Positions 1 through 64,000 of a stretch of DNA of 64,000 bases are shown here, in pieces. The stretch comes from Pseudomonadota bacterium (GTDB lineage: Bacteria; Pseudomonadota; Alphaproteobacteria; Sneathiellales; Sneathiellaceae): assembly GCA_024743055.1 (NCBI GenBank), contig JANSXH010000003.1, positions 228,384 through 292,383 of the forward strand, given 5' to 3'. Position 1 is the stretch's first letter. The number at the start of each line of letters is the position of its first letter. The position numbers were made by a program, and so were the translations under genes. The notes under the pieces are model-generated. The model saw nothing but the letters and a program-made list of their open reading frames with translations, did not search any database and was not told where the DNA came from.

Positions 1-1
1 T

Positions 2-304
2 GGAGGGATGAAAGCTGGCCAGGAGGTTTCCGCCGTTGCAAAAGCTGCCGGAATCGCTTGTTATGGCGGCGATATGTTTGAATCCGGATTGGCGCACCTT
101 GCGGGAACCCATATGATTGCCGCAACAGAGAATATTTCTCTTGGCTGCGAGTTTTATCAGGCAAGATACTATCTGACAGAAGATATTCTAAAGGAGCCGT
201 TCTCTTGTGAGGGCGGAATGGTTCAGGTTCCAACGAAGAGCGGATTGGGCGGAGACGTAGATGAAAACCGACTTCGGGCTATGGCCTCAGTGATACAGGA
301 GTAA
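2..304 (+). CDS. C-terminal part of an enolase-superfamily enzyme (mandelate racemase / muconate cycloisomerase-like), truncated by window start
   Basis: ORF 8..304 probably continues upstream; '...GGDMFESGLAHLAGTHMIAA...CEFYQARYYLTEDIL..P....GG.V.VP..SGLGGDVDENRL' resembles the C-terminal end of enolase-superfamily barrels. Confidence 0.7.
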   Translation, partial: GGMKAGQEVSAVAKAAGIACYGGDMFESGLAHLAGTHMIAATENISLGCEFYQARYYLTEDILKEPFSCEGGMVQVPTKSGLGGDVDENRLRAMASVIQE

Positions 305-307
305 GGA

Positions 308-1555
308 ATGCCGGGGGAGGCACAAAAAATAGCTGTCATTGGTGCCGGAATCGTCGGTATTTCGTCCGCCGAGTGGTTGCGGCGGGATGGTCATGATGTC
401 ACGGTAATCGATCGTCTGCCACCAGGGGAAGGAACAAGTTTTGGCAATGGCGGTGTCCTTGCCAGATGCGGCATGGTGCCGGTGCCGACACCAGGCATCC
501 TCAAAAAAGCGCCAAAGATGCTGTTTGATCCAGAGCAACCTCTTTTCCTGAAATGGTCCTATTTCTTCAAAATGCTGCCTTGGCTGCGTCAGTATCTGCA
601 AAACAGCACAGATGAAAAAGTGCAGATGATCTCCGACGGACTTGCGCCACTTCTGGAAGATTCGGTCACCGAGCATCAGTCCCTCGCCAAAGGGACGGAG
701 GCGGAGAGTTTTGTCAAACCAAGTGACTATATTTTCTTGTATCAGGATCAAGCTGGTTTCGAGAATGATAGTTACGTTTGGGGACTACGCCGCAAGCATG
801 GTTTTGACGGGGTTGCCATGGATCGCGAGGCCCTAAAGGCCTATGATCCTGCGCTTGGGGACCGCTACAAGTTTGGCTACAAGATGGTGGACCACGGGCA
901 TATTGTAGATCCGGGAGGCTACGTTAAAGCGTTGGCCCGACATTTTCAGCAGCAGGGCGGCAGCGTGATTGAAGCCGATGTATCTGAGATCAACTCGGTG
1001 CAGGATAAGACAGAAATTGCTTTTGGCGGCAATCGAGCAGCATTTGATCGGGTCGTTCTGGCAGGCGGCGCCTGGTCTGCCAAACTGGCTGAAGGGCTGG
1101 GCCATAAGGTCCCCTTGGAGACGGAGCGTGGGTATCATATCCATTATATAAATACGAACATCAAGCCTCCTTGCCCCTATATGGTTGCGGACGCCAAATT
1201 TGTGGCAACTCCAATGGCAGACGGCATGCGGACTGCAGGTATCGTTGAGTTCGGCGGTTTGGAAGCGCCAGCGAGCAAGGGTCCAATTGAGCTGTTGAAA
1301 AAGGGGCTTCGAAACCTCTATCCAGATTTTGAGTTTGAAGACAAAACGGAATGGCTGGGTCATCGTCCAGCACCGGCGGATAGCCTTCCATTTCTTGGAG
1401 CATCACCGACACATCCCAACGTTTTATTTGCATTTGGCCATCATCATATCGGCCTGACGGCCGGCCCGAAGACAGGGCGGATGATTGCTGACATGGTTTC
1501 TGACCGACTTTCCAATATTAATGTACAGCCCTATCGCGTTGATAGGTTTGACTGA
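308..1555 (+). CDS. FAD-dependent oxidoreductase (DadA / D-amino-acid dehydrogenase-like)
   Basis: N-terminal Rossmann GAGIVGISSAEWLRRDGHDVTVID; C-terminal GHRPAPADSLPFLG..GHHHIGLTAGPKTGRMIADMV typical of DAO/DadA family. Confidence 0.85.
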   Translation: MPGEAQKIAVIGAGIVGISSAEWLRRDGHDVTVIDRLPPGEGTSFGNGGVLARCGMVPVPTPGILKKAPKMLFDPEQPLFLKWSYFFKMLPWLRQYLQNSTDEKVQMISDGLAPLLEDSVTEHQSLAKGTEAESFVKPSDYIFLYQDQAGFENDSYVWGLRRKHGFDGVAMDREALKAYDPALGDRYKFGYKMVDHGHIVDPGGYVKALARHFQQQGGSVIEADVSEINSVQDKTEIAFGGNRAAFDRVVLAGGAWSAKLAEGLGHKVPLETERGYHIHYINTNIKPPCPYMVADAKFVATPMADGMRTAGIVEFGGLEAPASKGPIELLKKGLRNLYPDFEFEDKTEWLGHRPAPADSLPFLGASPTHPNVLFAFGHHHIGLTAGPKTGRMIADMVSDRLSNINVQPYRVDRFD

Positions 1556-1614
1556 AAGGAGCGGACAGGAAAAAGAGTTTAACATCTCTAACTACATATA
1601 CAGGGAGTAGAAGT

Positions 1615-2598
1615 ATGATACTTAAATCAACAAAAATACTATTAGGCAGCGCACTCGGGGCCGCGTTGTTGGCCGCCCCGGCCTTGGCTGAGAAATGGGA
1701 TATGCCGATGGCCTATTCCGGATCGAACTTCCATTCGGCAACGGGTGCGGAATTTGCTAAATGCATCACAACCGGAACCGGCGGTGACATTGAAGTTGTT
1801 ACACATCCGTCCGGATCGCTTTTTAAAGGCGGGGACATCAAGCGAGCTGTACAGACAGGTCAAGCGCCAATTGGCGAACGGCTTCTTTCTGGTCACCAAA
1901 ATGAAAACGCTGTTTTTGGTGTAGATTCCATTCCGTTTCTTGCCACTTCGTTTGACGATGCTGCCAAGCTCTGGAAAGCCGCCAAGCCGACCATGGAAAA
2001 GATCCTCGCAGATCAGAACCTGGTTTTGCTGTATTCCGTTCCTTGGCCTCCACAGGGACTTTACTTCAAGAAGGAAGTTAACAGCGTTGCAGACATGAAA
2101 GGAATCAAGTTCCGCTCTTATAACAATGCTACCGCCCGTCTGGCTGAGCTGACAGGCATGCTTCCCGTGACAATCGAAGCGGCGGAAATCTCTCAAGCTT
2201 TTGCTACGGGTGTTGCTGAATCCATGGTCTCTTCTGGTTCCACTGGATATGACCGTAAAGTATGGGAAAGCCTGACCCATTTCTATGAAGTGGATGCCTG
2301 GTTGCCGCGCAACTACATCATGGTCAACAAAGACGTTTGGGATGGTGTGAGTGATTCCAACAAGAATGTCATTCGCGGTTGTGCAGAACTTGCAGAATAT
2401 GCAGGAACATGGCGGGCTGTTGAATATACTCAGTTTACTCTAAACGGCCTCCGCGCCGGTGGTATGACGGTTGGTCCTGCTGGTGATGCCCTTACGGGTG
2501 AGCTCAAGGATATCGGATCAACGATGACGTCCGAGTGGCTGGAAGCAGCCGGTCCAGATGGTGCTGCAATCATCGAAGCCTATAAGGCCATGAAGTAA
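1615..2598 (+). CDS. dctP: TRAP transporter substrate-binding protein (DctP family)
   Basis: Signal peptide; DMKGIKFRSYNNATARLAELTG motif; followed by DctQ and DctM genes. Confidence 0.9.
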   Translation: MILKSTKILLGSALGAALLAAPALAEKWDMPMAYSGSNFHSATGAEFAKCITTGTGGDIEVVTHPSGSLFKGGDIKRAVQTGQAPIGERLLSGHQNENAVFGVDSIPFLATSFDDAAKLWKAAKPTMEKILADQNLVLLYSVPWPPQGLYFKKEVNSVADMKGIKFRSYNNATARLAELTGMLPVTIEAAEISQAFATGVAESMVSSGSTGYDRKVWESLTHFYEVDAWLPRNYIMVNKDVWDGVSDSNKNVIRGCAELAEYAGTWRAVEYTQFTLNGLRAGGMTVGPAGDALTGELKDIGSTMTSEWLEAAGPDGAAIIEAYKAMK

Positions 2599-2608
2599 GG
2601 CCAATGCG

Positions 2609-2638
2609 GGGACAGGAATTAGTAATTTTTCCTGTCCC
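2609..2638 (+). terminator. Intercistronic stem-loop between dctP and dctQ (attenuator-like)
   Basis: gggacaggaa (2609-2618) / ttcctgtccc (2629-2638): perfect 10-bp stem, 10-nt loop, no following T-run. Confidence 0.55.
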
Positions 2639-2696
2639 TATTTGCCATTTGTCTGTTGCTGTTTAGTGATATGACCAACCTGGGGAGGGGGCACAA

Positions 2697-3233
2697 ATGA
2701 CGTCTGCGCTTAAGAAGTTCAGATCCTTTCTTGATTATCTTTATTTGGCTAGCGGTATTGTCGCGGCTGTATTTCTGATTGCTATTTTAATCCTAATTCT
2801 GGTGCAGATGCTGGCGCGCTGGACCGGCGAGGTCTTTCCGGGGGCGCCTGATTACGCTGGCTATTGTATGGCAGCGGCGTCCTTCTTTGCCTTTGCCCAT
2901 GCCCTCAACCGAGGCTCTCATATCCGGGTCAGTATTCTGATCAATGCCGTAGGGCCGAAAATGCGACGCGCCTTGGAATTCTGGTGCTTTACCATCGGAA
3001 CAGGTCTCGCCTGGTATTTTGCCTATTACGCCATCAAAGCCACCTACTGGTCCTGGAAATTCCACGATGTCAGCCAGGGGCAGGATGCGACCCCCATCTG
3101 GATCCCACAGATGGGTATGGTCATTGGCGGTATAGTCTTCGCCATCGCTCTGACAGATCATCTGGTCCATATCTTTGTTTCCGGGGATCACCGGATCAAA
3201 TCGGATGTAGTTGAACAGAGTCACGGGGAGTAG
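2697..3233 (+). CDS. dctQ: TRAP transporter small permease (DctQ)
   Basis: Four hydrophobic segments, position between DctP and DctM. Confidence 0.88.
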   Translation: MTSALKKFRSFLDYLYLASGIVAAVFLIAILILILVQMLARWTGEVFPGAPDYAGYCMAAASFFAFAHALNRGSHIRVSILINAVGPKMRRALEFWCFTIGTGLAWYFAYYAIKATYWSWKFHDVSQGQDATPIWIPQMGMVIGGIVFAIALTDHLVHIFVSGDHRIKSDVVEQSHGE

Positions 3234-3237
3234 CATC

Positions 3238-4551
3238 ATGGAACAAATTCAACTGATTGCCCTGTTTCTATTTATCCTGTTCCTGTTTCTGGGAACCGGT
3301 ATTTGGGTCGGGTTAGCCCTCCTTGGTGTTGCCTTTATAGGCATTGAACTTTTCACCGCTCGTCCTGCCGGCGACACAATGATTACTACCATTTGGTCAA
3401 GTTCATCAAGTTGGACTCTGACAGCTTTGCCGCTGTTTATCTGGATGGGAGAGATACTCTATCGAACGCGATTGTCGGAAGACATGTTCCGAGGGCTTGC
3501 CCCGTGGATGGCGCGCCTTCCAGGTGGCCTTGTTCATACGAATATTGTCGGTTGCACGATTTTTGCCGCCGTTTCCGGCTCATCCGCGGCTACCCTTACA
3601 ACAGTCGGCAAGATGTCCATACCGGAGCTTCGAAAGCGGCAATATCCGGAGACTCTGGTCATCGGCACCCTAGCGGGCGCGGCGACCCTCGGGCTAATGA
3701 TCCCACCGTCTCTGACCCTCATCGTTTATGGCGTAACTATAAATGAAAGTATCACCAAACTGTTTATGGCAGGTATTTTGCCTGGTCTGTTTCTGGCTTT
3801 CATGTTCATGGCTTATGTGGCGCTTTATTCGAAATTTTCGTCGAAATTCAATCCGGCTGAGGAACCGAAGCTTAGCTTTGCACAGAAGGTAAAGAACTCG
3901 AGATTCCTGATCCCGGTGCTGTTGCTTATTCTTGTGGTCATTGGCTCCATGTATTTGGGTATCGCGACGGCGACGGAAGCCGCCGCGTTCGGGGTAGTTG
4001 GATCTCTTATTCTGGCGGCAAGCCAGAAATCTCTCAACTGGAGTACTTTTTCAGAAAGCCTGATGGGAGCGACCCGGACGTCAGCAATGATCGCGCTGAT
4101 CCTGGCCGGTGCGTCCTTCTTGTCTTTGTCCATGGGCTTTACTGGACTGCCGCGCGGCTTGGCTGACTTGATCGCGTCTCTCGAGCTTTCACGCTTTGAG
4201 CTTCTGATGGTCTTGCTGGTTTTCTATATCATTCTCGGTTGCTTCCTGGATGGAATTTCCTCCGTTGTTTTGACCATGGCTGTGGTCGAACCGATGATCA
4301 GACAGGCCGGAATTGATTTGATCTGGTTCGGGATCTTCATTGTTGTTGTTGTAGAAATGGCCCAAATTACGCCGCCGATCGGGTTCAACCTGTTTGTGCT
4401 GCAGGGCATGACAGATTACGAAATGAATTTCATCGCCAAGGCAGCGATCCCCATGTTTTTGATCATGGTGCTGATGGTGTTCGTTTTGATTTTCGTGCCG
4501 GAATTGGCAACTTTCTTGCCAGAAAATATGAGGCCAGGCCCAGGTGGTTAG
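3238..4551 (+). CDS. dctM: TRAP transporter large permease (DctM)
   Basis: Multi-TM protein; GSSAATLTTVGKMSIPELRKRQYPETLVIGTLAGAATLGLMIPPSLTLIVYG motif; ATG at 3238 preferred over ORF start 3211. Confidence 0.92.
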   Translation: MEQIQLIALFLFILFLFLGTGIWVGLALLGVAFIGIELFTARPAGDTMITTIWSSSSSWTLTALPLFIWMGEILYRTRLSEDMFRGLAPWMARLPGGLVHTNIVGCTIFAAVSGSSAATLTTVGKMSIPELRKRQYPETLVIGTLAGAATLGLMIPPSLTLIVYGVTINESITKLFMAGILPGLFLAFMFMAYVALYSKFSSKFNPAEEPKLSFAQKVKNSRFLIPVLLLILVVIGSMYLGIATATEAAAFGVVGSLILAASQKSLNWSTFSESLMGATRTSAMIALILAGASFLSLSMGFTGLPRGLADLIASLELSRFELLMVLLVFYIILGCFLDGISSVVLTMAVVEPMIRQAGIDLIWFGIFIVVVVEMAQITPPIGFNLFVLQGMTDYEMNFIAKAAIPMFLIMVLMVFVLIFVPELATFLPENMRPGPGG

Positions 4552-4566
4552 CTTTATATAAGTTCA

Positions 4567-4597
4567 GGACGGTCTTGCTCAGCCGGCAGGACCGTCC
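4567..4597. terminator. Inverted repeat between convergent genes, possible bidirectional terminator
   Basis: ggacggtc (4567-4574) / gaccgtcc (4590-4597), perfect 8-bp arms, overlaps 3' end of the minus-strand regulator gene. Confidence 0.35.
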
Positions 4598-6741
4598 GAC
4601 AAGCCTGCTTTTTCAAGTCCCTCTCGGAAGTGCTTCGCGACATTTGCATCTTCAGTCACACCGTGCCGAACCAACCATTCCGCAATGCTGAAATCGGGTT
4701 GTAGGCCCAGGATAAAAGCCTTTTGCTCTTCAGCTTCTTTCATTTGGCCAAGCTGAGCATAGCTTCCGGCAAAAGCGACGCGACTGTCCAACACATGTGT
4801 TTCAATGGTTTTCAGGGTGGCGATGGCATCTTCATACTGACCGGCGGCATATTGTGCATTTCCGAGGCCATGTCGATACCATTCCGCATGGTAGGGGTTT
4901 AGCCGCATTGCCTGTTTGACGGTTTTAACGCCCTCTGGTGCATCACCGGTCAAAAAAATCATGTTCCAGCCCCATTCCGCCATCACATCGGCATGGTTGG
5001 GGTTAAGTGCGAGAGCCGTCTTGTAGGAGTCTATCGCTTCCTCGATCTGACCAGTGATCTGATAATAGTCAGCCAGGATCCAGTGGGCTTCGGCTTCAGA
5101 CCGGTCGAGGGCGACGGCCTGCTTGGCGGCTGCGAAGCCGGTTTTCAATGCCGTATCGGGATCTTCAATCCATCCATAAAGCCAACCGAGATATTTGGCG
5201 AAGGCGATACACATATAGGCCCGCGAAAATTGTGGATCAAGTTCTGCTGCCTTTTCACAGAGCTCTCCCGCATTGGTGATATTCTCAGGGGTGAGATTGA
5301 AGCGGGCTTCACTGGCAAGCAGGAAATAATCGTAAGCCGTCAGATCGACTTTGCGCTTTTGCTTGGCGAGGGACAATCTGTCATGAACGACGCTGCCACC
5401 AAGTCCGGCGATCGCAAAGGCCACTTTTTTTGTCAATTCATCCTGCAGGCCAAAGATGTCGTCTGATTCAACCGAATATCGCTCGGCCCAGAGATGTTTT
5501 CCGGAGAGAGCATCAATAAGCTGGGCGTTCAGCCGGAACTTATTCCCTTCCTTCTGGACACTGCCTTTCAGAACATAATGAACTCCAAGCTGCTCCGCGA
5601 CGGTCTGGATGCCAACAGTCTGGCCCTTGTATCCAAATGTGGAATAGGCAGCAATAACGGCGAGATCGCCAAATCTGGAAAGATCAGTGATAATGTCATT
5701 GGTCAGGCCGTCGACATATCGTTCCTGGCCGGGATCATTGCTGAGATTGACCAAAGGCAGCACGGCGATCGACGGTTTTTCTGGCAGAGGAAACGCCATG
5801 CGCTCGAGTGAAGCAGGCTCTTCGCTTTGGGCGCTCTGATCCGGCCAGAAAAACAAGGCTCCGATAATCCCGAGGCAGGCACATAGCGCAACTGCCACAA
5901 TCCAGGAGTTCCGATGTGTCTTAGAAAGCGTTGTCTGTGCAGGACTTGCTTCTCGTGGGTACTTCTGATGTCGCGAAACTGTATCCGAAGCTGTTAATGA
6001 CCCTGCCTCTTCAGGTGCTGACCGGATCAGCAAGACGGTTTGTTCTTCCGGAGCCACGCCAAGCTCTTCTTTCAAAGCAGCCTCGCAACTTGAAAATTGT
6101 TTTGCAGCAGCCGTGCTGCGTCCTTGTTTCAGGTATATACGGATCAGGCTGCGATGGGCTTCCTCATTCGTTCGATCACTCGCCAAGAGGCGAGTGGCAA
6201 GGGAGATCGCATTTTGAAAACTTGTTTCGGATGTCGCCAACAGGGACAGTTGCTCCACCAGATGGCTTGCGCTGGCATTTAGGCGCCGCCGCTCATTTCC
6301 GGCCCATTCTTCAAAGGCATCGTCCGGGATATCTATTCCGGACAGAAGGTCCCCCTTATATATATCAGCTGCTTGGGCCAGGGACGCTTCATCTCCTGCC
6401 GCTAGAAGTTGCTCAAAGATTACGACGTCAGAGGACACCACACTTTCTTTCAGACACAGACTTTGCGTATCAACTTCAAAGGCGGTTGCGGCATCTTCCT
6501 CCAAAAAAGCCTTGCGGATATCAACTAATGCTCTGCGCAAACTTCCCGCTGCCTGTTCATCGGCGCGGTCGCTCCAAAGGAGCCGGCGTAATCGTTCTCT
6601 GGGAACTTTCTGATCAAGATGAAAGGCAAGATAGGCGACTACGAGTGCGCTTTTGCGGGTGCGCAAAAGATGTGAATTGCCCGACAATAAACCGGTGTCA
6701 CCGAACAATCTGATTTCAACTTTTTCCGGCATGGATCTCAC
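4579..6741 (-). CDS. Membrane-anchored BTAD/SARP-like transcriptional regulator with periplasmic TolB-like and TPR domains
   Basis: N-terminal OmpR-like wHTH (EIRLFGDTGLL..LRTRKSALVVAYLAF) plus BTAD region; single TM WIVAVALCACLGIIGALFFW; KPSIAVLPLVNLSNDPGQERYVDGLTNDIITDLSR (TolB-like N domain); C-terminal TPRs. Confidence 0.85.
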   Translation of the reverse strand: MRSMPEKVEIRLFGDTGLLSGNSHLLRTRKSALVVAYLAFHLDQKVPRERLRRLLWSDRADEQAAGSLRRALVDIRKAFLEEDAATAFEVDTQSLCLKESVVSSDVVIFEQLLAAGDEASLAQAADIYKGDLLSGIDIPDDAFEEWAGNERRRLNASASHLVEQLSLLATSETSFQNAISLATRLLASDRTNEEAHRSLIRIYLKQGRSTAAAKQFSSCEAALKEELGVAPEEQTVLLIRSAPEEAGSLTASDTVSRHQKYPREASPAQTTLSKTHRNSWIVAVALCACLGIIGALFFWPDQSAQSEEPASLERMAFPLPEKPSIAVLPLVNLSNDPGQERYVDGLTNDIITDLSRFGDLAVIAAYSTFGYKGQTVGIQTVAEQLGVHYVLKGSVQKEGNKFRLNAQLIDALSGKHLWAERYSVESDDIFGLQDELTKKVAFAIAGLGGSVVHDRLSLAKQKRKVDLTAYDYFLLASEARFNLTPENITNAGELCEKAAELDPQFSRAYMCIAFAKYLGWLYGWIEDPDTALKTGFAAAKQAVALDRSEAEAHWILADYYQITGQIEEAIDSYKTALALNPNHADVMAEWGWNMIFLTGDAPEGVKTVKQAMRLNPYHAEWYRHGLGNAQYAAGQYEDAIATLKTIETHVLDSRVAFAGSYAQLGQMKEAEEQKAFILGLQPDFSIAEWLVRHGVTEDANVAKHFREGLEKAGLSDGPAG

Positions 6742-6909
6742 AAAAATCAGGTGTTTTGGACGAATTGCGCGTTTTTACCACAAAAATCACGCTTTTGGAT
6801 AGCGGTTGGACGTTTTTTTCACGCTTGCCGCAGGGCTGCTTTCACACCCTTTCAGCTAGATATGCCGTCACCAAATCGAGCGGAGAGCCGATCGATTAAG
6901 TCTATCATA

Positions 6910-7884
6910 ATGAGAGAGAACGTGACGATGAGCAAATATAGAAACGACCTACCCCAATTGAAACCCAGCCTGTTCCTGACAGATGGAGGCTTGGAGACAA
7001 CCCTGGTCTTCCATGAAAATATTGATCTTCCCCATTTTGCTGCCTTTGATTTGTTGCAAGATACCTTTGGCGGCCTGGCATTGGAATCTTACTACAAACC
7101 ATATCTTAAAATTGCGGCCGAGACAGGAAGGGGCTTTATACTTGATACTGCCACCTGGCGGGCCAACGCGGACTGGGCGCAAAAACTTGGATATTCACAG
7201 GATGAGCTTGCGGCGGCAAACCAGCAGTCTGTTAATATGCTTGTGCGTCTTCGCAACCAGTTTGAGACCGACGCGGCTCCCATTGTGCTCAATGGTGTCA
7301 TTGGACCGCGGGGGGACGGGTATGTCGCTGGAGAACTAATGTCGGTTGAAGAAGCGAAATCTTATCACTCAGAGCAAATCGATACCTTCGCAGGCACCGA
7401 AGTGGATATGGTCACTGCCGTAACAATGACAAATACCCACGAGGCGATTGGGATTGTTTCGGCGGCGGAGGCGGCTTCCCTGCCTGTTGCTATTGCCTTC
7501 ACGGTTGAAACCGATGGACACCTTCCGTCTGGTCAGGAGTTGCGAGATGCGATCATGGAAGTCGATGCTGCGACAGAGGGCTACGCCTCCTATTTCATGA
7601 TTAACTGCGCGCATCCAACTCATTTCGAGGATGCATTGTTGGCGAACGGTACTTGGATTACCAGGATTAAAGGAATTCGCGCCAACGCTTCGAGCTGCAG
7701 TCATGAAGAGTTGGACAATGCAACGGAACTTGATTGTGGCGATCCGCTTGAACTCGGACGCCAATATAGGGAACTCCTGGAGCAGCACGGGCATATCAAC
7801 ATTCTGGGTGGTTGTTGCGGAACAGACCACCGACATATTGAGCAAATCAGCCAGGCATGTAGCCTGGTGAAAGCTGTGGCATAA
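6910..7884 (+). CDS. Homocysteine S-methyltransferase family protein
   Basis: LFLTDGGLETTLVFHENIDLPHFAAF N-terminus; zinc ligands NCAHP and GGCCGTDHRHI; start at 6910 or 6928. Confidence 0.88.
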   Translation: MRENVTMSKYRNDLPQLKPSLFLTDGGLETTLVFHENIDLPHFAAFDLLQDTFGGLALESYYKPYLKIAAETGRGFILDTATWRANADWAQKLGYSQDELAAANQQSVNMLVRLRNQFETDAAPIVLNGVIGPRGDGYVAGELMSVEEAKSYHSEQIDTFAGTEVDMVTAVTMTNTHEAIGIVSAAEAASLPVAIAFTVETDGHLPSGQELRDAIMEVDAATEGYASYFMINCAHPTHFEDALLANGTWITRIKGIRANASSCSHEELDNATELDCGDPLELGRQYRELLEQHGHINILGGCCGTDHRHIEQISQACSLVKAVA

Positions 7885-7925
7885 CATTGCGAAAATAAGT
7901 TCGGGGCAAAGACAAGTCCCTTAGG

Positions 7926-7963
7926 AAAAAAACACGCCGTCCTGTCGGGCGGCGTGTTTTTTG
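7926..7963 (+). terminator. Rho-independent terminator
   Basis: aaaaaacacgccg tcctgtcggg cggcgtgtttttt: GC-rich stem with flanking A/T runs. Confidence 0.88.
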
Positions 7964-8119
7964 CTGATCCGGATTTACCTGAGGAATTGTTCAGGAGCAA
8001 GCCCCCTCTTTGTAACGACAAACATGGACCTGATCCTTCGCTTCTGATACGACGGAACTGTAAAAAATAAAAATGTCCGGGTGCGGGCGAAAAAACAGGC
8101 CGATGAAAGAGGAAGACAA

Positions 8120-9814
8120 ATGTCCGGAACGTTAAAGGAAAGATCGGGAGGTCAAATCCTTGCGGATCAGCTCGCAATACAAGGCGCTGACATGGTCTTT
8201 TGTGTTCCGGGCGAAAGCTATATAGATGTAATTGACGGCCTCTATAACCATGCCAACAAGATCCGTATGATCAATACCCGCCATGAAGGCGGGGCCGCCA
8301 ACATGGCGGAAGCCTATGGCAAGCTAACAGGTCGGCCTGGTATCTGTATGGTGACCCGGGGGCCGGGGGCAACTAATGCCTCTATCGGCTTGCATACGGC
8401 ATTTCAGGACAGCACGCCAATGATCATGTTTATCGGCCAGGTGGCGCGGGATATGGTCGACCGGGAAGCTTTTCAGGAGATGGATTATAGGCGGGTCTTT
8501 GGCGAAATGGCGAAATGGGTGGCGCAAATTGATGATGTCCGGCGCATTCCGGAATATATCAGCCGCGCCTATCATACGGCCCTGTCAGGGCGCCCTGGTC
8601 CAGTGGTTCTGGCTCTGCCGGAAGATATGCTAACTGATATCGCCGCTGTTGCCGATATCTCCCGTCCTGCCTTAGCACCGGCCATTGCGCCTTCCGCTTC
8701 AGTGATGTCGGATCTCTCGGAACTGTTAGAAGAGGCGGAGAAGCCGTTTATGATTGTCGGGGGTGCGACCTGGTCACAAGCCGCTGTCAACAACATCCAG
8801 GAGTTTGCAGAGGCTAATGGTATTCCCGTCGGTGTTTCCCTTCGATCCCAGGACTGTTTTGATAACCGACATCCGAACTATGCCGGTGATGTTGGCATTG
8901 CCGTCAACCCGAAGCTGGCGGAGCGGATTCGCCAGAGCGACTTGTTGCTGGTAGTTGGGCCACGCCTGGGGGAAATGACGACACAGGGCTATAGTCTGCT
9001 GGATTTGCCAGAGCCCTCACAGAAGATGGTGCATGTCCATCCAGGAATTGAAGAACTTGGGCGGGTCTTCCTCCCCGACCTGGCTGTCAACGCGACAATG
9101 CGTGAATTTGCCAAGCTGGCCAAGGCGCTCAACCCCTCAATATCGCCAGACCGGGAAAGCTGGGTTGCCTCTGCTCATAGTGATTATCTGGAGAGGATCA
9201 AGCCGACAGAAGTGCCTGGCCCCGTCAATATGGGGAAGATTGTCAGTTACTTGAACAGTAGGCTTCCTGAAGATGCCATCGTTACTGCAGGAGCTGGAAA
9301 CTATACAGTTTGGGCTCATCGGTTCTTCCAGCATAAATCCTTTAGAACACAACTCGCGCCTACAAGCGGCGCCATGGGGTATAGTGTTCCCGCAGCAATC
9401 AGCGCTAAACTTACCGCTCCGGAAAGAACAGTAGTTAGCTTTAATGGCGACGGGTGTTTCATGATGCTCGGACAGGAACTGGCAACGGCCATGCAGTTCA
9501 ACGCGCCGGTCATTTTCATAATTGTTAATAACGGGATGTTGGGGACCATACGGATGCATCAGGAGCATGGATATCCGTCCCGCGTCTATGCAACCAGCCT
9601 TTCCAATCCAGATTTTGCCGCCCTTGCGGAAGCATATGGGGCTTATGGTGAAAAGGTCGTTAGAACGGAAGATTTTGCAGATGCTTTTGATAGGGCTTTG
9701 GCCAGCGGTAAACCGGCTATTCTTGAAATGATAGTCGATCCAGAAGTCCTAACCCCTGAGAAGACGCTTTCAGGCGCCCGTGCGCAAGGTGAAGCTGATC
9801 ACCCAACCAGTTGA
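8120..9814 (+). CDS. Thiamine-pyrophosphate-dependent enzyme, acetolactate synthase-like
   Basis: N-terminal GADMVFCVPGESYIDVIDGLY...RHEGGAANMAEAYGKLTGRPGICMVTRGPGATN; C-terminal GDGCFMMLGQELATAMQFNAPVIFIIVNN TPP motif. Confidence 0.9.
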   Translation: MSGTLKERSGGQILADQLAIQGADMVFCVPGESYIDVIDGLYNHANKIRMINTRHEGGAANMAEAYGKLTGRPGICMVTRGPGATNASIGLHTAFQDSTPMIMFIGQVARDMVDREAFQEMDYRRVFGEMAKWVAQIDDVRRIPEYISRAYHTALSGRPGPVVLALPEDMLTDIAAVADISRPALAPAIAPSASVMSDLSELLEEAEKPFMIVGGATWSQAAVNNIQEFAEANGIPVGVSLRSQDCFDNRHPNYAGDVGIAVNPKLAERIRQSDLLLVVGPRLGEMTTQGYSLLDLPEPSQKMVHVHPGIEELGRVFLPDLAVNATMREFAKLAKALNPSISPDRESWVASAHSDYLERIKPTEVPGPVNMGKIVSYLNSRLPEDAIVTAGAGNYTVWAHRFFQHKSFRTQLAPTSGAMGYSVPAAISAKLTAPERTVVSFNGDGCFMMLGQELATAMQFNAPVIFIIVNNGMLGTIRMHQEHGYPSRVYATSLSNPDFAALAEAYGAYGEKVVRTEDFADAFDRALASGKPAILEMIVDPEVLTPEKTLSGARAQGEADHPTS

Positions 9815-9869
9815 GAAGTGTCTGACCTTTACAAGAACTCCCCCATACAAACAGTAAGAAAGTAGATAG

Positions 9870-10505
9870 ATGATCGATTTTTATACTTGGAATACTCCAA
9901 ACGGCCGCAAGGTGTCTATTCTGCTTGAGGAGCTAGGGCTCGATTATACGGTGAAGCCCATAAATATCACCGAAGGAGAGCAGGACGAGCCGGCATTTCG
10001 AGCGATTGCTCCGAACGGAAAAATCCCTGCTATTTATGATCATGAAACAGGAATCCGAATGGCTGAGTCAGGTTCCATCATGTTGTACTTGGCGAAGAAA
10101 GCGGGTACTAACCTGGTCCCGGCGGAGGAACATTCCTACTGGGAGATGATGGAATGGATTATGTGGCAGATTGGAGGGCTGGGACCGATGTGCGGTCAGG
10201 TTCATCATTTCACTAAATTCAATCCGGGCAAAGCTCCTTATGCCGAGGAGCGTTATCTCAAGGAAGCAAAGCGTCTCTACGGGGTGCTTAACAAGCAGCT
10301 TGAAGGACAGGATTATATTACCGGCGGATACAGCCTTGCGGATATCGCCTCCTGGCCCTGGATATCAAGGTTTGAATGGCAGACTATTGATCTAGATGAC
10401 TATCCGAACGTGAAGGCCTGGTACAACAGAATTGCGGCACGGCCCGCCGTACAGAAGGGATATCATGTCCCAAATTTCACCCAGGATATACCAACAGCGG
10501 ATTGA
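9870..10505 (+). CDS. Glutathione S-transferase family protein (YfcG/GstB-like)
   Basis: MIDFYTWNTPNGRKVSILLEELGLDYTVKPINI, NGKIPAI, ESGSIMLYLA. Confidence 0.88.
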   Translation: MIDFYTWNTPNGRKVSILLEELGLDYTVKPINITEGEQDEPAFRAIAPNGKIPAIYDHETGIRMAESGSIMLYLAKKAGTNLVPAEEHSYWEMMEWIMWQIGGLGPMCGQVHHFTKFNPGKAPYAEERYLKEAKRLYGVLNKQLEGQDYITGGYSLADIASWPWISRFEWQTIDLDDYPNVKAWYNRIAARPAVQKGYHVPNFTQDIPTAD

Positions 10506-11005
10506 TAATAGGTCAGCGCATGACCGAAAAGCAGGTGGCGCCGACACGGATGCTGCCTGCAGCGCTATTTCGCTTGTGAATTTCCGTTTAAGAAGAACCG
10601 AAATAATCCAACACACAAAAACAGAAAAATGTTGAACTAAAAAGCCGGTCGAAAGAATAACGGCTTCTGGACCTTACACATAAAACATTCAATTAGAATA
10701 ATTTAGCGACATACGCTATCATTTCAATCAACAGCGAGTTTAGTATTTAGTCACTGGTTGTTGATCGAAGTCAAATACGTTGGATGATTTTGTAAATATT
10801 TTAATCCATTGAAAGAAATAAAACTTTTAGCCTTAATGAACTGGAATATAACTTCAGTTGTTTAACCGAACTTCTCGCAGTCAGTTATAAAAAAATTCTT
10901 TCGAATTGGGGTTTTGTTAAGGGATAATAAAGAGGTCGTATTTATAGTTAATCTACTTGTTGGGTCTTACAGGTATATCCTCTCTCATAAGGACTGTTTT
11001 AAAGT

Positions 11006-11890
11006 ATGAACGGATTATTTGTTGGTGAAGGAACGCTCCTCATTCAATGCGCGGAAGAGTTCCGTGATATAGGTGGAGAGATAGCCGGCGTTTTGAGCAG
11101 TACCCCGATGATACGGGACTGGGCAAAATCTGAAGGTATCCCTGTATTTCAGTCTCCTCAAGACAACGAGCTGTCGGATCTTAGATTTGACTATCTGTTC
11201 AGCGTCGTAAACGTCAAAATACTTCCACATGACCTTCCAGTTCAGGCCTCCCGCTTGGCTGTTAATTTTTTTGATGGACCTTTGCCAGTCTATGCAGGTG
11301 TAAATGTTACCTCTTGGGCGATCATGCAGGGTGAAGAACGCCATGCTGTCACTTGGCATGAATTTTTAGACACAACCGATGCCGGTCGTATTCTGAAGTC
11401 CAAACAGGTCGATATCGCACCTGATGAAACATCCATGACACTGAACGCCAAATGCTATGAGGCGGGTCTGGACTCCTTCAAGGAACTGATTAGGGATCTG
11501 AAAGATGACAGCCTAGCGCCACAAGAGCAATCTGGTGAAAAAACATTTTATGACGCACTCAAAAGGCCAAAAAACCTTGGTCTGTTAGATTTTTCCACCC
11601 CTTCAGCAGAAGTTTCCGCATTGGTTCGTGGTTTGGATTTTGGTGATTATCTGAACCCGCTTGGGCGTGCGAAATTCTGGACCGGTCAAGAAATGGTATT
11701 TGTTGGGTCGCTGGCCCTTATCGAGAAGACTTCTACGGCAACTGTGGGTGAGGTCGTTTCACTCGGTGATCAAAGCCTTTCGGTAAGCGGCACAGACAAA
11801 GATTATGCCTTAACGGGTCTTACGGACGAAAAAGGTGCGCCTGTCCGGCCTAATGCCTTAGGGCTTGCGAAAGGCTCCGTTCTTCCGGCG
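11006..11890 (+). other. Domain: formyltransferase-like (Fmt/ArnA-type fold), probably active-site degenerate
   Basis: Similarity to (I/V)NFHDGPLPxYAGxNVTSWA pattern, but sequence reads N87-F88-F89-D90. Confidence 0.75.
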
Positions 11891-14800
11891 CTTGATCCTG
11901 TTCCAGCAGATCTTGCCACCGCTGCTGCCAAGGCAGAGGCCTATTGGCAGAGCCAGATCAATCAATTGCAGCCGGCCCAGTCCCCGTATCCTTCTAATCG
12001 CGATATGGCGATAGGCGCGGTTAAAATTCCTGTACCTGTCAATGGATCTCTTACTTCGCAACAGGCCGCTGCCGGTTTTATGGCCTGGATCGGCCTCCTT
12101 AACGGAGCTGAAACAGTTTCCATTGCTGTAAGCTTTGGAGAGGCGCCTTCTCATCCTGTCGTTGCCAAGGATCAACTGGTCACCATGACCATTTCTGCTT
12201 CCCAAACGGCAGCAGATTTTACAGAGGCATTTACTGATAGCGTAGCAGTTGGGGAAGCTGCAGGTCCCAGGTCCATTGATCTTGTGTCGCGCATATCAGA
12301 CCCGGCCGCACGTGACGCAGCACTAGAGACCTTGACGACGGCCGTTTGTGAAGGCGAGGCAGAGGATGATGTTCTTCTTGCCGGTCGCAACCTGATCCTT
12401 GCGCATAGCTCGACAGGTCTTCGTCTGATTGCCCGGACCGGCCTTTATTCAAAAGATATCTTCGCTGCAATGGGATCAGATCTCGGGTTCTTCCTGTCTG
12501 CTTTTGCTGCAGGCTCAGAGACAAAACTCACAGAGTTGCTGCTGAGCGAGCCGGTTACCGGCAATACGGACATGTCATGCATGGGCATCGATTATCCTGA
12601 TGATCTGCGGGTTCATGAAGCGTTTGAACTGCAGGTCGCGAAAACGCCCGATGTCTCCGCTCTAGAAGCAGACGGAGAAGTTCTCACCTATAAACAGCTG
12701 GATGAGCGCACCGATATTCTTGCTGCGGCCCTGATGGCGCGTGGTGCCGGACCTGGTACCGTGATTGGCTTATGTCTGGAGCGATCCGCTGATCTAGTTA
12801 TTTCCATGCTGGCAATTCTTAAGACCGGGGCAGCTTATCTACCTCTTGATCCGTCTTATCCAGCGGAACGGGTTAGCTTCATGATTGAAGACAGCGCTAC
12901 GCCGATTATTGTGGCCAGCCCCAAAACAGAGTTTAAGTTCCGCATAGATCCAAGCAAGACAATCTATCCGGATGCCAAAGGGGAAGGATTTGCGGCACCA
13001 AAAGGGGATCCGAAAGAACTTGCCTATCTGATGTACACTTCAGGATCCACGGGAATTCCGAAAGGTGTTATGGTAACCCATCGCAATCTGGTGAATTTCT
13101 TCACCGGTATGGATTTGACGGTCCCCGCAGATGGAAAAGTACGTTTGCTGGCGATTACTTCTGTCTCTTTCGATATTTCGGTTCTGGAAATTTTCTGGAC
13201 CCTTGCTCGCGGATATACGATCGTTCTGCAAACGGATGGGGCCTCTTCCATGGCGGTGCCGGGCTTCAGCCTGTTCTACTTTGCCTCGGAAGTGTCTGGA
13301 ACGGGACCGGAAGCCTATCGGCTTTTACTTCAAGGCGCAAAATTTGCTGATGAAAACGGCTTTGAGGCTGTATGGACACCGGAGCGGCATTTTCATGCCT
13401 TCGGCGGCTTATATCCGAATCCGACAATCAGCTCCGCTGCCGTTGCCTCAATCACAGAAAATGTCGACGTACGGGCGGGATCCTATGTATTACCATTGCA
13501 TCATCCTGTTCGGGCAGCAGAAGACTGGGCTCTAGTCGATAACATCTCGAACGGCCGGGCTGGTATTGCCATCGCCAGCGGCTGGCAACCCAATGATTTC
13601 ATTCTTAACCCCCAGAACTTTGACGACCGTAAGGACGTTATGCTGGACGGTATTGATTTGTTGCGTAAGCTTTGGCGCGGTGAGTCGGTGTCTTTCCCTA
13701 ATCACAAGGGTGAAGAGATTGAAGTGACAACCTTGCCGCGACCGGTAAACGGAGAAATTCCTCTCTGGATCACCGCAGCTGGAAACCCGGAAACCTTTGC
13801 GGCGGCAGCTGAAAAGGGATGCTATGTCCTAACCCATCTGCTCGGCCAGAAATTTGAAGATGTTGCCGAAAAAATCCGCGCCTATCGGGTTGCCTGGCAG
13901 GAAGCCGGACATCCTGGAATGGGCAAGGTGTCCCTGATGCTACATACATTTGTCGGCGAGGATGAAGATCACGTCCGTGAGACGGTCCGCGATCCGATGA
14001 AGCAATATCTGAAGAGCTCGGTTGATCTCTTGCGCCGTGCATCCTGGAGTTCTCCAACATTCAAGCAAAAGGCAGACTCTACCGGCATGACGCCGCAAGA
14101 GGTTTTTGAGAAGCAAGAGCTGACAGATGAAGAAACGGATGCCCTTTTGACCCATGCTTTCGAGCGGTATTATCAGACGAGCGGTCTGTTTGGTACACCG
14201 GAGAGCTGTCAGGAACTTGTTCGTGAAATCGCAAAGATGGGTGTCGATGAGATTGGCTGCCTGATCGACTTTGGTGTCGATACAGATCTCGTGATGGAGC
14301 ATCTGAAATACATCAATGAACTTAAAAACAATCTCATTGCCGAAGGTGGTGTTGCCCGTCAGGCTTCTGTCGCGGAGCAGATTGTCGAGCAGGACATAAC
14401 CCATTTCCAATGCACGCCTTCTATGGCGTCATTCCTGGTCGCCGAAGAAGCAGGCCGGACAGCCCTCGGAAAATTGGATGTAATGATGGTCGGTGGAGAG
14501 GGCTTTCCGCCGGATCTCGCACGGAACCTTCGCAAGAATCTTGATGGCGCCCTGCTCAATATGTATGGCACAACTGAAACAGCTGTCTGGTCTTCCGTTG
14601 CCCGGCTCGATACGGTTGAAGAAACCATTCCCTTGGGAGAAGCAATCGCCAATACGGTCTATACGGTACGCAATACTCATGGTCAGATTCTTCCCTCCGG
14701 TGTTGCCGGTGAGCTTTGGATCGGTGGTGTTGGAGTTGCTGACGGTTACTGGAACCGGGCTGAATTGTCTGCTGAGAGATTTCTCGATTCTCCAGACGGC

Positions 14801-15517
14801 TTGGTCTATCGCACCGGCGACCTGGTTCGGCATATGCCGGAAGGGCGTCTGGAATTCCATGGACGGATGGATAACCAGGTCAAAGTTCGCGGTCATCGCA
14901 TAGAACTTGGTGAAATTGAAGCGGCTCTTGGATCTCTCGATCAGGTAAAGGATGCTGCGGTCACCGTATTTGAAAGCGGGTCCAGTGATAAACGCCTCGT
15001 TGCCTTTGCAACTGCTGCGCCAGGTCATCGCATTGAGCCTACGGAAATTCGCAAACAGCTTGCAGACCTCTTACCAGAATTCATGACTCCTTCACAGGTC
15101 GTCGCCCTTGAGGTAATGCCTGAAACACCAAACGGGAAGATTGATCGCAAGGCCCTGCCGCAACCAAAAGCGCAGAGCGCCGCCTCAACCGAGACGGCCA
15201 GCAGCGATACAGAGGCGGCAATTTCCAAAATATGGTGTGAAGCATTGGGCATGTCGGAAGTCGGCGTAACCGATAACTTCTTTGATCTAGGCGGGCATTC
15301 CTTACTTGTGGTGCAGGTACAACGCCGGCTGAAGGAGCTGTTTGACAAAGAAGTGGCCATCACAGACATGTTTAGGTTTTCAACCATTCAAGCTTTGGCT
15401 GGCCATATTGATGGCGAAAAAAGCGAGACTCAAAACACCGCTGCCATGCGCGGAGCCCAGCGTGCGGCTGCGAGAAGGAGCCGTCTCGCCCAAAGGACCG
15501 GGACATCTGTACAATAA
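11006..15517 (+). CDS. Non-ribosomal peptide synthetase: formyltransferase-like / truncated condensation-like / A domain interrupted by luciferase-like monooxygenase / carrier protein
   Basis: FT-like NFFDGPLPVYAGVNVTSWAI; A-domain LMYTSGSTGIPKGVMVTH, FDISVLEIFW, NMYGTTETAVW, GELWIGGVGVADGYW, YRTGDLVR, NQVKVRGHRIELGEIE, NGKIDRKAL; inserted LLM domain (FSLFYFASE...WTPERHFHAFGG.YPNP...LHHPVRAAEDWALVDNISNGRAGIAIASGWQPNDF); carrier motif DNFFDLGGHSLLVV. Confidence 0.93.
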   Translation: MNGLFVGEGTLLIQCAEEFRDIGGEIAGVLSSTPMIRDWAKSEGIPVFQSPQDNELSDLRFDYLFSVVNVKILPHDLPVQASRLAVNFFDGPLPVYAGVNVTSWAIMQGEERHAVTWHEFLDTTDAGRILKSKQVDIAPDETSMTLNAKCYEAGLDSFKELIRDLKDDSLAPQEQSGEKTFYDALKRPKNLGLLDFSTPSAEVSALVRGLDFGDYLNPLGRAKFWTGQEMVFVGSLALIEKTSTATVGEVVSLGDQSLSVSGTDKDYALTGLTDEKGAPVRPNALGLAKGSVLPALDPVPADLATAAAKAEAYWQSQINQLQPAQSPYPSNRDMAIGAVKIPVPVNGSLTSQQAAAGFMAWIGLLNGAETVSIAVSFGEAPSHPVVAKDQLVTMTISASQTAADFTEAFTDSVAVGEAAGPRSIDLVSRISDPAARDAALETLTTAVCEGEAEDDVLLAGRNLILAHSSTGLRLIARTGLYSKDIFAAMGSDLGFFLSAFAAGSETKLTELLLSEPVTGNTDMSCMGIDYPDDLRVHEAFELQVAKTPDVSALEADGEVLTYKQLDERTDILAAALMARGAGPGTVIGLCLERSADLVISMLAILKTGAAYLPLDPSYPAERVSFMIEDSATPIIVASPKTEFKFRIDPSKTIYPDAKGEGFAAPKGDPKELAYLMYTSGSTGIPKGVMVTHRNLVNFFTGMDLTVPADGKVRLLAITSVSFDISVLEIFWTLARGYTIVLQTDGASSMAVPGFSLFYFASEVSGTGPEAYRLLLQGAKFADENGFEAVWTPERHFHAFGGLYPNPTISSAAVASITENVDVRAGSYVLPLHHPVRAAEDWALVDNISNGRAGIAIASGWQPNDFILNPQNFDDRKDVMLDGIDLLRKLWRGESVSFPNHKGEEIEVTTLPRPVNGEIPLWITAAGNPETFAAAAEKGCYVLTHLLGQKFEDVAEKIRAYRVAWQEAGHPGMGKVSLMLHTFVGEDEDHVRETVRDPMKQYLKSSVDLLRRASWSSPTFKQKADSTGMTPQEVFEKQELTDEETDALLTHAFERYYQTSGLFGTPESCQELVREIAKMGVDEIGCLIDFGVDTDLVMEHLKYINELKNNLIAEGGVARQASVAEQIVEQDITHFQCTPSMASFLVAEEAGRTALGKLDVMMVGGEGFPPDLARNLRKNLDGALLNMYGTTETAVWSSVARLDTVEETIPLGEAIANTVYTVRNTHGQILPSGVAGELWIGGVGVADGYWNRAELSAERFLDSPDGLVYRTGDLVRHMPEGRLEFHGRMDNQVKVRGHRIELGEIEAALGSLDQVKDAAVTVFESGSSDKRLVAFATAAPGHRIEPTEIRKQLADLLPEFMTPSQVVALEVMPETPNGKIDRKALPQPKAQSAASTETASSDTEAAISKIWCEALGMSEVGVTDNFFDLGGHSLLVVQVQRRLKELFDKEVAITDMFRFSTIQALAGHIDGEKSETQNTAAMRGAQRAAARRSRLAQRTGTSVQ
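13258..14330 (+). other. Domain: FMN-dependent luciferase-like monooxygenase inserted in the adenylation domain
   Basis: LLM-family motifs lie between A-domain motif FDISVLEIFW and the downstream NMYGTTET motif of the same ORF. Confidence 0.88.
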
Positions 15518-15537
15518 TAGTATTTTTTGACAAAATG

Positions 15538-15568
15538 CTCGGCAAGCTAGTGCTTGGAAACATCCGAG
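15538..15568 (+). other. Compound stem-loop in NRPS-PKS intergenic region
   Basis: ctcgg (15538-15542)/ccgag (15564-15568) and caagc (15543-15547)/gcttg (15552-15556). Confidence 0.4.
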
Positions 15569-15595
15569 AATAAAGTAGCAGCATAATTGGGAAAC

Positions 15596-18500
15596 ATGAC
15601 TGACAGCGCGATAGAGACAGGAGCTTCCGAAAAGATTGCCATTGTTGGAATGGCAGGAAGGTTTCCGTCTGCGCGCACTGTTGATCAATTTTGGCGGCTG
15701 ATTGCCAGCGAACGCATGGGAACCCGCTGGTTCACCGAAGAAGAGCTGTTGGCAGAAGGGGTCAGCCAGGCGGAGTTGGCAGACCCGGCCTATGTTCGCG
15801 CGGCTAATTATGTACCGGATATGGAATGTTTTGATGCCGGTTTTTTCGGCTTTTCGCCGCGAGAAGCGTCTATCCTGGATCCGCAGCATCGCCATTTCCT
15901 AGAGGTCTCCTGGGAGGCTTTTGAGGACGCGGGTCATATGCCGGAGAATTTTGACGGCAGAGTAGGCGTCTTTGCGGGATCCGGCATGCAGGCGTACATG
16001 CCCTTCAATCTTCTGACAAATCCTGACCTGGTTGAAGAAATTGGCATGTTTCTGCTCCGTCATACAGGTAATGACAAGGATTTTCTGACAACACGGCTCT
16101 CTTATCTCCTGAATCTTCAGGGTCCATCCGTCAATGTGCAGACGGCCTGCTCTACTTCTTTGGTCGCGGTTCACCAGGCGGCGGCAAGCCTATTGTCGAT
16201 GGAATGCGATATGGCCTTGGCCGGTGGGGTCACCATAGAATTGCCGCATCGCCACGGATACAAGTTTGCGGGGGGTGAAATTCTATCGCCAGATGGTCGC
16301 TGTCGGGCATTTGACAATGATAGTCAAGGCACGGTTTTTGGATCCGGCGCTGCTGTCGTTATTTTACGGCGTCTCGAAGACGCGATCGCCGACGGCGATG
16401 ACATACGAGCAGTTCTGTTAGGTTCTGCGGTAAATAATGATGGCGCGCAAAAAGCCGGTTATCTGGCGCCCAGTGTCGATGGACAGGCGGAAGCAGCGGC
16501 AGAAGCCCTCGCGATTGCCGGCGTGGATGCCGACACGGTGACCTATGTGGAGGCTCATGGAACTGGAACTCCCGTCGGGGATCCTATCGAGCTGGCGGCG
16601 TTATCGCAGGTATACGAGGCGGGCGGAACCGGATTTTGCGGCATCGGCTCCGTAAAAACCAATGTCGGTCATCTGGATACTGCCGCTGGTACGGTGAGTT
16701 TGATCAAGGTTGTTGAATCCTTGCGTCATGAAACCATTCCGGCATCTCTGCATTACGAAACGCCGAATGAACGCTTTGATATTGCGTCCAGTCCATTTTA
16801 TGTAGTCGATAAGTCCCAGCCCTGGCCGCGGCAGGAAGCTCCACGCCGGGCAGCTGTAAATTCTCTTGGCGTCGGCGGAACCAATGCGCATGCGATTGTC
16901 GAAGAAGCTCCGCTCCGACCAAAAACTGTCCATGAGGATATTTGGCGTATTCTACCTTTTTCAGCACGGACACCAGATACCCTCGAAGGGCTGCGGCAGA
17001 AATGGTGTGGATTTCTGGACGACAATGAAGAGCTACCAGTACTTGCCGATGCTGCCTACACATTGAAACATGGTCGCCGGGAGTTTAACTCTCGGATGGC
17101 AGTAGTAGCAAAGGATGGCAGCAGTCTGAGCGAGGCCATGTCTGGCCAGCTATCGTCTAGAGTTGCGAAAGGGACCGCTCCCAAGGGTAACCCGGATGTC
17201 GTTTTCATGTTTCCCGGAGGCGGGGCTCAATATCCGGGTGCTGGCGCAGGTTTGCTGGAGAGCTCTGAGACCTTCAAGGCCGCCGTAGATGATTGCTTTT
17301 CGCAAATGCCGGACGATGCCCCAGCAGATCTGAGAATGATGATGTTTGAGCGCGCGTTGACCGATGATGCGGCTCGCGAGAAGCTCGAAATGTCCGGATA
17401 CGCCATCCCGGCTCTGTTTATTCTCGAATACGCCTACGCCCGAATGTGGCAGGGTTGGGGAATAGAACCTTCGGCGGTTTTTGGGCATAGTGCCGGTGAA
17501 TATGCTGCAGCGGCAATCGCCAATGTCATGTCTGTTCGCGATGCCCTTAAAATTGTCACCTGGCGTGGTAAGGTCATGGATGCAGCTGCGGCCGGCGCTA
17601 TGAGCGTTATTCCTGCCAGTCGTGACAAAACTCTCGAGCTGGTGGGGGATAGCCTTGATATCGCCGCGTTGAACGCCAGGGACTTATGCGTAGTTTCAGG
17701 AGAAGTTTCTGAAATAGACGCATTGGAAAGCCGCCTTGCAGGAACCGAGTATGAGCCGACACGGGTTCGCATCAATGTTGCCGCCCATAGCCGAATCCTT
17801 GATGATCAGCTGGATAATTTTCGTGGCGGAATTCAGGATGTCAGTCTTAAAGCGCCGGAAATTCCCTTTGTATCCAGTTTGCGCGGAGACTGGGCTGATG
17901 AAGGTGATTTTGAAACCATCGACTATTGGGTAAATCACTTGCGGCACACCGTACTATTTGCGGATGCGGTCGAGACTATTTTGAAAAAACCAAACCAGAT
18001 CATCCTTGAAGTTGGACCGGGACAGACACTGGGACCGCTCACCCAGATGAGCGAAGCTGAAAATAGTCCGTTGGCGGTTTTGGCGTCAGGGCGTCTGCCA
18101 AAGGACACTGAAGACGACTATGTTGTCGCTCTGACAACGGCGGGCGCTATTTGGGCCCATGGTGGGAAGCTTGATTGGAGTAAGCTACCGGGTGCCAATA
18201 GCGGGCAGAAGGTTTCCCTGCCAACATACGCCTTCGCCAAAGAGCGGCATTGGATTGAGCCGGGGACGGGTGCAAAGCAGGCTGAAGAGACTGCAATCTC
18301 GCATCCTGTCGAGTTGAAACGGGCTGAAAATCCAGAAGACTGGTATCAGACCCTGCATTGGGTCGATGCGCCGCTTCCACCGGAATCTCCAGTAAGAAAT
18401 CAGGTCTGGCTCGTATTTCACGGAGACGATCCGCTTTCAGAAGCGCTGATACAGGAGCTAAAAAGCCGGGATTGTGTGTGCTATGTGGTTCGTCCAGGCA

Positions 18501-21500
18501 GCGAATTTTCTGTGGGGGAACAGGCGTATCGTGTCCGGCCTGGTGTTTCTGAAGACTATGAGGAATTGCTAGCGAAGTTCCCGAAACAGCCGACACATAT
18601 CTCTCATCACTGGGCTTTGGGAGAGATGAGACCCGGATCACAGGACTGCCTTTTTGATAGTGGTTTCTGTCTGACACGTGCCATTCAATCGGCTGACCCA
18701 GCCGAAAATATTCATTTGACCTTCGTCGGGTCCGGTTCGGTATCCGTCAAAGATGAAGCGGTTACAAATCCTGAACTGGCGACATTGCTGGGTCCTGTCC
18801 GGGTCGCGCCGCGCGAAATCTCCGGCCTGTCCACACAATATATTGATATTGAGGAAGCTGCGGATTTCAAAGGGATGGCCATGTTGTTGCTGGAAGAGCA
18901 TGACGTCGGGGCCATGGAAGACAGGATCGCCTATCGTCAGGGCGCCCGATACACCGAACAGCTTGCGTCCTTGAAGACAGAAGTAACGGCTGAAGTTCCG
19001 AAAAAACTTAGCCGGTCCGGCTGCTATGTAATTACTGGCGGCCTGAGCGGGATTGGTCTTGCGCTGGCGGATTATCTTGGCAAGACGGTACAAGGTCGAA
19101 TAGCGTTGCTTGGCCGTACGGCAATGCCGGAGCAATCAAATTGGGACGAGATAGTAAAGGAAACGCCAGGGTCGTCCGAAGCGCGGGCTATCATGACCAT
19201 TCGCGATATTACAGCTGCAGGAGGCGAGGTGCTGACAGTAGCGGCAGATGTCGCTGATACAGAATCCCTTGCTAAAGCCCTCAATCAAATACGGGAGAAG
19301 TTCGGAGAGGTTTCCGGATTGTTCCACGGTGCAGGCATCATTGATGATGCCCCTTTGATGATGAAGTCTCTGGAGGACGCCCACCGTGTCATGTCTGCAA
19401 AAGTGGACGGCGGCAGAAACCTATCAACCCTGATGCCCGACGGATCCATAGATTTCTTCGCGGTATTTTCATCCACCTCAGTCATCACGGCCCCTCCAGG
19501 CCAGGTGGATTATGTTGCCGCGAATGCCTATCTGGAATCTTTAGCAGCCTCAAGAGAAGACGGATTAGCCATATCCTGGGGAGCCTGGCGGGATATCGGA
19601 ATGGCGTCCAGAGCCTATGGCGGTATTGAGGGAAGTGACAAAGGCCCGCATCCTCTTCTCGGCCCTAAACAGTTTGCGGAAGATGGCACCATAAGCTTCA
19701 CGACTCTCTATGATCCCGAAGCTCTTTGGGTCTTGAATGAGCATATCGTTGGTGGCGTACCGGTTCTGCCAGGCACAGGGTATATTGAGATGGTGCAAGC
19801 CGCCATGGCGTCTGCTTTTGAGGGCAAAGCCTGGGAGATGCAGTCTTTGTCGCTGGCCAGCCCTTTGGCATTTCCAGATAACAGACGGCTCCATGTAACC
19901 GTCAGCCTTATCCCGGAAGACAAAGGCTATGAGTTCCGGGTCGAAAGTGCGGCGACACCAGATGGCGCGCAGACGGAACATTGCCGCGCCCTTGTCAAAA
20001 CAATACGCAAAAGCGACCAAGAACTGCCAGCCACCTTCCAGAAACCTTGTGAAACAAGCTTGTCTGAAAAAAGCGGTCACGACTCTCAGGAAAACCTGAT
20101 CGATTTCGGTCCTCGATGGGACAATATTGGAGATATCCGTACGGGTACGGACGTGATTGAGGCAGACTTCCGTTTGGCGGACGAGTTTATCGCGGATCTC
20201 GAGGTTTATTGCGCCCATCCTGGACTGACTGACGAAGCGGCAACCATAGGTCTTAATCTGTTAGCAGATGTGGGAACAGAAGGGGCCTTCTATGCACCTA
20301 TGTCCGTGGAGCGCATTCGAATCCTTGGGCCTTTGACGAAATCCCTCAAATCGAAGGCAAAAATGGTGGCGCAGACACCGAAGCGGTTTGCCAGCTTTGA
20401 TGTTGTTATCTTTGATGATACAGGCAACGCTGTCATGATTCTGGAAGGATTTGCCCTGCGCCGGGTTGAAGGCAGTAGTTTTGAAGCTGACGAAGGTTCG
20501 AGTGCCCTGGTTGACAAGATAATCTCTCAAGGGATTAAGGCATCGGAGGCGCCGGAAATCTTTGCCCGGTTGCTCAATTCAGAGAACCGGCAAGCATTGG
20601 TATCGCCGACATCTATTTTGGATCTGCGCCGGGAAATGATGCGTGGCGCCGCTCCCCGCAAAAAAGCTGCCGCGTCGGACGGGGAGGCCCTTACCGCGGA
20701 TTATGGAAACGCCGTCGAACAGAAAATTGCTGAATTCTGGCGGGATCTTCTTGGCGTCGAGCAACCCCAACCAGATGACGATTTCTTTGATCTTGGCGGC
20801 CATTCGCTAGCCGCCGTTCGGCTTTTTGCCAAAATCCGTAAAGAATATGAAACCGATTTGCCCCTGGCGACCTTGTTTGAGGCACCAACCTTACGGCAGC
20901 TATCGGAAGTTGTTGTTTCTGAAGGCGCGATTGACTTAGGCACGGTATCCGGCGATTCAGAACAGCCTGTTTCCGAACCTGCCAAGAAAGGATGGACACC
21001 GCTCGTCCAGATTACAAAAGGAGAAGACGGATTAAAGCCGTTATACCTGGTTCATGGTGCAGGTGGAGATGTCCTCACTTTCCGGTCTCTTTCAAGTTAT
21101 CTAGATCCTCGTTTGCCTTTCCTTGCTTTGCGGGCAAAGGGGTCCAGTGGTGACATTGAAATAGACGAAACCATCGAGGAAATGGCAGCGACATATTTGA
21201 AAGCTGTGAGGGAGCATCAGCCGGAGGGCCCCTATTCCCTCGGGGGATACTCTGGAGGCGGAAACATTGCCTACGAAATGGCGCAACAGTTGGTTGCTTC
21301 CGGCGAAACCGTGGATCAAATAATTCTCTTTGATACTCTTTCTGCAGATGCTCTTATTGACCCGCCCGGTTTGCTAAGACGTCTTTGGGAAATTCGTCAT
21401 TGGGGCATAAAGGATGTCCTGTCCTGGCCAAAACGCAAGATTGAGAACTATATTGCTCAGGCAATTTTCAAGAAAAGCAATCTTACCAAGGTCGTCGAAG

Positions 21501-21799
21501 ATCATGTAGCTGCAGGGGAGCGAATACCGGCGGAACTGATCGAGCATCGCATGACGACAAATTACGTCCAGGCGGAACACAATTATGAGCCGAAACCTTA
21601 TGATGGCGATATCGTAATTCTGCGTGCCCTTAAAGTGAAAACAGAGTTTCTGGCAGTTGGCAGGAATCTGGGTTGGGACAATCTTGTTTCTGGTGAAATT
21701 ACCGTCTATGACTTCAATTGCAATCACTTCGATATGATGCAGGACCCGACGATCGGTGCCATTGGTGACGTGCTTAATCACACTTTGCTAGACGACTAA
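15596..21799 (+). CDS. Type I polyketide synthase, single module KS-AT-KR-DH-ACP-TE
   Basis: KS TACSTSLVA, EAHGTGTPVGDP, KTNVGHLDTAAG; AT VFMFPGGGAQYPG and GHSAGEY; KR YVITGGLSGIG and DYVAANAYLE; DH HIVGGVPVLPG; ACP DDFFDLGGHSLAAV; TE GGYSGGG. ATG at 15596 (TTG alternative at 15587). Confidence 0.94.
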   Translation: MTDSAIETGASEKIAIVGMAGRFPSARTVDQFWRLIASERMGTRWFTEEELLAEGVSQAELADPAYVRAANYVPDMECFDAGFFGFSPREASILDPQHRHFLEVSWEAFEDAGHMPENFDGRVGVFAGSGMQAYMPFNLLTNPDLVEEIGMFLLRHTGNDKDFLTTRLSYLLNLQGPSVNVQTACSTSLVAVHQAAASLLSMECDMALAGGVTIELPHRHGYKFAGGEILSPDGRCRAFDNDSQGTVFGSGAAVVILRRLEDAIADGDDIRAVLLGSAVNNDGAQKAGYLAPSVDGQAEAAAEALAIAGVDADTVTYVEAHGTGTPVGDPIELAALSQVYEAGGTGFCGIGSVKTNVGHLDTAAGTVSLIKVVESLRHETIPASLHYETPNERFDIASSPFYVVDKSQPWPRQEAPRRAAVNSLGVGGTNAHAIVEEAPLRPKTVHEDIWRILPFSARTPDTLEGLRQKWCGFLDDNEELPVLADAAYTLKHGRREFNSRMAVVAKDGSSLSEAMSGQLSSRVAKGTAPKGNPDVVFMFPGGGAQYPGAGAGLLESSETFKAAVDDCFSQMPDDAPADLRMMMFERALTDDAAREKLEMSGYAIPALFILEYAYARMWQGWGIEPSAVFGHSAGEYAAAAIANVMSVRDALKIVTWRGKVMDAAAAGAMSVIPASRDKTLELVGDSLDIAALNARDLCVVSGEVSEIDALESRLAGTEYEPTRVRINVAAHSRILDDQLDNFRGGIQDVSLKAPEIPFVSSLRGDWADEGDFETIDYWVNHLRHTVLFADAVETILKKPNQIILEVGPGQTLGPLTQMSEAENSPLAVLASGRLPKDTEDDYVVALTTAGAIWAHGGKLDWSKLPGANSGQKVSLPTYAFAKERHWIEPGTGAKQAEETAISHPVELKRAENPEDWYQTLHWVDAPLPPESPVRNQVWLVFHGDDPLSEALIQELKSRDCVCYVVRPGSEFSVGEQAYRVRPGVSEDYEELLAKFPKQPTHISHHWALGEMRPGSQDCLFDSGFCLTRAIQSADPAENIHLTFVGSGSVSVKDEAVTNPELATLLGPVRVAPREISGLSTQYIDIEEAADFKGMAMLLLEEHDVGAMEDRIAYRQGARYTEQLASLKTEVTAEVPKKLSRSGCYVITGGLSGIGLALADYLGKTVQGRIALLGRTAMPEQSNWDEIVKETPGSSEARAIMTIRDITAAGGEVLTVAADVADTESLAKALNQIREKFGEVSGLFHGAGIIDDAPLMMKSLEDAHRVMSAKVDGGRNLSTLMPDGSIDFFAVFSSTSVITAPPGQVDYVAANAYLESLAASREDGLAISWGAWRDIGMASRAYGGIEGSDKGPHPLLGPKQFAEDGTISFTTLYDPEALWVLNEHIVGGVPVLPGTGYIEMVQAAMASAFEGKAWEMQSLSLASPLAFPDNRRLHVTVSLIPEDKGYEFRVESAATPDGAQTEHCRALVKTIRKSDQELPATFQKPCETSLSEKSGHDSQENLIDFGPRWDNIGDIRTGTDVIEADFRLADEFIADLEVYCAHPGLTDEAATIGLNLLADVGTEGAFYAPMSVERIRILGPLTKSLKSKAKMVAQTPKRFASFDVVIFDDTGNAVMILEGFALRRVEGSSFEADEGSSALVDKIISQGIKASEAPEIFARLLNSENRQALVSPTSILDLRREMMRGAAPRKKAAASDGEALTADYGNAVEQKIAEFWRDLLGVEQPQPDDDFFDLGGHSLAAVRLFAKIRKEYETDLPLATLFEAPTLRQLSEVVVSEGAIDLGTVSGDSEQPVSEPAKKGWTPLVQITKGEDGLKPLYLVHGAGGDVLTFRSLSSYLDPRLPFLALRAKGSSGDIEIDETIEEMAATYLKAVREHQPEGPYSLGGYSGGGNIAYEMAQQLVASGETVDQIILFDTLSADALIDPPGLLRRLWEIRHWGIKDVLSWPKRKIENYIAQAIFKKSNLTKVVEDHVAAGERIPAELIEHRMTTNYVQAEHNYEPKPYDGDIVILRALKVKTEFLAVGRNLGWDNLVSGEITVYDFNCNHFDMMQDPTIGAIGDVLNHTLLDD

Positions 21800-21800
21800 C

Positions 21801-22631
21801 TTAATTGCTCGACGCGTTATCCGTCATAAAGTCCTTCATCTCATCCATCAGGCCCAAAGCGTGCAAATTCAGATGGGTTCCATCCTGATATCTGACATAC
21901 TTTTTTGGTTCAATCGCGGCTTGAAACAAACGATCAGCTGACGAAACATTGATTGCAATATCCTTTTCACCATGTACCAGCAAGAACGGAGCGTTTATTT
22001 TCGTTATTCGATCGATTGAGTCATAGCGCTCTTTCCACATAAAATAGCAAAAAGGCAAACCGCGATACCTGCCGGTAAAGTAATCGCAAAACCGGCCAAA
22101 GGCCGCTGCGAGTATAAGGCCACCAACTTCACGATCCTCGGCAAGGCGAGCTGCGACACCGGAGCCAAGGCTATAGCCGTATGAAAATCGCATTGTCGCC
22201 GGGACGTCGGTTTCAGCTAGATCATTATATTGATCATACAAAGACCTGGCGTCAGCAGCGAAATTCTCCTCGGACGGAGTGCCCCCCATACCACTTGACC
22301 TTCTGTAAACCAACGCTGCTAAGCCATAGCCATCTTCCGTAAAAGTCTTCAATCTCTCGGCTGCAGGACCGATCGCGGACCAATTGCCCATAAAGTAGAA
22401 AAGAACCGGCTTTCCTGGATCGGGTGCTTTTACCCAGGCCGCGACTTTTTCTCCATCTTCAGAGACAAATTCCACGACCTTTACGCCATCAAAACCGATT
22501 TCTTCCGGCGTTGTTACGGTTTGGTGGAATTGATAAATGGAAATGTAAAAAAAATGAAAGGCGATATAGGTCCCGGCAAGACCCAACACCAAAAGAGCCC
22601 CAAGTAGGATAAGGATGTTTTGTACAGACAT
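21801..22631 (-). CDS. Membrane-anchored alpha/beta hydrolase
   Basis: N-terminal hydrophobic anchor MSVQNILILLGALLVLGLAG; GYSLGSGVAARLA nucleophile elbow; APFLLVHGEKDIAI; ATG at 22631 has AGGAG upstream. Confidence 0.8.
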   Translation of the reverse strand: MSVQNILILLGALLVLGLAGTYIAFHFFYISIYQFHQTVTTPEEIGFDGVKVVEFVSEDGEKVAAWVKAPDPGKPVLFYFMGNWSAIGPAAERLKTFTEDGYGLAALVYRRSSGMGGTPSEENFAADARSLYDQYNDLAETDVPATMRFSYGYSLGSGVAARLAEDREVGGLILAAAFGRFCDYFTGRYRGLPFCYFMWKERYDSIDRITKINAPFLLVHGEKDIAINVSSADRLFQAAIEPKKYVRYQDGTHLNLHALGLMDEMKDFMTDNASSN

Positions 22632-22714
22632 GTGGGCTCCTGATCTCAATCCGAACGCAACTTGGGCAGGATAGTGCAAGTAAGAGTACAATCGGTCAAG
22701 TCAGATTATATCGG

Positions 22715-22800
22715 CACCATTATGGAGCATGAAATTTCTATTTTTATTAAATTGCCGCCATTATGGTTCCTAAAACAAAATCTTTGACTCCATAATGGTG
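22715..22800. repeat. Three CCATTATGG-type motifs, outer two forming a perfect 13-bp inverted repeat
   Basis: caccattatggag 22715-22727; ccattatgg 22758-22766; ctccataatggtg 22788-22800. Confidence 0.75.
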
Positions 22801-22815
22801 TCGAAAACATATGGG

Positions 22816-24075
22816 TTAGCGAGCCATTTCCTGAAGGCGTTTTTCGAGAAATTCCTTTTCGGCGACATTGTTGGAAAGGGAAATAGCCTGTTCATAAGCC
22901 GCGCTGGCTTTTTGTTTGTTGCCGACACGGCGATAAAGATCGGCGAGGGCGGCATGAAAGGGCTGATAGTCATCCAGTGTTCCATCACAGACAATCTCAG
23001 ACAGCATCTCTAGTCCTTTTTCCGGCCCTTGGGCAAAAGACAAGGCAACAGCGGCGTTGAGCTGAACGATTGACGTCGGCTGATATTCAAAGAGTTTTTC
23101 ATAGAGAAGAGCAATTTCATGCCAGTTCGTCGCTTCATGACTTTCAGCTTCCGCATGGACGGCACTGATTGCCGCCTGAATCTGATAAGGTCCTGGCGGG
23201 CCCATAACCAGCGCCGCTTTTAGAATTTTGACCCCTTCAATAATTTGGTCCCGATCCCAACGGCTTCTATCCTGGTCGATCAAGGCAATGAACATCCCCT
23301 GATCATCCGTCCGTTCTGTTCTTCGTGAGTCATGGAGTAGCAGCAAGGAGAGGAGACCAGCGGCTTCTGCAACATCCGGCATCAATCTGACCAGCAGACG
23401 GGCCAGCCGAATAGCTTCGGTGCAGAGATCCGCCCGAGTGAGAGTATCGCCTGAAGTGACCGCATATCCTTCGTTATAGATCAAATATATAACAGAAAAT
23501 ACAGATTGAACGCGCTCTGCCAGTAGCTCTGGACCGGGGATATCATAAGGAATATTGGCGAGCTTGATTTTCTTTTTGGCGCGTACAAGGCGCTGGGCCA
23601 TGGTTCCTTCTGAAACAAGGAAGGCCCGGGCAATCTCTTCAGTTGTCAAACCACCCAAGGTGCGCAAAGTTAAAGCAATTCGAGCGCCTTCGCTCAGTGC
23701 CGGATGGCAACAGGTAAATATCAAGCGCAATCGCTCATCTGGAATATCCTGATCCATATGGTTTTCAGTATCGTTAAGTCCGGCTTGTTGTTCCAAAGAC
23801 AAGAGCAGCTCATACTCGGCGCGCTTACGGCTAAAATTTGCATCTCGACGAAGCCTGTCGATGGCTTTTCGGCGGGCTGTCTGCAGCAGCCAGGCTCTCG
23901 GTGATTCTGGAATACCTCGCGGGCCCCAATGTTGGAGTGCCGCGATCAATGCTTCTTGCATAACATCTTCTGCCAGCTCCATATCCCGTGTGTAGCTGAC
24001 GAGAATGGACAGCACCCGACCCCATTCCTGGCGGACCACATCTTCGATGATCCTGGCGGTGCTGTCCTGTTTCAT
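22816..24075 (-). CDS. ECF RNA polymerase sigma factor with C-terminal helical/TPR extension (ECF42-like)
   Basis: VVRQEWGRVLSILVSYTRDMELAEDVMQEALIAALQHW; RAWLLQTARRKAIDRLRR; TLGGLTTEEIARAFLVSEGTMAQRLVRAKKKI; adjacent YCII-family gene. Confidence 0.92.
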   Translation of the reverse strand: MKQDSTARIIEDVVRQEWGRVLSILVSYTRDMELAEDVMQEALIAALQHWGPRGIPESPRAWLLQTARRKAIDRLRRDANFSRKRAEYELLLSLEQQAGLNDTENHMDQDIPDERLRLIFTCCHPALSEGARIALTLRTLGGLTTEEIARAFLVSEGTMAQRLVRAKKKIKLANIPYDIPGPELLAERVQSVFSVIYLIYNEGYAVTSGDTLTRADLCTEAIRLARLLVRLMPDVAEAAGLLSLLLLHDSRRTERTDDQGMFIALIDQDRSRWDRDQIIEGVKILKAALVMGPPGPYQIQAAISAVHAEAESHEATNWHEIALLYEKLFEYQPTSIVQLNAAVALSFAQGPEKGLEMLSEIVCDGTLDDYQPFHAALADLYRRVGNKQKASAAYEQAISLSNNVAEKEFLEKRLQEMAR

Positions 24076-24098
24076 ATATCGGTCCTGTTTTTGGAGGC

Positions 24099-24446
24099 TT
24101 ACAGCTCCCAAACCGGTCTGACCTCAATAGTGCCAAATTCTGCTGTTGGGATCTTTGAGGCGTAGTAAAGCGCTTCATCCAGATCCTTGCAATTCATAAG
24201 ATAATAGCCACCTAGTTGCTCTTTGGTTTCGGCAAAGGGACCATCGATCGTTTCTGTCTTACCATTACGGACCCGCACGGAGGTTGCCGTTTCTACCGCT
24301 TGCAAGGCGTTTCCACCCTCAAAAACATTATTCTGCTTGGCTTCCTCGGTCATGGCCATATAGCCTTCCATCAGCTTCCCGAATTCCGGTGTCTCATAGA
24401 CAGGACCCGATCCCTCGGCGCTATAGATTAAAAGTAAATACTGCAT
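24099..24446 (-). CDS. YCII/DGPF-family protein
   Basis: MQYLLLIYSAEGS...ETIDGPFAETKEQLGGYYLMNCKDLDEAL; partner of adjacent ECF sigma. Confidence 0.9.
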   Translation of the reverse strand: MQYLLLIYSAEGSGPVYETPEFGKLMEGYMAMTEEAKQNNVFEGGNALQAVETATSVRVRNGKTETIDGPFAETKEQLGGYYLMNCKDLDEALYYASKIPTAEFGTIEVRPVWEL

Positions 24447-24480
24447 GTTGTTCTCCTGTTTTATGTTGTGTTTGCTGTGA

Positions 24481-25110
24481 TTAGGCGGCTTGTCCGAAAA
24501 AGGCATGAACATCCTGATAGAAGGCCTGTGGTACAAGGGCTTCGCGCCAGGCAATCAGGTTGGGGTATTTTTTGAGGTCGATACCGACGGCCTCTGACGG
24601 ATCGATGGTGGCCAGGAGCAGGATATCGGCAATACTTAAGCTGTCGCCGGCGAGATACTTGGAGCTACCGAGCTGCTGATCGATTGCCGGTAAAAATCGC
24701 TCCAGAAATTCTTCTCCGGCCGCCAGGGAGGTTTCATCAACGGGGAAGCCGAGCTGCGGCGCCAGGAGGCGGTTAAATACGACCCGGCCATAAGCCATAT
24801 AAACATGGACTGACACGAATGAACACCATTGGTCGATCTTGGCTTGTTTAATCAAGTCGTCAGGATACATATCAGAGCCCGCCTTTTTGCAAAGATACTT
24901 CATTATGGCGGTGCTTTCAAAGAGGGTCACATCCCCATCTTCGATTGCGGGCATTTTCCCGACCGGATGTCGTTTTATATGTTCCGGGGCGCGATGTTCA
25001 CCCTCCGGCGCGTTCAATTCATGATACTCGAACTCAAGTCCAAGAGCGTTGGCCAGCATCCGGACAGCGTTTGAAGGCTGTGACAGATGAAACCCATATA
25101 TGTTTAGCAT
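24481..25110 (-). CDS. Glutathione S-transferase family protein
   Basis: YGFHLSQPSNAVRMLANALGLEFEYHELN, VGKMPAIEDGD, FESTAIMKYL. Confidence 0.88.
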   Translation of the reverse strand: MLNIYGFHLSQPSNAVRMLANALGLEFEYHELNAPEGEHRAPEHIKRHPVGKMPAIEDGDVTLFESTAIMKYLCKKAGSDMYPDDLIKQAKIDQWCSFVSVHVYMAYGRVVFNRLLAPQLGFPVDETSLAAGEEFLERFLPAIDQQLGSSKYLAGDSLSIADILLLATIDPSEAVGIDLKKYPNLIAWREALVPQAFYQDVHAFFGQAA

Positions 25111-25253
25111 GAGGACCTCCTCGTCCTGTTAATTTGGTTTTTTGCCCTGCTTTTCGCATGAAAATATCTGCAGGATGTAAATAAGACGAATGATGTCTTG
25201 CCAAATCGACAGGCGAGGAGGAGAAAAATGATTTTCTTTATTTTCGGGACCGT

Positions 25254-26348
25254 TTATCCGTCGCGTGCTGTCAGGAAGGCTTGTCTGCCGACCCGTGACC
25301 AGCTCTCGGAGAGCTTAACCGCCTTGCGATATTCGCTGAGAATTTTTTCGGCCGCCGGATCGCCCCAGACGAACTTGTCCATGATATCCGGTGTCAGGGA
25401 TTTCGCCTTGGCAATGACATCTGCCGGAAATTCCTTGATGATGGCTTTTTTGGTCGAGACAAGATCCGCCAACGCGCGCGTGTTTTCCCAATCGGATTCT
25501 GAGAGGCCAAAAGCGTTTTCGGCAGCGCAGGCATTCTGGACAACGGCTTGCAGGTCGTCGCTCAGGGCTTCATAGGCAGCTTTGTTGACGAGGCATTCGG
25601 CGCTGCCATTGGGCTTGTTGAAGGTGGGCCAGTAATAATAGGGGGCCGCTTTATAGAAGCCGAAGGCGCGGTCGCTCCAGGGGCCGAGAAATTCCGCAGC
25701 ATCGACAACGCCGCTTCTAAGGCTGGAGAAAATGTCTCCAGGCGGCAATAAAACGGCTGTCGCACCCATGGCTTCATACAGATCCCCGCCCAATCCGGCA
25801 CTTCGGATCTTCAGGCCTTTGAGGTCATCGAGGGAGTTGATCTCCTGCTTGAACCACCCGCCCATCTGGATGCCGGTGTTCCCCGCCATGAAGGGTTTAA
25901 GTCCAAAAGGCGCATAAAGATCATCCCAAAGCCCTTGCCCCCCACCTTGGTTGATCCAGGACATGTGTTCTAGGGCGGTGAGGCCGAAGGGGACGGTGGT
26001 GAAGAAGACGCTGGCTTTGGCTTTTCCCTGCCAGAAAAACGACGCGGTATGGCCGATCTGGGCGGTGCCGTTGCCGACGGCGCCGAAGACCTCGAGAGCC
26101 GGGACAAGTTCCCCGGCCGCATAGAGCTTAACCCTAAGCTGACCGCCACTCATGGCGGTAATCCGGTCGGCTAGCCGCTGCGCCGTTATGCCCACACCGG
26201 GGGCGCCTTTTGGCCAGGAAGTGACCATGCTCCACTCGATAATATCGCTGGCAATGGCGGGGGTGCTGAGCAGGCTGGCACCGGCGGCAGCGCCGGCAAC
26301 ACCGGCCCCTTTTATGAGGCCCCTGCGGGTGTATTTCTGTATTGTCAT
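25254..26348 (-). CDS. TRAP transporter substrate-binding protein (DctP/TakP-like), Tat-type signal
   Basis: TRRGLIKGAGVAGAAAGASLLSTPAIA leader; SLDDLKGLKIRSAGLGGDLYEAMGATAVLLPPGDIFSSLRSGVVDAAEFLGPWSD. Confidence 0.9.
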   Translation of the reverse strand: MTIQKYTRRGLIKGAGVAGAAAGASLLSTPAIASDIIEWSMVTSWPKGAPGVGITAQRLADRITAMSGGQLRVKLYAAGELVPALEVFGAVGNGTAQIGHTASFFWQGKAKASVFFTTVPFGLTALEHMSWINQGGGQGLWDDLYAPFGLKPFMAGNTGIQMGGWFKQEINSLDDLKGLKIRSAGLGGDLYEAMGATAVLLPPGDIFSSLRSGVVDAAEFLGPWSDRAFGFYKAAPYYYWPTFNKPNGSAECLVNKAAYEALSDDLQAVVQNACAAENAFGLSESDWENTRALADLVSTKKAIIKEFPADVIAKAKSLTPDIMDKFVWGDPAAEKILSEYRKAVKLSESWSRVGRQAFLTARDG

Positions 26349-26363
26349 CGTCCTTTTTTCCCT

Positions 26364-27074
26364 CTAACTGGACTTACTGATGTCGTAGATCTGGTCTAAT
26401 AGTTCGGCAGAAAAGGTTCCGGGCCCCGGCGCGGCTTTTGCGGCCCTTTCCCCCGCGGTACCAAGGATCTCGAGACCTTCCGCCACGGCCTGCAATTGAT
26501 CCTGTTTTGGCGCCATGGCGCAAAAAGCGGCAATCAAAGCGGTCCCAGCACAGCCAACCCCGGTCACCCGGCTCATGAGCGAATGCCCGCCAACAAGCGC
26601 CCGGCTTTCCGCGCCATCACACACGAGATCGGTTTCGCCGGTCACAGCCACCACGGCACCGCATTTGCGGGCCAGAGCTTGAGGGTCATTATCAAGGACA
26701 CCGATCTCACCGGCATTGCCCCGCACAACCGCTGGGCCAAGCTTGAGCAGTTCCCGCGCATAGGCGAGGCGGGCCGGGGCCCTGTCGATAAGTACCGGAT
26801 CAAGGATCCAGGGATGTCCGCAGGAATTGGCCCTCTCAATGGCAGCCTCTATGGCTATTTTCCGCTCCGCATCCAAGGTACCAAGATTGACCAGCAGGGC
26901 ATCCGCGCGCTCCACAAAATCGGAAACCTCGCTGATATCGGAGGACATGGACGGAATGGCCCCGACGGCAAGCAGCGTATTGGCCGTCAGGTTCTGCACG
27001 ACCGTATTTGTCAGACAATGCACGGCAGGCCGTCGCTCTTGAATTTTGCGAAGATAGGACAGGTCATCAGTCAT
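26364..27074 (-). CDS. thiM: Hydroxyethylthiazole kinase
   Basis: PAVHCLTNTVVQNLTANTLLAVGAIPSMS; LLVNLGTL; GVGCAGTALIAAFCA; preceded by TPP riboswitch. Confidence 0.93.
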   Translation of the reverse strand: MTDDLSYLRKIQERRPAVHCLTNTVVQNLTANTLLAVGAIPSMSSDISEVSDFVERADALLVNLGTLDAERKIAIEAAIERANSCGHPWILDPVLIDRAPARLAYARELLKLGPAVVRGNAGEIGVLDNDPQALARKCGAVVAVTGETDLVCDGAESRALVGGHSLMSRVTGVGCAGTALIAAFCAMAPKQDQLQAVAEGLEILGTAGERAAKAAPGPGTFSAELLDQIYDISKSS

Positions 27075-27146
27075 CAAAAATGCTCCATTCCGCGCCCGAG
27101 AGGCGAAGGAAAGAGCGTGAAGCCACAAATAGAGAGGTTCGACCAG

Positions 27147-27235
27147 CCCCCATTTCCCTCCGCCGGTTCTAGCCGGATCAGGTTCTACGGGTCGGCAAAA
27201 CTACCTCTCAGCCTTACAGGCACCCCGATGAGTTG
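27147..27235 (-). promoter_or_regulatory. TPP riboswitch (THI element)
   Basis: Reverse complement: GGGGTGCCTGTAAGGCTGAGAGGTAG...GACCCGTAGAACCTGATCCGGCTAGAACCGGCGGAGGGAA, with CTGAGA and CCTGATCCGG...CCGGCGGAGGGA signatures. Confidence 0.93.
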
Positions 27236-27363
27236 CGCTCATCTTAGGCGCTTCGGTAGGATTTGCAATGGCTATTTGAAGGCCTGGCTTTTTTCATGCT
27301 AAACTTATCCCCACCCTGTAAATCCGGAGCTTTTTGCCGGAGCAACCCCCAGAGGTAGTAAGA

Positions 27364-28575
27364 GTGAACGCGCAAAGACTCCGTTTTGCCTTTTTGAATG
27401 TTGGTCATTTCGTCGACCATCTGTTCATGCTGATCTTCGCCAAGGCAGCGTTTAGTGCCGGGCTGTTCTTTGGTCTGGCAGAAGACGGTGCCTATGCGGA
27501 AATGATCCCCTATGGCATTCCATCGCTCATTCTTTTCGGGGCCTGTGCCCCGCTCGCTGCCCATATCGCCGATAAATGGCAACGAAACGGCATGATCACG
27601 GTGTTTTTTGTCGGCATTGGCCTATCCGCTATCGCTACCAGTTTTGCCCAAAATCCGGTGCAGTTGAGCATTGGGTTGGCTGCTATTGGGATTTTCGCGG
27701 CCATCTATCATCCGGTGGGCATTGCCATGGTGATCCAGGGCGGTGGTAATATCGGATGGCGCCTTGGCGCCAATGGGGTCTGGGGCAATATGGGTGTGGC
27801 CGCAGCCCCGCTGATTACCGGCTTTATCCTGGCCCAGTATAACTGGCAGCTGGCCTTCATTGTTCCGGGCGTGATTGCCATCGCCATCGGCATTGCCTTT
27901 ATGATCTTTGTCCGGCGCGGCCGGGTCCGGCCACCCGCTGATACATCGCGGGAAAAAGCCATGGTTGGCTTCGTCAGCGGCTGGAAGCGGGCCTTGCTGG
28001 CGGTGGCGCTTGTCACCTCTGCAGGGGGCTTTGTCTTCGGCACCATGACCTTTGTTATTCCGCGAATGTTTGAGGTCAGTATGCCGGACGTCTCCATAAG
28101 CGTGGCGACGACCGGTCTACTCGCCGCCCTTGTCTATGCTCTTGCTGCCTTTGCGCAGTTGGTGGTCGGGCGGCTTATAGACCGCAAGGATATCCGCAAT
28201 GTGCTGTTGGTGGTGGCCCTTGCCCAGCCTGTTCTGATCGGTCTTATGGCTTTGCAGACCAATTTGGCGCTGTTTTTCGCCTCTCTCGCGGCCATGGCTT
28301 TCGTGTTTGGGCAGATCCCCATTACAGATGCCATTATTTCCCGTTATGTACCGGATCTGTGGCGGGCGAAGATACTCTCGATCAAGCTTATGCTCAATCT
28401 GGTGATCGGCGCCCTTTCCCTGCTCGCGGCCCGCTATATTCTGGAAGCGGGCGGTGGATTCTCGACCATCATGATCGTTGTTGGCGCCGTTGCCTGCCTG
28501 ATAACACTGGCTGCCCTGCTTTTGCCCGCTAAATTGACCCCCGAAGGTCACGCGAGTGCGGCTCCGGCGGAATAG
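27364..28575 (+). CDS. MFS transporter
   Basis: ~12 hydrophobic segments, LRFAFLNVGHFVDHLFMLIFAKAAF N-terminus; GTG at 27364 likely start (TTG at 27334 alternative). Confidence 0.88.
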   Translation: MNAQRLRFAFLNVGHFVDHLFMLIFAKAAFSAGLFFGLAEDGAYAEMIPYGIPSLILFGACAPLAAHIADKWQRNGMITVFFVGIGLSAIATSFAQNPVQLSIGLAAIGIFAAIYHPVGIAMVIQGGGNIGWRLGANGVWGNMGVAAAPLITGFILAQYNWQLAFIVPGVIAIAIGIAFMIFVRRGRVRPPADTSREKAMVGFVSGWKRALLAVALVTSAGGFVFGTMTFVIPRMFEVSMPDVSISVATTGLLAALVYALAAFAQLVVGRLIDRKDIRNVLLVVALAQPVLIGLMALQTNLALFFASLAAMAFVFGQIPITDAIISRYVPDLWRAKILSIKLMLNLVIGALSLLAARYILEAGGGFSTIMIVVGAVACLITLAALLLPAKLTPEGHASAAPAE

Positions 28576-28650
28576 CCGTCAAACGCGACACCGTCGTGCA
28601 ATTTGTCGGGGGTTGAGATGGCAGGAAATCTTGCCTCCTAGGGTGGAATT

Positions 28651-28704
28651 TGTCATAATGAAAGAAAAAGCAAGAAAAACGAAAAAAAAGAAAAGATTAT
28701 GACA
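28651..28704 (+). promoter_or_regulatory. Perfect 9-bp inverted repeat enclosing a Lys-rich mini-ORF; the 3' arm contains the start codon of the next gene
   Basis: TGTCATAAT (28651-28659) / ATTATGACA (28696-28704). Confidence 0.6.
28658..28702 (+). CDS. Candidate leader peptide MKEKARKTKKKKRL, stop overlaps start of downstream CDS (ATGA)
   Basis: atg aaa gaa aaa gca aga aaa acg aaa aaa aag aaa aga tta tga; upstream agggtgg possible SD. Confidence 0.4.
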   Translation: MKEKARKTKKKKRL

Positions 28705-29643
28705 TATGCAACTCGCCCCAAAGACCTCCTTGCCCCGCCCGTAAAACTGGATCCCGCTTTTGACGATCCGGATGGAATTCTCGATCTGATCCGCCGCGGC
28801 AGTCCTTATAAAACCCTCTCTGCAGTGCATCGCAATGTGGGGGAAACCTCCGCCGGATGGTTTCGCAATTTCTGGGCGCTGGGCGGTAAAGTGGTTTTCG
28901 ACGGGGCCGAGCCGTTTTTCTACAATGAACGGTTTATCGAGGCGGCAAAAACCTCCTTCAATGCTGAGGTTATTCGCCCCCTGGCCATGATGACTAACCT
29001 CAACCTGCCGGCGCCATCCTCACCGTGTCATTTGGATCTGCCGTTCTTCCGCGGCGCCAACAACCGTGAAGTACCAAGCTGGATGCTGGATCCCATGGGC
29101 TATTCGGGCCTGTTTCACGAATGGGCCATCCCGGTCGCCTCCGCCATTACCTGGTTCTATGACGGGGAAGGGGGCGATTTCGAATATTGGCCCCGTGGGC
29201 TGGACGCCCCGTCCGTGACCGAAAGCCCGCCCTTCTCAAACAGCTGTGTCCTCGCCGATAATGAATATATGTATCATCGGGTTGGCAGTGTCGGCCCAGA
29301 GAAAGACCAGCAAACTTATGAGGCCATTGGCTACGATGCAAAGCTTGAGCTTATGGAAGATCAGCGCTGGCAGGTGAATGAAGATGGGAAAACACTGGCC
29401 TCCTTCGATTTTGATGAGGTGCGAATTTCCATTCTATGGAAGGCCTATTGCTTTAAGAACGAGGCAATGGCGGAATCCTATGATGATCACAGCAACGACC
29501 TGTCCACCGATCTGATTGCGGACATCTTCTGCGACGATCTGACCAAGCGCGGCCACAAAGTCTCCCGCCCGTCAGATTTCGCCACGGATGCCGCCTGGAA
29601 GGAGCTGATTACCACTGTCTATGCGCCTCCCAGTGCGGATTGA
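28699..29643 (+). CDS. Conserved-looking protein of unknown function, possible Fe(II)-dependent oxygenase-like
   Basis: Long ORF with codon usage like neighbours; HLDLPFFRG (HxD) and later MYHRVG His. Confidence 0.75.
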   Translation: MTYATRPKDLLAPPVKLDPAFDDPDGILDLIRRGSPYKTLSAVHRNVGETSAGWFRNFWALGGKVVFDGAEPFFYNERFIEAAKTSFNAEVIRPLAMMTNLNLPAPSSPCHLDLPFFRGANNREVPSWMLDPMGYSGLFHEWAIPVASAITWFYDGEGGDFEYWPRGLDAPSVTESPPFSNSCVLADNEYMYHRVGSVGPEKDQQTYEAIGYDAKLELMEDQRWQVNEDGKTLASFDFDEVRISILWKAYCFKNEAMAESYDDHSNDLSTDLIADIFCDDLTKRGHKVSRPSDFATDAAWKELITTVYAPPSAD

Positions 29644-29669
29644 CTTCTTATCAGCCAGGCAAAATGAAC

Positions 29670-30380
29670 TTAGACGTAAATCTGCTCATCCTGCATGAAC
29701 AGCGCCTTGTTGAACAAGCTCAAGTCCAACGGGTTTGGTAGACGTACATCGTCGAGGCCAGGCCTGAAAGATTCTGTTTGGTCGAAGGTCCTGTCGATCT
29801 GAGATATACAGACGATGATGCATTTCCTGTCCCTGGCATACTGCTTCAAGCCCTCGATTTGCTGTTGAAGCGGTGGGTTGCGCCGTTGCTGATCGAGAAG
29901 CTGAAGATAATCAATCACAATCAGAGACCCTTTTTGCAGGCTGTTTTTCGTGGCCTCCATTATATAATCAGAACAAATTTCATCAGAGAAATCCAAGGTA
30001 AGGAAGCTGCTATTTTGCTCATAATCCGGATCAAGAACAGACAATATCGAGGTCAGATCCCGGTGAGTATATTCGAAGGTGAACAAGAAACTTTGAGTCT
30101 TCCTTTTCAAAGTTTGCAGTAGCAATTGCAACGCCAGTTTGGTCTTCCCTTGGCCCGGCCTTGCCGCAATCAGAAGCAGGTCGCCCGGATTGAGGAATTC
30201 AAGAATGTCTTCTTTGGATTTCAGATCGAAATCACCAGCCTTGGCCTGGAGCAGACTCCAGGAACTGTAGCCTTCGTCTCTGGCGATACTGTTAAGGGCC
30301 TCGGAATGGGAAATAGATCGAGAGCGCTTAAGGTCTCTCGCTTTCTGTTTCAAAATATAAATAGGTGCGCTGAGTTTCAT
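29670..30380 (-). CDS. Orphan DnaB-like RecA-fold ATPase lacking the DnaB N-terminal domain
   Basis: Walker A AARPGQGKTKLALQLLL, Walker B SLIVIDYLQLL, CIIVCISQIDR; small N-terminal region ISHSEALNSIARDEGYSSWSLLQ. Confidence 0.75.
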   Translation of the reverse strand: MKLSAPIYILKQKARDLKRSRSISHSEALNSIARDEGYSSWSLLQAKAGDFDLKSKEDILEFLNPGDLLLIAARPGQGKTKLALQLLLQTLKRKTQSFLFTFEYTHRDLTSILSVLDPDYEQNSSFLTLDFSDEICSDYIMEATKNSLQKGSLIVIDYLQLLDQQRRNPPLQQQIEGLKQYARDRKCIIVCISQIDRTFDQTESFRPGLDDVRLPNPLDLSLFNKALFMQDEQIYV

Positions 30381-30500
30381 GGGAACCTCCAAAAACGGGC
30401 CCTTAAAACATTCCCTTCTTCTGCCCTAAACCCGGATCAAAGGTTCAAAAACTGTCGATAACCTTGCAGTCAGATGCTTTCCCGTTGAAGGGGGGAGGCG

Positions 30501-30524
30501 TAGGTTCAGCACAAACTGAACCTA
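30501..30524. repeat. 9-bp perfect inverted repeat with 6-nt spacer
   Basis: taggttcag (30501-30509) cacaaa ctgaaccta (30516-30524). Confidence 0.6.
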
Positions 30525-30565
30525 TCATATCTGGGCGGCAGTTCAAGAATTTGCTGTGCCAAAAC

Positions 30566-31027
30566 TCAGGCAGGGCTGCCCGGAATCACATCGATAAATT
30601 CCGCCATGGCATTGCCCGCAGCAACCACCGTACCGTCCTGATTGGTGACTTCAATATCAAAGGTGACCCAATATCCTTTGTCGGTTTCCAGTTTGCGGGT
30701 CAAAGTTGCCTTCGGGGTAATGGTATGGCCAAGCTGCACCGGTTTGAGCCAGCGGGTTTCCAGGCGGCGATGAAAGCCGCCGCGTGGGATCAGCCAGTCG
30801 GTCAGGGTCCGGGAAATGAGGGCAAAATTCTGCATGCCATGCATGATCACACCGCCGAAGGAGGTTTTCCCGAAATTGTTCTCCATGTAATTGTCATCGA
30901 AATGCAGCGGATTATAGTCGAGGGAGGCATCGGCAAAGGCCTGAATGGTGTCCCGGGTCACGGTGAAGTCCCGGCCGGTGATGATGTCGCCCTCGGTAAC
31001 CTCGTCAAAGCGTTGTTTTGCGTCCAT
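30566..31027 (-). CDS. MaoC-like dehydratase
   Basis: FADASLDYNPLHFDDNYMENNFGKTSFGGVIMHGMQNFALISR hot-dog/MaoC motif. Confidence 0.88.
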   Translation of the reverse strand: MDAKQRFDEVTEGDIITGRDFTVTRDTIQAFADASLDYNPLHFDDNYMENNFGKTSFGGVIMHGMQNFALISRTLTDWLIPRGGFHRRLETRWLKPVQLGHTITPKATLTRKLETDKGYWVTFDIEVTNQDGTVVAAGNAMAEFIDVIPGSPA

Positions 31028-31043
31028 TGCTCTTTCCTTGTCT

Positions 31044-31526
31044 TTAAACGGGCCGGATGGTCTGACCGCGACCGGTGCAGACAACATCGCCATTCTGGTT
31101 GGTGAAGGTGTTCTCATGGACCGCGAAAAGCCGGTCCTTTTTGATGAAACGGTCGAGGGCGGTTCCGCGCATGGTGATCGTATCATTGGGGCGGATGGGA
31201 ATGTGATAGGACCAGTTCTGCCCGGCGTTGATGGTCCCTGGAGAGCGCATCCAGTCCTCTGTCGTCGTACAGGCGAACATCAGCAGGATATGGATGGAGG
31301 GTGGGGCGATGATTCCGCCATAAACTGTCGTTTTGGCATAGGCTTCATCGAAATAGAGCGGATTATCCTCGCCCACACCCTTGGCATAGCGGGCAATGAC
31401 TTCTTTGGTGAGAGTAACGGGAGTGGTATCACGCAATTCCCCTGGAATGATCTGGTCCCAGGTCTTGCGGGCATCGACATCTTTCCAGAAGTCTGTTTCA
31501 AAATTATCAAGGTCAAGAATGGTCAC
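31044..31526 (-). CDS. MaoC N-terminal (FAS1-type dehydratase-like) family protein
   Basis: VIARYAKGVGEDNPLYFDEAYAKTTVYGGIIAPPSI. Confidence 0.85.
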   Translation of the reverse strand: MTILDLDNFETDFWKDVDARKTWDQIIPGELRDTTPVTLTKEVIARYAKGVGEDNPLYFDEAYAKTTVYGGIIAPPSIHILLMFACTTTEDWMRSPGTINAGQNWSYHIPIRPNDTITMRGTALDRFIKKDRLFAVHENTFTNQNGDVVCTGRGQTIRPV

Positions 31527-31578
31527 GGAAGGCTCTCCTGATGTGAAAAACGGGTGTCATGGCGCCAAATGGAGCCTT

Positions 31579-32358
31579 TTATGCGGCATGCAGGCGAAAC
31601 ATAACGCCGCAGAATTCAAAGCTGGTATCGGTGACGGGGCATCCTTCTGCTTCAGCGATGCGTAGAACATCCAGCCTGTTTTCGACGGAGATATCCACTT
31701 GCCGCAGGATTTCCTGCTGGGAATTGCTGTTTTGGCGAAAGGTCAGGACACCGAGATCCAGTTTTAGTTCATGCACCCCTTTCTCTCCTTCACTGAGAGG
31801 CCGATCGCATAGATGCGCCCAGAGTTTGGCTCGCTTTTCCGCTTTCGGACTGATGATCTCGAGGCCGAGAACTTTCCTCGCGACAGTTCTGTCGATGGCC
31901 TCCTGCCAACCGTCGCCCGCCCACTCGTAATTCCCCATTAGATTATCCCCACCATAATGGTGATCAAACTCCATCATGGTAGCACCTGTCTGCTTTGGAT
32001 TGAGCTGCAGAAGGTCCGCCTTGTCGTTTTTGCGCTCATAAACCGGGGAAACGCCTTTCTCCGCGGCCAGAGTGCGGTGCTTGTCGACATCGGAACAATC
32101 AAAAATCGCCATATAACCGCCTTTGCCGTCATTCTTGGCAAGGAACCGGTGGACAGCGGTATCGGCGCGTGTGGGCGCGACAATTTCAATGAAGACGGCG
32201 CCAATGGGGAGGAGAATATTTTCAAGGCCAAACTGATCGAGCGTCGATCGGTGGCAGACTTTAAGATTTAGGATTGATGTGAGGGTCTTTTCAGCCTCGG
32301 CAATATCCAGGCTGGCCAGGCATATCTGTCGCAATCGGACATAGTCTGTGGATGTCAT
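31579..32358 (-). CDS. VOC (glyoxalase) superfamily protein
   Basis: LRQICLASLDIAEAEKTLTSILNLKVCHR...GLENILLPIGAVFIEIVAP. Confidence 0.85.
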   Translation of the reverse strand: MTSTDYVRLRQICLASLDIAEAEKTLTSILNLKVCHRSTLDQFGLENILLPIGAVFIEIVAPTRADTAVHRFLAKNDGKGGYMAIFDCSDVDKHRTLAAEKGVSPVYERKNDKADLLQLNPKQTGATMMEFDHHYGGDNLMGNYEWAGDGWQEAIDRTVARKVLGLEIISPKAEKRAKLWAHLCDRPLSEGEKGVHELKLDLGVLTFRQNSNSQQEILRQVDISVENRLDVLRIAEAEGCPVTDTSFEFCGVMFRLHAA

Positions 32359-32483
32359 TATACCTCCCTTTGTCCCGCCCGTTCAGGCGGTCGGCTTGTT
32401 CTTGATTATTGATCGCCGGGAGACACAGTATTTCAAATTCGAACGGCAAGGTAAAGGAGACTCTCATATAAGGTGCGAGCCTC

Positions 32484-32744
32484 CTATCGGTAAAATCTGG
32501 CCCCGGTTGGACCGATTCCCTCTTCCGTAACGACTGTCATCTCAGACCGATGAATGCCGATTTCACGCAATGTGTGGTCATTCAGGCTGGCGAATTCAGT
32601 CTGGGCCCGCCGATTGGTCCATTTCCGGTGCATCCGGGAAAGGACTGAAACTGCAACGGTGCGGAATTCAGTGCCTGTAGCCCGCATCATGGCATGTGCG
32701 TTCAAAACAGGGCTTGCGTTATGTGCATATGATGTAAAGCTCAT
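32484..32744 (-). CDS. DUF1127-family small protein
   Basis: RMHRKWTNRRAQTEFASLNDHTLREIGIHRSEM. Confidence 0.82.
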   Translation of the reverse strand: MSFTSYAHNASPVLNAHAMMRATGTEFRTVAVSVLSRMHRKWTNRRAQTEFASLNDHTLREIGIHRSEMTVVTEEGIGPTGARFYR

Positions 32745-33063
32745 CTCATTGTCCTCTTTTACGATTTGTCAGCGGCAGATGATTCTGGTCCGTGCTGTTG
32801 TCATGAGATGAATATGTGCCTGTGCGGTTTCAGTCTGTTGTCGCCCTGGCCGGTTTTTTGTTTCAATTGTTATTGCAGGACTTCACTTCTGTAAAAATTA
32901 TGAGGATTTCAGGGGTTTTGGGGTTTCCTTTCGGCATCCCAGCATTTAAAAAAGCCTTAGTAATATTACCCGTAACTGATAGGCTTATTCCTTCCATTGT
33001 CCGGCTTTTTGTCGGCAAGGTGCCGGGACGGCTGTAAAAAATCACGAGGCTGAGAAAGATCGA

Positions 33064-35652
33064 ATGGCAAAACGGTTGCGATCCCCCATAAGTCGCTTGA
33101 CGCAGGCCATGATTGTCCTTGGTATCTCCGCCGTGCTCGTTACCGCCTTGTTGAATGTACGGGACCAGCCCATTCTTGAAGCTGTAGAAGGTAAATTGCT
33201 GGATATCCGCTTTCTCCTACGGGGCCCCCTGACGGCAGACAAGGACATTCAGCTTGTTCTAATGGATGCAAACAGAGATGAAGGCGCGGCATCGAGTGAG
33301 TTTCAAAGGGAACTGATCGCAAGGGCAATTGATAAACTAACCCTTGATGGCGCCAATCTGGTTGCTCTGGGTCCAAGCTTGATTCCCTATCTTGAAGCGC
33401 GAACGAATGCGGATGCTGTCACCCTGGCTTTAACAGCAGCTCCAAAACCTGCAGTGGGCTATATCTTTTCTAAAAAGGATACGGGCATAACAAGCTGGCC
33501 GCGTCTAAGCATTCCTGATGCCGTCAGTGAATCCGTGTTTCGGGACTATCGTTTTACGGATAGCGCCCCCGCCAGCCCCTTTATTCAACCCACGGAAATT
33601 GAAACACCTGCGCCGGAAATTCTGGCTGCGGCCGCGCCTGGCCATGTTGTCGCCTGGACAAAAGAACTGCAATCCAGGCATTATTCCTATCCAGTCATGA
33701 GTTATGACAGTCAGTATTTTCCCTCTCTTGCCCTCCAAATTGCCCGTCTATCCCAGGGGATGGAGCTGGCGGAAGTTTCCGTGATTTTCGGACAGGGTCT
33801 CGGCTTTGGCAGTTTCTACGTCCCGACAGACAAGGGAATGCGGCTTGCTGTCAATTATCGGGGCCCGGCCGGTAGTTTTGGCTCCCATTCCCTGCAAGAT
33901 GTTGCAAGCGGTAAATTTGATGCAGGTATTTTTGAAGGCAAGACGGTTATTTTAGGAGCTCAGGCAAACAGCAATGACTTCGTTGTGCCTTATGGCGGGA
34001 CCATGTCCGATGCTGAGTTTTTGGCGACAGTGACCAGCAATTATTTGCTCAATGATCCGCTCGATCGATCCCAAAAGGTCATCATTCTCGACATCATTAT
34101 GATTTCACTCGTAGGCATATTTCTGGGTCTGCTCGCAACCTTGCGAAATGGCGGGGTGGTCTTTGTTATGGCAACTCTTGCCGGTGCACTGATCTGCTTT
34201 GTTAATCTAAAGGCCTTTACGCTTATCAATCTCTGGCTCAATCTAACCTTTCCTCTCACGGCACTTGTTCTCTGCACTGGATATCTCGTCTATGCCAAAA
34301 CAGCGTCCAATCGACGCGAGAAATTGTTGGTGGAAGCTGAGCGCAGTGATTCCTCAAAATACGCAACCCCCTGGATTGCAGAGCGGGTTGCAAAAGCCCG
34401 CCTTCTGGAAGAACAGGAACAGGTAAAACAAACAGAAGAACTTAAGGAAACACTAGAGGCGGAAACTTTGTTAGCTATTGACGAAGATCTACCTACAACC
34501 CCTTCGCAAGAGGAGTTCGCCTCTGAAGAGGCGTGGATAGCAGAAGAAGAACCGATTTCCTTCGGTCAGGAAAATGACAAAGAGCAAATCTTCGAAGAAC
34601 AAGTGGATATAGATCCCATTGATAAAGAGCTCGCATTGTCAGAGGAGGTCGGCGAGGCACCGGTAACGATTGTTGAAATAGAGACCGAACCTGAAGAAAA
34701 TCTCACTGAAGTTAAAACAGATGATCCGGAGCAGCCCGAAGAAATCGAGCTTTCTGTTATTGAACCTGAACCAGTTCAAGAACCAGCTGCCGTTGAAGAG
34801 CAGCCTCTTGAAGCTGAAAACGTTATTCGGTTCAAACCGGAAGGCCCGATAAAAGAGAGCAGGCTGACGTTAGAGAATTCTGAAATGGAATCGGATCCAG
34901 AGTTTGAACGAGAGGTGCCTTTGGAGTGGCCTGTGGGCAAAAAGCCGGAGGCTGATCAACATGTACCAACACAAGAGGAGCTTGAGGCCGCATTGCAGGG
35001 ACCTGTTTCCCCTCTCGGCGTTGAGGAGAAAAAAGAGCAGGAGGTTGTAGCAGGAACGTTTCAAGTCGCGGTTTTTTATCTGGATATGAGCGGCTTCTAT
35101 TCCGTCAGCAAGACTATGGGACCAGCAAAAACTGCACAGTTTTTGCATAGTGTTCAAGGGTTAATTGACCGAGAGGTGTCTCAAAATCACGGCTTTCAGG
35201 AACCCTATTCGAGCAACGGCCTGATGGCGGTTTTCGGGCTTCCTGACAAAAGCCCCGATGATGCGTTTAATGCTCTGAATAGTGCCAGAAACATAGCGAA
35301 AGGCCTTGCCACTTTGATCAAGCGAGAAACTCTTCCAAACAACCATATTCCTGAATTTTGCCTTTGTTTGCATTCAGGCCCAGTTTCTATTTCTTCAGAT
35401 ATCGACGATGAAGAGGAGCCCAGACTCGAAATCAATGGTGATACTGTCTATGTGGCTAGCCAGCTGGAAAATCTGGTTTTAGATAAAAAGGCCAATATTG
35501 TTGCCTCCTCTCAGATCATGGAAAAGATAGCAGCAGATTCTACTACCGATTTCCTTACCAAAGGGTTTGAGGAAACATCACTTGAAGGAGAAGAGGGTTC
35601 AGATCAGGCCGTCAGACTTTGGACCTGGAATGCTGCTGCGTCAGGCGCTTAA
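33064..35652 (+). CDS. CHASE2-domain membrane protein with long acidic linker and degenerate class III adenylate cyclase-like domain
   Basis: LLDIRFLLRGPLTADKDIQLVLMDANRDE CHASE2; C-terminal TM segments; Glu/Pro-rich linker; VAVFYLDMSGFYSVSKTMG...NGLMAVFGLPDKSPDDAFNALNSA cyclase-like. Confidence 0.82.
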   Translation: MAKRLRSPISRLTQAMIVLGISAVLVTALLNVRDQPILEAVEGKLLDIRFLLRGPLTADKDIQLVLMDANRDEGAASSEFQRELIARAIDKLTLDGANLVALGPSLIPYLEARTNADAVTLALTAAPKPAVGYIFSKKDTGITSWPRLSIPDAVSESVFRDYRFTDSAPASPFIQPTEIETPAPEILAAAAPGHVVAWTKELQSRHYSYPVMSYDSQYFPSLALQIARLSQGMELAEVSVIFGQGLGFGSFYVPTDKGMRLAVNYRGPAGSFGSHSLQDVASGKFDAGIFEGKTVILGAQANSNDFVVPYGGTMSDAEFLATVTSNYLLNDPLDRSQKVIILDIIMISLVGIFLGLLATLRNGGVVFVMATLAGALICFVNLKAFTLINLWLNLTFPLTALVLCTGYLVYAKTASNRREKLLVEAERSDSSKYATPWIAERVAKARLLEEQEQVKQTEELKETLEAETLLAIDEDLPTTPSQEEFASEEAWIAEEEPISFGQENDKEQIFEEQVDIDPIDKELALSEEVGEAPVTIVEIETEPEENLTEVKTDDPEQPEEIELSVIEPEPVQEPAAVEEQPLEAENVIRFKPEGPIKESRLTLENSEMESDPEFEREVPLEWPVGKKPEADQHVPTQEELEAALQGPVSPLGVEEKKEQEVVAGTFQVAVFYLDMSGFYSVSKTMGPAKTAQFLHSVQGLIDREVSQNHGFQEPYSSNGLMAVFGLPDKSPDDAFNALNSARNIAKGLATLIKRETLPNNHIPEFCLCLHSGPVSISSDIDDEEEPRLEINGDTVYVASQLENLVLDKKANIVASSQIMEKIAADSTTDFLTKGFEETSLEGEEGSDQAVRLWTWNAAASGA

Positions 35653-35684
35653 CGCTCTCTTTTTTCATCATTTTTCATGTTTGG

Positions 35685-37073
35685 TTAAAGTGGTACGAAC
35701 CGGCGAAGTTTACCGGTTTCTTTATGGCGCGTTACCGCGTCAACAAACTCGAGAGTAATCTCGGGTTCCTGCATTCCCTGCTCTTTAAGCGCAGCTACCA
35801 GATCTGAGGTCAGAAGGGCTTCATCGATATCGCCCGCCCTGACGATGGATATCTTTGCCCCTTTTTCCGTCTGCCAAACCTGGTATTCCTCTATGTTTGG
35901 ATGCTGCCCCAGAGGAGTTCGGAACACGAGCGGATGGACTTTTGCATCGCCTGCATATTTAAAGGCATCATCGGCACGCCCTCTGACTTCTTTAATCAGA
36001 GGATAAACGGCCCCGCAGTTACAAGGCTTAGAGTCCGGGATTGCAATGTCAGAGATCTCATAGCGGATCATTGGTAGGCTGGTTCCAAACAGAGAGGTGG
36101 CCAGAATCTTATCAATTTTGTCGGGATCGTCAGTTGCTTTGTTCTCGGCATCAACAAATTCGCAAATGATCATATCTTCATTGAGATGCATTCCTTCATG
36201 GGCATCGCATTCGACGGCGATATGCCCGACTTCCACACATCCCCACATGTTATTGATTTTGAGGTTCCAAGCCTTCTTTGCGGCAATCCGGGTTTCCTCC
36301 AATAAGGGTTCTGAGTTTGTGGAGACACGAGTAGGAGAAATTCTAAGATTTCCCGCGACTGCCTCGGCGGCGAGTTCCTGAATAGCTGAGGAAAAACCGT
36401 TAATGTGGGTTGGTTGTGCGGTGTTCAGCTGCTCCACCAACTCCTTCATAGGAGTTGCCGCCGGGAACCAATCCACCTTTGCTTCGGTATCCGGCGTCAC
36501 TGAGAACAGAAAAGGACTGCCATGCACAGTTTCTCCGGCTTCGACAACGGCCAGTAATCGTTTGCCAGTTAACTTTTCAGGAGGCTCATCTCGCATCTGA
36601 TAGCGAAATGACGCACAGGCAATCTCGACGAATTCTTCCCAACCCCAAACAAAAACACCCCTCGACCCGGTTGAGCCGCCAGTCGCGAAAATCTCATAGT
36701 CATCAAGATAGTAATAAGGTGCGTCCGGGTCACGGAGCTTGCGGGTAATATGATCATTTGCCCCTGCAAGAGTCAGGCGCTTGTCGGTAACGATGTCGTC
36801 CCAATTGGACATAACATCACTTTTAGTCATCGTGGGAAGTGTAGTCAGATCAGCTTCAGTCATATTTGCAATATCTACATGTTGAAGCCGTTTGCGATGC
36901 CAGTCTGAATTCTCCAACGCAAAACTCAAAGTGTTGCGCAGACCCGTTTTGCGCGCAGATGCAAGTTCTTCTTTTGACCAATTCAGTCGCTTCAGGTGAT
37001 CAGGTAGGCGCTTTGCAATGGCGTCGAGATGTCGTTGCCGTTTTTCGCCATCTAAGTGGAATCGATGTGTCAT
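35685..37073 (-). CDS. Phenylacetate-CoA ligase-like (PaaK/AMP-binding) protein
   Basis: EIFATGGSTGSRGVFVWGWEEF, NNMWGCVEVGHIAVECDAHEGMHLNEDMII, RYEISDIA. Confidence 0.82.
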   Translation of the reverse strand: MTHRFHLDGEKRQRHLDAIAKRLPDHLKRLNWSKEELASARKTGLRNTLSFALENSDWHRKRLQHVDIANMTEADLTTLPTMTKSDVMSNWDDIVTDKRLTLAGANDHITRKLRDPDAPYYYLDDYEIFATGGSTGSRGVFVWGWEEFVEIACASFRYQMRDEPPEKLTGKRLLAVVEAGETVHGSPFLFSVTPDTEAKVDWFPAATPMKELVEQLNTAQPTHINGFSSAIQELAAEAVAGNLRISPTRVSTNSEPLLEETRIAAKKAWNLKINNMWGCVEVGHIAVECDAHEGMHLNEDMIICEFVDAENKATDDPDKIDKILATSLFGTSLPMIRYEISDIAIPDSKPCNCGAVYPLIKEVRGRADDAFKYAGDAKVHPLVFRTPLGQHPNIEEYQVWQTEKGAKISIVRAGDIDEALLTSDLVAALKEQGMQEPEITLEFVDAVTRHKETGKLRRFVPL

Positions 37074-37154
37074 TCTGAATTCCCCGCCATAAAGTACACT
37101 TGCACTCAGGCTATCCATATCTGGTAAGGGGTCAACCTTTTCGGGTTGCTTTCT

Positions 37155-37802
37155 TCAGGCAGTCGCCGCCTGCACCGTCTCAGGATATGCTTTCTGAAAA
37201 GCCTCTATCTCGGCACAGCGCTCGCCAATAGCTGTAATGCGCGAAAGATGAGAGAAATCCGCTCCCCATCGGTTAGCATTGTAGAGTTGTGGCATTAGGC
37301 ATATGTCGGCAAGGGTTGGCCAATTACCATAGCAAAAATCTCCGTCCCCCGCCTTCTGAATAAGAATTTCAAGAGCTGTGAGCCCCTTGATAATGAAATG
37401 CTGCATCCAGGCTACCCGATCCTGATCTCCACCGTCCATCAGATCGATCACCTTGGCGACAACATTCAAGTTACATATCGGATGAATATCCATGGAAATA
37501 AGATGCGCCATTGCCCGAACTTTCTGACGGGCGAGGGCTGATCCGGGGAGCACTGGAATATCAGAGCGGGTTTCGTCCAGATACTCAATGATAGACAAGG
37601 ACTGGGTCATCGTCTCTCCGTCCAGAACCAGTGCCGGTACATAGCCTTGCGGATTACGTTCCAGATGCTCAGTCGTCTGATGCTCATTTGACTGAAGATT
37701 TATGGGAATGGCAGCATAGGGGATATTTTTCAAGTTGAGGGCGATACGAATGCGATAGCTGGCGGAGGAGCGCCAATAGTCATAAAGAACGATGTTATCC
37801 AT
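37155..37802 (-). CDS. maiA: Maleylacetoacetate isomerase
   Basis: MDNIVLYDYWRSSASYRIRIALNLKNIPYAAIPINL; zeta-class GST motif SSASYR; next to hmgA/FAH cluster. Confidence 0.9.
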   Translation of the reverse strand: MDNIVLYDYWRSSASYRIRIALNLKNIPYAAIPINLQSNEHQTTEHLERNPQGYVPALVLDGETMTQSLSIIEYLDETRSDIPVLPGSALARQKVRAMAHLISMDIHPICNLNVVAKVIDLMDGGDQDRVAWMQHFIIKGLTALEILIQKAGDGDFCYGNWPTLADICLMPQLYNANRWGADFSHLSRITAIGERCAEIEAFQKAYPETVQAATA

Positions 37803-37818
37803 AGCGCGTCTTTCTGTC

Positions 37819-38016
37819 TTATTTATCCGTAGCGGTACGAAGGGCTGCCGCCAGAACCTCAATATCCCCGATTTCGTTGGCCAAGATTAGCACAAGCCGG
37901 GCGTTTAAGGCTACGGACTCGTCATATTCCAGACCTTCATGGGCGGTGATAAGCAATTCGTAGAAGTCATCGCCTTTATCCTTAAGCTTATCCTCACCGG
38001 TCAGTTTTTCAGTCAT
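37819..38016 (-). CDS. Small DUF2783-like protein
   Basis: 65 aa; ATGA overlap with upstream FAD monooxygenase gene; DDFYELLITAHEGLEYDESVALNARLVLILANEIGD. Confidence 0.75.
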   Translation of the reverse strand: MTEKLTGEDKLKDKGDDFYELLITAHEGLEYDESVALNARLVLILANEIGDIEVLAAALRTATDK

Positions 38017-39653
38017 TCAGCTGCCTCCATCATTGACCCAGCGTTTGCCCGGCGAAGGGCGGTAGGCAAGCACTCTACCTCCGACAGGTCGAAACAGGCA
38101 GCGATGTGTTGATCAGGACGAACCAAATAGATTTTGTTTTCTCCAAACTCAGCAATAATGGTACCAGTCACATCGACCAACTCGTCTGTTTCGTCCGTTT
38201 CCGACGCGCTGACATGAAGTTTTTTGAGGCCCTCAGGATCGTATTCTTTTGCCGCCTCCCCAGTCGTCAGTAGGATAAATTCTCCGCCGAGATGATTAAG
38301 CAGCCAACCCCTCTTGCCATTTTGTGTTACGGCAGCATCCGGACAGACAGTTCCTGGAGGAATGCTTGTGGGAGAAGTAGCAGGCGTCTGTAAAGCCATA
38401 TCGGCCAGCGAACAAGGAGCTGAAAGCCGTCCGGAGTTGACCAGCTTGCGGGCAAAAGGAAGATGTTCAGCCATATTCAGGACTTCCTGGCGAAAGATCG
38501 CCTCCATCTTCGATTTCGGCGTCATGAAGTTGGTTGCCCGAGATGAATGAAGGATATTTTCAGCAGATCCATGGCTGCGTTCTTCGTGATAACTTTCCAG
38601 TAATGCAGGCTCTGCGGCTCCTTTCAATACTGCGGCGAGCTTCCATCCCAGATTATCGACATCCTGAATGCCACCATTACCGCCCCGCGCGCCGAAGGGT
38701 GAGACCACATGTGCGCTGTCGCCAACGAAAATGATCCGGTCATGAATAAACCTGTCCAGCTTGGCACAGGTAAAGCTGTAGACGCTTACCCAATCGAGAT
38801 CGAATTTCCTGTCGCCGACCACCTGTTTGATGCGGCGGATAACATTTTCAGGCTTCGCCTCTTCTTCCGGATATGCTTCCGGTCCGAGCTGTAGATCGAT
38901 GCGATAAATATTGTCCGGTTGCTTATGGAGCAGGGCCGACTGGCCATTGTGAAAGGGAGGCTCAAACCAGAACCATCTTTCATGAGTTTCATCATCAGGA
39001 AAGGGAGACTGTTCCATCTCCACATCTGCAATCAGAAATCTCTCTTCAAATGTATGACCCTTGAAGGGAAGTCCTAACCGCTCTCGCACTGACGATTTTG
39101 CCCCGTCGCAGGCAACGACATATTCAGCGTCGAGTGTGTAATTGCCTTCAGGTGTAGAGACCGAGACAGTGACTTTCTCATCCTCCAGCTCTTCGTCCGT
39201 TACCTTGCTGAGCCAGCGCAAATCAATGAGATCCGGGAAGTCCTGGGTGCGTTCTACCAGATATTGTTCCACGTAATATTGCTGTAAGTTTATGAAAGCC
39301 GGCATCTTGTGATTATCGTCGGGTAGAAGATCGAAATTGTAGACTTCCTCTTCTCCATGAAACAGGCGTCCCACTTTCCATGTCACCCCTTTTTCCAACA
39401 TGCGGTCGGCGACCCCGAGCCTGTCAAAAATCTCCAATGTTCGTTTGGCCCAGCAGATGGCGCGGGACCCGACAGAGACGACGTTGTTGTCGTCCAAGAC
39501 TACACTTCTGATGCCATGGAGGGCAAGGTCAATGGCCATGGAGAGGCCGATAGGTCCCGCACCTACAATGGCCACCGGATAGAGCTGCTGGCTTTTTCCA
39601 TCTAGCTCAAGAGGCCGCTTAAAGGGATAGGGGATGTTTTCATAATGTGGCAT
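38013..39653 (-). CDS. FAD-dependent aromatic hydroxylase (MhpA-like)
   Basis: VAIVGAGPIGLSMAIDLALHGIRSVVLDD; FVGDSAHVVSPFGARGGNGGIQDVDNLGWKLA. Confidence 0.9.
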   Translation of the reverse strand: MPHYENIPYPFKRPLELDGKSQQLYPVAIVGAGPIGLSMAIDLALHGIRSVVLDDNNVVSVGSRAICWAKRTLEIFDRLGVADRMLEKGVTWKVGRLFHGEEEVYNFDLLPDDNHKMPAFINLQQYYVEQYLVERTQDFPDLIDLRWLSKVTDEELEDEKVTVSVSTPEGNYTLDAEYVVACDGAKSSVRERLGLPFKGHTFEERFLIADVEMEQSPFPDDETHERWFWFEPPFHNGQSALLHKQPDNIYRIDLQLGPEAYPEEEAKPENVIRRIKQVVGDRKFDLDWVSVYSFTCAKLDRFIHDRIIFVGDSAHVVSPFGARGGNGGIQDVDNLGWKLAAVLKGAAEPALLESYHEERSHGSAENILHSSRATNFMTPKSKMEAIFRQEVLNMAEHLPFARKLVNSGRLSAPCSLADMALQTPATSPTSIPPGTVCPDAAVTQNGKRGWLLNHLGGEFILLTTGEAAKEYDPEGLKKLHVSASETDETDELVDVTGTIIAEFGENKIYLVRPDQHIAACFDLSEVECLPTALRRANAGSMMEAAE

Positions 39654-39657
39654 CGGA

Positions 39658-40608
39658 TTATCCTTGCAACGCTGCCCACATTTCCTTATCGCGTTCCGCT
39701 GTCCAGATGCGGGGCGTATCAATTCCCTGAGCCTCGTCATAGGCACGGGCGACATTGAAAGGCAGGCAATGCTCATAGATGGCATAGTCGGCAAATTTCG
39801 GATCACACTCTGCCCGAACCGCATCCCAGGCTTCTTTTAAAGTACCACCGCGTGCCGCGACGGCAGCAGCTGGCCGGTAGGTGCTTTCCACGAAGTCGCG
39901 GGTGTTGGTGAGAGCGGCAGTTACCAGCTCCTCTCCAACCAGGGCGTCGCCCCGGCCAGGAACAATGGCGTTGGGCTTGAAGGCGGCAATAGCGTCGAGT
40001 GTTTTGCCCCAATCGTTGAAATGGCCGTCACCGCAATAGCAGGCGGAGTGATACTCAACTACGTCGCCGCTGAAGATAACGCCCTCATCCGGCACATATG
40101 TGACGACATCGCCGGCAGTGTGCGCCCGGCCAAGATGCATCAGATCAACCCGGCGGGACCCGAGATAGACGGTCATCCGATCAGAGAATGTTTGGGTCGG
40201 CCAGGTCAATCCTGGAATCTCTTCGTGGGCTTCAAACAGGCGCGGAAAGCGCTCAAACTCGCTATCCCAGTCTTCCTGACCTCGTTCAGCGACCATGGCC
40301 CGGCATTTGTCTGAGGCGATAACCTGCTCGGCCTGATAGGCTGAGGCGCCAAGGACGCGCACTGCATGATAATGGGAGAGGACAACGAACTTGATGGGCT
40401 TGTCGGTGACCGTGCGAATTTTCTCGATCACCATATTGGCCATACGTGGCGTGGCCTGGGTATCAATCACCATAACGCTGTCGTCGCCAATAATGACGCC
40501 AGTATTGGGATCTCCCTCGGCGGTAAAGGCCCAAAGATCTCTCCCGATTTCCGTAAAGGAAATGGTTTTTTCTTCCATGTCACCCTGAGAGGCAAATGCT
40601 TTGCTCAT
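39658..40608 (-). CDS. MBL-fold metallohydrolase
   Basis: VIIGDDSVMVIDTQATPRMANMVIEKIR; SHYHAVRVLGA (modified HxHxDH); HLGRAHTAGDVVTYVPDEGVIFSGDVVE. Confidence 0.85.
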   Translation of the reverse strand: MSKAFASQGDMEEKTISFTEIGRDLWAFTAEGDPNTGVIIGDDSVMVIDTQATPRMANMVIEKIRTVTDKPIKFVVLSHYHAVRVLGASAYQAEQVIASDKCRAMVAERGQEDWDSEFERFPRLFEAHEEIPGLTWPTQTFSDRMTVYLGSRRVDLMHLGRAHTAGDVVTYVPDEGVIFSGDVVEYHSACYCGDGHFNDWGKTLDAIAAFKPNAIVPGRGDALVGEELVTAALTNTRDFVESTYRPAAAVAARGGTLKEAWDAVRAECDPKFADYAIYEHCLPFNVARAYDEAQGIDTPRIWTAERDKEMWAALQG

Positions 40609-40627
40609 GTTTTTTCCTTGATATTGT

Positions 40628-41650
40628 TTAATTGTTTGTTGGTTTGTATTGCGCGACGGCCTGGTCTATGGCACCAAAAATGGAGTTGCCGTCCGCATCC
40701 TTCATTTCAATGCGCACCGTATCGCCGAATTTCATAAAAGGTGTGGTAGGCTGGCCGTTATTGATGGTTTCGATCATGCGAATCTCGGCGATGCAGGCAT
40801 ATCCGGCACCGCCTTCCTCAATGGATTTCCCTGGGCCATCGTCGAGCTTGTTGGAGACGGTACCGGAGCCTATAATTGTCCCGGCCGAAAGGGGTCGTGT
40901 CTTGGCGGCATGGACAATGAGCTCTGCAAAATCGAAGGTCATGTCAATCCCGGCATTGGCTTTGCCGAAGAGCGAGTCATTGTAGGTAACCAACAGGGGC
41001 AGATGGAGCTTTGCATCCTTCCAGGCATCCCCAAGGCTATTCGGAGTCACGGCAACGGGTGAAAAAGCGCTCGACGGCTTGGCGTGAAAAAAGCCGAAGC
41101 CTTTGCCGAGCTCTGCCGGAATAAGCCCCCGCAAAGAAACATCATTGACCAGCATCACGAGCCGGATGGCCTCTTTGGCTTCCTCCAGGCCCGCGCCCAT
41201 GGACACGTCATCGACGATAACGGCGACTTCCCCTTCCATATCGATGCCGTAAGCTTCATCTGCCATCAGAATGGGATCCTTGGGCGCCAGAAAACTGTCG
41301 GAACCGCCCTGATACATCAAAGGATCTGTCCAGAAGGATGGCGGCATCTCCGCATTTCTGGCCTTTCGAACCAGCTCCACATGATTGACATAGGCGGATC
41401 CGTCAGCCCACTGGTACGCTCGCGGAAGAGGTGAGAGAGCAGCCTCCTCGTCAAATGTGTCGCCAAGGGATGGATCAGCTGTCAGTTTAGCTGAAAGTTT
41501 TTCCAACGCCGGTGCGACAACCGACCAATCATCAAGGGCAGCCTGCAGAGTTTCGGCGATTCCATCTGCCGGGGCATAGCGGGAGAGGTCATCGGAGACC
41601 ACAACCAGTTTCCCATCCCTTGAGGGGGATCTTAAACTCGCTAGTTTCAT
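40628..41650 (-). CDS. Fumarylacetoacetate hydrolase family protein
   Basis: [52 protein letters not shown] overlap with hmgA. Confidence 0.9.
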
Positions 41651-42957
41651 TTCTTTCCTTCCACTGTGCCGTCGAACCGTTTATCCAGGCCCTTCCAGCA
41701 ATCTATATAGTCATTTTGCAGTGTTTCCAGGTTCGCACCAAATTCCGTAACCTGTTGCGGATATCTGGTTTCGAACATGAACGCCATGGTGCCGTCCAGC
41801 TTCATGGGTTCAAGATCGCTGTTGCTCGCCTTTTCAAACCCATCAGTATCTGGACCGTGGGGCAACATCAGATTATGTAGGCTCATACCGCCGGGTACAA
41901 AGCCTTCCTCTTTGGCATCATACTGACCATAGATAAGGCCCATAAACTCGCTCATGATATTGCGATGATACCAGGGGGGTCGAAATGTGTCCTCAGCCAC
42001 CATCCAACGCGGCGGAAAAATCACGAAATCCACATTCGCCGTGCCGGGTTCTCCAAGCGGCGCCGTCAAGACGGTAAAAATAGATGGATCCGGATGATCG
42101 TATAGAACGGCTGCTACCGTGCAGAAATCCTTCAGATCATATTTGAAGGGAGCAAAGTTACCGTGCCAGGCCACAACATCGAGGGGAGAATGGCCGATAT
42201 CCGTGCTGTAAAAGTTTCCGCACCATTTGATCCAGACCCGACAATCGGTTTCTTTCTCTTCATAGGCAGCAATTGGGGTCTTGAAATCTCGAGCATTGGC
42301 GAGAGCATTGGCACCGATAGGACCTCTTTCCGGCAAGGTAAAGCGGGCGCCATAATTCTCGCAAATATACCCGCGCGCCTGTTCATTCATAGCGGCCACT
42401 TTGAACATAATGCCACGTGGCAGCAGGCATATCTCGCCAGGGTGCACTTCCAGGATACCGCATTCCGTTGCGATACGGAGGCCACCCATCTCCGGAACGA
42501 CAAGCATTTCCCCATCGGCGTTAAAGAAATAATCGTCAACCATATCTTGATTGAAGACATAGGTATGAGAAGCCATACCGGTCTGGGTCAGAACATCGCC
42601 GGCTGTCGTCATGGTCCGGATCCCCTCCAGAAAGTTCGTCTTTTCCGAGGGAAGGGGAATCGGGTCCCAGCGGAACTGACCGATCGGCTGACTGGCAGGC
42701 TCAGGACAAGGTGCCGATTTCCACAAGGGGAAACTGGCAGGTTCAAAGCGATTGGTATGGCGGACAGATGGCCGCATCCGGTACATCCATGTCCGGGAAT
42801 TTGTCGCGCGGGGAGCAGTGAAAGCAGAACCGGAAAGTTGCTCAGCATACAGACCATAGGCACACTTCTGTGGACTATTCCGGCCTACTGGTAAAGCGCC
42901 AGGGAGGGCCTCGGTTTCGAACTCATTGCCAAAGCCGGTCATATAGGAAAGAGCCAT
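41647..42957 (-). CDS. hmgA: Homogentisate 1,2-dioxygenase
   Basis: [76 protein letters not shown]. Confidence 0.96.
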
Positions 42958-42972
42958 CAAGACAATCCTTGT

Positions 42973-43040
42973 TGATATTCAGATGCAATATTAGTAACGT
43001 ACGTAACAGTTGAGAATGTAACTATCAAGAAAGAATATCA
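42973..43040. promoter_or_regulatory. Divergent hmgA/marR promoter region with repeat elements (candidate MarR operator)
   Basis: tgatattc (42973-42980)/gaatatca (43033-43040) 8-bp inverted repeat; three GTAAC copies (42994, 43003, 43018); acgtacgt palindrome. Confidence 0.5.
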
Positions 43041-43043
43041 CAA

Positions 43044-43499
43044 ATGTCACTTATTTTGGAACAGTTTCTGCCCTATCGCTTCAACCGAATGGCAGAAATC
43101 CTGAGCAAAAATGCCAGCCAGGCCTATCGAACGGAGTATGGCCTGACTAGACCGGAGTGGCGGGCGTTTGCATTGCTGGGCCAATACGGGACGATGACAG
43201 CCACAGAGATTTCCTATTATTCGACGATGCATAAAACCAAAGTGAGCCGGGCAGTTTATGCATTGGAGAAACGGCGATGGCTGATCCGCGGTCAGGATGA
43301 GAAAGACCGTCGGATAGAAAAGATCACCCTGACCCTGCCGGGTCGCAAAGCCTATGACCGCTTAGTTCCCTTGATGCTAAAAGCGGAAGAAGACATTCTT
43401 TCCCGACTTGGCAAATCTAATGCCGATGCTCTCCGTCAAGGACTGGATGCTCTCGAGGAACTTTTTGTTGAACCGCTGGAAGATAAAAGAAGCGGCTGA
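43044..43499 (+). CDS. MarR-family transcriptional regulator
   Basis: LTRPEWRAFALLGQYGTMTATEISYYSTMHKTKVSRAVYALEKRRWLIRGQDEKDRR. Confidence 0.92.
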   Translation: MSLILEQFLPYRFNRMAEILSKNASQAYRTEYGLTRPEWRAFALLGQYGTMTATEISYYSTMHKTKVSRAVYALEKRRWLIRGQDEKDRRIEKITLTLPGRKAYDRLVPLMLKAEEDILSRLGKSNADALRQGLDALEELFVEPLEDKRSG

Positions 43500-43504
43500 A
43501 AGTC

Positions 43505-44317
43505 CTATTGCTGCATAACCACGGGAAACAGATCGCTATCCAAAGGGGCGCCCGGCGCAATCAATGGATCCCGCAGCATCTTTTGCAGATTTGGGCGCGG
43601 ATTATAGGTGACGTCATCACCCGTCCAGCGTTGGATATAAGCCCGGCGCCGGACATTGGCGAGGCGGTTTGGCTGGGCGCCGTGCAAAGTGAGCCCATGA
43701 TGAATGGTACAATCTCCCGGCTCCAATTCAAATGAAACAATGTCATAAGCATCGCGATCCGCTTCGACATCCGGTACTTCCGGGAGATCCTCTTCATAGG
43801 TCTGGTTCGGATCGAAGCTGATGGCCAAGTATTTCTGCCCCCAGCGATGAGACCCGCGCAAATATTCCACTGCGCCGCTGTCAAAAGTGACAGGGTCAAG
43901 GGCAAGCCAAAGGGTCGAGACCTGATTTCCGGCTACGGGCCAATAGGTATAATCCTGATGCCATGCCGTTGGTGTTGAGGTATCGGGTTCTTTAACAAGA
44001 ATCTGGTCAAACAGTAGATTGACCTTTTTTGCCTGCATCAGGGTCGCAGCGATAGCCGGGGCAGGGGAGTCAAAAACAGCATCCCTAAAGCCATCGATAT
44101 GATGACAAACAAAAGTATCACCAAAGAAGAAGCCCGTCGCATCCTCTGCATCAATGCTCTTGACCATACCTGAAGGATTGGCGATGTCCTGATCGATCAG
44201 ATCCCGCAGATGGTCGACCCAATATTTGTCAAAAAACCCGCGCAAGCAAACGACGCCATCTTCCTCAAATGTCTTGATTTCTGCCTCTGTGATATCCCGG
44301 TGCAGCTTGTTATTCAT
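43505..44317 (-). CDS. Phytanoyl-CoA dioxygenase family protein
   Basis: AWHQDYTYWPV (HxD); EPGDCTIHHGLTLHGAQPN distal His. Confidence 0.9.
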   Translation of the reverse strand: MNNKLHRDITEAEIKTFEEDGVVCLRGFFDKYWVDHLRDLIDQDIANPSGMVKSIDAEDATGFFFGDTFVCHHIDGFRDAVFDSPAPAIAATLMQAKKVNLLFDQILVKEPDTSTPTAWHQDYTYWPVAGNQVSTLWLALDPVTFDSGAVEYLRGSHRWGQKYLAISFDPNQTYEEDLPEVPDVEADRDAYDIVSFELEPGDCTIHHGLTLHGAQPNRLANVRRRAYIQRWTGDDVTYNPRPNLQKMLRDPLIAPGAPLDSDLFPVVMQQ

Positions 44318-44389
44318 TGATTATTGCCTCAATATTGTTTCCGGTAAGCTGTTTGCCCTATATTAGCATATTGATCAGGAAATCCGAAA

Positions 44390-45028
44390 TTGGACGCCAC
44401 TATTCCTCCACATCCTGCCGAAGCTTATTTCCGCAACACTTATTTGTGGCCGGACGAAAAAATCTTGTGGAGTGGGAGTCCCGGTCGCGTGAGATCCATG
44501 AGATTTAACTGGTGGTTCTCCATCATCGGCTGTTTTTTGTGCGTGTTTCTTTTCAGAATCTGGCTTGCGACACCTGAGATTTCGGATGTGCGGTTGCCGG
44601 AAGCCCTGTTCGTCCTGTTTTCAGTCTGGCTGGCCGCGACCCCATTGCGATACTTATGGAAGGCGTCGCGTACTGCTTACTTTGTCACAGATAAGCGAGC
44701 GGTCATTCTGGAGAAAGGGTTTCGGGTCCGTGAAACGGTTTTCCATCCCGCAGATATTACAGACTATCAAGTAACAAGAAGGGCCGGGGATCGCGGTAAC
44801 ATCCGCCTTCGGATCAGTAAAAGGCGGAACAAAACAGCGTATGAAGAAGACCGGGAAAAGTGGATAGGGCGTCCCAGAGGAAATTTGGTCTGGGTCGGCT
44901 CACCCACCTTCGTGTCTTATCTTGACGGCTTCTGGGATGTTGAGCATATCTCAATCGCCGATGCTGCATTAAAAAAGCTGGTCGGTAAAAACTTTGATAC
45001 CTGTGCCCCCTCCCACCGGCAAATTTAA
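44390..45028 (+). CDS. Two-TM bacterial PH-domain-like membrane protein
   Basis: KILWSGSPGRVRSMRFNWWFSIIG; YFVTDKRAVILEKGFRVRETVFHPADITDYQ; TTG start at 44390 possible. Confidence 0.65.
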   Translation: MDATIPPHPAEAYFRNTYLWPDEKILWSGSPGRVRSMRFNWWFSIIGCFLCVFLFRIWLATPEISDVRLPEALFVLFSVWLAATPLRYLWKASRTAYFVTDKRAVILEKGFRVRETVFHPADITDYQVTRRAGDRGNIRLRISKRRNKTAYEEDREKWIGRPRGNLVWVGSPTFVSYLDGFWDVEHISIADAALKKLVGKNFDTCAPSHRQI

Positions 45029-45633
45029 GCCCGCGCTGTTGGACGGCTTGCGACACGACCCCACCAATCGTTGAGATGGGTATGGGATTCCGGCACCCGA
45101 ACCCCTACGGCTTTCCCCATCAGAATGGCGCATTGCCCGGTGATGTCTGCAATCGTGTAATCATCTGTCACCAAGAATTCCCGGCCTTCCAAGGCGTCGT
45201 TGAACCAGTCAAGGGATTTGGTGGCATGGGCTTTACGGTCTTCGGCATAATCCGGGATTTGCTGGACCGTGCCTTTCCACATGGGATGGGTATGGGTAAA
45301 TATATCGATTAACGGGCGAAGCAATTCCAGCTCCAGACGCCGGCTCCACATTTCAACTCTGGCCCGCTCGATAGCCGTCCGGCCCAACAAAGGAGGCTCT
45401 GGATATTCCTCTTCCAGATAGCGACAGATGGCGTGGCTTTCCGAAATACAGGTGCCGTCATCCAGCTCCAGCATCGGCATGCGGCCCAGGCGGTTTTTTT
45501 CCAGATAGCTCTCTGTCTTATTGTAACCGGTGGCAAGATCGATTTCCTGCTTGGGAATTTCTATTCCTTTTTCTGCAATGAATATGCGAACTCGGCGGGC
45601 GTTGGGGGAGGCGGGGAGGTCGTAGAGTTTCAT
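45025..45633 (-). CDS. Glutathione S-transferase family protein
   Basis: MKLYDLPASPNARRVRIFIAEKGIEIPKQEIDL; GRMPMLELDDG; ISESHAICRYLEE. Confidence 0.9.
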   Translation of the reverse strand: MKLYDLPASPNARRVRIFIAEKGIEIPKQEIDLATGYNKTESYLEKNRLGRMPMLELDDGTCISESHAICRYLEEEYPEPPLLGRTAIERARVEMWSRRLELELLRPLIDIFTHTHPMWKGTVQQIPDYAEDRKAHATKSLDWFNDALEGREFLVTDDYTIADITGQCAILMGKAVGVRVPESHTHLNDWWGRVASRPTARA

Positions 45634-45670
45634 GAGTTAGTCCCATTTATTTGACCGGAACCCCGTTTTG

Positions 45671-46276
45671 TCAGGCGTGGCTCCAGTTTTCTGGTTCATC
45701 TGAATTTTTTGGCGACAGACCCAGAATATCACCTTCTGAGTTGATGCCAAGCCCTAGGACTGTTCGATTGGCATATCCGAAATAGGCGATCACTTGATTA
45801 ATCTCCAATATTTCCCCATCTTCCAGACCGGAATTTCGAAGCTCTTCAATCATATTGGAATCAATCTGAGACGGACGCGTCGTCAGCAGGTTGGCATAAA
45901 GCATCATGGCAAGATCTGAGCCTTCAAAGATCCGTTCCGGCTGACCAGCTTCCAGTGCCCCACGGATGCATTCTGATTTTTCGTCATCCTTCAAAAGGCG
46001 TTTCAACCCCTGAAAATGATGCTCCACACAGTAGTCACAAGCGTTTAGCAAACTGACATAGATTCCAATCGCCTCCAATTTCCATTTAGGAACATTGTTG
46101 GCCGAGTTATGCAGGACATGCTTATACAGGCCCATATGGCCTTCCATGGTATGGGGCCGCAACGAATGGGCCAGCATGATGTTGTCCACATTGTCATCGG
46201 GGCCTTTAACCCTGTCATAAAGCTTCTTGAGCTTGCCTGTGGCCTCGTTATAGGAGATGGTTTTGATCCAGGTCAT
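45671..46276 (-). CDS. AhpD/carboxymuconolactone decarboxylase-like (peroxidase-related) protein
   Basis: YVSLLNACDYCVEHHFQGLKRLL CxxC/H motif. Confidence 0.88.
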   Translation of the reverse strand: MTWIKTISYNEATGKLKKLYDRVKGPDDNVDNIMLAHSLRPHTMEGHMGLYKHVLHNSANNVPKWKLEAIGIYVSLLNACDYCVEHHFQGLKRLLKDDEKSECIRGALEAGQPERIFEGSDLAMMLYANLLTTRPSQIDSNMIEELRNSGLEDGEILEINQVIAYFGYANRTVLGLGINSEGDILGLSPKNSDEPENWSHA

Positions 46277-46495
46277 CTGCGTCACCCCGTAATTCTTAAT
46301 CGAAATCAAACTGTCTAAAAACATAAAAAAGATGTCGATATAAAGGCTCGGCCTCTCCTGGCCTGCCCTCAACCGGCATCTTTGTCATCGTAAAACTAAT
46401 TTTGCTTTTGTGCTCCAGTTATTCCGGCCTATATTCGCAGAGGGCGTCTTAACGAATTATGAACAAATGCGCTTTGAGCGCCAAGAGGACATAAA

Positions 46496-47116
46496 ATGGC
46501 TCATGATCACAAGCATGGCGACCCCTTGCCGGAGACGGTTTTGAGGGTCAAAAGCCTAGAATCCCTGCTGGTTGAGAAGGGTTTGGTCGAAACCGAAGCC
46601 CTGGATGCCCTAATCGACCGATATGAAAACAAAGTTGGTCCAAAAAACGGCGCTAAAGTTGTTGCCCGGGCTTGGAATGACCCTGATTACAAGCGCAGGC
46701 TGCTTGCTGACAGCACGGCAGCCATTGCTGAGTTTGGCTTCACCGGCGCTCAGGGCGAGGAGATGGTAGCGGTCGAAAATACAGATAATGTGCATAATGT
46801 GGTCGTTTGCACCCTTTGTTCCTGTTATCCTTGGCCGGTGCTTGGTCTTCCCCCGGTCTGGTACAAGTCGCCTCCTTACCGGTCCCGAGTGGTGCGTGAG
46901 CCAAGAGAGGTTCTAAAAGAATTTGGGACGGAATTGCCGAATTCAACGGAAGTTCGGGTCTGGGATAGCACTGCCGAAACCCGGTATTTGGTCATTCCGA
47001 AGCGTCCGGAGGGAACGGATGGCCTCTCGGAAGAAGAACTTGCCGAGTTGGTAAGCCGCGACAGCATGATCGGGGTAACCGAAGCCTTGTCTCCAAATTC
47101 AGCTGAAGGAGACTGA
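46496..47116 (+). CDS. nthA: Nitrile hydratase alpha subunit (cobalt type)
   Basis: [44 protein letters not shown] metal site. Confidence 0.96.
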
Positions 47117-47117
47117 C

Positions 47118-47777
47118 ATGGACAGTGTACATGATATGGGCGGGATGCATGGAATGGGTCCGGTCGAAGCCGAAGAGGATGAGCCGATATTTCATGGCGA
47201 TTGGGAAAAACGCATGTTCGCCATGAATAACGCCATCAGCGCCTTAGGCGTTCGAAATATTGATGAATCCCGTCATGCCCGTGAGCGGATGAACCCAGGA
47301 GAGTATCTGAGCAGCAGCTACTATGAAATCTGGTTGAGCGGGCTGGTCCGGACTTTGACGGAAAAGGGGCTGATCTCGGAAGAGGAATTGGCTGGCGCCG
47401 TGGCGCCACGTCCTGTAACAACTCCGAAACCAGCGCTCAGTGCTGACAATGTGGATCATGTGATGAGTAAGGGTGGGACCTATCTCGTCAAAAGCGATCT
47501 GGTTCCAGCATTTGACGTAGGCCAGGCCGTGAAGACCAAAAACATTCACCCCGCCGGGCATACGCGATTACCGAGATATGCGAGAGGACATGAAGGGGTT
47601 ATCCATGCCTCTTATGGCGTGCATGTTTTTCCAGATGCGAATGCCCACGGTCCTGATCGTCCGCAGCCCCTGTATAACGTCAAATTCTCCTCTAGAGAGC
47701 TTTGGGGGAAAGATGGAACGGAGAGTGATTTCATTTACATTGATCTTTGGGAAGATTATCTGGAGGAGGTCAAATGA
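47118..47777 (+). CDS. nthB: Nitrile hydratase beta subunit
   Basis: VHDMGGMHGMGPVEAEEDEPIFHGDWEKRMFAMN; RLPRYARGHEGVIHASYGVHVFPDANAHG. Confidence 0.96.
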   Translation: MDSVHDMGGMHGMGPVEAEEDEPIFHGDWEKRMFAMNNAISALGVRNIDESRHARERMNPGEYLSSSYYEIWLSGLVRTLTEKGLISEEELAGAVAPRPVTTPKPALSADNVDHVMSKGGTYLVKSDLVPAFDVGQAVKTKNIHPAGHTRLPRYARGHEGVIHASYGVHVFPDANAHGPDRPQPLYNVKFSSRELWGKDGTESDFIYIDLWEDYLEEVK

Positions 47778-48139
47778 CGCCAGACATGCTTGCTCTCGAT
47801 CCAACTTTGGAATCAATTGATATCCCAAGGGATGAAGAGGGGCCCGTATTTGAAGAACCCTGGCAGGCTCAAGCTTTTGCGCTGACGGTTAAACTTAATG
47901 AAGCGGGTCAGTTTACCTGGTCTGAATGGGCTGAGATATTCGGCGCTGAGATTGCCACCGCGACGTCAAAAGGCGAAGGCTGTGGTAACAATGCTTACTA
48001 TCTCTGTTGGCTGGCAGCACTTGAAAAAATTGTCAGTCATAAAAACCTTCTGACAGTGGAACAGTTGGCGGGTCGCAAAGAAGAATGGCGCTATGCAAGT
48101 GAGCATACGGAGCATGGTCAGCCGATTGAGCTAAAATAG
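47774..48139 (+). CDS. Nitrile hydratase accessory/activator protein
   Basis: ATGA overlap with nthB; PVFEEPWQAQAFALTVKLNEAGQFTWSEWAEIFGAEI. Confidence 0.9.
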   Translation: MTPDMLALDPTLESIDIPRDEEGPVFEEPWQAQAFALTVKLNEAGQFTWSEWAEIFGAEIATATSKGEGCGNNAYYLCWLAALEKIVSHKNLLTVEQLAGRKEEWRYASEHTEHGQPIELK

Positions 48140-48164
48140 ATTGCATTTGGTCTTTTTGGCCTCT

Positions 48165-48467
48165 ATGTCTCCTGCACCTATTGCAACAAGGATTGGAACA
48201 GCCGTGTCAGAGACAGATCACCCTGCCGCTCCCGACAGTGAAACCCGGGAGAAACTCGAGAAAGCCGCGAAGATTATTACCGGCCATCTCGACAAGGCTT
48301 TGCAAGACTGTATAGAAGCCGGGCTTGAGCGGGAACATTTCACGGCAGGTGTTATCGCCACTATGATGCAGGCCGTTGAAACCAGCCTTGGCGGCAATTC
48401 GGTCTCCGCGTTGCAGGAGATGGCGGAAATGGCCGCGGAACATGAAGATGACAAGCCGCTTCAGTAG
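48165..48467 (+). CDS. Hypothetical ~100-aa protein downstream of nitrile hydratase operon
   Basis: ORF on same strand, 25 nt downstream (start uncertain: 48141, 48165 or 48204). Confidence 0.5.
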   Translation: MSPAPIATRIGTAVSETDHPAAPDSETREKLEKAAKIITGHLDKALQDCIEAGLEREHFTAGVIATMMQAVETSLGGNSVSALQEMAEMAAEHEDDKPLQ

Positions 48468-48488
48468 AAGCGACTTGTGAGTGTTTCT

Positions 48489-50000
48489 TCAGTCTGGCGT
48501 ATGGATCGGAAGCTCCAAAAGTGCCCGCCGCCTGAGCCATTGACTGGGGCGATAGCGGTCCTCACCGGTGATCGCCTGCAAGTTTTCCAATATCTGTAAA
48601 GTATTGCGGGAGCCCATATTTTCGGCAAGTTCCACGGATCCAAGCGGGTAGTTCAGACCTAGCTTCATCCCCTTGTCGATATCTTCCGGTGTCGCCACAC
48701 CGATCTGTGCCATTTCACAGCCGAGATTGGCAATCATCGCCCGGATGCGCTGAGCGACAAAGCCAGGACAATCCTTGATGCGAGTGACACCACCTGAAAC
48801 TTTAGCCATCAGAGCCATGACAGACTGGACACTCCCATCATCTGCACCTGGGGCCGCCATGACTGTGGCGTGGCTGTAGACGCCCGTATGGGTGTCAATG
48901 GAAACAAGCCTTTTGGAATCAAGCCCAAGCCTGTTTGAAAGTGCTGTACAATCCTCACCGATCGGGTCTGCAACAATGGGAGATGACCCATCATCGGTTT
49001 CCAATACGGCCACACCTGTCTCACGGAGCAGAGCTGATAAACTCTCTGAAGGCTCAGCCAATACCACTTTGGTTGCAGGCTCAGCAGAAATAGAGGAGCC
49101 GGTCTCAGGACGAATGATTGTTCCGTCTTCCGCATAATCGTAGAATCCGGCTTTGGTTTTCCGTCCCAGACGACCTGCTTCCATCATGCTTTCGTGCAAG
49201 GGATAGGTGGACAGTCTTTTATCTTGAAAATAGCCGTTATAGATGATCTGGCTGACAGGATAATTAACGTCAATGCCTGTTAAGTCCATCAGTTCAAACG
49301 GGCCCATACGAAACCCGCAAGCATCCCGCATGATGGCGTCCACTTCAAACGGGCTGGCCACACCTTCCGAAACGATCCGCAATGCTTCTGTTGTATAAGC
49401 GCGTCCTCCCAGATTAACGAGGAAGCCAGGGGCATCCTTGACGATAACGGGAACACGCCCCATACGCTTGCCGATGATTTCTAGAGCTTGGGTAACCTTT
49501 GCTGAGGTGTCTGTCCCGTTGATTACCTCTACCAGTTTCATCAATGGCACCGGATTGAAGAAATGCAGGCCAGCTATACGGCCGCGATGGGTGCAGGCAG
49601 ATGCAATGGATGAGATACGAATGCTAGACGTATTTGAGGCAATAATGGCGTCTGGGCGGACTATTTTTTCAAGGCTTTGGAATACCTGCCTTTTAATATC
49701 AATATTTTCTACGATGGCCTCAACCACCAGGTCACAGTCCTTCAGGTCCTCAAGCGAGGAGGCCGTGCCGAGTTTTGATTTTGCGGCTTCGCCTTCATCC
49801 GGCTGCATACGGTTTTTCTCAACCGTACGGTCTACCATCGAATGGATAAAATCAACGGCCGCCGCCGCAGCGCCTTCTGCCGCATCAAAAATAACCACGG
49901 ACATGCCGCCTGTTGCCGAGACTTGAGCAATCCCGCGCCCCATGGCGCCTGCGCCGACGACGCCAACTTTCAGGTCCTGTTTTCCGGGGTCTAATGCCAT
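48489..50000 (-). CDS. 3-hydroxyacyl-CoA dehydrogenase
   Basis: VGVVGAGAMGRGIAQVSATGGMSVVIFD; IASNTSSIRISSIA; GLHFFNPVPLMKLVEVI; two C-terminal 3HCDH repeats. Confidence 0.93.
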   Translation of the reverse strand: MALDPGKQDLKVGVVGAGAMGRGIAQVSATGGMSVVIFDAAEGAAAAAVDFIHSMVDRTVEKNRMQPDEGEAAKSKLGTASSLEDLKDCDLVVEAIVENIDIKRQVFQSLEKIVRPDAIIASNTSSIRISSIASACTHRGRIAGLHFFNPVPLMKLVEVINGTDTSAKVTQALEIIGKRMGRVPVIVKDAPGFLVNLGGRAYTTEALRIVSEGVASPFEVDAIMRDACGFRMGPFELMDLTGIDVNYPVSQIIYNGYFQDKRLSTYPLHESMMEAGRLGRKTKAGFYDYAEDGTIIRPETGSSISAEPATKVVLAEPSESLSALLRETGVAVLETDDGSSPIVADPIGEDCTALSNRLGLDSKRLVSIDTHTGVYSHATVMAAPGADDGSVQSVMALMAKVSGGVTRIKDCPGFVAQRIRAMIANLGCEMAQIGVATPEDIDKGMKLGLNYPLGSVELAENMGSRNTLQILENLQAITGEDRYRPSQWLRRRALLELPIHTPD

Positions 50001-50077
50001 GACTTTATCCTATTTGTTGTTTTTGTTGTGAATTTTTGCCCTGTTATACCGTGCGAGGGGTATTTGTGAAGCCTAAC

Positions 50078-50108
50078 CTTGATGAAGAGATGAAAAATTA
50101 CTACATAT
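50078..50108 (+). promoter_or_regulatory. Candidate sigma-32 (RpoH) promoter for hsp20
   Basis: CTTGAT-N17-CTACATAT, close to the alphaproteobacterial heat-shock consensus. Confidence 0.55.
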
Positions 50109-50115
50109 TGACAAG

Positions 50116-50183
50116 ACGGTGCCTGAACAGGGCCGTTATCTGGAATTGAGAATGTCCGGAAAAATACTCGCTCATTCGAGGAG
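50116..50183 (+). promoter_or_regulatory. Candidate ROSE-like RNA thermometer in hsp20 5' UTR
   Basis: Hairpin 50116-50136 (acggtgcctgaacagggccgt) and SD-sequestering ctcgctcattcgag with UCGCU (50168-50172) opposite gaggag. Confidence 0.4.
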
Positions 50184-50192
50184 AAAAAAGAT

Positions 50193-50648
50193 ATGCCGCG
50201 CGTGACCACCTTCAATAGCCCGTTAATGCTGGGTTTCGATCATTTTGAGCAGATGCTAGAGCAGCTCTCGAAATCGAGTGGAGAAGGCTATCCGCCCTAC
50301 AATATCGAGCAGATTGAGCCGGGTAAGTTGAGAATAATCCTCGCAGTTGCAGGATTTCTTGAGGATGATCTACAAATAACACTAGAACAAAATCAGCTTA
50401 TCGTTCAAGGTAAGCAGCAAGAAGATACGGATCGCGTTTTTCTGCACCGTGGAATTGCCTCTCGGCAGTTTCAGAAGAAATTTGTTCTTGCGGAAGGTGT
50501 AGAAGTGACGGGAGCGGAAATGGATAACGGGCTTCTGAACATTGACATTGATCTGCCCTTACCGAATGTAGACAGACGGCAGATTGAGATTAAGAAGAAG
50601 ACCCACAAAAAAGATATGAAAACAATTGATTCAAAAGATGTGAATTGA
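50193..50648 (+). CDS. Hsp20/alpha-crystallin small heat-shock protein
   Basis: YPPYNIEQIEPGKLRIILAVAGFLEDDLQITLEQNQLIVQGKQ...FLHRGIASRQFQKKFVLAEGVEVTGAEMDNGLLNIDI. Confidence 0.95.
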   Translation: MPRVTTFNSPLMLGFDHFEQMLEQLSKSSGEGYPPYNIEQIEPGKLRIILAVAGFLEDDLQITLEQNQLIVQGKQQEDTDRVFLHRGIASRQFQKKFVLAEGVEVTGAEMDNGLLNIDIDLPLPNVDRRQIEIKKKTHKKDMKTIDSKDVN

Positions 50649-50685
50649 TCAGTGCAAAGTATCGAGTGTCAGCAGGAGTATTAAT

Positions 50686-50904
50686 ATGCAATATCAGGAA
50701 GCCACATTACGCCAGTTAAGCCCGGCTGCCTTTGGCATGCTTGGGTCGATGGATATGGCCTATATTCGTGCCATCAAAACGGAAGACGAGATTTCCTATG
50801 GGATTTTTGCTGGAAACGGCGAAAAGCTTGGAGAAGAAAAATCAGCTGACCTGGCACTTGTTGTCGCCCGGCAGAACGATTTCGAGGCCTTTCTCATCAA
50901 CTAA
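50686..50904 (+). CDS. DUF1150-family protein
   Basis: 72-aa ORF following hsp20 as commonly seen in alphaproteobacteria; YGIFAGNGEKLG, LALVVARQNDFE. Confidence 0.85.
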   Translation: MQYQEATLRQLSPAAFGMLGSMDMAYIRAIKTEDEISYGIFAGNGEKLGEEKSADLALVVARQNDFEAFLIN

Positions 50905-50910
50905 TCTGCT

Positions 50911-51936
50911 TTACTGAACTGTAATTTCAGTATTGTCTTGAAGGGTAAACCCTTCTCGCCGAAGTGTAAATTCACCGCGGTACAGCCCTTTTTTCCAGCC
51001 AGCTTTAGGCCTTTTGACGCCAGAGTAAAAATATTTCGAAATCTGATCTTTCTGCGCAGGTTTTGACACATATTCCCGAAGAACCTCACCGTCAGGATTT
51101 TTGATCCTGATCTCAACAATATCTCCCTTCTGTGAGCCGAAATACAGGGCTGAAAATATGAGGGTTGGACTGTTGGAGGAGAGAGTTTCTTGGTGAAATT
51201 CACCGCTTTCAAGCTGGCGCCGGCTTTTTGGAATATCTATCGAAAACCCTGATGAGAGAAGCCCAGTTGGAACATAGGTGACAAGACTTCGTGCTTCAGG
51301 GGTCCACAGGTTTTTTTCCGTATGTGTGCAAGGTGTTGTTTTCTGGGGGCCTGAGAAAGGGTCGATGACTTTTTTGCGAGACATGACTTGAAAATGAAGA
51401 TGTGGAAAGGATGTTAGGCCTGACATCCCTACATATCCTAGCGGATCTCCTTTTTTAATTTTCTGTCCCTCAGTAACCTTCAAACTACCCTTCTTAAGAT
51501 GGCTGTAGATACTTGACCAGCCGTCACCATGCGAAACAATGATAGCATTGCCTAATCCCAGCTTTCGGATCTGGGCACGAATTTCTTCGGTATAATCCTC
51601 AAAATACTGATCCTCAATTCCATCTCTCACTTTAACAACCTTGCCGTCCGCGGCTGCCAATACAGCGACCCCTTCGTCCATTTGCGAGACGGTTTTAAGG
51701 CGAATATCAGTTCCTTTATGGGTATTGTAGGAAAGAGGCCCACACATGTAGTCCTTTGCCCCTTTACCGGGATCCATATCAACATACTGCTGAATAAAGC
51801 ATGTCTTCCCGAGATCACAATTTATTGGCAGCCCGAATTCAGGAGCCCCGTTAGCATCGACGAAAGGGACGAAGGTAAAGAGTAAGGCGCCAAAAAGACT
51901 TCGGAAGCTAAATAAATTTACGGCAACTCGCATCAC
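50911..51936 (-). CDS. M23-family (LytM) metallopeptidase, secreted
   Basis: Signal peptide; SYNTHKGTDIRL; VSHGDGWSSIYSHLKKG; GLTSFPHLHFQV. Confidence 0.92.
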   Translation of the reverse strand: MMRVAVNLFSFRSLFGALLFTFVPFVDANGAPEFGLPINCDLGKTCFIQQYVDMDPGKGAKDYMCGPLSYNTHKGTDIRLKTVSQMDEGVAVLAAADGKVVKVRDGIEDQYFEDYTEEIRAQIRKLGLGNAIIVSHGDGWSSIYSHLKKGSLKVTEGQKIKKGDPLGYVGMSGLTSFPHLHFQVMSRKKVIDPFSGPQKTTPCTHTEKNLWTPEARSLVTYVPTGLLSSGFSIDIPKSRRQLESGEFHQETLSSNSPTLIFSALYFGSQKGDIVEIRIKNPDGEVLREYVSKPAQKDQISKYFYSGVKRPKAGWKKGLYRGEFTLRREGFTLQDNTEITVQ

Positions 51937-52688
51937 TAAAAGCTAGAAGACTTATGTGTCCAAAGAATGTCGCCACCCACGGCAATTGAAGGATCCAATT
52001 TCATAAACTGATGGGTGTTGCTATCAAGGCGATACGGAATATAGTCGAGCCCTTCAAGAAAGGACCATACCATCTCCTTTGTCGCTCCCGCTCTTTTCAA
52101 ATAGTCATCATTGATTTCTATATAAATGACTGGTTTTAGTGTTTTAAGCGCTTCTTCTGCTCCTTGCAGCATATTGAGTTCAAACCCTTCAATATCCGCC
52201 TTAATAAAATCCAGTCTTTCGATGGATAGAGCTTTAATTACGTCATCTATGGTGAAGGCGGCGCAAACGTCTTTGACAAGCTTATACCGGGTTTCACTAT
52301 CGCCTATATCGCTTGACAAGCGGGTGAGGCCGAACCCGAAAACATTTTTTCTTTTTTCAGGCATAGACAGTGAAGTTAGCTGGTTTGAATTATCGAGTGC
52401 AATAGGAAGGACCACGCAGTTTTTGCAGTTGTTCCACCAAAGCGCCGGTCTTAGAACTGTGCGGGCATAGCTTCCCGGCTCAACACAAAACACAGTCCCG
52501 TTGGCTGCTAGTTTAGAAAAAATCTTGGCAAATTGCCCGGCATGTGCACCAACGTCAAAAACGACAGCGTCTACTGGAACCAGCTTTCTAAAAAGCTCAA
52601 TATGATCTTTGTGATGCTGCTTGAAGATAGCTTTGAAGCTATGTGCCAGCCAGGATCCGGTTAACTTCCATTGGAAATACTCGGCCAA
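51936..52688 (-). CDS. FkbM-family methyltransferase
   Basis: AVVFDVGAHAGQFAKIFSKLA; DFIKADIEGFELNMLQGAEEAL. Confidence 0.92.
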   Translation of the reverse strand: MAEYFQWKLTGSWLAHSFKAIFKQHHKDHIELFRKLVPVDAVVFDVGAHAGQFAKIFSKLAANGTVFCVEPGSYARTVLRPALWWNNCKNCVVLPIALDNSNQLTSLSMPEKRKNVFGFGLTRLSSDIGDSETRYKLVKDVCAAFTIDDVIKALSIERLDFIKADIEGFELNMLQGAEEALKTLKPVIYIEINDDYLKRAGATKEMVWSFLEGLDYIPYRLDSNTHQFMKLDPSIAVGGDILWTHKSSSF

Positions 52689-52762
52689 AGTTATCTGCTC
52701 TTGATTGGATGTCGGACGAACTAATTTAGCAAGTTGAGGTGAATGTGCAAGCGTTGGTTCAA

Positions 52763-53236
52763 TTAGGCTGCGCTTTGCGCACCTTCCTCTGTCAGGACTG
52801 CATAAAGTGCGTCGGCATCTTCGCTGCCTCTTAGCTTCTCACATCGTCCTTTATCCCGCAAGGTGCGTGAGACACGAGCCAGCGCCTTTAAATGATCCGC
52901 ACCGGCGGTTTCAGGGGCCAACAAAAGAAAGATGAGATCGACCGGCAGGTCGTCCATGGCGTCAAAATTGATGCCTGAATCTAACTTCGCAAAAAAGCCG
53001 TGGACATTGTCAAGTTTGGGTAACTTGCCGTGTGGGATCGCAATCCCCTGACCAATGCCAGTTGTGCCCAGTCGCTCACGCTCAAGCAATACGTCCAGCA
53101 CTTCGCGCTCGGCGCATCCGGTCGCCGCGGCGGCACGCCGGGCAAGTTCCTGCAAGGCCTGTTTTTTGCTGGTTGCTTTGATATCTGCAAAAACAGTATT
53201 CGGACTGATAAGGTCAGTAATTTCCATGATACTCAT
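52763..53236 (-). CDS. ptsN: PTS IIA-like nitrogen-regulatory protein PtsN
   Basis: LERERLGTTGIGQGIAIPHGKLPKLD; VDLIFLLLAPETAGADHLKALARVSR. Confidence 0.95.
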   Translation of the reverse strand: MSIMEITDLISPNTVFADIKATSKKQALQELARRAAAATGCAEREVLDVLLERERLGTTGIGQGIAIPHGKLPKLDNVHGFFAKLDSGINFDAMDDLPVDLIFLLLAPETAGADHLKALARVSRTLRDKGRCEKLRGSEDADALYAVLTEEGAQSAA

Positions 53237-53270
53237 GCTAAGTGGTTATTGGACCTGGAAAAACAAGTAT

Positions 53271-53927
53271 TCAGGCTGATTTTTCAGCTGCGTTTACTTC
53301 CGGGTCGATCCAGCCGATGTTGCCATCAGCGCGCCGGTATACAACATTCAGACCATTCGTCTGCGTGTTGTGAAACATCATTGCCGGTAAATTCGCGAGA
53401 TCCATTCTCATGACGGCTTCACCGACAGAACAAGACGGAATGTCCGCTTTGCTTTCAGCAACGATTATCGGTTGCCAATCTTCGGAAGCCACCGTTTCAG
53501 GCTCTTCCTCCTCAGGCTCTGGTGCCAGAATATAAGTCTGTGCCGCAAAGGACTGTTTGGCGTTGTAACGCTCTTTTCCGTGATGGCTTTTCAGACGTCT
53601 CTTATAGCGGCGTAACTGTTTTTCAATACGTTCAGCCGCTGTATCGAAGCTGTTATAAGCATCCGTATGATCTGCGGATGCAGATACATCTATGCCAGAG
53701 CCAATATGGACGCTGCATTCCGTGTGAAAATTATGGTTGTTGCGACTCAAGGTCACCTGAGCATCGATGGCATTGTCAAAATACTTGGTTACACCAGCTT
53801 CAAGGCTGTCTTCGATATGCTCCCGAAGGGCATCTCCGACATCCATTTGCTTACCTTTAACAATCACGTGCATATTTGGGTCCAATTCTTGAGGTGAAAC
53901 GAATTTCATCCCGCTAAAAGCGCTCAA
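53271..53927 (-). CDS. hpf: Long-form ribosome hibernation promoting factor (start may be internal)
   Basis: VIVKGKQMDVGDALREHIEDSLEAGVTKYFDNAIDAQVTLSR; C-terminal long-HPF domain; between rpoN and ptsN. Confidence 0.93.
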   Translation of the reverse strand: MSAFSGMKFVSPQELDPNMHVIVKGKQMDVGDALREHIEDSLEAGVTKYFDNAIDAQVTLSRNNHNFHTECSVHIGSGIDVSASADHTDAYNSFDTAAERIEKQLRRYKRRLKSHHGKERYNAKQSFAAQTYILAPEPEEEEPETVASEDWQPIIVAESKADIPSCSVGEAVMRMDLANLPAMMFHNTQTNGLNVVYRRADGNIGWIDPEVNAAEKSA

Positions 53928-54032
53928 TTCAAATCGCGGGCGGGAACATAGTTTTTGCGTGCAGCGTTGTCAACACATGGTATTGAAATTGGCAGCAGGC
54001 TTTTTTGGTAAATTCATTTTCTGTATCCCCGG

Positions 54033-55592
54033 TTATGAAGCGATCAATTGCTTCTTCAATCTTCGACGTTGTACGGAAGAGGGAATCTTCATAGCATCAC
54101 GATACTTCGCGACAGTCCGGCGTGCAATATCTATCCCCTCCAATTTCATTAATTCAACGATTTTGTCGTCAGAAAGTATCTTGTTGGGGGACTCTTCATC
54201 GACCAGTTGCTTCAATTTATGTCGAACAGCTTCAGCTGAATGGGAATCGCCCCCGGACGTCGAGTTGATCGCAGAAGTGAAGAAATACTTCAATTCAAAA
54301 ATACCTCGCTGGGTCGCCACATATTTGTTGGAGGTCACACGGCTTACCGTGCTCTCATGCATATTGATGGCTTCAGCGATGGTCTTGAGATTAAGCGGTT
54401 TGAGAAATTCTATTCCCTGCGAAAAGAACATTTCTTGCTCTTCCACGAGGGCAGTTGCCACTTTTAATATGGTCTGAGCGCGCTGGTCGAGAGATTTGAC
54501 CAGCCAATTTGCGGTATTGAGGCATTCGGAGAGATATTCCTTCTCCTCCTTTTTCTTGGTTTGTGCACTGACGACGGAATAATAACTGTTGTTCACAAGA
54601 ACCTTCGGCAGGGTTTCGCTGTTGAGTTCCACATGCCATCCGCCATCGGGTCGCCGTCTAATGAACACGTCAGGGACAACTGTTTGGGCAACATCGCCGC
54701 CAAACTGTAATCCCGGCTTTGGATCAAGAGATTTAATTTCCGAGATCATGTCGGCCAGGTCTTCTTGATCTACGCCACAAAGCTGCAGCAACCCTTTTAC
54801 ATTTCCGTCGGCGAGCATTTCCAGATTATCAAGCAGGGCTTCAATGGCTGGATCGAACCGGTTGAGTTCCACAAGTTGTAGCATTAGGCAATCTGCCAGA
54901 TCCTTTGCGAAAACCCCTGTTGGTTCCATTTTACGGAGTTGCTCAAGGACGTCCTCCACCATTTCCCGTCCACAACCGAGATTTTCTGAAATCAAATCGA
55001 GGTCTTCGGTCATGTAGCCGCTCTCGCTCACAAGGTCTATGAGGTAGGATCCAATGAGCTTCTGGCTTGGAGATAAAGAAAAGCTGTGTAGTTGTTGTAC
55101 AAGATGGTCATGCAGTGAGAGGTCGTCAGACAGCATATTTTCCAGATTCAGGTCTGAACTGGCAAATGAGGATGTTCCTCCAGAATTGGCAGCCAGATAC
55201 CCCGTATCTGCCGCATCTGCAGACATGGTCTCAGACGGAAGGTCGGAAGCACTATCATTGTTGAACGTATTGTCATAGTCCGCATCTGTATCAAATGCGT
55301 GCTCCTCCGGTCCAGGAGGAGGGGCGTCGTCGGATATCGAAAGGTCTTCTAAGGGCGGTGGATCAACTTCAGTTCCGTCTTGTGCTTGGCTCTGTTCATT
55401 AGTCTGAGCTGGATCGTCTTCTGACACGAGCGCATCTGCTCGCTCCAATAGAGGATTTTTCTCAAGCTCCTGTTCGACATAAGCTGCGAGATCAAGATTG
55501 GAGAGTTGCAAAAGCTTTATCGCTTGTTGCAACTGTGGCGTCATCACCAGTTGTTGGCTTTGTCGTAAATCCAATCTGGGCGTTAAAGCCAT
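54033..55592 (-). CDS. rpoN: RNA polymerase sigma-54 factor
   Basis: LRQSQQLVMTPQLQQAIKLLQLSNLDL; ARRTVAKYRDAMKIPSSVQRRR (RpoN box). Confidence 0.97.
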   Translation of the reverse strand: MALTPRLDLRQSQQLVMTPQLQQAIKLLQLSNLDLAAYVEQELEKNPLLERADALVSEDDPAQTNEQSQAQDGTEVDPPPLEDLSISDDAPPPGPEEHAFDTDADYDNTFNNDSASDLPSETMSADAADTGYLAANSGGTSSFASSDLNLENMLSDDLSLHDHLVQQLHSFSLSPSQKLIGSYLIDLVSESGYMTEDLDLISENLGCGREMVEDVLEQLRKMEPTGVFAKDLADCLMLQLVELNRFDPAIEALLDNLEMLADGNVKGLLQLCGVDQEDLADMISEIKSLDPKPGLQFGGDVAQTVVPDVFIRRRPDGGWHVELNSETLPKVLVNNSYYSVVSAQTKKKEEKEYLSECLNTANWLVKSLDQRAQTILKVATALVEEQEMFFSQGIEFLKPLNLKTIAEAINMHESTVSRVTSNKYVATQRGIFELKYFFTSAINSTSGGDSHSAEAVRHKLKQLVDEESPNKILSDDKIVELMKLEGIDIARRTVAKYRDAMKIPSSVQRRRLKKQLIAS

Positions 55593-55617
55593 TGCTGATT
55601 TTGACCGGTTTCAATCC

Positions 55618-56385
55618 TTAAAGATTGAAACGGTCCCCTAAATAAACCCTTCTCACACCTTCGTCCGCGACAATATCGGCAGGAATACCTTCCTTGAGTA
55701 CACGGCCATCATTAAGTATGTAGGCCCTGTCAATAATATCAAGTGTTTCACGGACGTTATGCTCGGTGATCAGGACACCAATACCCCGGTCTTTTAAGTG
55801 GGATACCAAATCTCTGATGTCACCAACGGCGATGGGATCAATGCCGGCGAGAGGCTCATCAAGCATGATATAGTTGGGCTTGCCGGCCAGTGCTCGTGCA
55901 ATTTCAACTCTTCGCCTCTCTCCGCCGGAAAGAGCCACAGCAGGCGTGCGGCGTAAATGGGAGATGGAGAATTCAGCAAGAAGGCTTTCCAACATATTTT
56001 CCCGCTTCTCCGCAACCGGTTCAATCAGTTCTAGCACGGAGCGAATGTTTTGCTCGACATTCAAACCACGGAAAATTGATGCTTCCTGTGGAAGATATCC
56101 GATCCCGAGTCGAGCCCGTCGGTACATGGGAAGATCGGTAACATCTCTGCCGTCAAGAATGATTGATCCGTAATCAGGCGAAAGAAGACCCGATATGATG
56201 TAGAAGCTTGTGGTTTTACCTGCACCATTCGGGCCCAATAAACCAACAGCTTCACCGCGGTTTACCGTTATGTCCACACCCCTGAGGATTGGGCGCTTCT
56301 TAAAGGATTTCCCAATATTCTGAGCCCTTAGGCCAGAATTCTCGGCAACCAAGCGCGGGCCTTTCTCGACATCCTCAATACTCAT
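55618..56385 (-). CDS. lptB: LPS export ABC transporter ATP-binding protein
   Basis: [38 protein letters not shown]. Confidence 0.96.
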
Positions 56386-56406
56386 ATTTATTCCACCCCA
56401 TATACG

Positions 56407-56979
56407 CTACTCATCCCCACTTGGTTCCGGAACGAAAATTCCTTTGACCCGCCCCGGTTTCCCTTCGCTGACCGGGCCTCCCTCGACACGGCTTTTTCCT
56501 GTCACGAGATTGAGGGTCATCGAACTGCCGCGCAAAACGTTACTGCCTTGGGTTAGCACCACATTTCCCTCAAGGTCAACGCGTTTGTTTTGTACGTCAT
56601 AGGTACCTTTGTCACCTTGAGCAGTTTCACGTGGACTGGAGAGAAAAACCTTTCCTGACGCATCAATTTTCCGGATATTTGTCGGCCCGTCTTGGTTTGA
56701 GGATTTCTTGTCCGAATAGTGAACAACCAACTTATTTGCCCGCATGCGGATCTCGCCCTGAACAACCTCAACCTTGCCCTCAAAAATAGCCAGTTGATTT
56801 TCCTGCTGGACTTCAAGGGAGTCTGCCTGGATTTCAAGGGGCTGACTTGTATCAAAAGCACCACCACTTAATCCCGACTGAGCCATCGCAGATGGAGTTG
56901 GGAGGGTAAATGCCAGACCTAAAATTAACAGGAAAACCCCTTTTGTAGTTGCTGGCAGTATACGACGTGCTCTGTCCAT
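56407..56979 (-). CDS. lptA: LPS transport periplasmic protein LptA
   Basis: PLEIQADSLEVQQENQLAIFEGKVEVVQGEIRMRANKLVVHY; position upstream of lptB. Confidence 0.93.
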   Translation of the reverse strand: MDRARRILPATTKGVFLLILGLAFTLPTPSAMAQSGLSGGAFDTSQPLEIQADSLEVQQENQLAIFEGKVEVVQGEIRMRANKLVVHYSDKKSSNQDGPTNIRKIDASGKVFLSSPRETAQGDKGTYDVQNKRVDLEGNVVLTQGSNVLRGSSMTLNLVTGKSRVEGGPVSEGKPGRVKGIFVPEPSGDE

Positions 56980-56989
56980 TAGATTTGAC

Positions 56990-57667
56990 CTAGGGATTAA
57001 TGATAAGTTTTACGTTGCCTTCAAACCGCAATCTACCAGATAACTGGTCGGCAACAAGACTGTCAGCTTCCAGGGCCCCGAGCGGGCCGTGCCCTTTGAT
57101 TGGATTAGGGCTTACGACCGTGTGTTTCTTCAGATCAACTTTTGCGGATTCCGCCGTCAATTCATTGCCACTATCTGAAAAAATATTGATCGTCCCGAAC
57201 AGATTTAACAGGCCTGTGTCCGGATCCAAATCACCAGCCGGAGCCGTCAGAGAAATCCAGTCTCCCGATTTCAACGTGATATCTGCTTGCAAGTTGGTCA
57301 TGGTTACCAAAGCATCATCAGTTGTTTTTTGGGACGCAGAATCAGCGGTGACCACATAATATTGATTATTCTGGTCGTTAGCAGCAAATCTAGGATTTTT
57401 CATGGTCAGGCTGTCATCTGTCAGAACCACATCCGCATAGTTCAGGGTAAATCCCTCATCTTTATCCAAATTAGGAAGAACAAAGGCTAACCCGACCAGC
57501 AAGATTGCCAGCCCTAACAGGATGAATTTTATAATCGCGACGAAATGACTGTAACGAGAGTTGAATTTGATATCTGCAAAGCTGGGAGTGCCAATAAAAT
57601 CCTGGGCGCCAGAGATGGTCTCGGACGGAATTTTCTTCTCTGGTGGGAGCATTTCGACATTTTTCAT
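56990..57667 (-). CDS. lptC: LPS export protein LptC
   Basis: Single N-terminal TM, ADSASQKTTDD...GPLGALEADSLVADQLSGRLRFEGNVKLIINP; gene order. Confidence 0.92.
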   Translation of the reverse strand: MKNVEMLPPEKKIPSETISGAQDFIGTPSFADIKFNSRYSHFVAIIKFILLGLAILLVGLAFVLPNLDKDEGFTLNYADVVLTDDSLTMKNPRFAANDQNNQYYVVTADSASQKTTDDALVTMTNLQADITLKSGDWISLTAPAGDLDPDTGLLNLFGTINIFSDSGNELTAESAKVDLKKHTVVSPNPIKGHGPLGALEADSLVADQLSGRLRFEGNVKLIINP

Positions 57668-57668
57668 C

Positions 57669-58670
57669 CTACATCACCCCACTACGGAGGCAATCATGGA
57701 CGCTGATTATTCCGACAACAGTGTTGCCATCTTTAACGAACAAACAGGTGATACCGTTGTAGCCCGTTGAATTCATTTGCGCCAAAGCTTCTCCGGCCAG
57801 GGCTCTTTGTGAGATGGTCTGAGGATCTGGCGTCATTACGTCTTTGACCTGTTTGTTCAGCAAATCCGGGCCCATATGGCGACGCAAGTCCCCATCGGTT
57901 ATCACACCAACAAGGCTACCTGCATCATCGATGATGCCAACACAGCCAAAGCTCTTTGAGGAAATCTCGATCAGTGCGTCGCTCATCAGGGTGCTGACAT
58001 GCTTTAGCGGTATAGTTTCTCCGGTATGCATCAGATCACTGACTTTCAGAAGAGAGCCGCCAAGTTTACCACCTGGATGAAAAACCTTGAATTGATCAGA
58101 ATTGAAACCCTGACGTTCCAGCAATGCAACAGCCAGAGCATCTCCAAGAGCGAGGGTCATGGTTGTCGAAGTCGTGGGCGCCAGACCCATTGGGCAAGCC
58201 TCAGGCGCTTCTGGCAGAACCAATACGATATCTGCGCGTCGTCCCAAAGTGCTGTCAGCTTTGCCGACAATCGCGATGAGTGGAATGTTGAAGCGTCTTG
58301 TATAAGCAATTATGTCGCTCAATTCCTTGGTGCCACCGGAATTGGAAAGACAAAGCACCACATCCTCCGTGGTGATCATACCTAAATCGCCGTGGCTTGC
58401 CTCTGCCGGATGGACAAATTGAGAAGGAGTACCGGTCGAGGCAAGTGTCGCGGCGATCTTATTGCCAATATGACCGTTTTTACCCATGCCACTGACAATG
58501 ACCCGCCCCTTCGCGTCTGCGATTTGGTTGACGGCACTGGCGAAAGCATCATCCAGACTTTGTTCCAGCAATCGAATGGCATCGGCCTCAATGGTCAGAA
58601 CACGTTTCGCAGACGCGATGTCTGCGCTCGCGTCGCTCATGTCAATCTTGGCTTGATCTGAGATAGTCAT
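57669..58670 (-). CDS. kdsD: D-arabinose-5-phosphate isomerase (KpsF/GutQ family)
   Basis: GRVIVSGMGKNGHIGNKIAATLASTGTPSQFVHPAEASHGDLGMI; two CBS domains. Confidence 0.95.
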   Translation of the reverse strand: MTISDQAKIDMSDASADIASAKRVLTIEADAIRLLEQSLDDAFASAVNQIADAKGRVIVSGMGKNGHIGNKIAATLASTGTPSQFVHPAEASHGDLGMITTEDVVLCLSNSGGTKELSDIIAYTRRFNIPLIAIVGKADSTLGRRADIVLVLPEAPEACPMGLAPTTSTTMTLALGDALAVALLERQGFNSDQFKVFHPGGKLGGSLLKVSDLMHTGETIPLKHVSTLMSDALIEISSKSFGCVGIIDDAGSLVGVITDGDLRRHMGPDLLNKQVKDVMTPDPQTISQRALAGEALAQMNSTGYNGITCLFVKDGNTVVGIISVHDCLRSGVM

Positions 58671-58851
58671 CAATTAGTCCGTAACTTTCTACCAATCCCT
58701 ACTCTAAGAACGCGGAAGGGCAGAAATTCCGTCGAGAATGCTAAATATATAGGAAAATTTCGTCTACTTAACAAGGGAATAGCGTCACTTGGTCGCGGCT
58801 GTTTCCGAAAGCCTTCCGCCATTCCATTGGCGTTTGTCGTATATGCAGAAC

Positions 58852-59466
58852 TCAAGAGTGAGAGAAAATATCGATGTCGTTCCATCCTGCCAGATCCAGT
58901 TCGGCCCGAATTGGTAGAAATTTAAAGCATTCTGCCGCTAATTCAGTCCGACCTTCACGTGCCAGCATGACATCAAGTTTTTCAACTAGCTGATGTAGGT
59001 ACAGAACATCGGAAGCGGCGTATTCTAGTTGCGCCTTCGAAAGATCGTCAGCACCCCAATCGGAGCTTTGCTGTTGCTTGGAGATATCAATACCCAGCAA
59101 TTCCTGACAAAGGTTTTTAAGGCCATGACGGTCGGTATAGGTGCGAACTAGGCGCGAAGCAATTTTGGTGCAATAGACCGGAGCGCAGGTCACGCCCAGA
59201 TATTTTTTCAACACAGCGATATCAAACCGTCCGAAGTGAAAAATTTTAGTCCGATCTGGGTCCGCAAGCTGTGCAACCAGATTGGGCGCGGAATAGGTAT
59301 CCCCATCAAACTTCACTAGATGGGCGTCACCATCTCCGCTGGAGAGCTGAACAAGGCAGAGCCGATCACGATGGGGATCAAGTCCCATAGTCTCGCTATC
59401 GATGGCAATAGAGGATCCAAGATCCACGTCATCCGGTAAGTCGCCTTGGTGCAGAAATATCGCCAT
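58852..59466 (-). CDS. rnd: Ribonuclease D-like 3'-5' exonuclease
   Basis: AIDSETMGLDPHRDRLCLVQLSSGDG; HFGRFDIAVL; QLEYAASDVLYLHQL. Confidence 0.92.
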   Translation of the reverse strand: MAIFLHQGDLPDDVDLGSSIAIDSETMGLDPHRDRLCLVQLSSGDGDAHLVKFDGDTYSAPNLVAQLADPDRTKIFHFGRFDIAVLKKYLGVTCAPVYCTKIASRLVRTYTDRHGLKNLCQELLGIDISKQQQSSDWGADDLSKAQLEYAASDVLYLHQLVEKLDVMLAREGRTELAAECFKFLPIRAELDLAGWNDIDIFSHS

Positions 59467-59685
59467 CTCATCCTCCGATAACGGCTGTTAAGCCAGGAAT
59501 GATAAAGGCATAACCGTTTAAATATACTGAACACTGGTTGTCCAAGTGAAACCAGGACGCTTAAACCTATATCTTATTGAAAAATAAAGAGAAATATCTA
59601 TTCTTCCGGATTTTTATATCAGGTGTCCCAGTAGAATACAAGAGGGCAGCGCTAAGATGTTCCCCACTTTTGGAACAAGCTATCC

Positions 59686-61005
59686 TTACATAAAGCGATT
59701 AACGTAGTTTTCCAGCAGCTCTTGTTGTCCGGACCGGGGCTGCGGATTGAGGTCTCTGGATAGTACCTTATCGCTGATCGCATCAAGATCCATTTTGCCG
59801 TTCAGCATGTTTTGAGCTTCAGAATCCTGCCAACCGCCATAGCGATCATCCAGCGCTTTTTGCAGTCCACCATCCTCTAGCATCCTGAAAGCCGCCTTGA
59901 GGCCTCGAGCACAGACATCCATAGCCCCTGCATGCCCGGCCAGGAGGTCTTGCGGATCAAGGGATTGGCGTCGGAGTTTGGCATCGAAATTAGTGCCGCC
60001 TGTCGTGAACCCGCCAGCTTTCAATATATGATAGTAGGCGAGGCCGACTTCCGGCGTATTATTGGGGAATTGATCTGTATCCCAGCCGGACTGGTAGTCA
60101 TTACGGTTCATGTCGATAGAACCGAATATACCCAGAGCTGTCGCTGTCGCGATCTCATGTTCGAAAGTATGCCCGGCCAGGATCGCATGGCCTTGTTCAA
60201 TATTAACTTTGACTTCATTCTCCAACCCATGGCGTTTGAGGAAACCATAAACAGTCGAGACATCAAAATCATATTGGTGCTTCGTTGGCTCCTGCGGCTT
60301 CGGCTCTACCAGGATCGTTCCCTTGAAACCGATTTTATGTTTGTAATCGACAACCAGATTGAGCATCCGGCCCATTTGCTGATCTTCCCGGGCAAGATCC
60401 GTATTGAGGAGGGTCTCATAACCTTCCCGCCCTCCCCAGAGCACATAGTTCTCGCCTCCCAGTTTGAAGGTAGCATCCATGCAGGACTTAATGGTTGCTG
60501 CTGAATAGGCAAAGACATCCGGGTCTGGATTTGTGGAGGCACCTGCCATGAACCGGCGATGAGAGAACAGATTGGCCGTACCCCAAAGCAATTTGACGCC
60601 CGTCTCTGACATCTTCTGCTCCAGCACCTCGACCATTTCTTCCAGGTTTCGGCTACTTTCCCTAAAGTCCGTTCCTTCCGGACGAACATCCGCGTCATGG
60701 AAGCAAAAATAAGGCACACCCAGAGCCGTAAACATTTCAAAGGCCACATCTGCCTTGAGCCTTGCCGCTGCCATCTCGTCACTCATACGATCCGGAAACC
60801 AGGGTCGGTCGAAGGTCTGGCCCCCAAATGGGTCTTCTCCCTGCCAGGCAAACGAATGCCAATAGGCACAGGCAAAACGTAAATGATCTTCCATTCGCTT
60901 ACCGTCGATAACCTCCTCGGCGTTATAGTGACGGAACGCCAGGGGGTTGTTGCTGTCCTCACCCTCAAAGGCAATTTTCTCAGTTGGAAAGAATCCTGTA
61001 GTCAC
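59686..61005 (-). CDS. xylA: Xylose isomerase
   Basis: [68 protein letters not shown]. Confidence 0.98.
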
Positions 61006-62453
61006 GATATCTCCTTCAAAGCGGTATAGCTTTTCGAATATTTCAGGTAAGCCTCTGCGTAGGCATCAGAGAGACGAGGGTTTGGGTTAATGGTTTGTTC
61101 TGTGCGGGGTGGGATCATCACTTCCGAGACCGTCAATCCTCCCGCTCCGATCATGGCCAGGCGGGCGGCGCCATATGCGGCGCCAAAATCACCTTTTGCC
61201 GGAATTTCGAGAGGCAGGTCCAAAATATTTGCAACGGTATCCAGCCAGAAGGGAGACCGGGATCCTCCGCCGATGGCGAGCACCTTTGATAATTCAGTAC
61301 CAGTCGTTTTAAGCGCGTCCAGACAATCGCGAAGCGCAAAGGATACGCCTTCCATAACGGCCTGACACAAACCTGCGGGATCTGACGACTTTGAAAGATT
61401 GATAAATGCGCCGCGCGCATCCGCATCGTTATGAGGCGTTCTCTCACCCGAAAGATACGGCATAAACCTGGTGCGGCCGGGCCCGTTCGCTTCTCCCGGA
61501 AGAAGGGCTGCAAGGTCGGTTGTTGGTTTGCCCAAAACGGCTGCAAGCCAGTCCAAGCTGTCAGTTGCGGAAAGGATGACCCCCATTTGATACCACTTGT
61601 CGGGAACGGCATGGCAGAAGGTATGAACAGCGCTGGCAGGCTCAGGGGCGTAACTGTCTTTTGCCGCAAGCAACACTCCGGAAGTCCCCAAAGAAACAAA
61701 GCCCTGGCCTTCCTCAAACGCACCGATACCACATGCGGAAGCAGCATTGTCTGCAGCACCTGCAACAATAATGACAGAGGTTTCGAGAGAAAGACCAGCT
61801 GCGACATCGTCTTTTAAAGTCCCGACCGCCTCGCATCCTTCCAGCAGTGCAGGCATTTGATCCCGTTGCATGCCTGTATTCTCTAGCAATGATTCAGACC
61901 AATCTCTCTGCCCGACATTGAGCCAACTGGTGCCGGAAGCATCGGACATTTCAGACACCAGACGTCCGGTCAGCCAGTAAACCAGATAGTCTTTTGGTAG
62001 AAGGACCGTTGCGATCTTTGAAAAATTTTGAGGCTCATGTCGAGCCATCCAAACGAGTTTTGGGGCAGTGAAGCCTGGAAAAACAATGTTGCCAGTTTTT
62101 TCATGAAATGACGGAATAGCGTCCAGTTCGGCCGCTTCTTTTGCTGAGCGCGTATCATTCCATAGGATGCAGGGCCGGACGATGTTGCCGTCTATATCCA
62201 GACAAGTTGCCCCATGCATATGGCCGGAAATGCCGATGCCTTGGATCGCTTGATATTCCTTGGAATAGTTGGATTTTAATTCGGACATGACTTTTTGAAA
62301 AGCGTCGATCCAGTTGGCGGGGTCCTGTTCTGACCATCCATCCTTGGGATGCTGAACACCGTAGGACGACGTAGCGTCGCCCGTGATATTTCCTGCCTCA
62401 GTGACAAGAATTCCCCGCAGTCCGGACGTGCCAAGATCAAGTCCTAGAAACAT
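61002..62453 (-). CDS. xylB: Xylulokinase
   Basis: [50 protein letters not shown]. Confidence 0.97.
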
Positions 62454-62462
62454 GCTACATCC

Positions 62463-63629
62463 TCAGGCAAATTTGACCCAGGCGGCATCGCGAGCGGACG
62501 ATCGAACGCAGGCATCAATAAACTGGACGCCTTTCAATCCGTCTTCAACCGTAGGATAGAGAACTTCTTCTGGACAAGGGTCCCCGTTTCTGGCGGCAAG
62601 TATCGCTGCTGCCGCTTCACCATAGATATTGGCAAAGCCTTCCAGATATCCTTCCGGATGTCCTGGAGGTATGCGGCTCATTCTTTCTGCACTGGCGCCT
62701 GCGCCAGCCCCCTGCCGGGTAATCAGCCTCTTGGGTTCCTCAAAGGGTGTATGCCAGAGGTAATTCGGATCCTCCTGCGACCATTCAAGTCCGCCTTTTT
62801 CTCCATAAATCCTCAGGCGCAGAGCATTTTCATTGCCAGGCGCTACCTGACTGCTCCAGAGCATGCCGCGGGCACCCCCCTGGAATCGCAGCATCACATG
62901 AGCGTTGTCATCAACCTGTCGACCTTCAACAAAACTTTGTAAATCCGCAGACAGACTTTCCAATTCGAGATTGGTGACGAAACTGGCAAGATTAAACGCG
63001 TGAGTTCCAATATCTCCTGTGGATCCACCAGCACCGGATCGTGCGGGGTCTGTTCGCCATTCGGCCTGCTTGAAATCCTGATGAACCGTCAGCCAGTCCT
63101 GCGGATATTCAACCTGGACAACTCGTATTTTACCAATGTCGTCAGCCATAATCATATCACGGGCCTGTCTAATCATGGGATAGCCCGTATAGTTATGGGT
63201 CAGAATAAAGAGAGCATCTGACTTGTCTGCGAGTTTTACGAGCTTCTTCGCGTCAGCAAGCGTAGATGTCAGCGGCTTATCGCAAATTACGTGGATGCCA
63301 CGCTTGAGGAACTCCCGTGCCGCGGCATAGTGAACATGGTTTGGTGTAACGATGGACACGGCTTCGATCCCATCTTTAAGTCGGGCTTCCCGAATGGCCA
63401 TCTTTTTAAAGTCATCGTAGGTTCTGTCCGGTGCCAATCCCAAGGCTTCACCAGATTCCTGCGCTTTTTCCGGCGTCGACGAAAGGGCGCCAGCAATGAG
63501 CACATATTTGTCGTCCAGTCGGGAGGCGATCCGGTGGACACCGCCGATAAAGGCGTCATTGCCGCCGCCCACCATGCCTAGCCGAATGCGCCCGCCATGG
63601 CGCTCTTTTCGTCCTTCAATGGCCATCAC
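62463..63629 (-). CDS. Gfo/Idh/MocA-family oxidoreductase
   Basis: RLGMVGGGNDAFIGGVHRIAS; VSIVTPNHVHYAAAREFLKRGIHVICDKPLTS. Confidence 0.95.
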   Translation of the reverse strand: MMAIEGRKERHGGRIRLGMVGGGNDAFIGGVHRIASRLDDKYVLIAGALSSTPEKAQESGEALGLAPDRTYDDFKKMAIREARLKDGIEAVSIVTPNHVHYAAAREFLKRGIHVICDKPLTSTLADAKKLVKLADKSDALFILTHNYTGYPMIRQARDMIMADDIGKIRVVQVEYPQDWLTVHQDFKQAEWRTDPARSGAGGSTGDIGTHAFNLASFVTNLELESLSADLQSFVEGRQVDDNAHVMLRFQGGARGMLWSSQVAPGNENALRLRIYGEKGGLEWSQEDPNYLWHTPFEEPKRLITRQGAGAGASAERMSRIPPGHPEGYLEGFANIYGEAAAAILAARNGDPCPEEVLYPTVEDGLKGVQFIDACVRSSARDAAWVKFA

Positions 63630-64000
63630 GTAATTCCCAGCATTTTTTTGTTTGCAGCGTCGTCGGTGCCACCATCGGCGAAATCGTCAAAGGCTTTTTC
63701 GGTAACCCGGATGATGTGATCTTTGACGAAGCGAGCGCCTTCTCGGGCTCCATCCTCGGGATGCTTCAGGCAGCATTCCCATTCAACAACGGCCCAGCCG
63801 TCAAAATCATTGGCTGCCATTTTTGAAAAGATAGCTCCGAAATCCACCTGGCCGTCACCTAGGCTTCTAAACCGTCCGGCCCGGTCGACCCAGGACTGAT
63901 ACCCGCCATAGACACCTTGACGACCTGTAGGATTAAATTCCGCATCCTTCACATGGAACATCTTGATACGGTCTTTGTAGATATCAATATGATCAAGGTA
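63626..64000 (-). CDS. Sugar phosphate isomerase/epimerase family protein (C-terminal part, truncated by window end)
   Basis: In-frame reading open to window end (YLDHIDIYKDRIKMFHVKDAEFNPTGRQGVYGGYQSW...GWAVVEWECCLKHPEDGAREGARFV). Confidence 0.88.
   Translation of the reverse strand, partial: YLDHIDIYKDRIKMFHVKDAEFNPTGRQGVYGGYQSWVDRAGRFRSLGDGQVDFGAIFSKMAANDFDGWAVVEWECCLKHPEDGAREGARFVKDHIIRVTEKAFDDFADGGTDDAANKKMLGIT

Follow-up and report, generated by a model that had tools for sequence, protein, structure and literature searches.

This work describes a compact biosynthetic unit from a marine Sneathiella bacterium that comprises an NRPS, a single-module type I PKS, and a co-inherited hydrolase. 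On balance, we slightly favor reading the whole chain, from loading to release, as an oxidized-glycine NRPS-PKS line. The system is assembled exclusively from known domain types, and its architecture is shared by bacteria ranging from alphaproteobacteria to Myxococcota, Ramlibacter, and other groups. A search of the open-access literature yielded neither a description of this family nor a product, in keeping with the initial annotation of this DNA, which had recognized no characterized pathway. At ∼11.7 kb, the unit is small enough to be rebuilt in its entirety in a laboratory host. Knowing its product would allow many loci to be annotated, among them those in marine exopolysaccharide clusters, and would show whether oxidized glycine can serve as the starter of a PKS.

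The window, i.e., the whole 64,000-nucleotide stretch of DNA that was analyzed, is part of contig 19 of a 3.6-Mb draft genome, and the closest homologues in named records are all from Sneathiella. The NRPS and PKS genes are both intact (Table 1). As annotated initially, they lie on the same strand, with 78 nucleotides between the NRPS stop codon and the PKS ATG, and the open reading frames and Pfam/NCBIfam matches agree on a KS-AT-KR-DH-ACP-TE protein following the NRPS. For the NRPS, these matches comprise an AMP-binding domain split around a luciferase-like monooxygenase (TIGR04020), plus PP-binding. The NRPS ends in a basic tail that is found in most members with a separate PKS next and is absent from three loci (L066, L102, and L105), a distribution that fits docking to the PKS. 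It had rightly been noted that no PPTase is adjacent; an Sfp-sized PPTase (235 amino acids) is encoded elsewhere in the host genome, and this activity is supplied to the pair in trans.

Table 1. Features of the NRPS-PKS-hydrolase unit (positions refer to the window)
Feature	Position	Strand	Basis or remark
NRPS: formyltransferase-half condensation domain-A(LLM)A-T, 1503 aa	11006-15517	+	
Formyltransferase-fold domain, residues 1-290; retains Asn87 and Asp125, has Phe89 in place of the catalytic His	11006-11875	+	Pfam, AlphaFold2/Foldseek, LgrA alignment
Condensation-domain half-fold, residues 296-520, without HHxxxDG	11891-12565	+	AlphaFold2, Foldseek, motif scan
Adenylation domain, first part, up to A4 (FDIS, residue 722)	12593-13255	+	
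FMN-dependent luciferase-like monooxygenase (TIGR04020), lying between A4 and A5	13265-14326	+	
Adenylation domain, second part, from A5 (NMYGTTE, residue 1185); code DILQMGMVWK	14339-15175	+	
Thiolation domain, GGHSL at residue 1429	15218-15409	+	
Basic C-terminal tail of NRPS, putative docking to PKS	15437-15514	+	Arg-rich tails alike in most relatives
Type I PKS: KS-AT-psiKR-KR-DH-ACP-TE	15596-21799	+	ORF 15587-21799 (2070 aa) from TTG 15587; ATG 15596 agrees with relatives
KS (ACSTS, AHGTGT, NVGHLD)	15629-16906	+	
AT (GHSAGE, VAAHS)	17201-18121	+	
KR structural (prefix) subdomain	18284-18976	+	NF047870
KR (GGLSGIG, FSST, YVAANAY)	19019-19594	+	
DH (HIVGGVPVLP, TDEAA), positioned after KR	19649-20473	+	
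ACP (GGHSL)	20720-20911	+	
TE (GYSGGG, NHFD)	21038-21796	+	nearest outside genus: Ramlibacter TE
Convergent alpha/beta-hydrolase, N-terminal hydrophobic segment, third gene	21801-22691	-	probable ATG 22631

Within the NRPS, the flavin monooxygenase (FMO) inserted into the adenylation domain scores 497 bits against TIGR04020 (cutoff, 244). The closest solved LLM domain is that of PuwE (6ket; E value of 2.4e-109), which comes from another pathway. With 89% identity within Sneathiella, the FMO ranks with the most highly conserved domains of the protein. The 10-residue adenylation code was read by alignment, and across all 82 members of the family it follows the pattern DILQ-x-G-x-x-WK. Glycine-activating A domains have the signature DILQLGxxWK, and we take the family pattern to be this glycine pattern. 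The code predicts that the A domain activates glycine, which supports the substrate originally proposed. An FMO insertion at the same place, between motifs a4 and a5, is found in the glycine A domains of the myxothiazol and melithiazol synthetases (MtaG/MelG), where the FMO hydroxylates the glycyl alpha carbon and C-N cleavage yields a glyoxyl thioester (PMC10204066). Solanimycin B, on the other hand, retains alpha-hydroxyglycine, and solanimycin A shows that the FMO step can be skipped (PMC10204066). MtaG and MelG are terminal modules, followed by a TE that releases an amide, whereas the Sneathiella module starts the line, contains a formyltransferase and a half condensation domain, and passes its substrate to a KS. 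A single-protein variant was also observed at two loci (L102 and L105), where FT-A-LLM-A-carrier-TE is encoded and no PKS part was found; it resembles an MtaG-type module that stands alone and carries a formyltransferase.

The NRPS had been described as an A-LLM-A-T module; the A domain split around the LLM and the T domain stand, but two domains at the N terminus had been missed. The first gives a Formyl_trans_N match of 39.9 bits (Pfam cutoff, 26.1). AlphaFold2 modeled residues 1 to 290 with a pLDDT of 93 (using 39 relatives), and Foldseek matched them to FMT and ArnA over ∼300 residues, with TM scores of 0.75 to 0.80 by target length; as modeled, this region is a complete formyltransferase fold. 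For the second domain, residues 296 to 520 were modeled with a pLDDT of 95.9, and the top Foldseek matches were all condensation-type domains (TM of ∼0.6 to 0.7 of the query). A motif scan of the NRPS found no HHxxxDG, as reported initially, and with half of a condensation fold only, the protein is not a canonical C-A-T module.

Formyltransferases employ a catalytic triad of Asn106, His108, and Asp144 (PMC4786211, PMC3261824). At the position of the His, all 11 Sneathiella proteins have Phe (Asn87-Phe89-Asp125) and all 71 other members have His; this full conservation arises partly by construction, given that the scan pattern (A[VI]NF[FH]DGP) chose for the triad motif. The pattern nevertheless let in F and H equally, and the His is likewise present in the five plasmid loci retrieved by tblastn. 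The Asn/His/Asp triad is shared by the other members and incomplete in Sneathiella, and the architecture does not demand it. Mean identity within Sneathiella is 66% for the formyltransferase versus 79 to 89% for the A, LLM, and T domains. In groups that have the His, the formyltransferase is likewise one of the domains that change faster, so lower identity alone is no proof of decay. Judging from the triad, N-formylation has probably been lost in Sneathiella, with the domain retained as a scaffold together with the half condensation domain; Phe89 might serve some other role.

Alignment relates this domain to the N-terminal formyltransferase on the starter NRPS module of LgrA (linear gramicidin), which differs in belonging to a peptide system and in having an active F domain. 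In conglobatin and oxazolomycin biosynthesis, formyl-glycyl loading modules (F-A(Gly)-PCP; CongA and OzmO) feed a KS and thus present the same formyltransferase-glycine A-T order ahead of a PKS (PMC4504003). These systems have several PKS modules and no described FMO insertion, whereas the Sneathiella system has an FMO, one PKS module, and a formyltransferase without the catalytic His, so that an active formyltransferase of the OzmO/CongA type is not predicted. The Sneathiella NRPS unites the MtaG/MelG and OzmO/CongA layouts.

In the PKS, all catalytic motifs checked are present (Cys-His-His of the KS, Ser-His of the AT, and those of the KR, DH, and ACP), as in an elongating type I module. These motifs support the original prediction of one extension, active KR and DH domains, and release by the TE. 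The KR-before-DH order is unusual, and dehydration is therefore not assured. Malonate, named initially as the extender, is unproved: the AT motif is VAAHS, which is neither the malonyl (HAFH) nor the methylmalonyl (YASH) motif and thus does not fix the extender. The best structural relatives of this AT, 5yda and ZmaA 4qbu, have AAHS in common.

The domain content, the motifs, the three-gene unit, the loss of the His, and the conservation follow directly from the sequences or structure models; from these we infer the substrate, the timing of oxidation, the extender, the hand-over between proteins, and the product. The A domain would put glycine onto the T domain, where, by analogy with MtaG/MelG, the FMO would hydroxylate the bound glycyl unit at its alpha carbon ahead of extension. 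For most family members, formylation of this unit by the N-terminal formyltransferase is probable; the Sneathiella domain lacks the catalytic His. The KS would then accept the oxidized C2 unit, one extender would be added, and the KR would act, probably followed by dehydration. Finally, the TE would free a small product, which the hydrolase would edit or process. The initial annotation had placed extension first, leading to a 4-aminocrotonyl intermediate. Given the placement of the FMO and its precedent in MtaG/MelG, oxidation probably comes before extension, which makes 4-aminocrotonate doubtful; the KS may well accept something other than glycyl, and what is released may be neither a gamma-amino acid nor a lactam. 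More tentatively, the PKS could be primed by alpha-hydroxyglycyl or, after deamination, glyoxylyl, with the Sneathiella starter having shifted from an N-formylated form to a free amine or aldehyde.

Although the locus had been regarded as a two-gene unit, the conserved hydrolase is a third gene. In one other Sneathiella genome (G023), the same position is an empty site bounded by the same genes in unchanged order (oxidoreductase, TRAP, TPP enzyme, and GST genes on one side; sigma factor, YCII, GST, DctP, thiM, and MFS genes on the other), while the NRPS-PKS-hydrolase triple lies elsewhere, beside other genes. In addition, a homologous hydrolase gene lies convergent and directly after the PKS in 7/7 loci of the sister clade (Aliiroseovarius and six more). 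Because the triple is missing together from the G023 site and the hydrolase follows the PKS in the sister clade, the hydrolase belongs to the unit and, on this gene-order evidence, is co-inherited with the pair. The TPP enzyme (8081 to 9814) and GST (9870 to 10505) were rejected as pathway genes, as both remain in G023 without the triple; a GST of this type is present in all 25 Sneathiella genomes. Across unrelated genera with NRPS-first loci, no convincing recurrent neighbor was found besides the hydrolase. An ECF-type sigma factor with DUF6596 beside a YCII-domain protein (22816 to 24554) adjoins the insertion and stays when the triple is absent, and positions 4579 to 6741, separated from the upstream end of the cluster by a few genes, encode a large regulator containing BTAD and TPR domains.

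The architecture is not unique; it defines a family that spans several phyla. Eleven of 25 Sneathiella genomes, the host among them, encode the NRPS (68 to 75% identity), as do 7 of 289 alphaproteobacterial genomes drawn evenly. The pair is also present in the cultured S. chungangensis. Scanning GTDB contigs with the N-terminal region of the NRPS gave 566 confirmed candidates, the best 80 of which were retained; these 80 include Rhodobacterales, Rhizobiales, Caulobacterales, Ramlibacter, Myxococcota, Actinomycetota, Planctomycetota, and others. The domain strings of both proteins are near-constant across the family, and in the Sneathiella locus both strings are encoded by adjacent genes. Conservation of the pair in so many bacterial groups supports a defined small-molecule system, as the initial annotation anticipated, and the product is likely a defined small molecule.

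Two other routes from glycine were weighed against the favored oxidized-glycine line, and we consider each of them unlikely. In one, unmodified glycyl and malonate would be joined, reduced, and dehydrated to a 4-amino-3-hydroxybutyryl or 4-aminocrotonyl unit and released as a gamma-amino acid, lactam, or oligomer, with the FMO acting late or in a minor role. The glycine code and the intact KS, KR, DH, and TE motifs are consistent with this scheme, the probable loss of formylation makes a free amine possible, and solanimycin A offers a precedent for skipping the FMO step (PMC10204066). Against it stands an FMO that is highly conserved within the genus and placed exactly as in MtaG/MelG. The other route, no more probable, would convert hydroxylated, unprotected glycyl-T into glyoxylyl-T and ammonia, so that a nitrogen-free C2 aldehyde primes the PKS and a 4-oxo or 4-hydroxy C4 acid or lactone results. 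Loss of the formyltransferase His takes away an acyl group able to stabilize the hemiaminal, and the myxothiazol and melithiazol FMO domains do yield a glyoxyl thioester (PMC10204066). The family overall nevertheless keeps its formyltransferase, suggesting that nitrogen is normally retained. A further point against this route is that, to our knowledge, there is no precedent for a KS accepting glyoxylyl.

For Sneathiella, it appears improbable that the product serves as a substituent or precursor of surface polysaccharide, a role suggested in the case of PKS-first relatives. Polysaccharide-type genes (glycosyltransferase, flippase, Wzz, or similar) accompany 37 of 43 PKS-first loci, 26 of which have a PPTase, but are nearby in just 3 of the 34 NRPS-first loci, among which Sneathiella falls; for these counts, one locus (L029) was classed by its minus-strand genes rather than by coordinates, and a few loci come from the same genome. 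No such gene was seen beside the pair in the window. The PKS-first order is often PKS-GT2-NRPS-PPTase. This block lies within exopolysaccharide clusters, sometimes on plasmids, at loci L113, L114, L116, and L030 and at Rhodobacteraceae loci, and no paper tying the synthase product to the polysaccharide at such loci was found in the open-access literature. The Rhodobacteraceae proteins, annotated as "MupA/Atu3671 family FMN-dependent luciferase-like monooxygenase" and "type I polyketide synthase," have the same domain strings as those of Sneathiella but differ in their PKS-first order with GT2 and PPTase, the surrounding polysaccharide genes, and an intact formyltransferase His. Carrying an exopolysaccharide role over to Sneathiella, whose locus is NRPS-first and outside such clusters, is unsupported.

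In a FastTree phylogeny of the NRPS, Sneathiella sequences form a single clade, sister to Rhizobium/Aliiroseovarius-type sequences. The PKS proteins of this sister clade, and also that of Phenylobacterium, have an extra C-A-T module ahead of the TE. The Sneathiella TE shares ∼40% identity with the Ramlibacter TE and ∼29% with the TE of the sister clade. By this comparison, the ACP-TE arrangement of the Sneathiella PKS looks ancestral, pointing to a gain of the extra module in the sister clade; truncation of the assembly line by loss of a C-A-T module is disfavored on the same identities. The tree also nests the NRPS of L073 (Comamonas sp. KCTC 72670) within the Myxococcus group, with a very short branch, which suggests a contaminated or mislabeled record rather than transfer.
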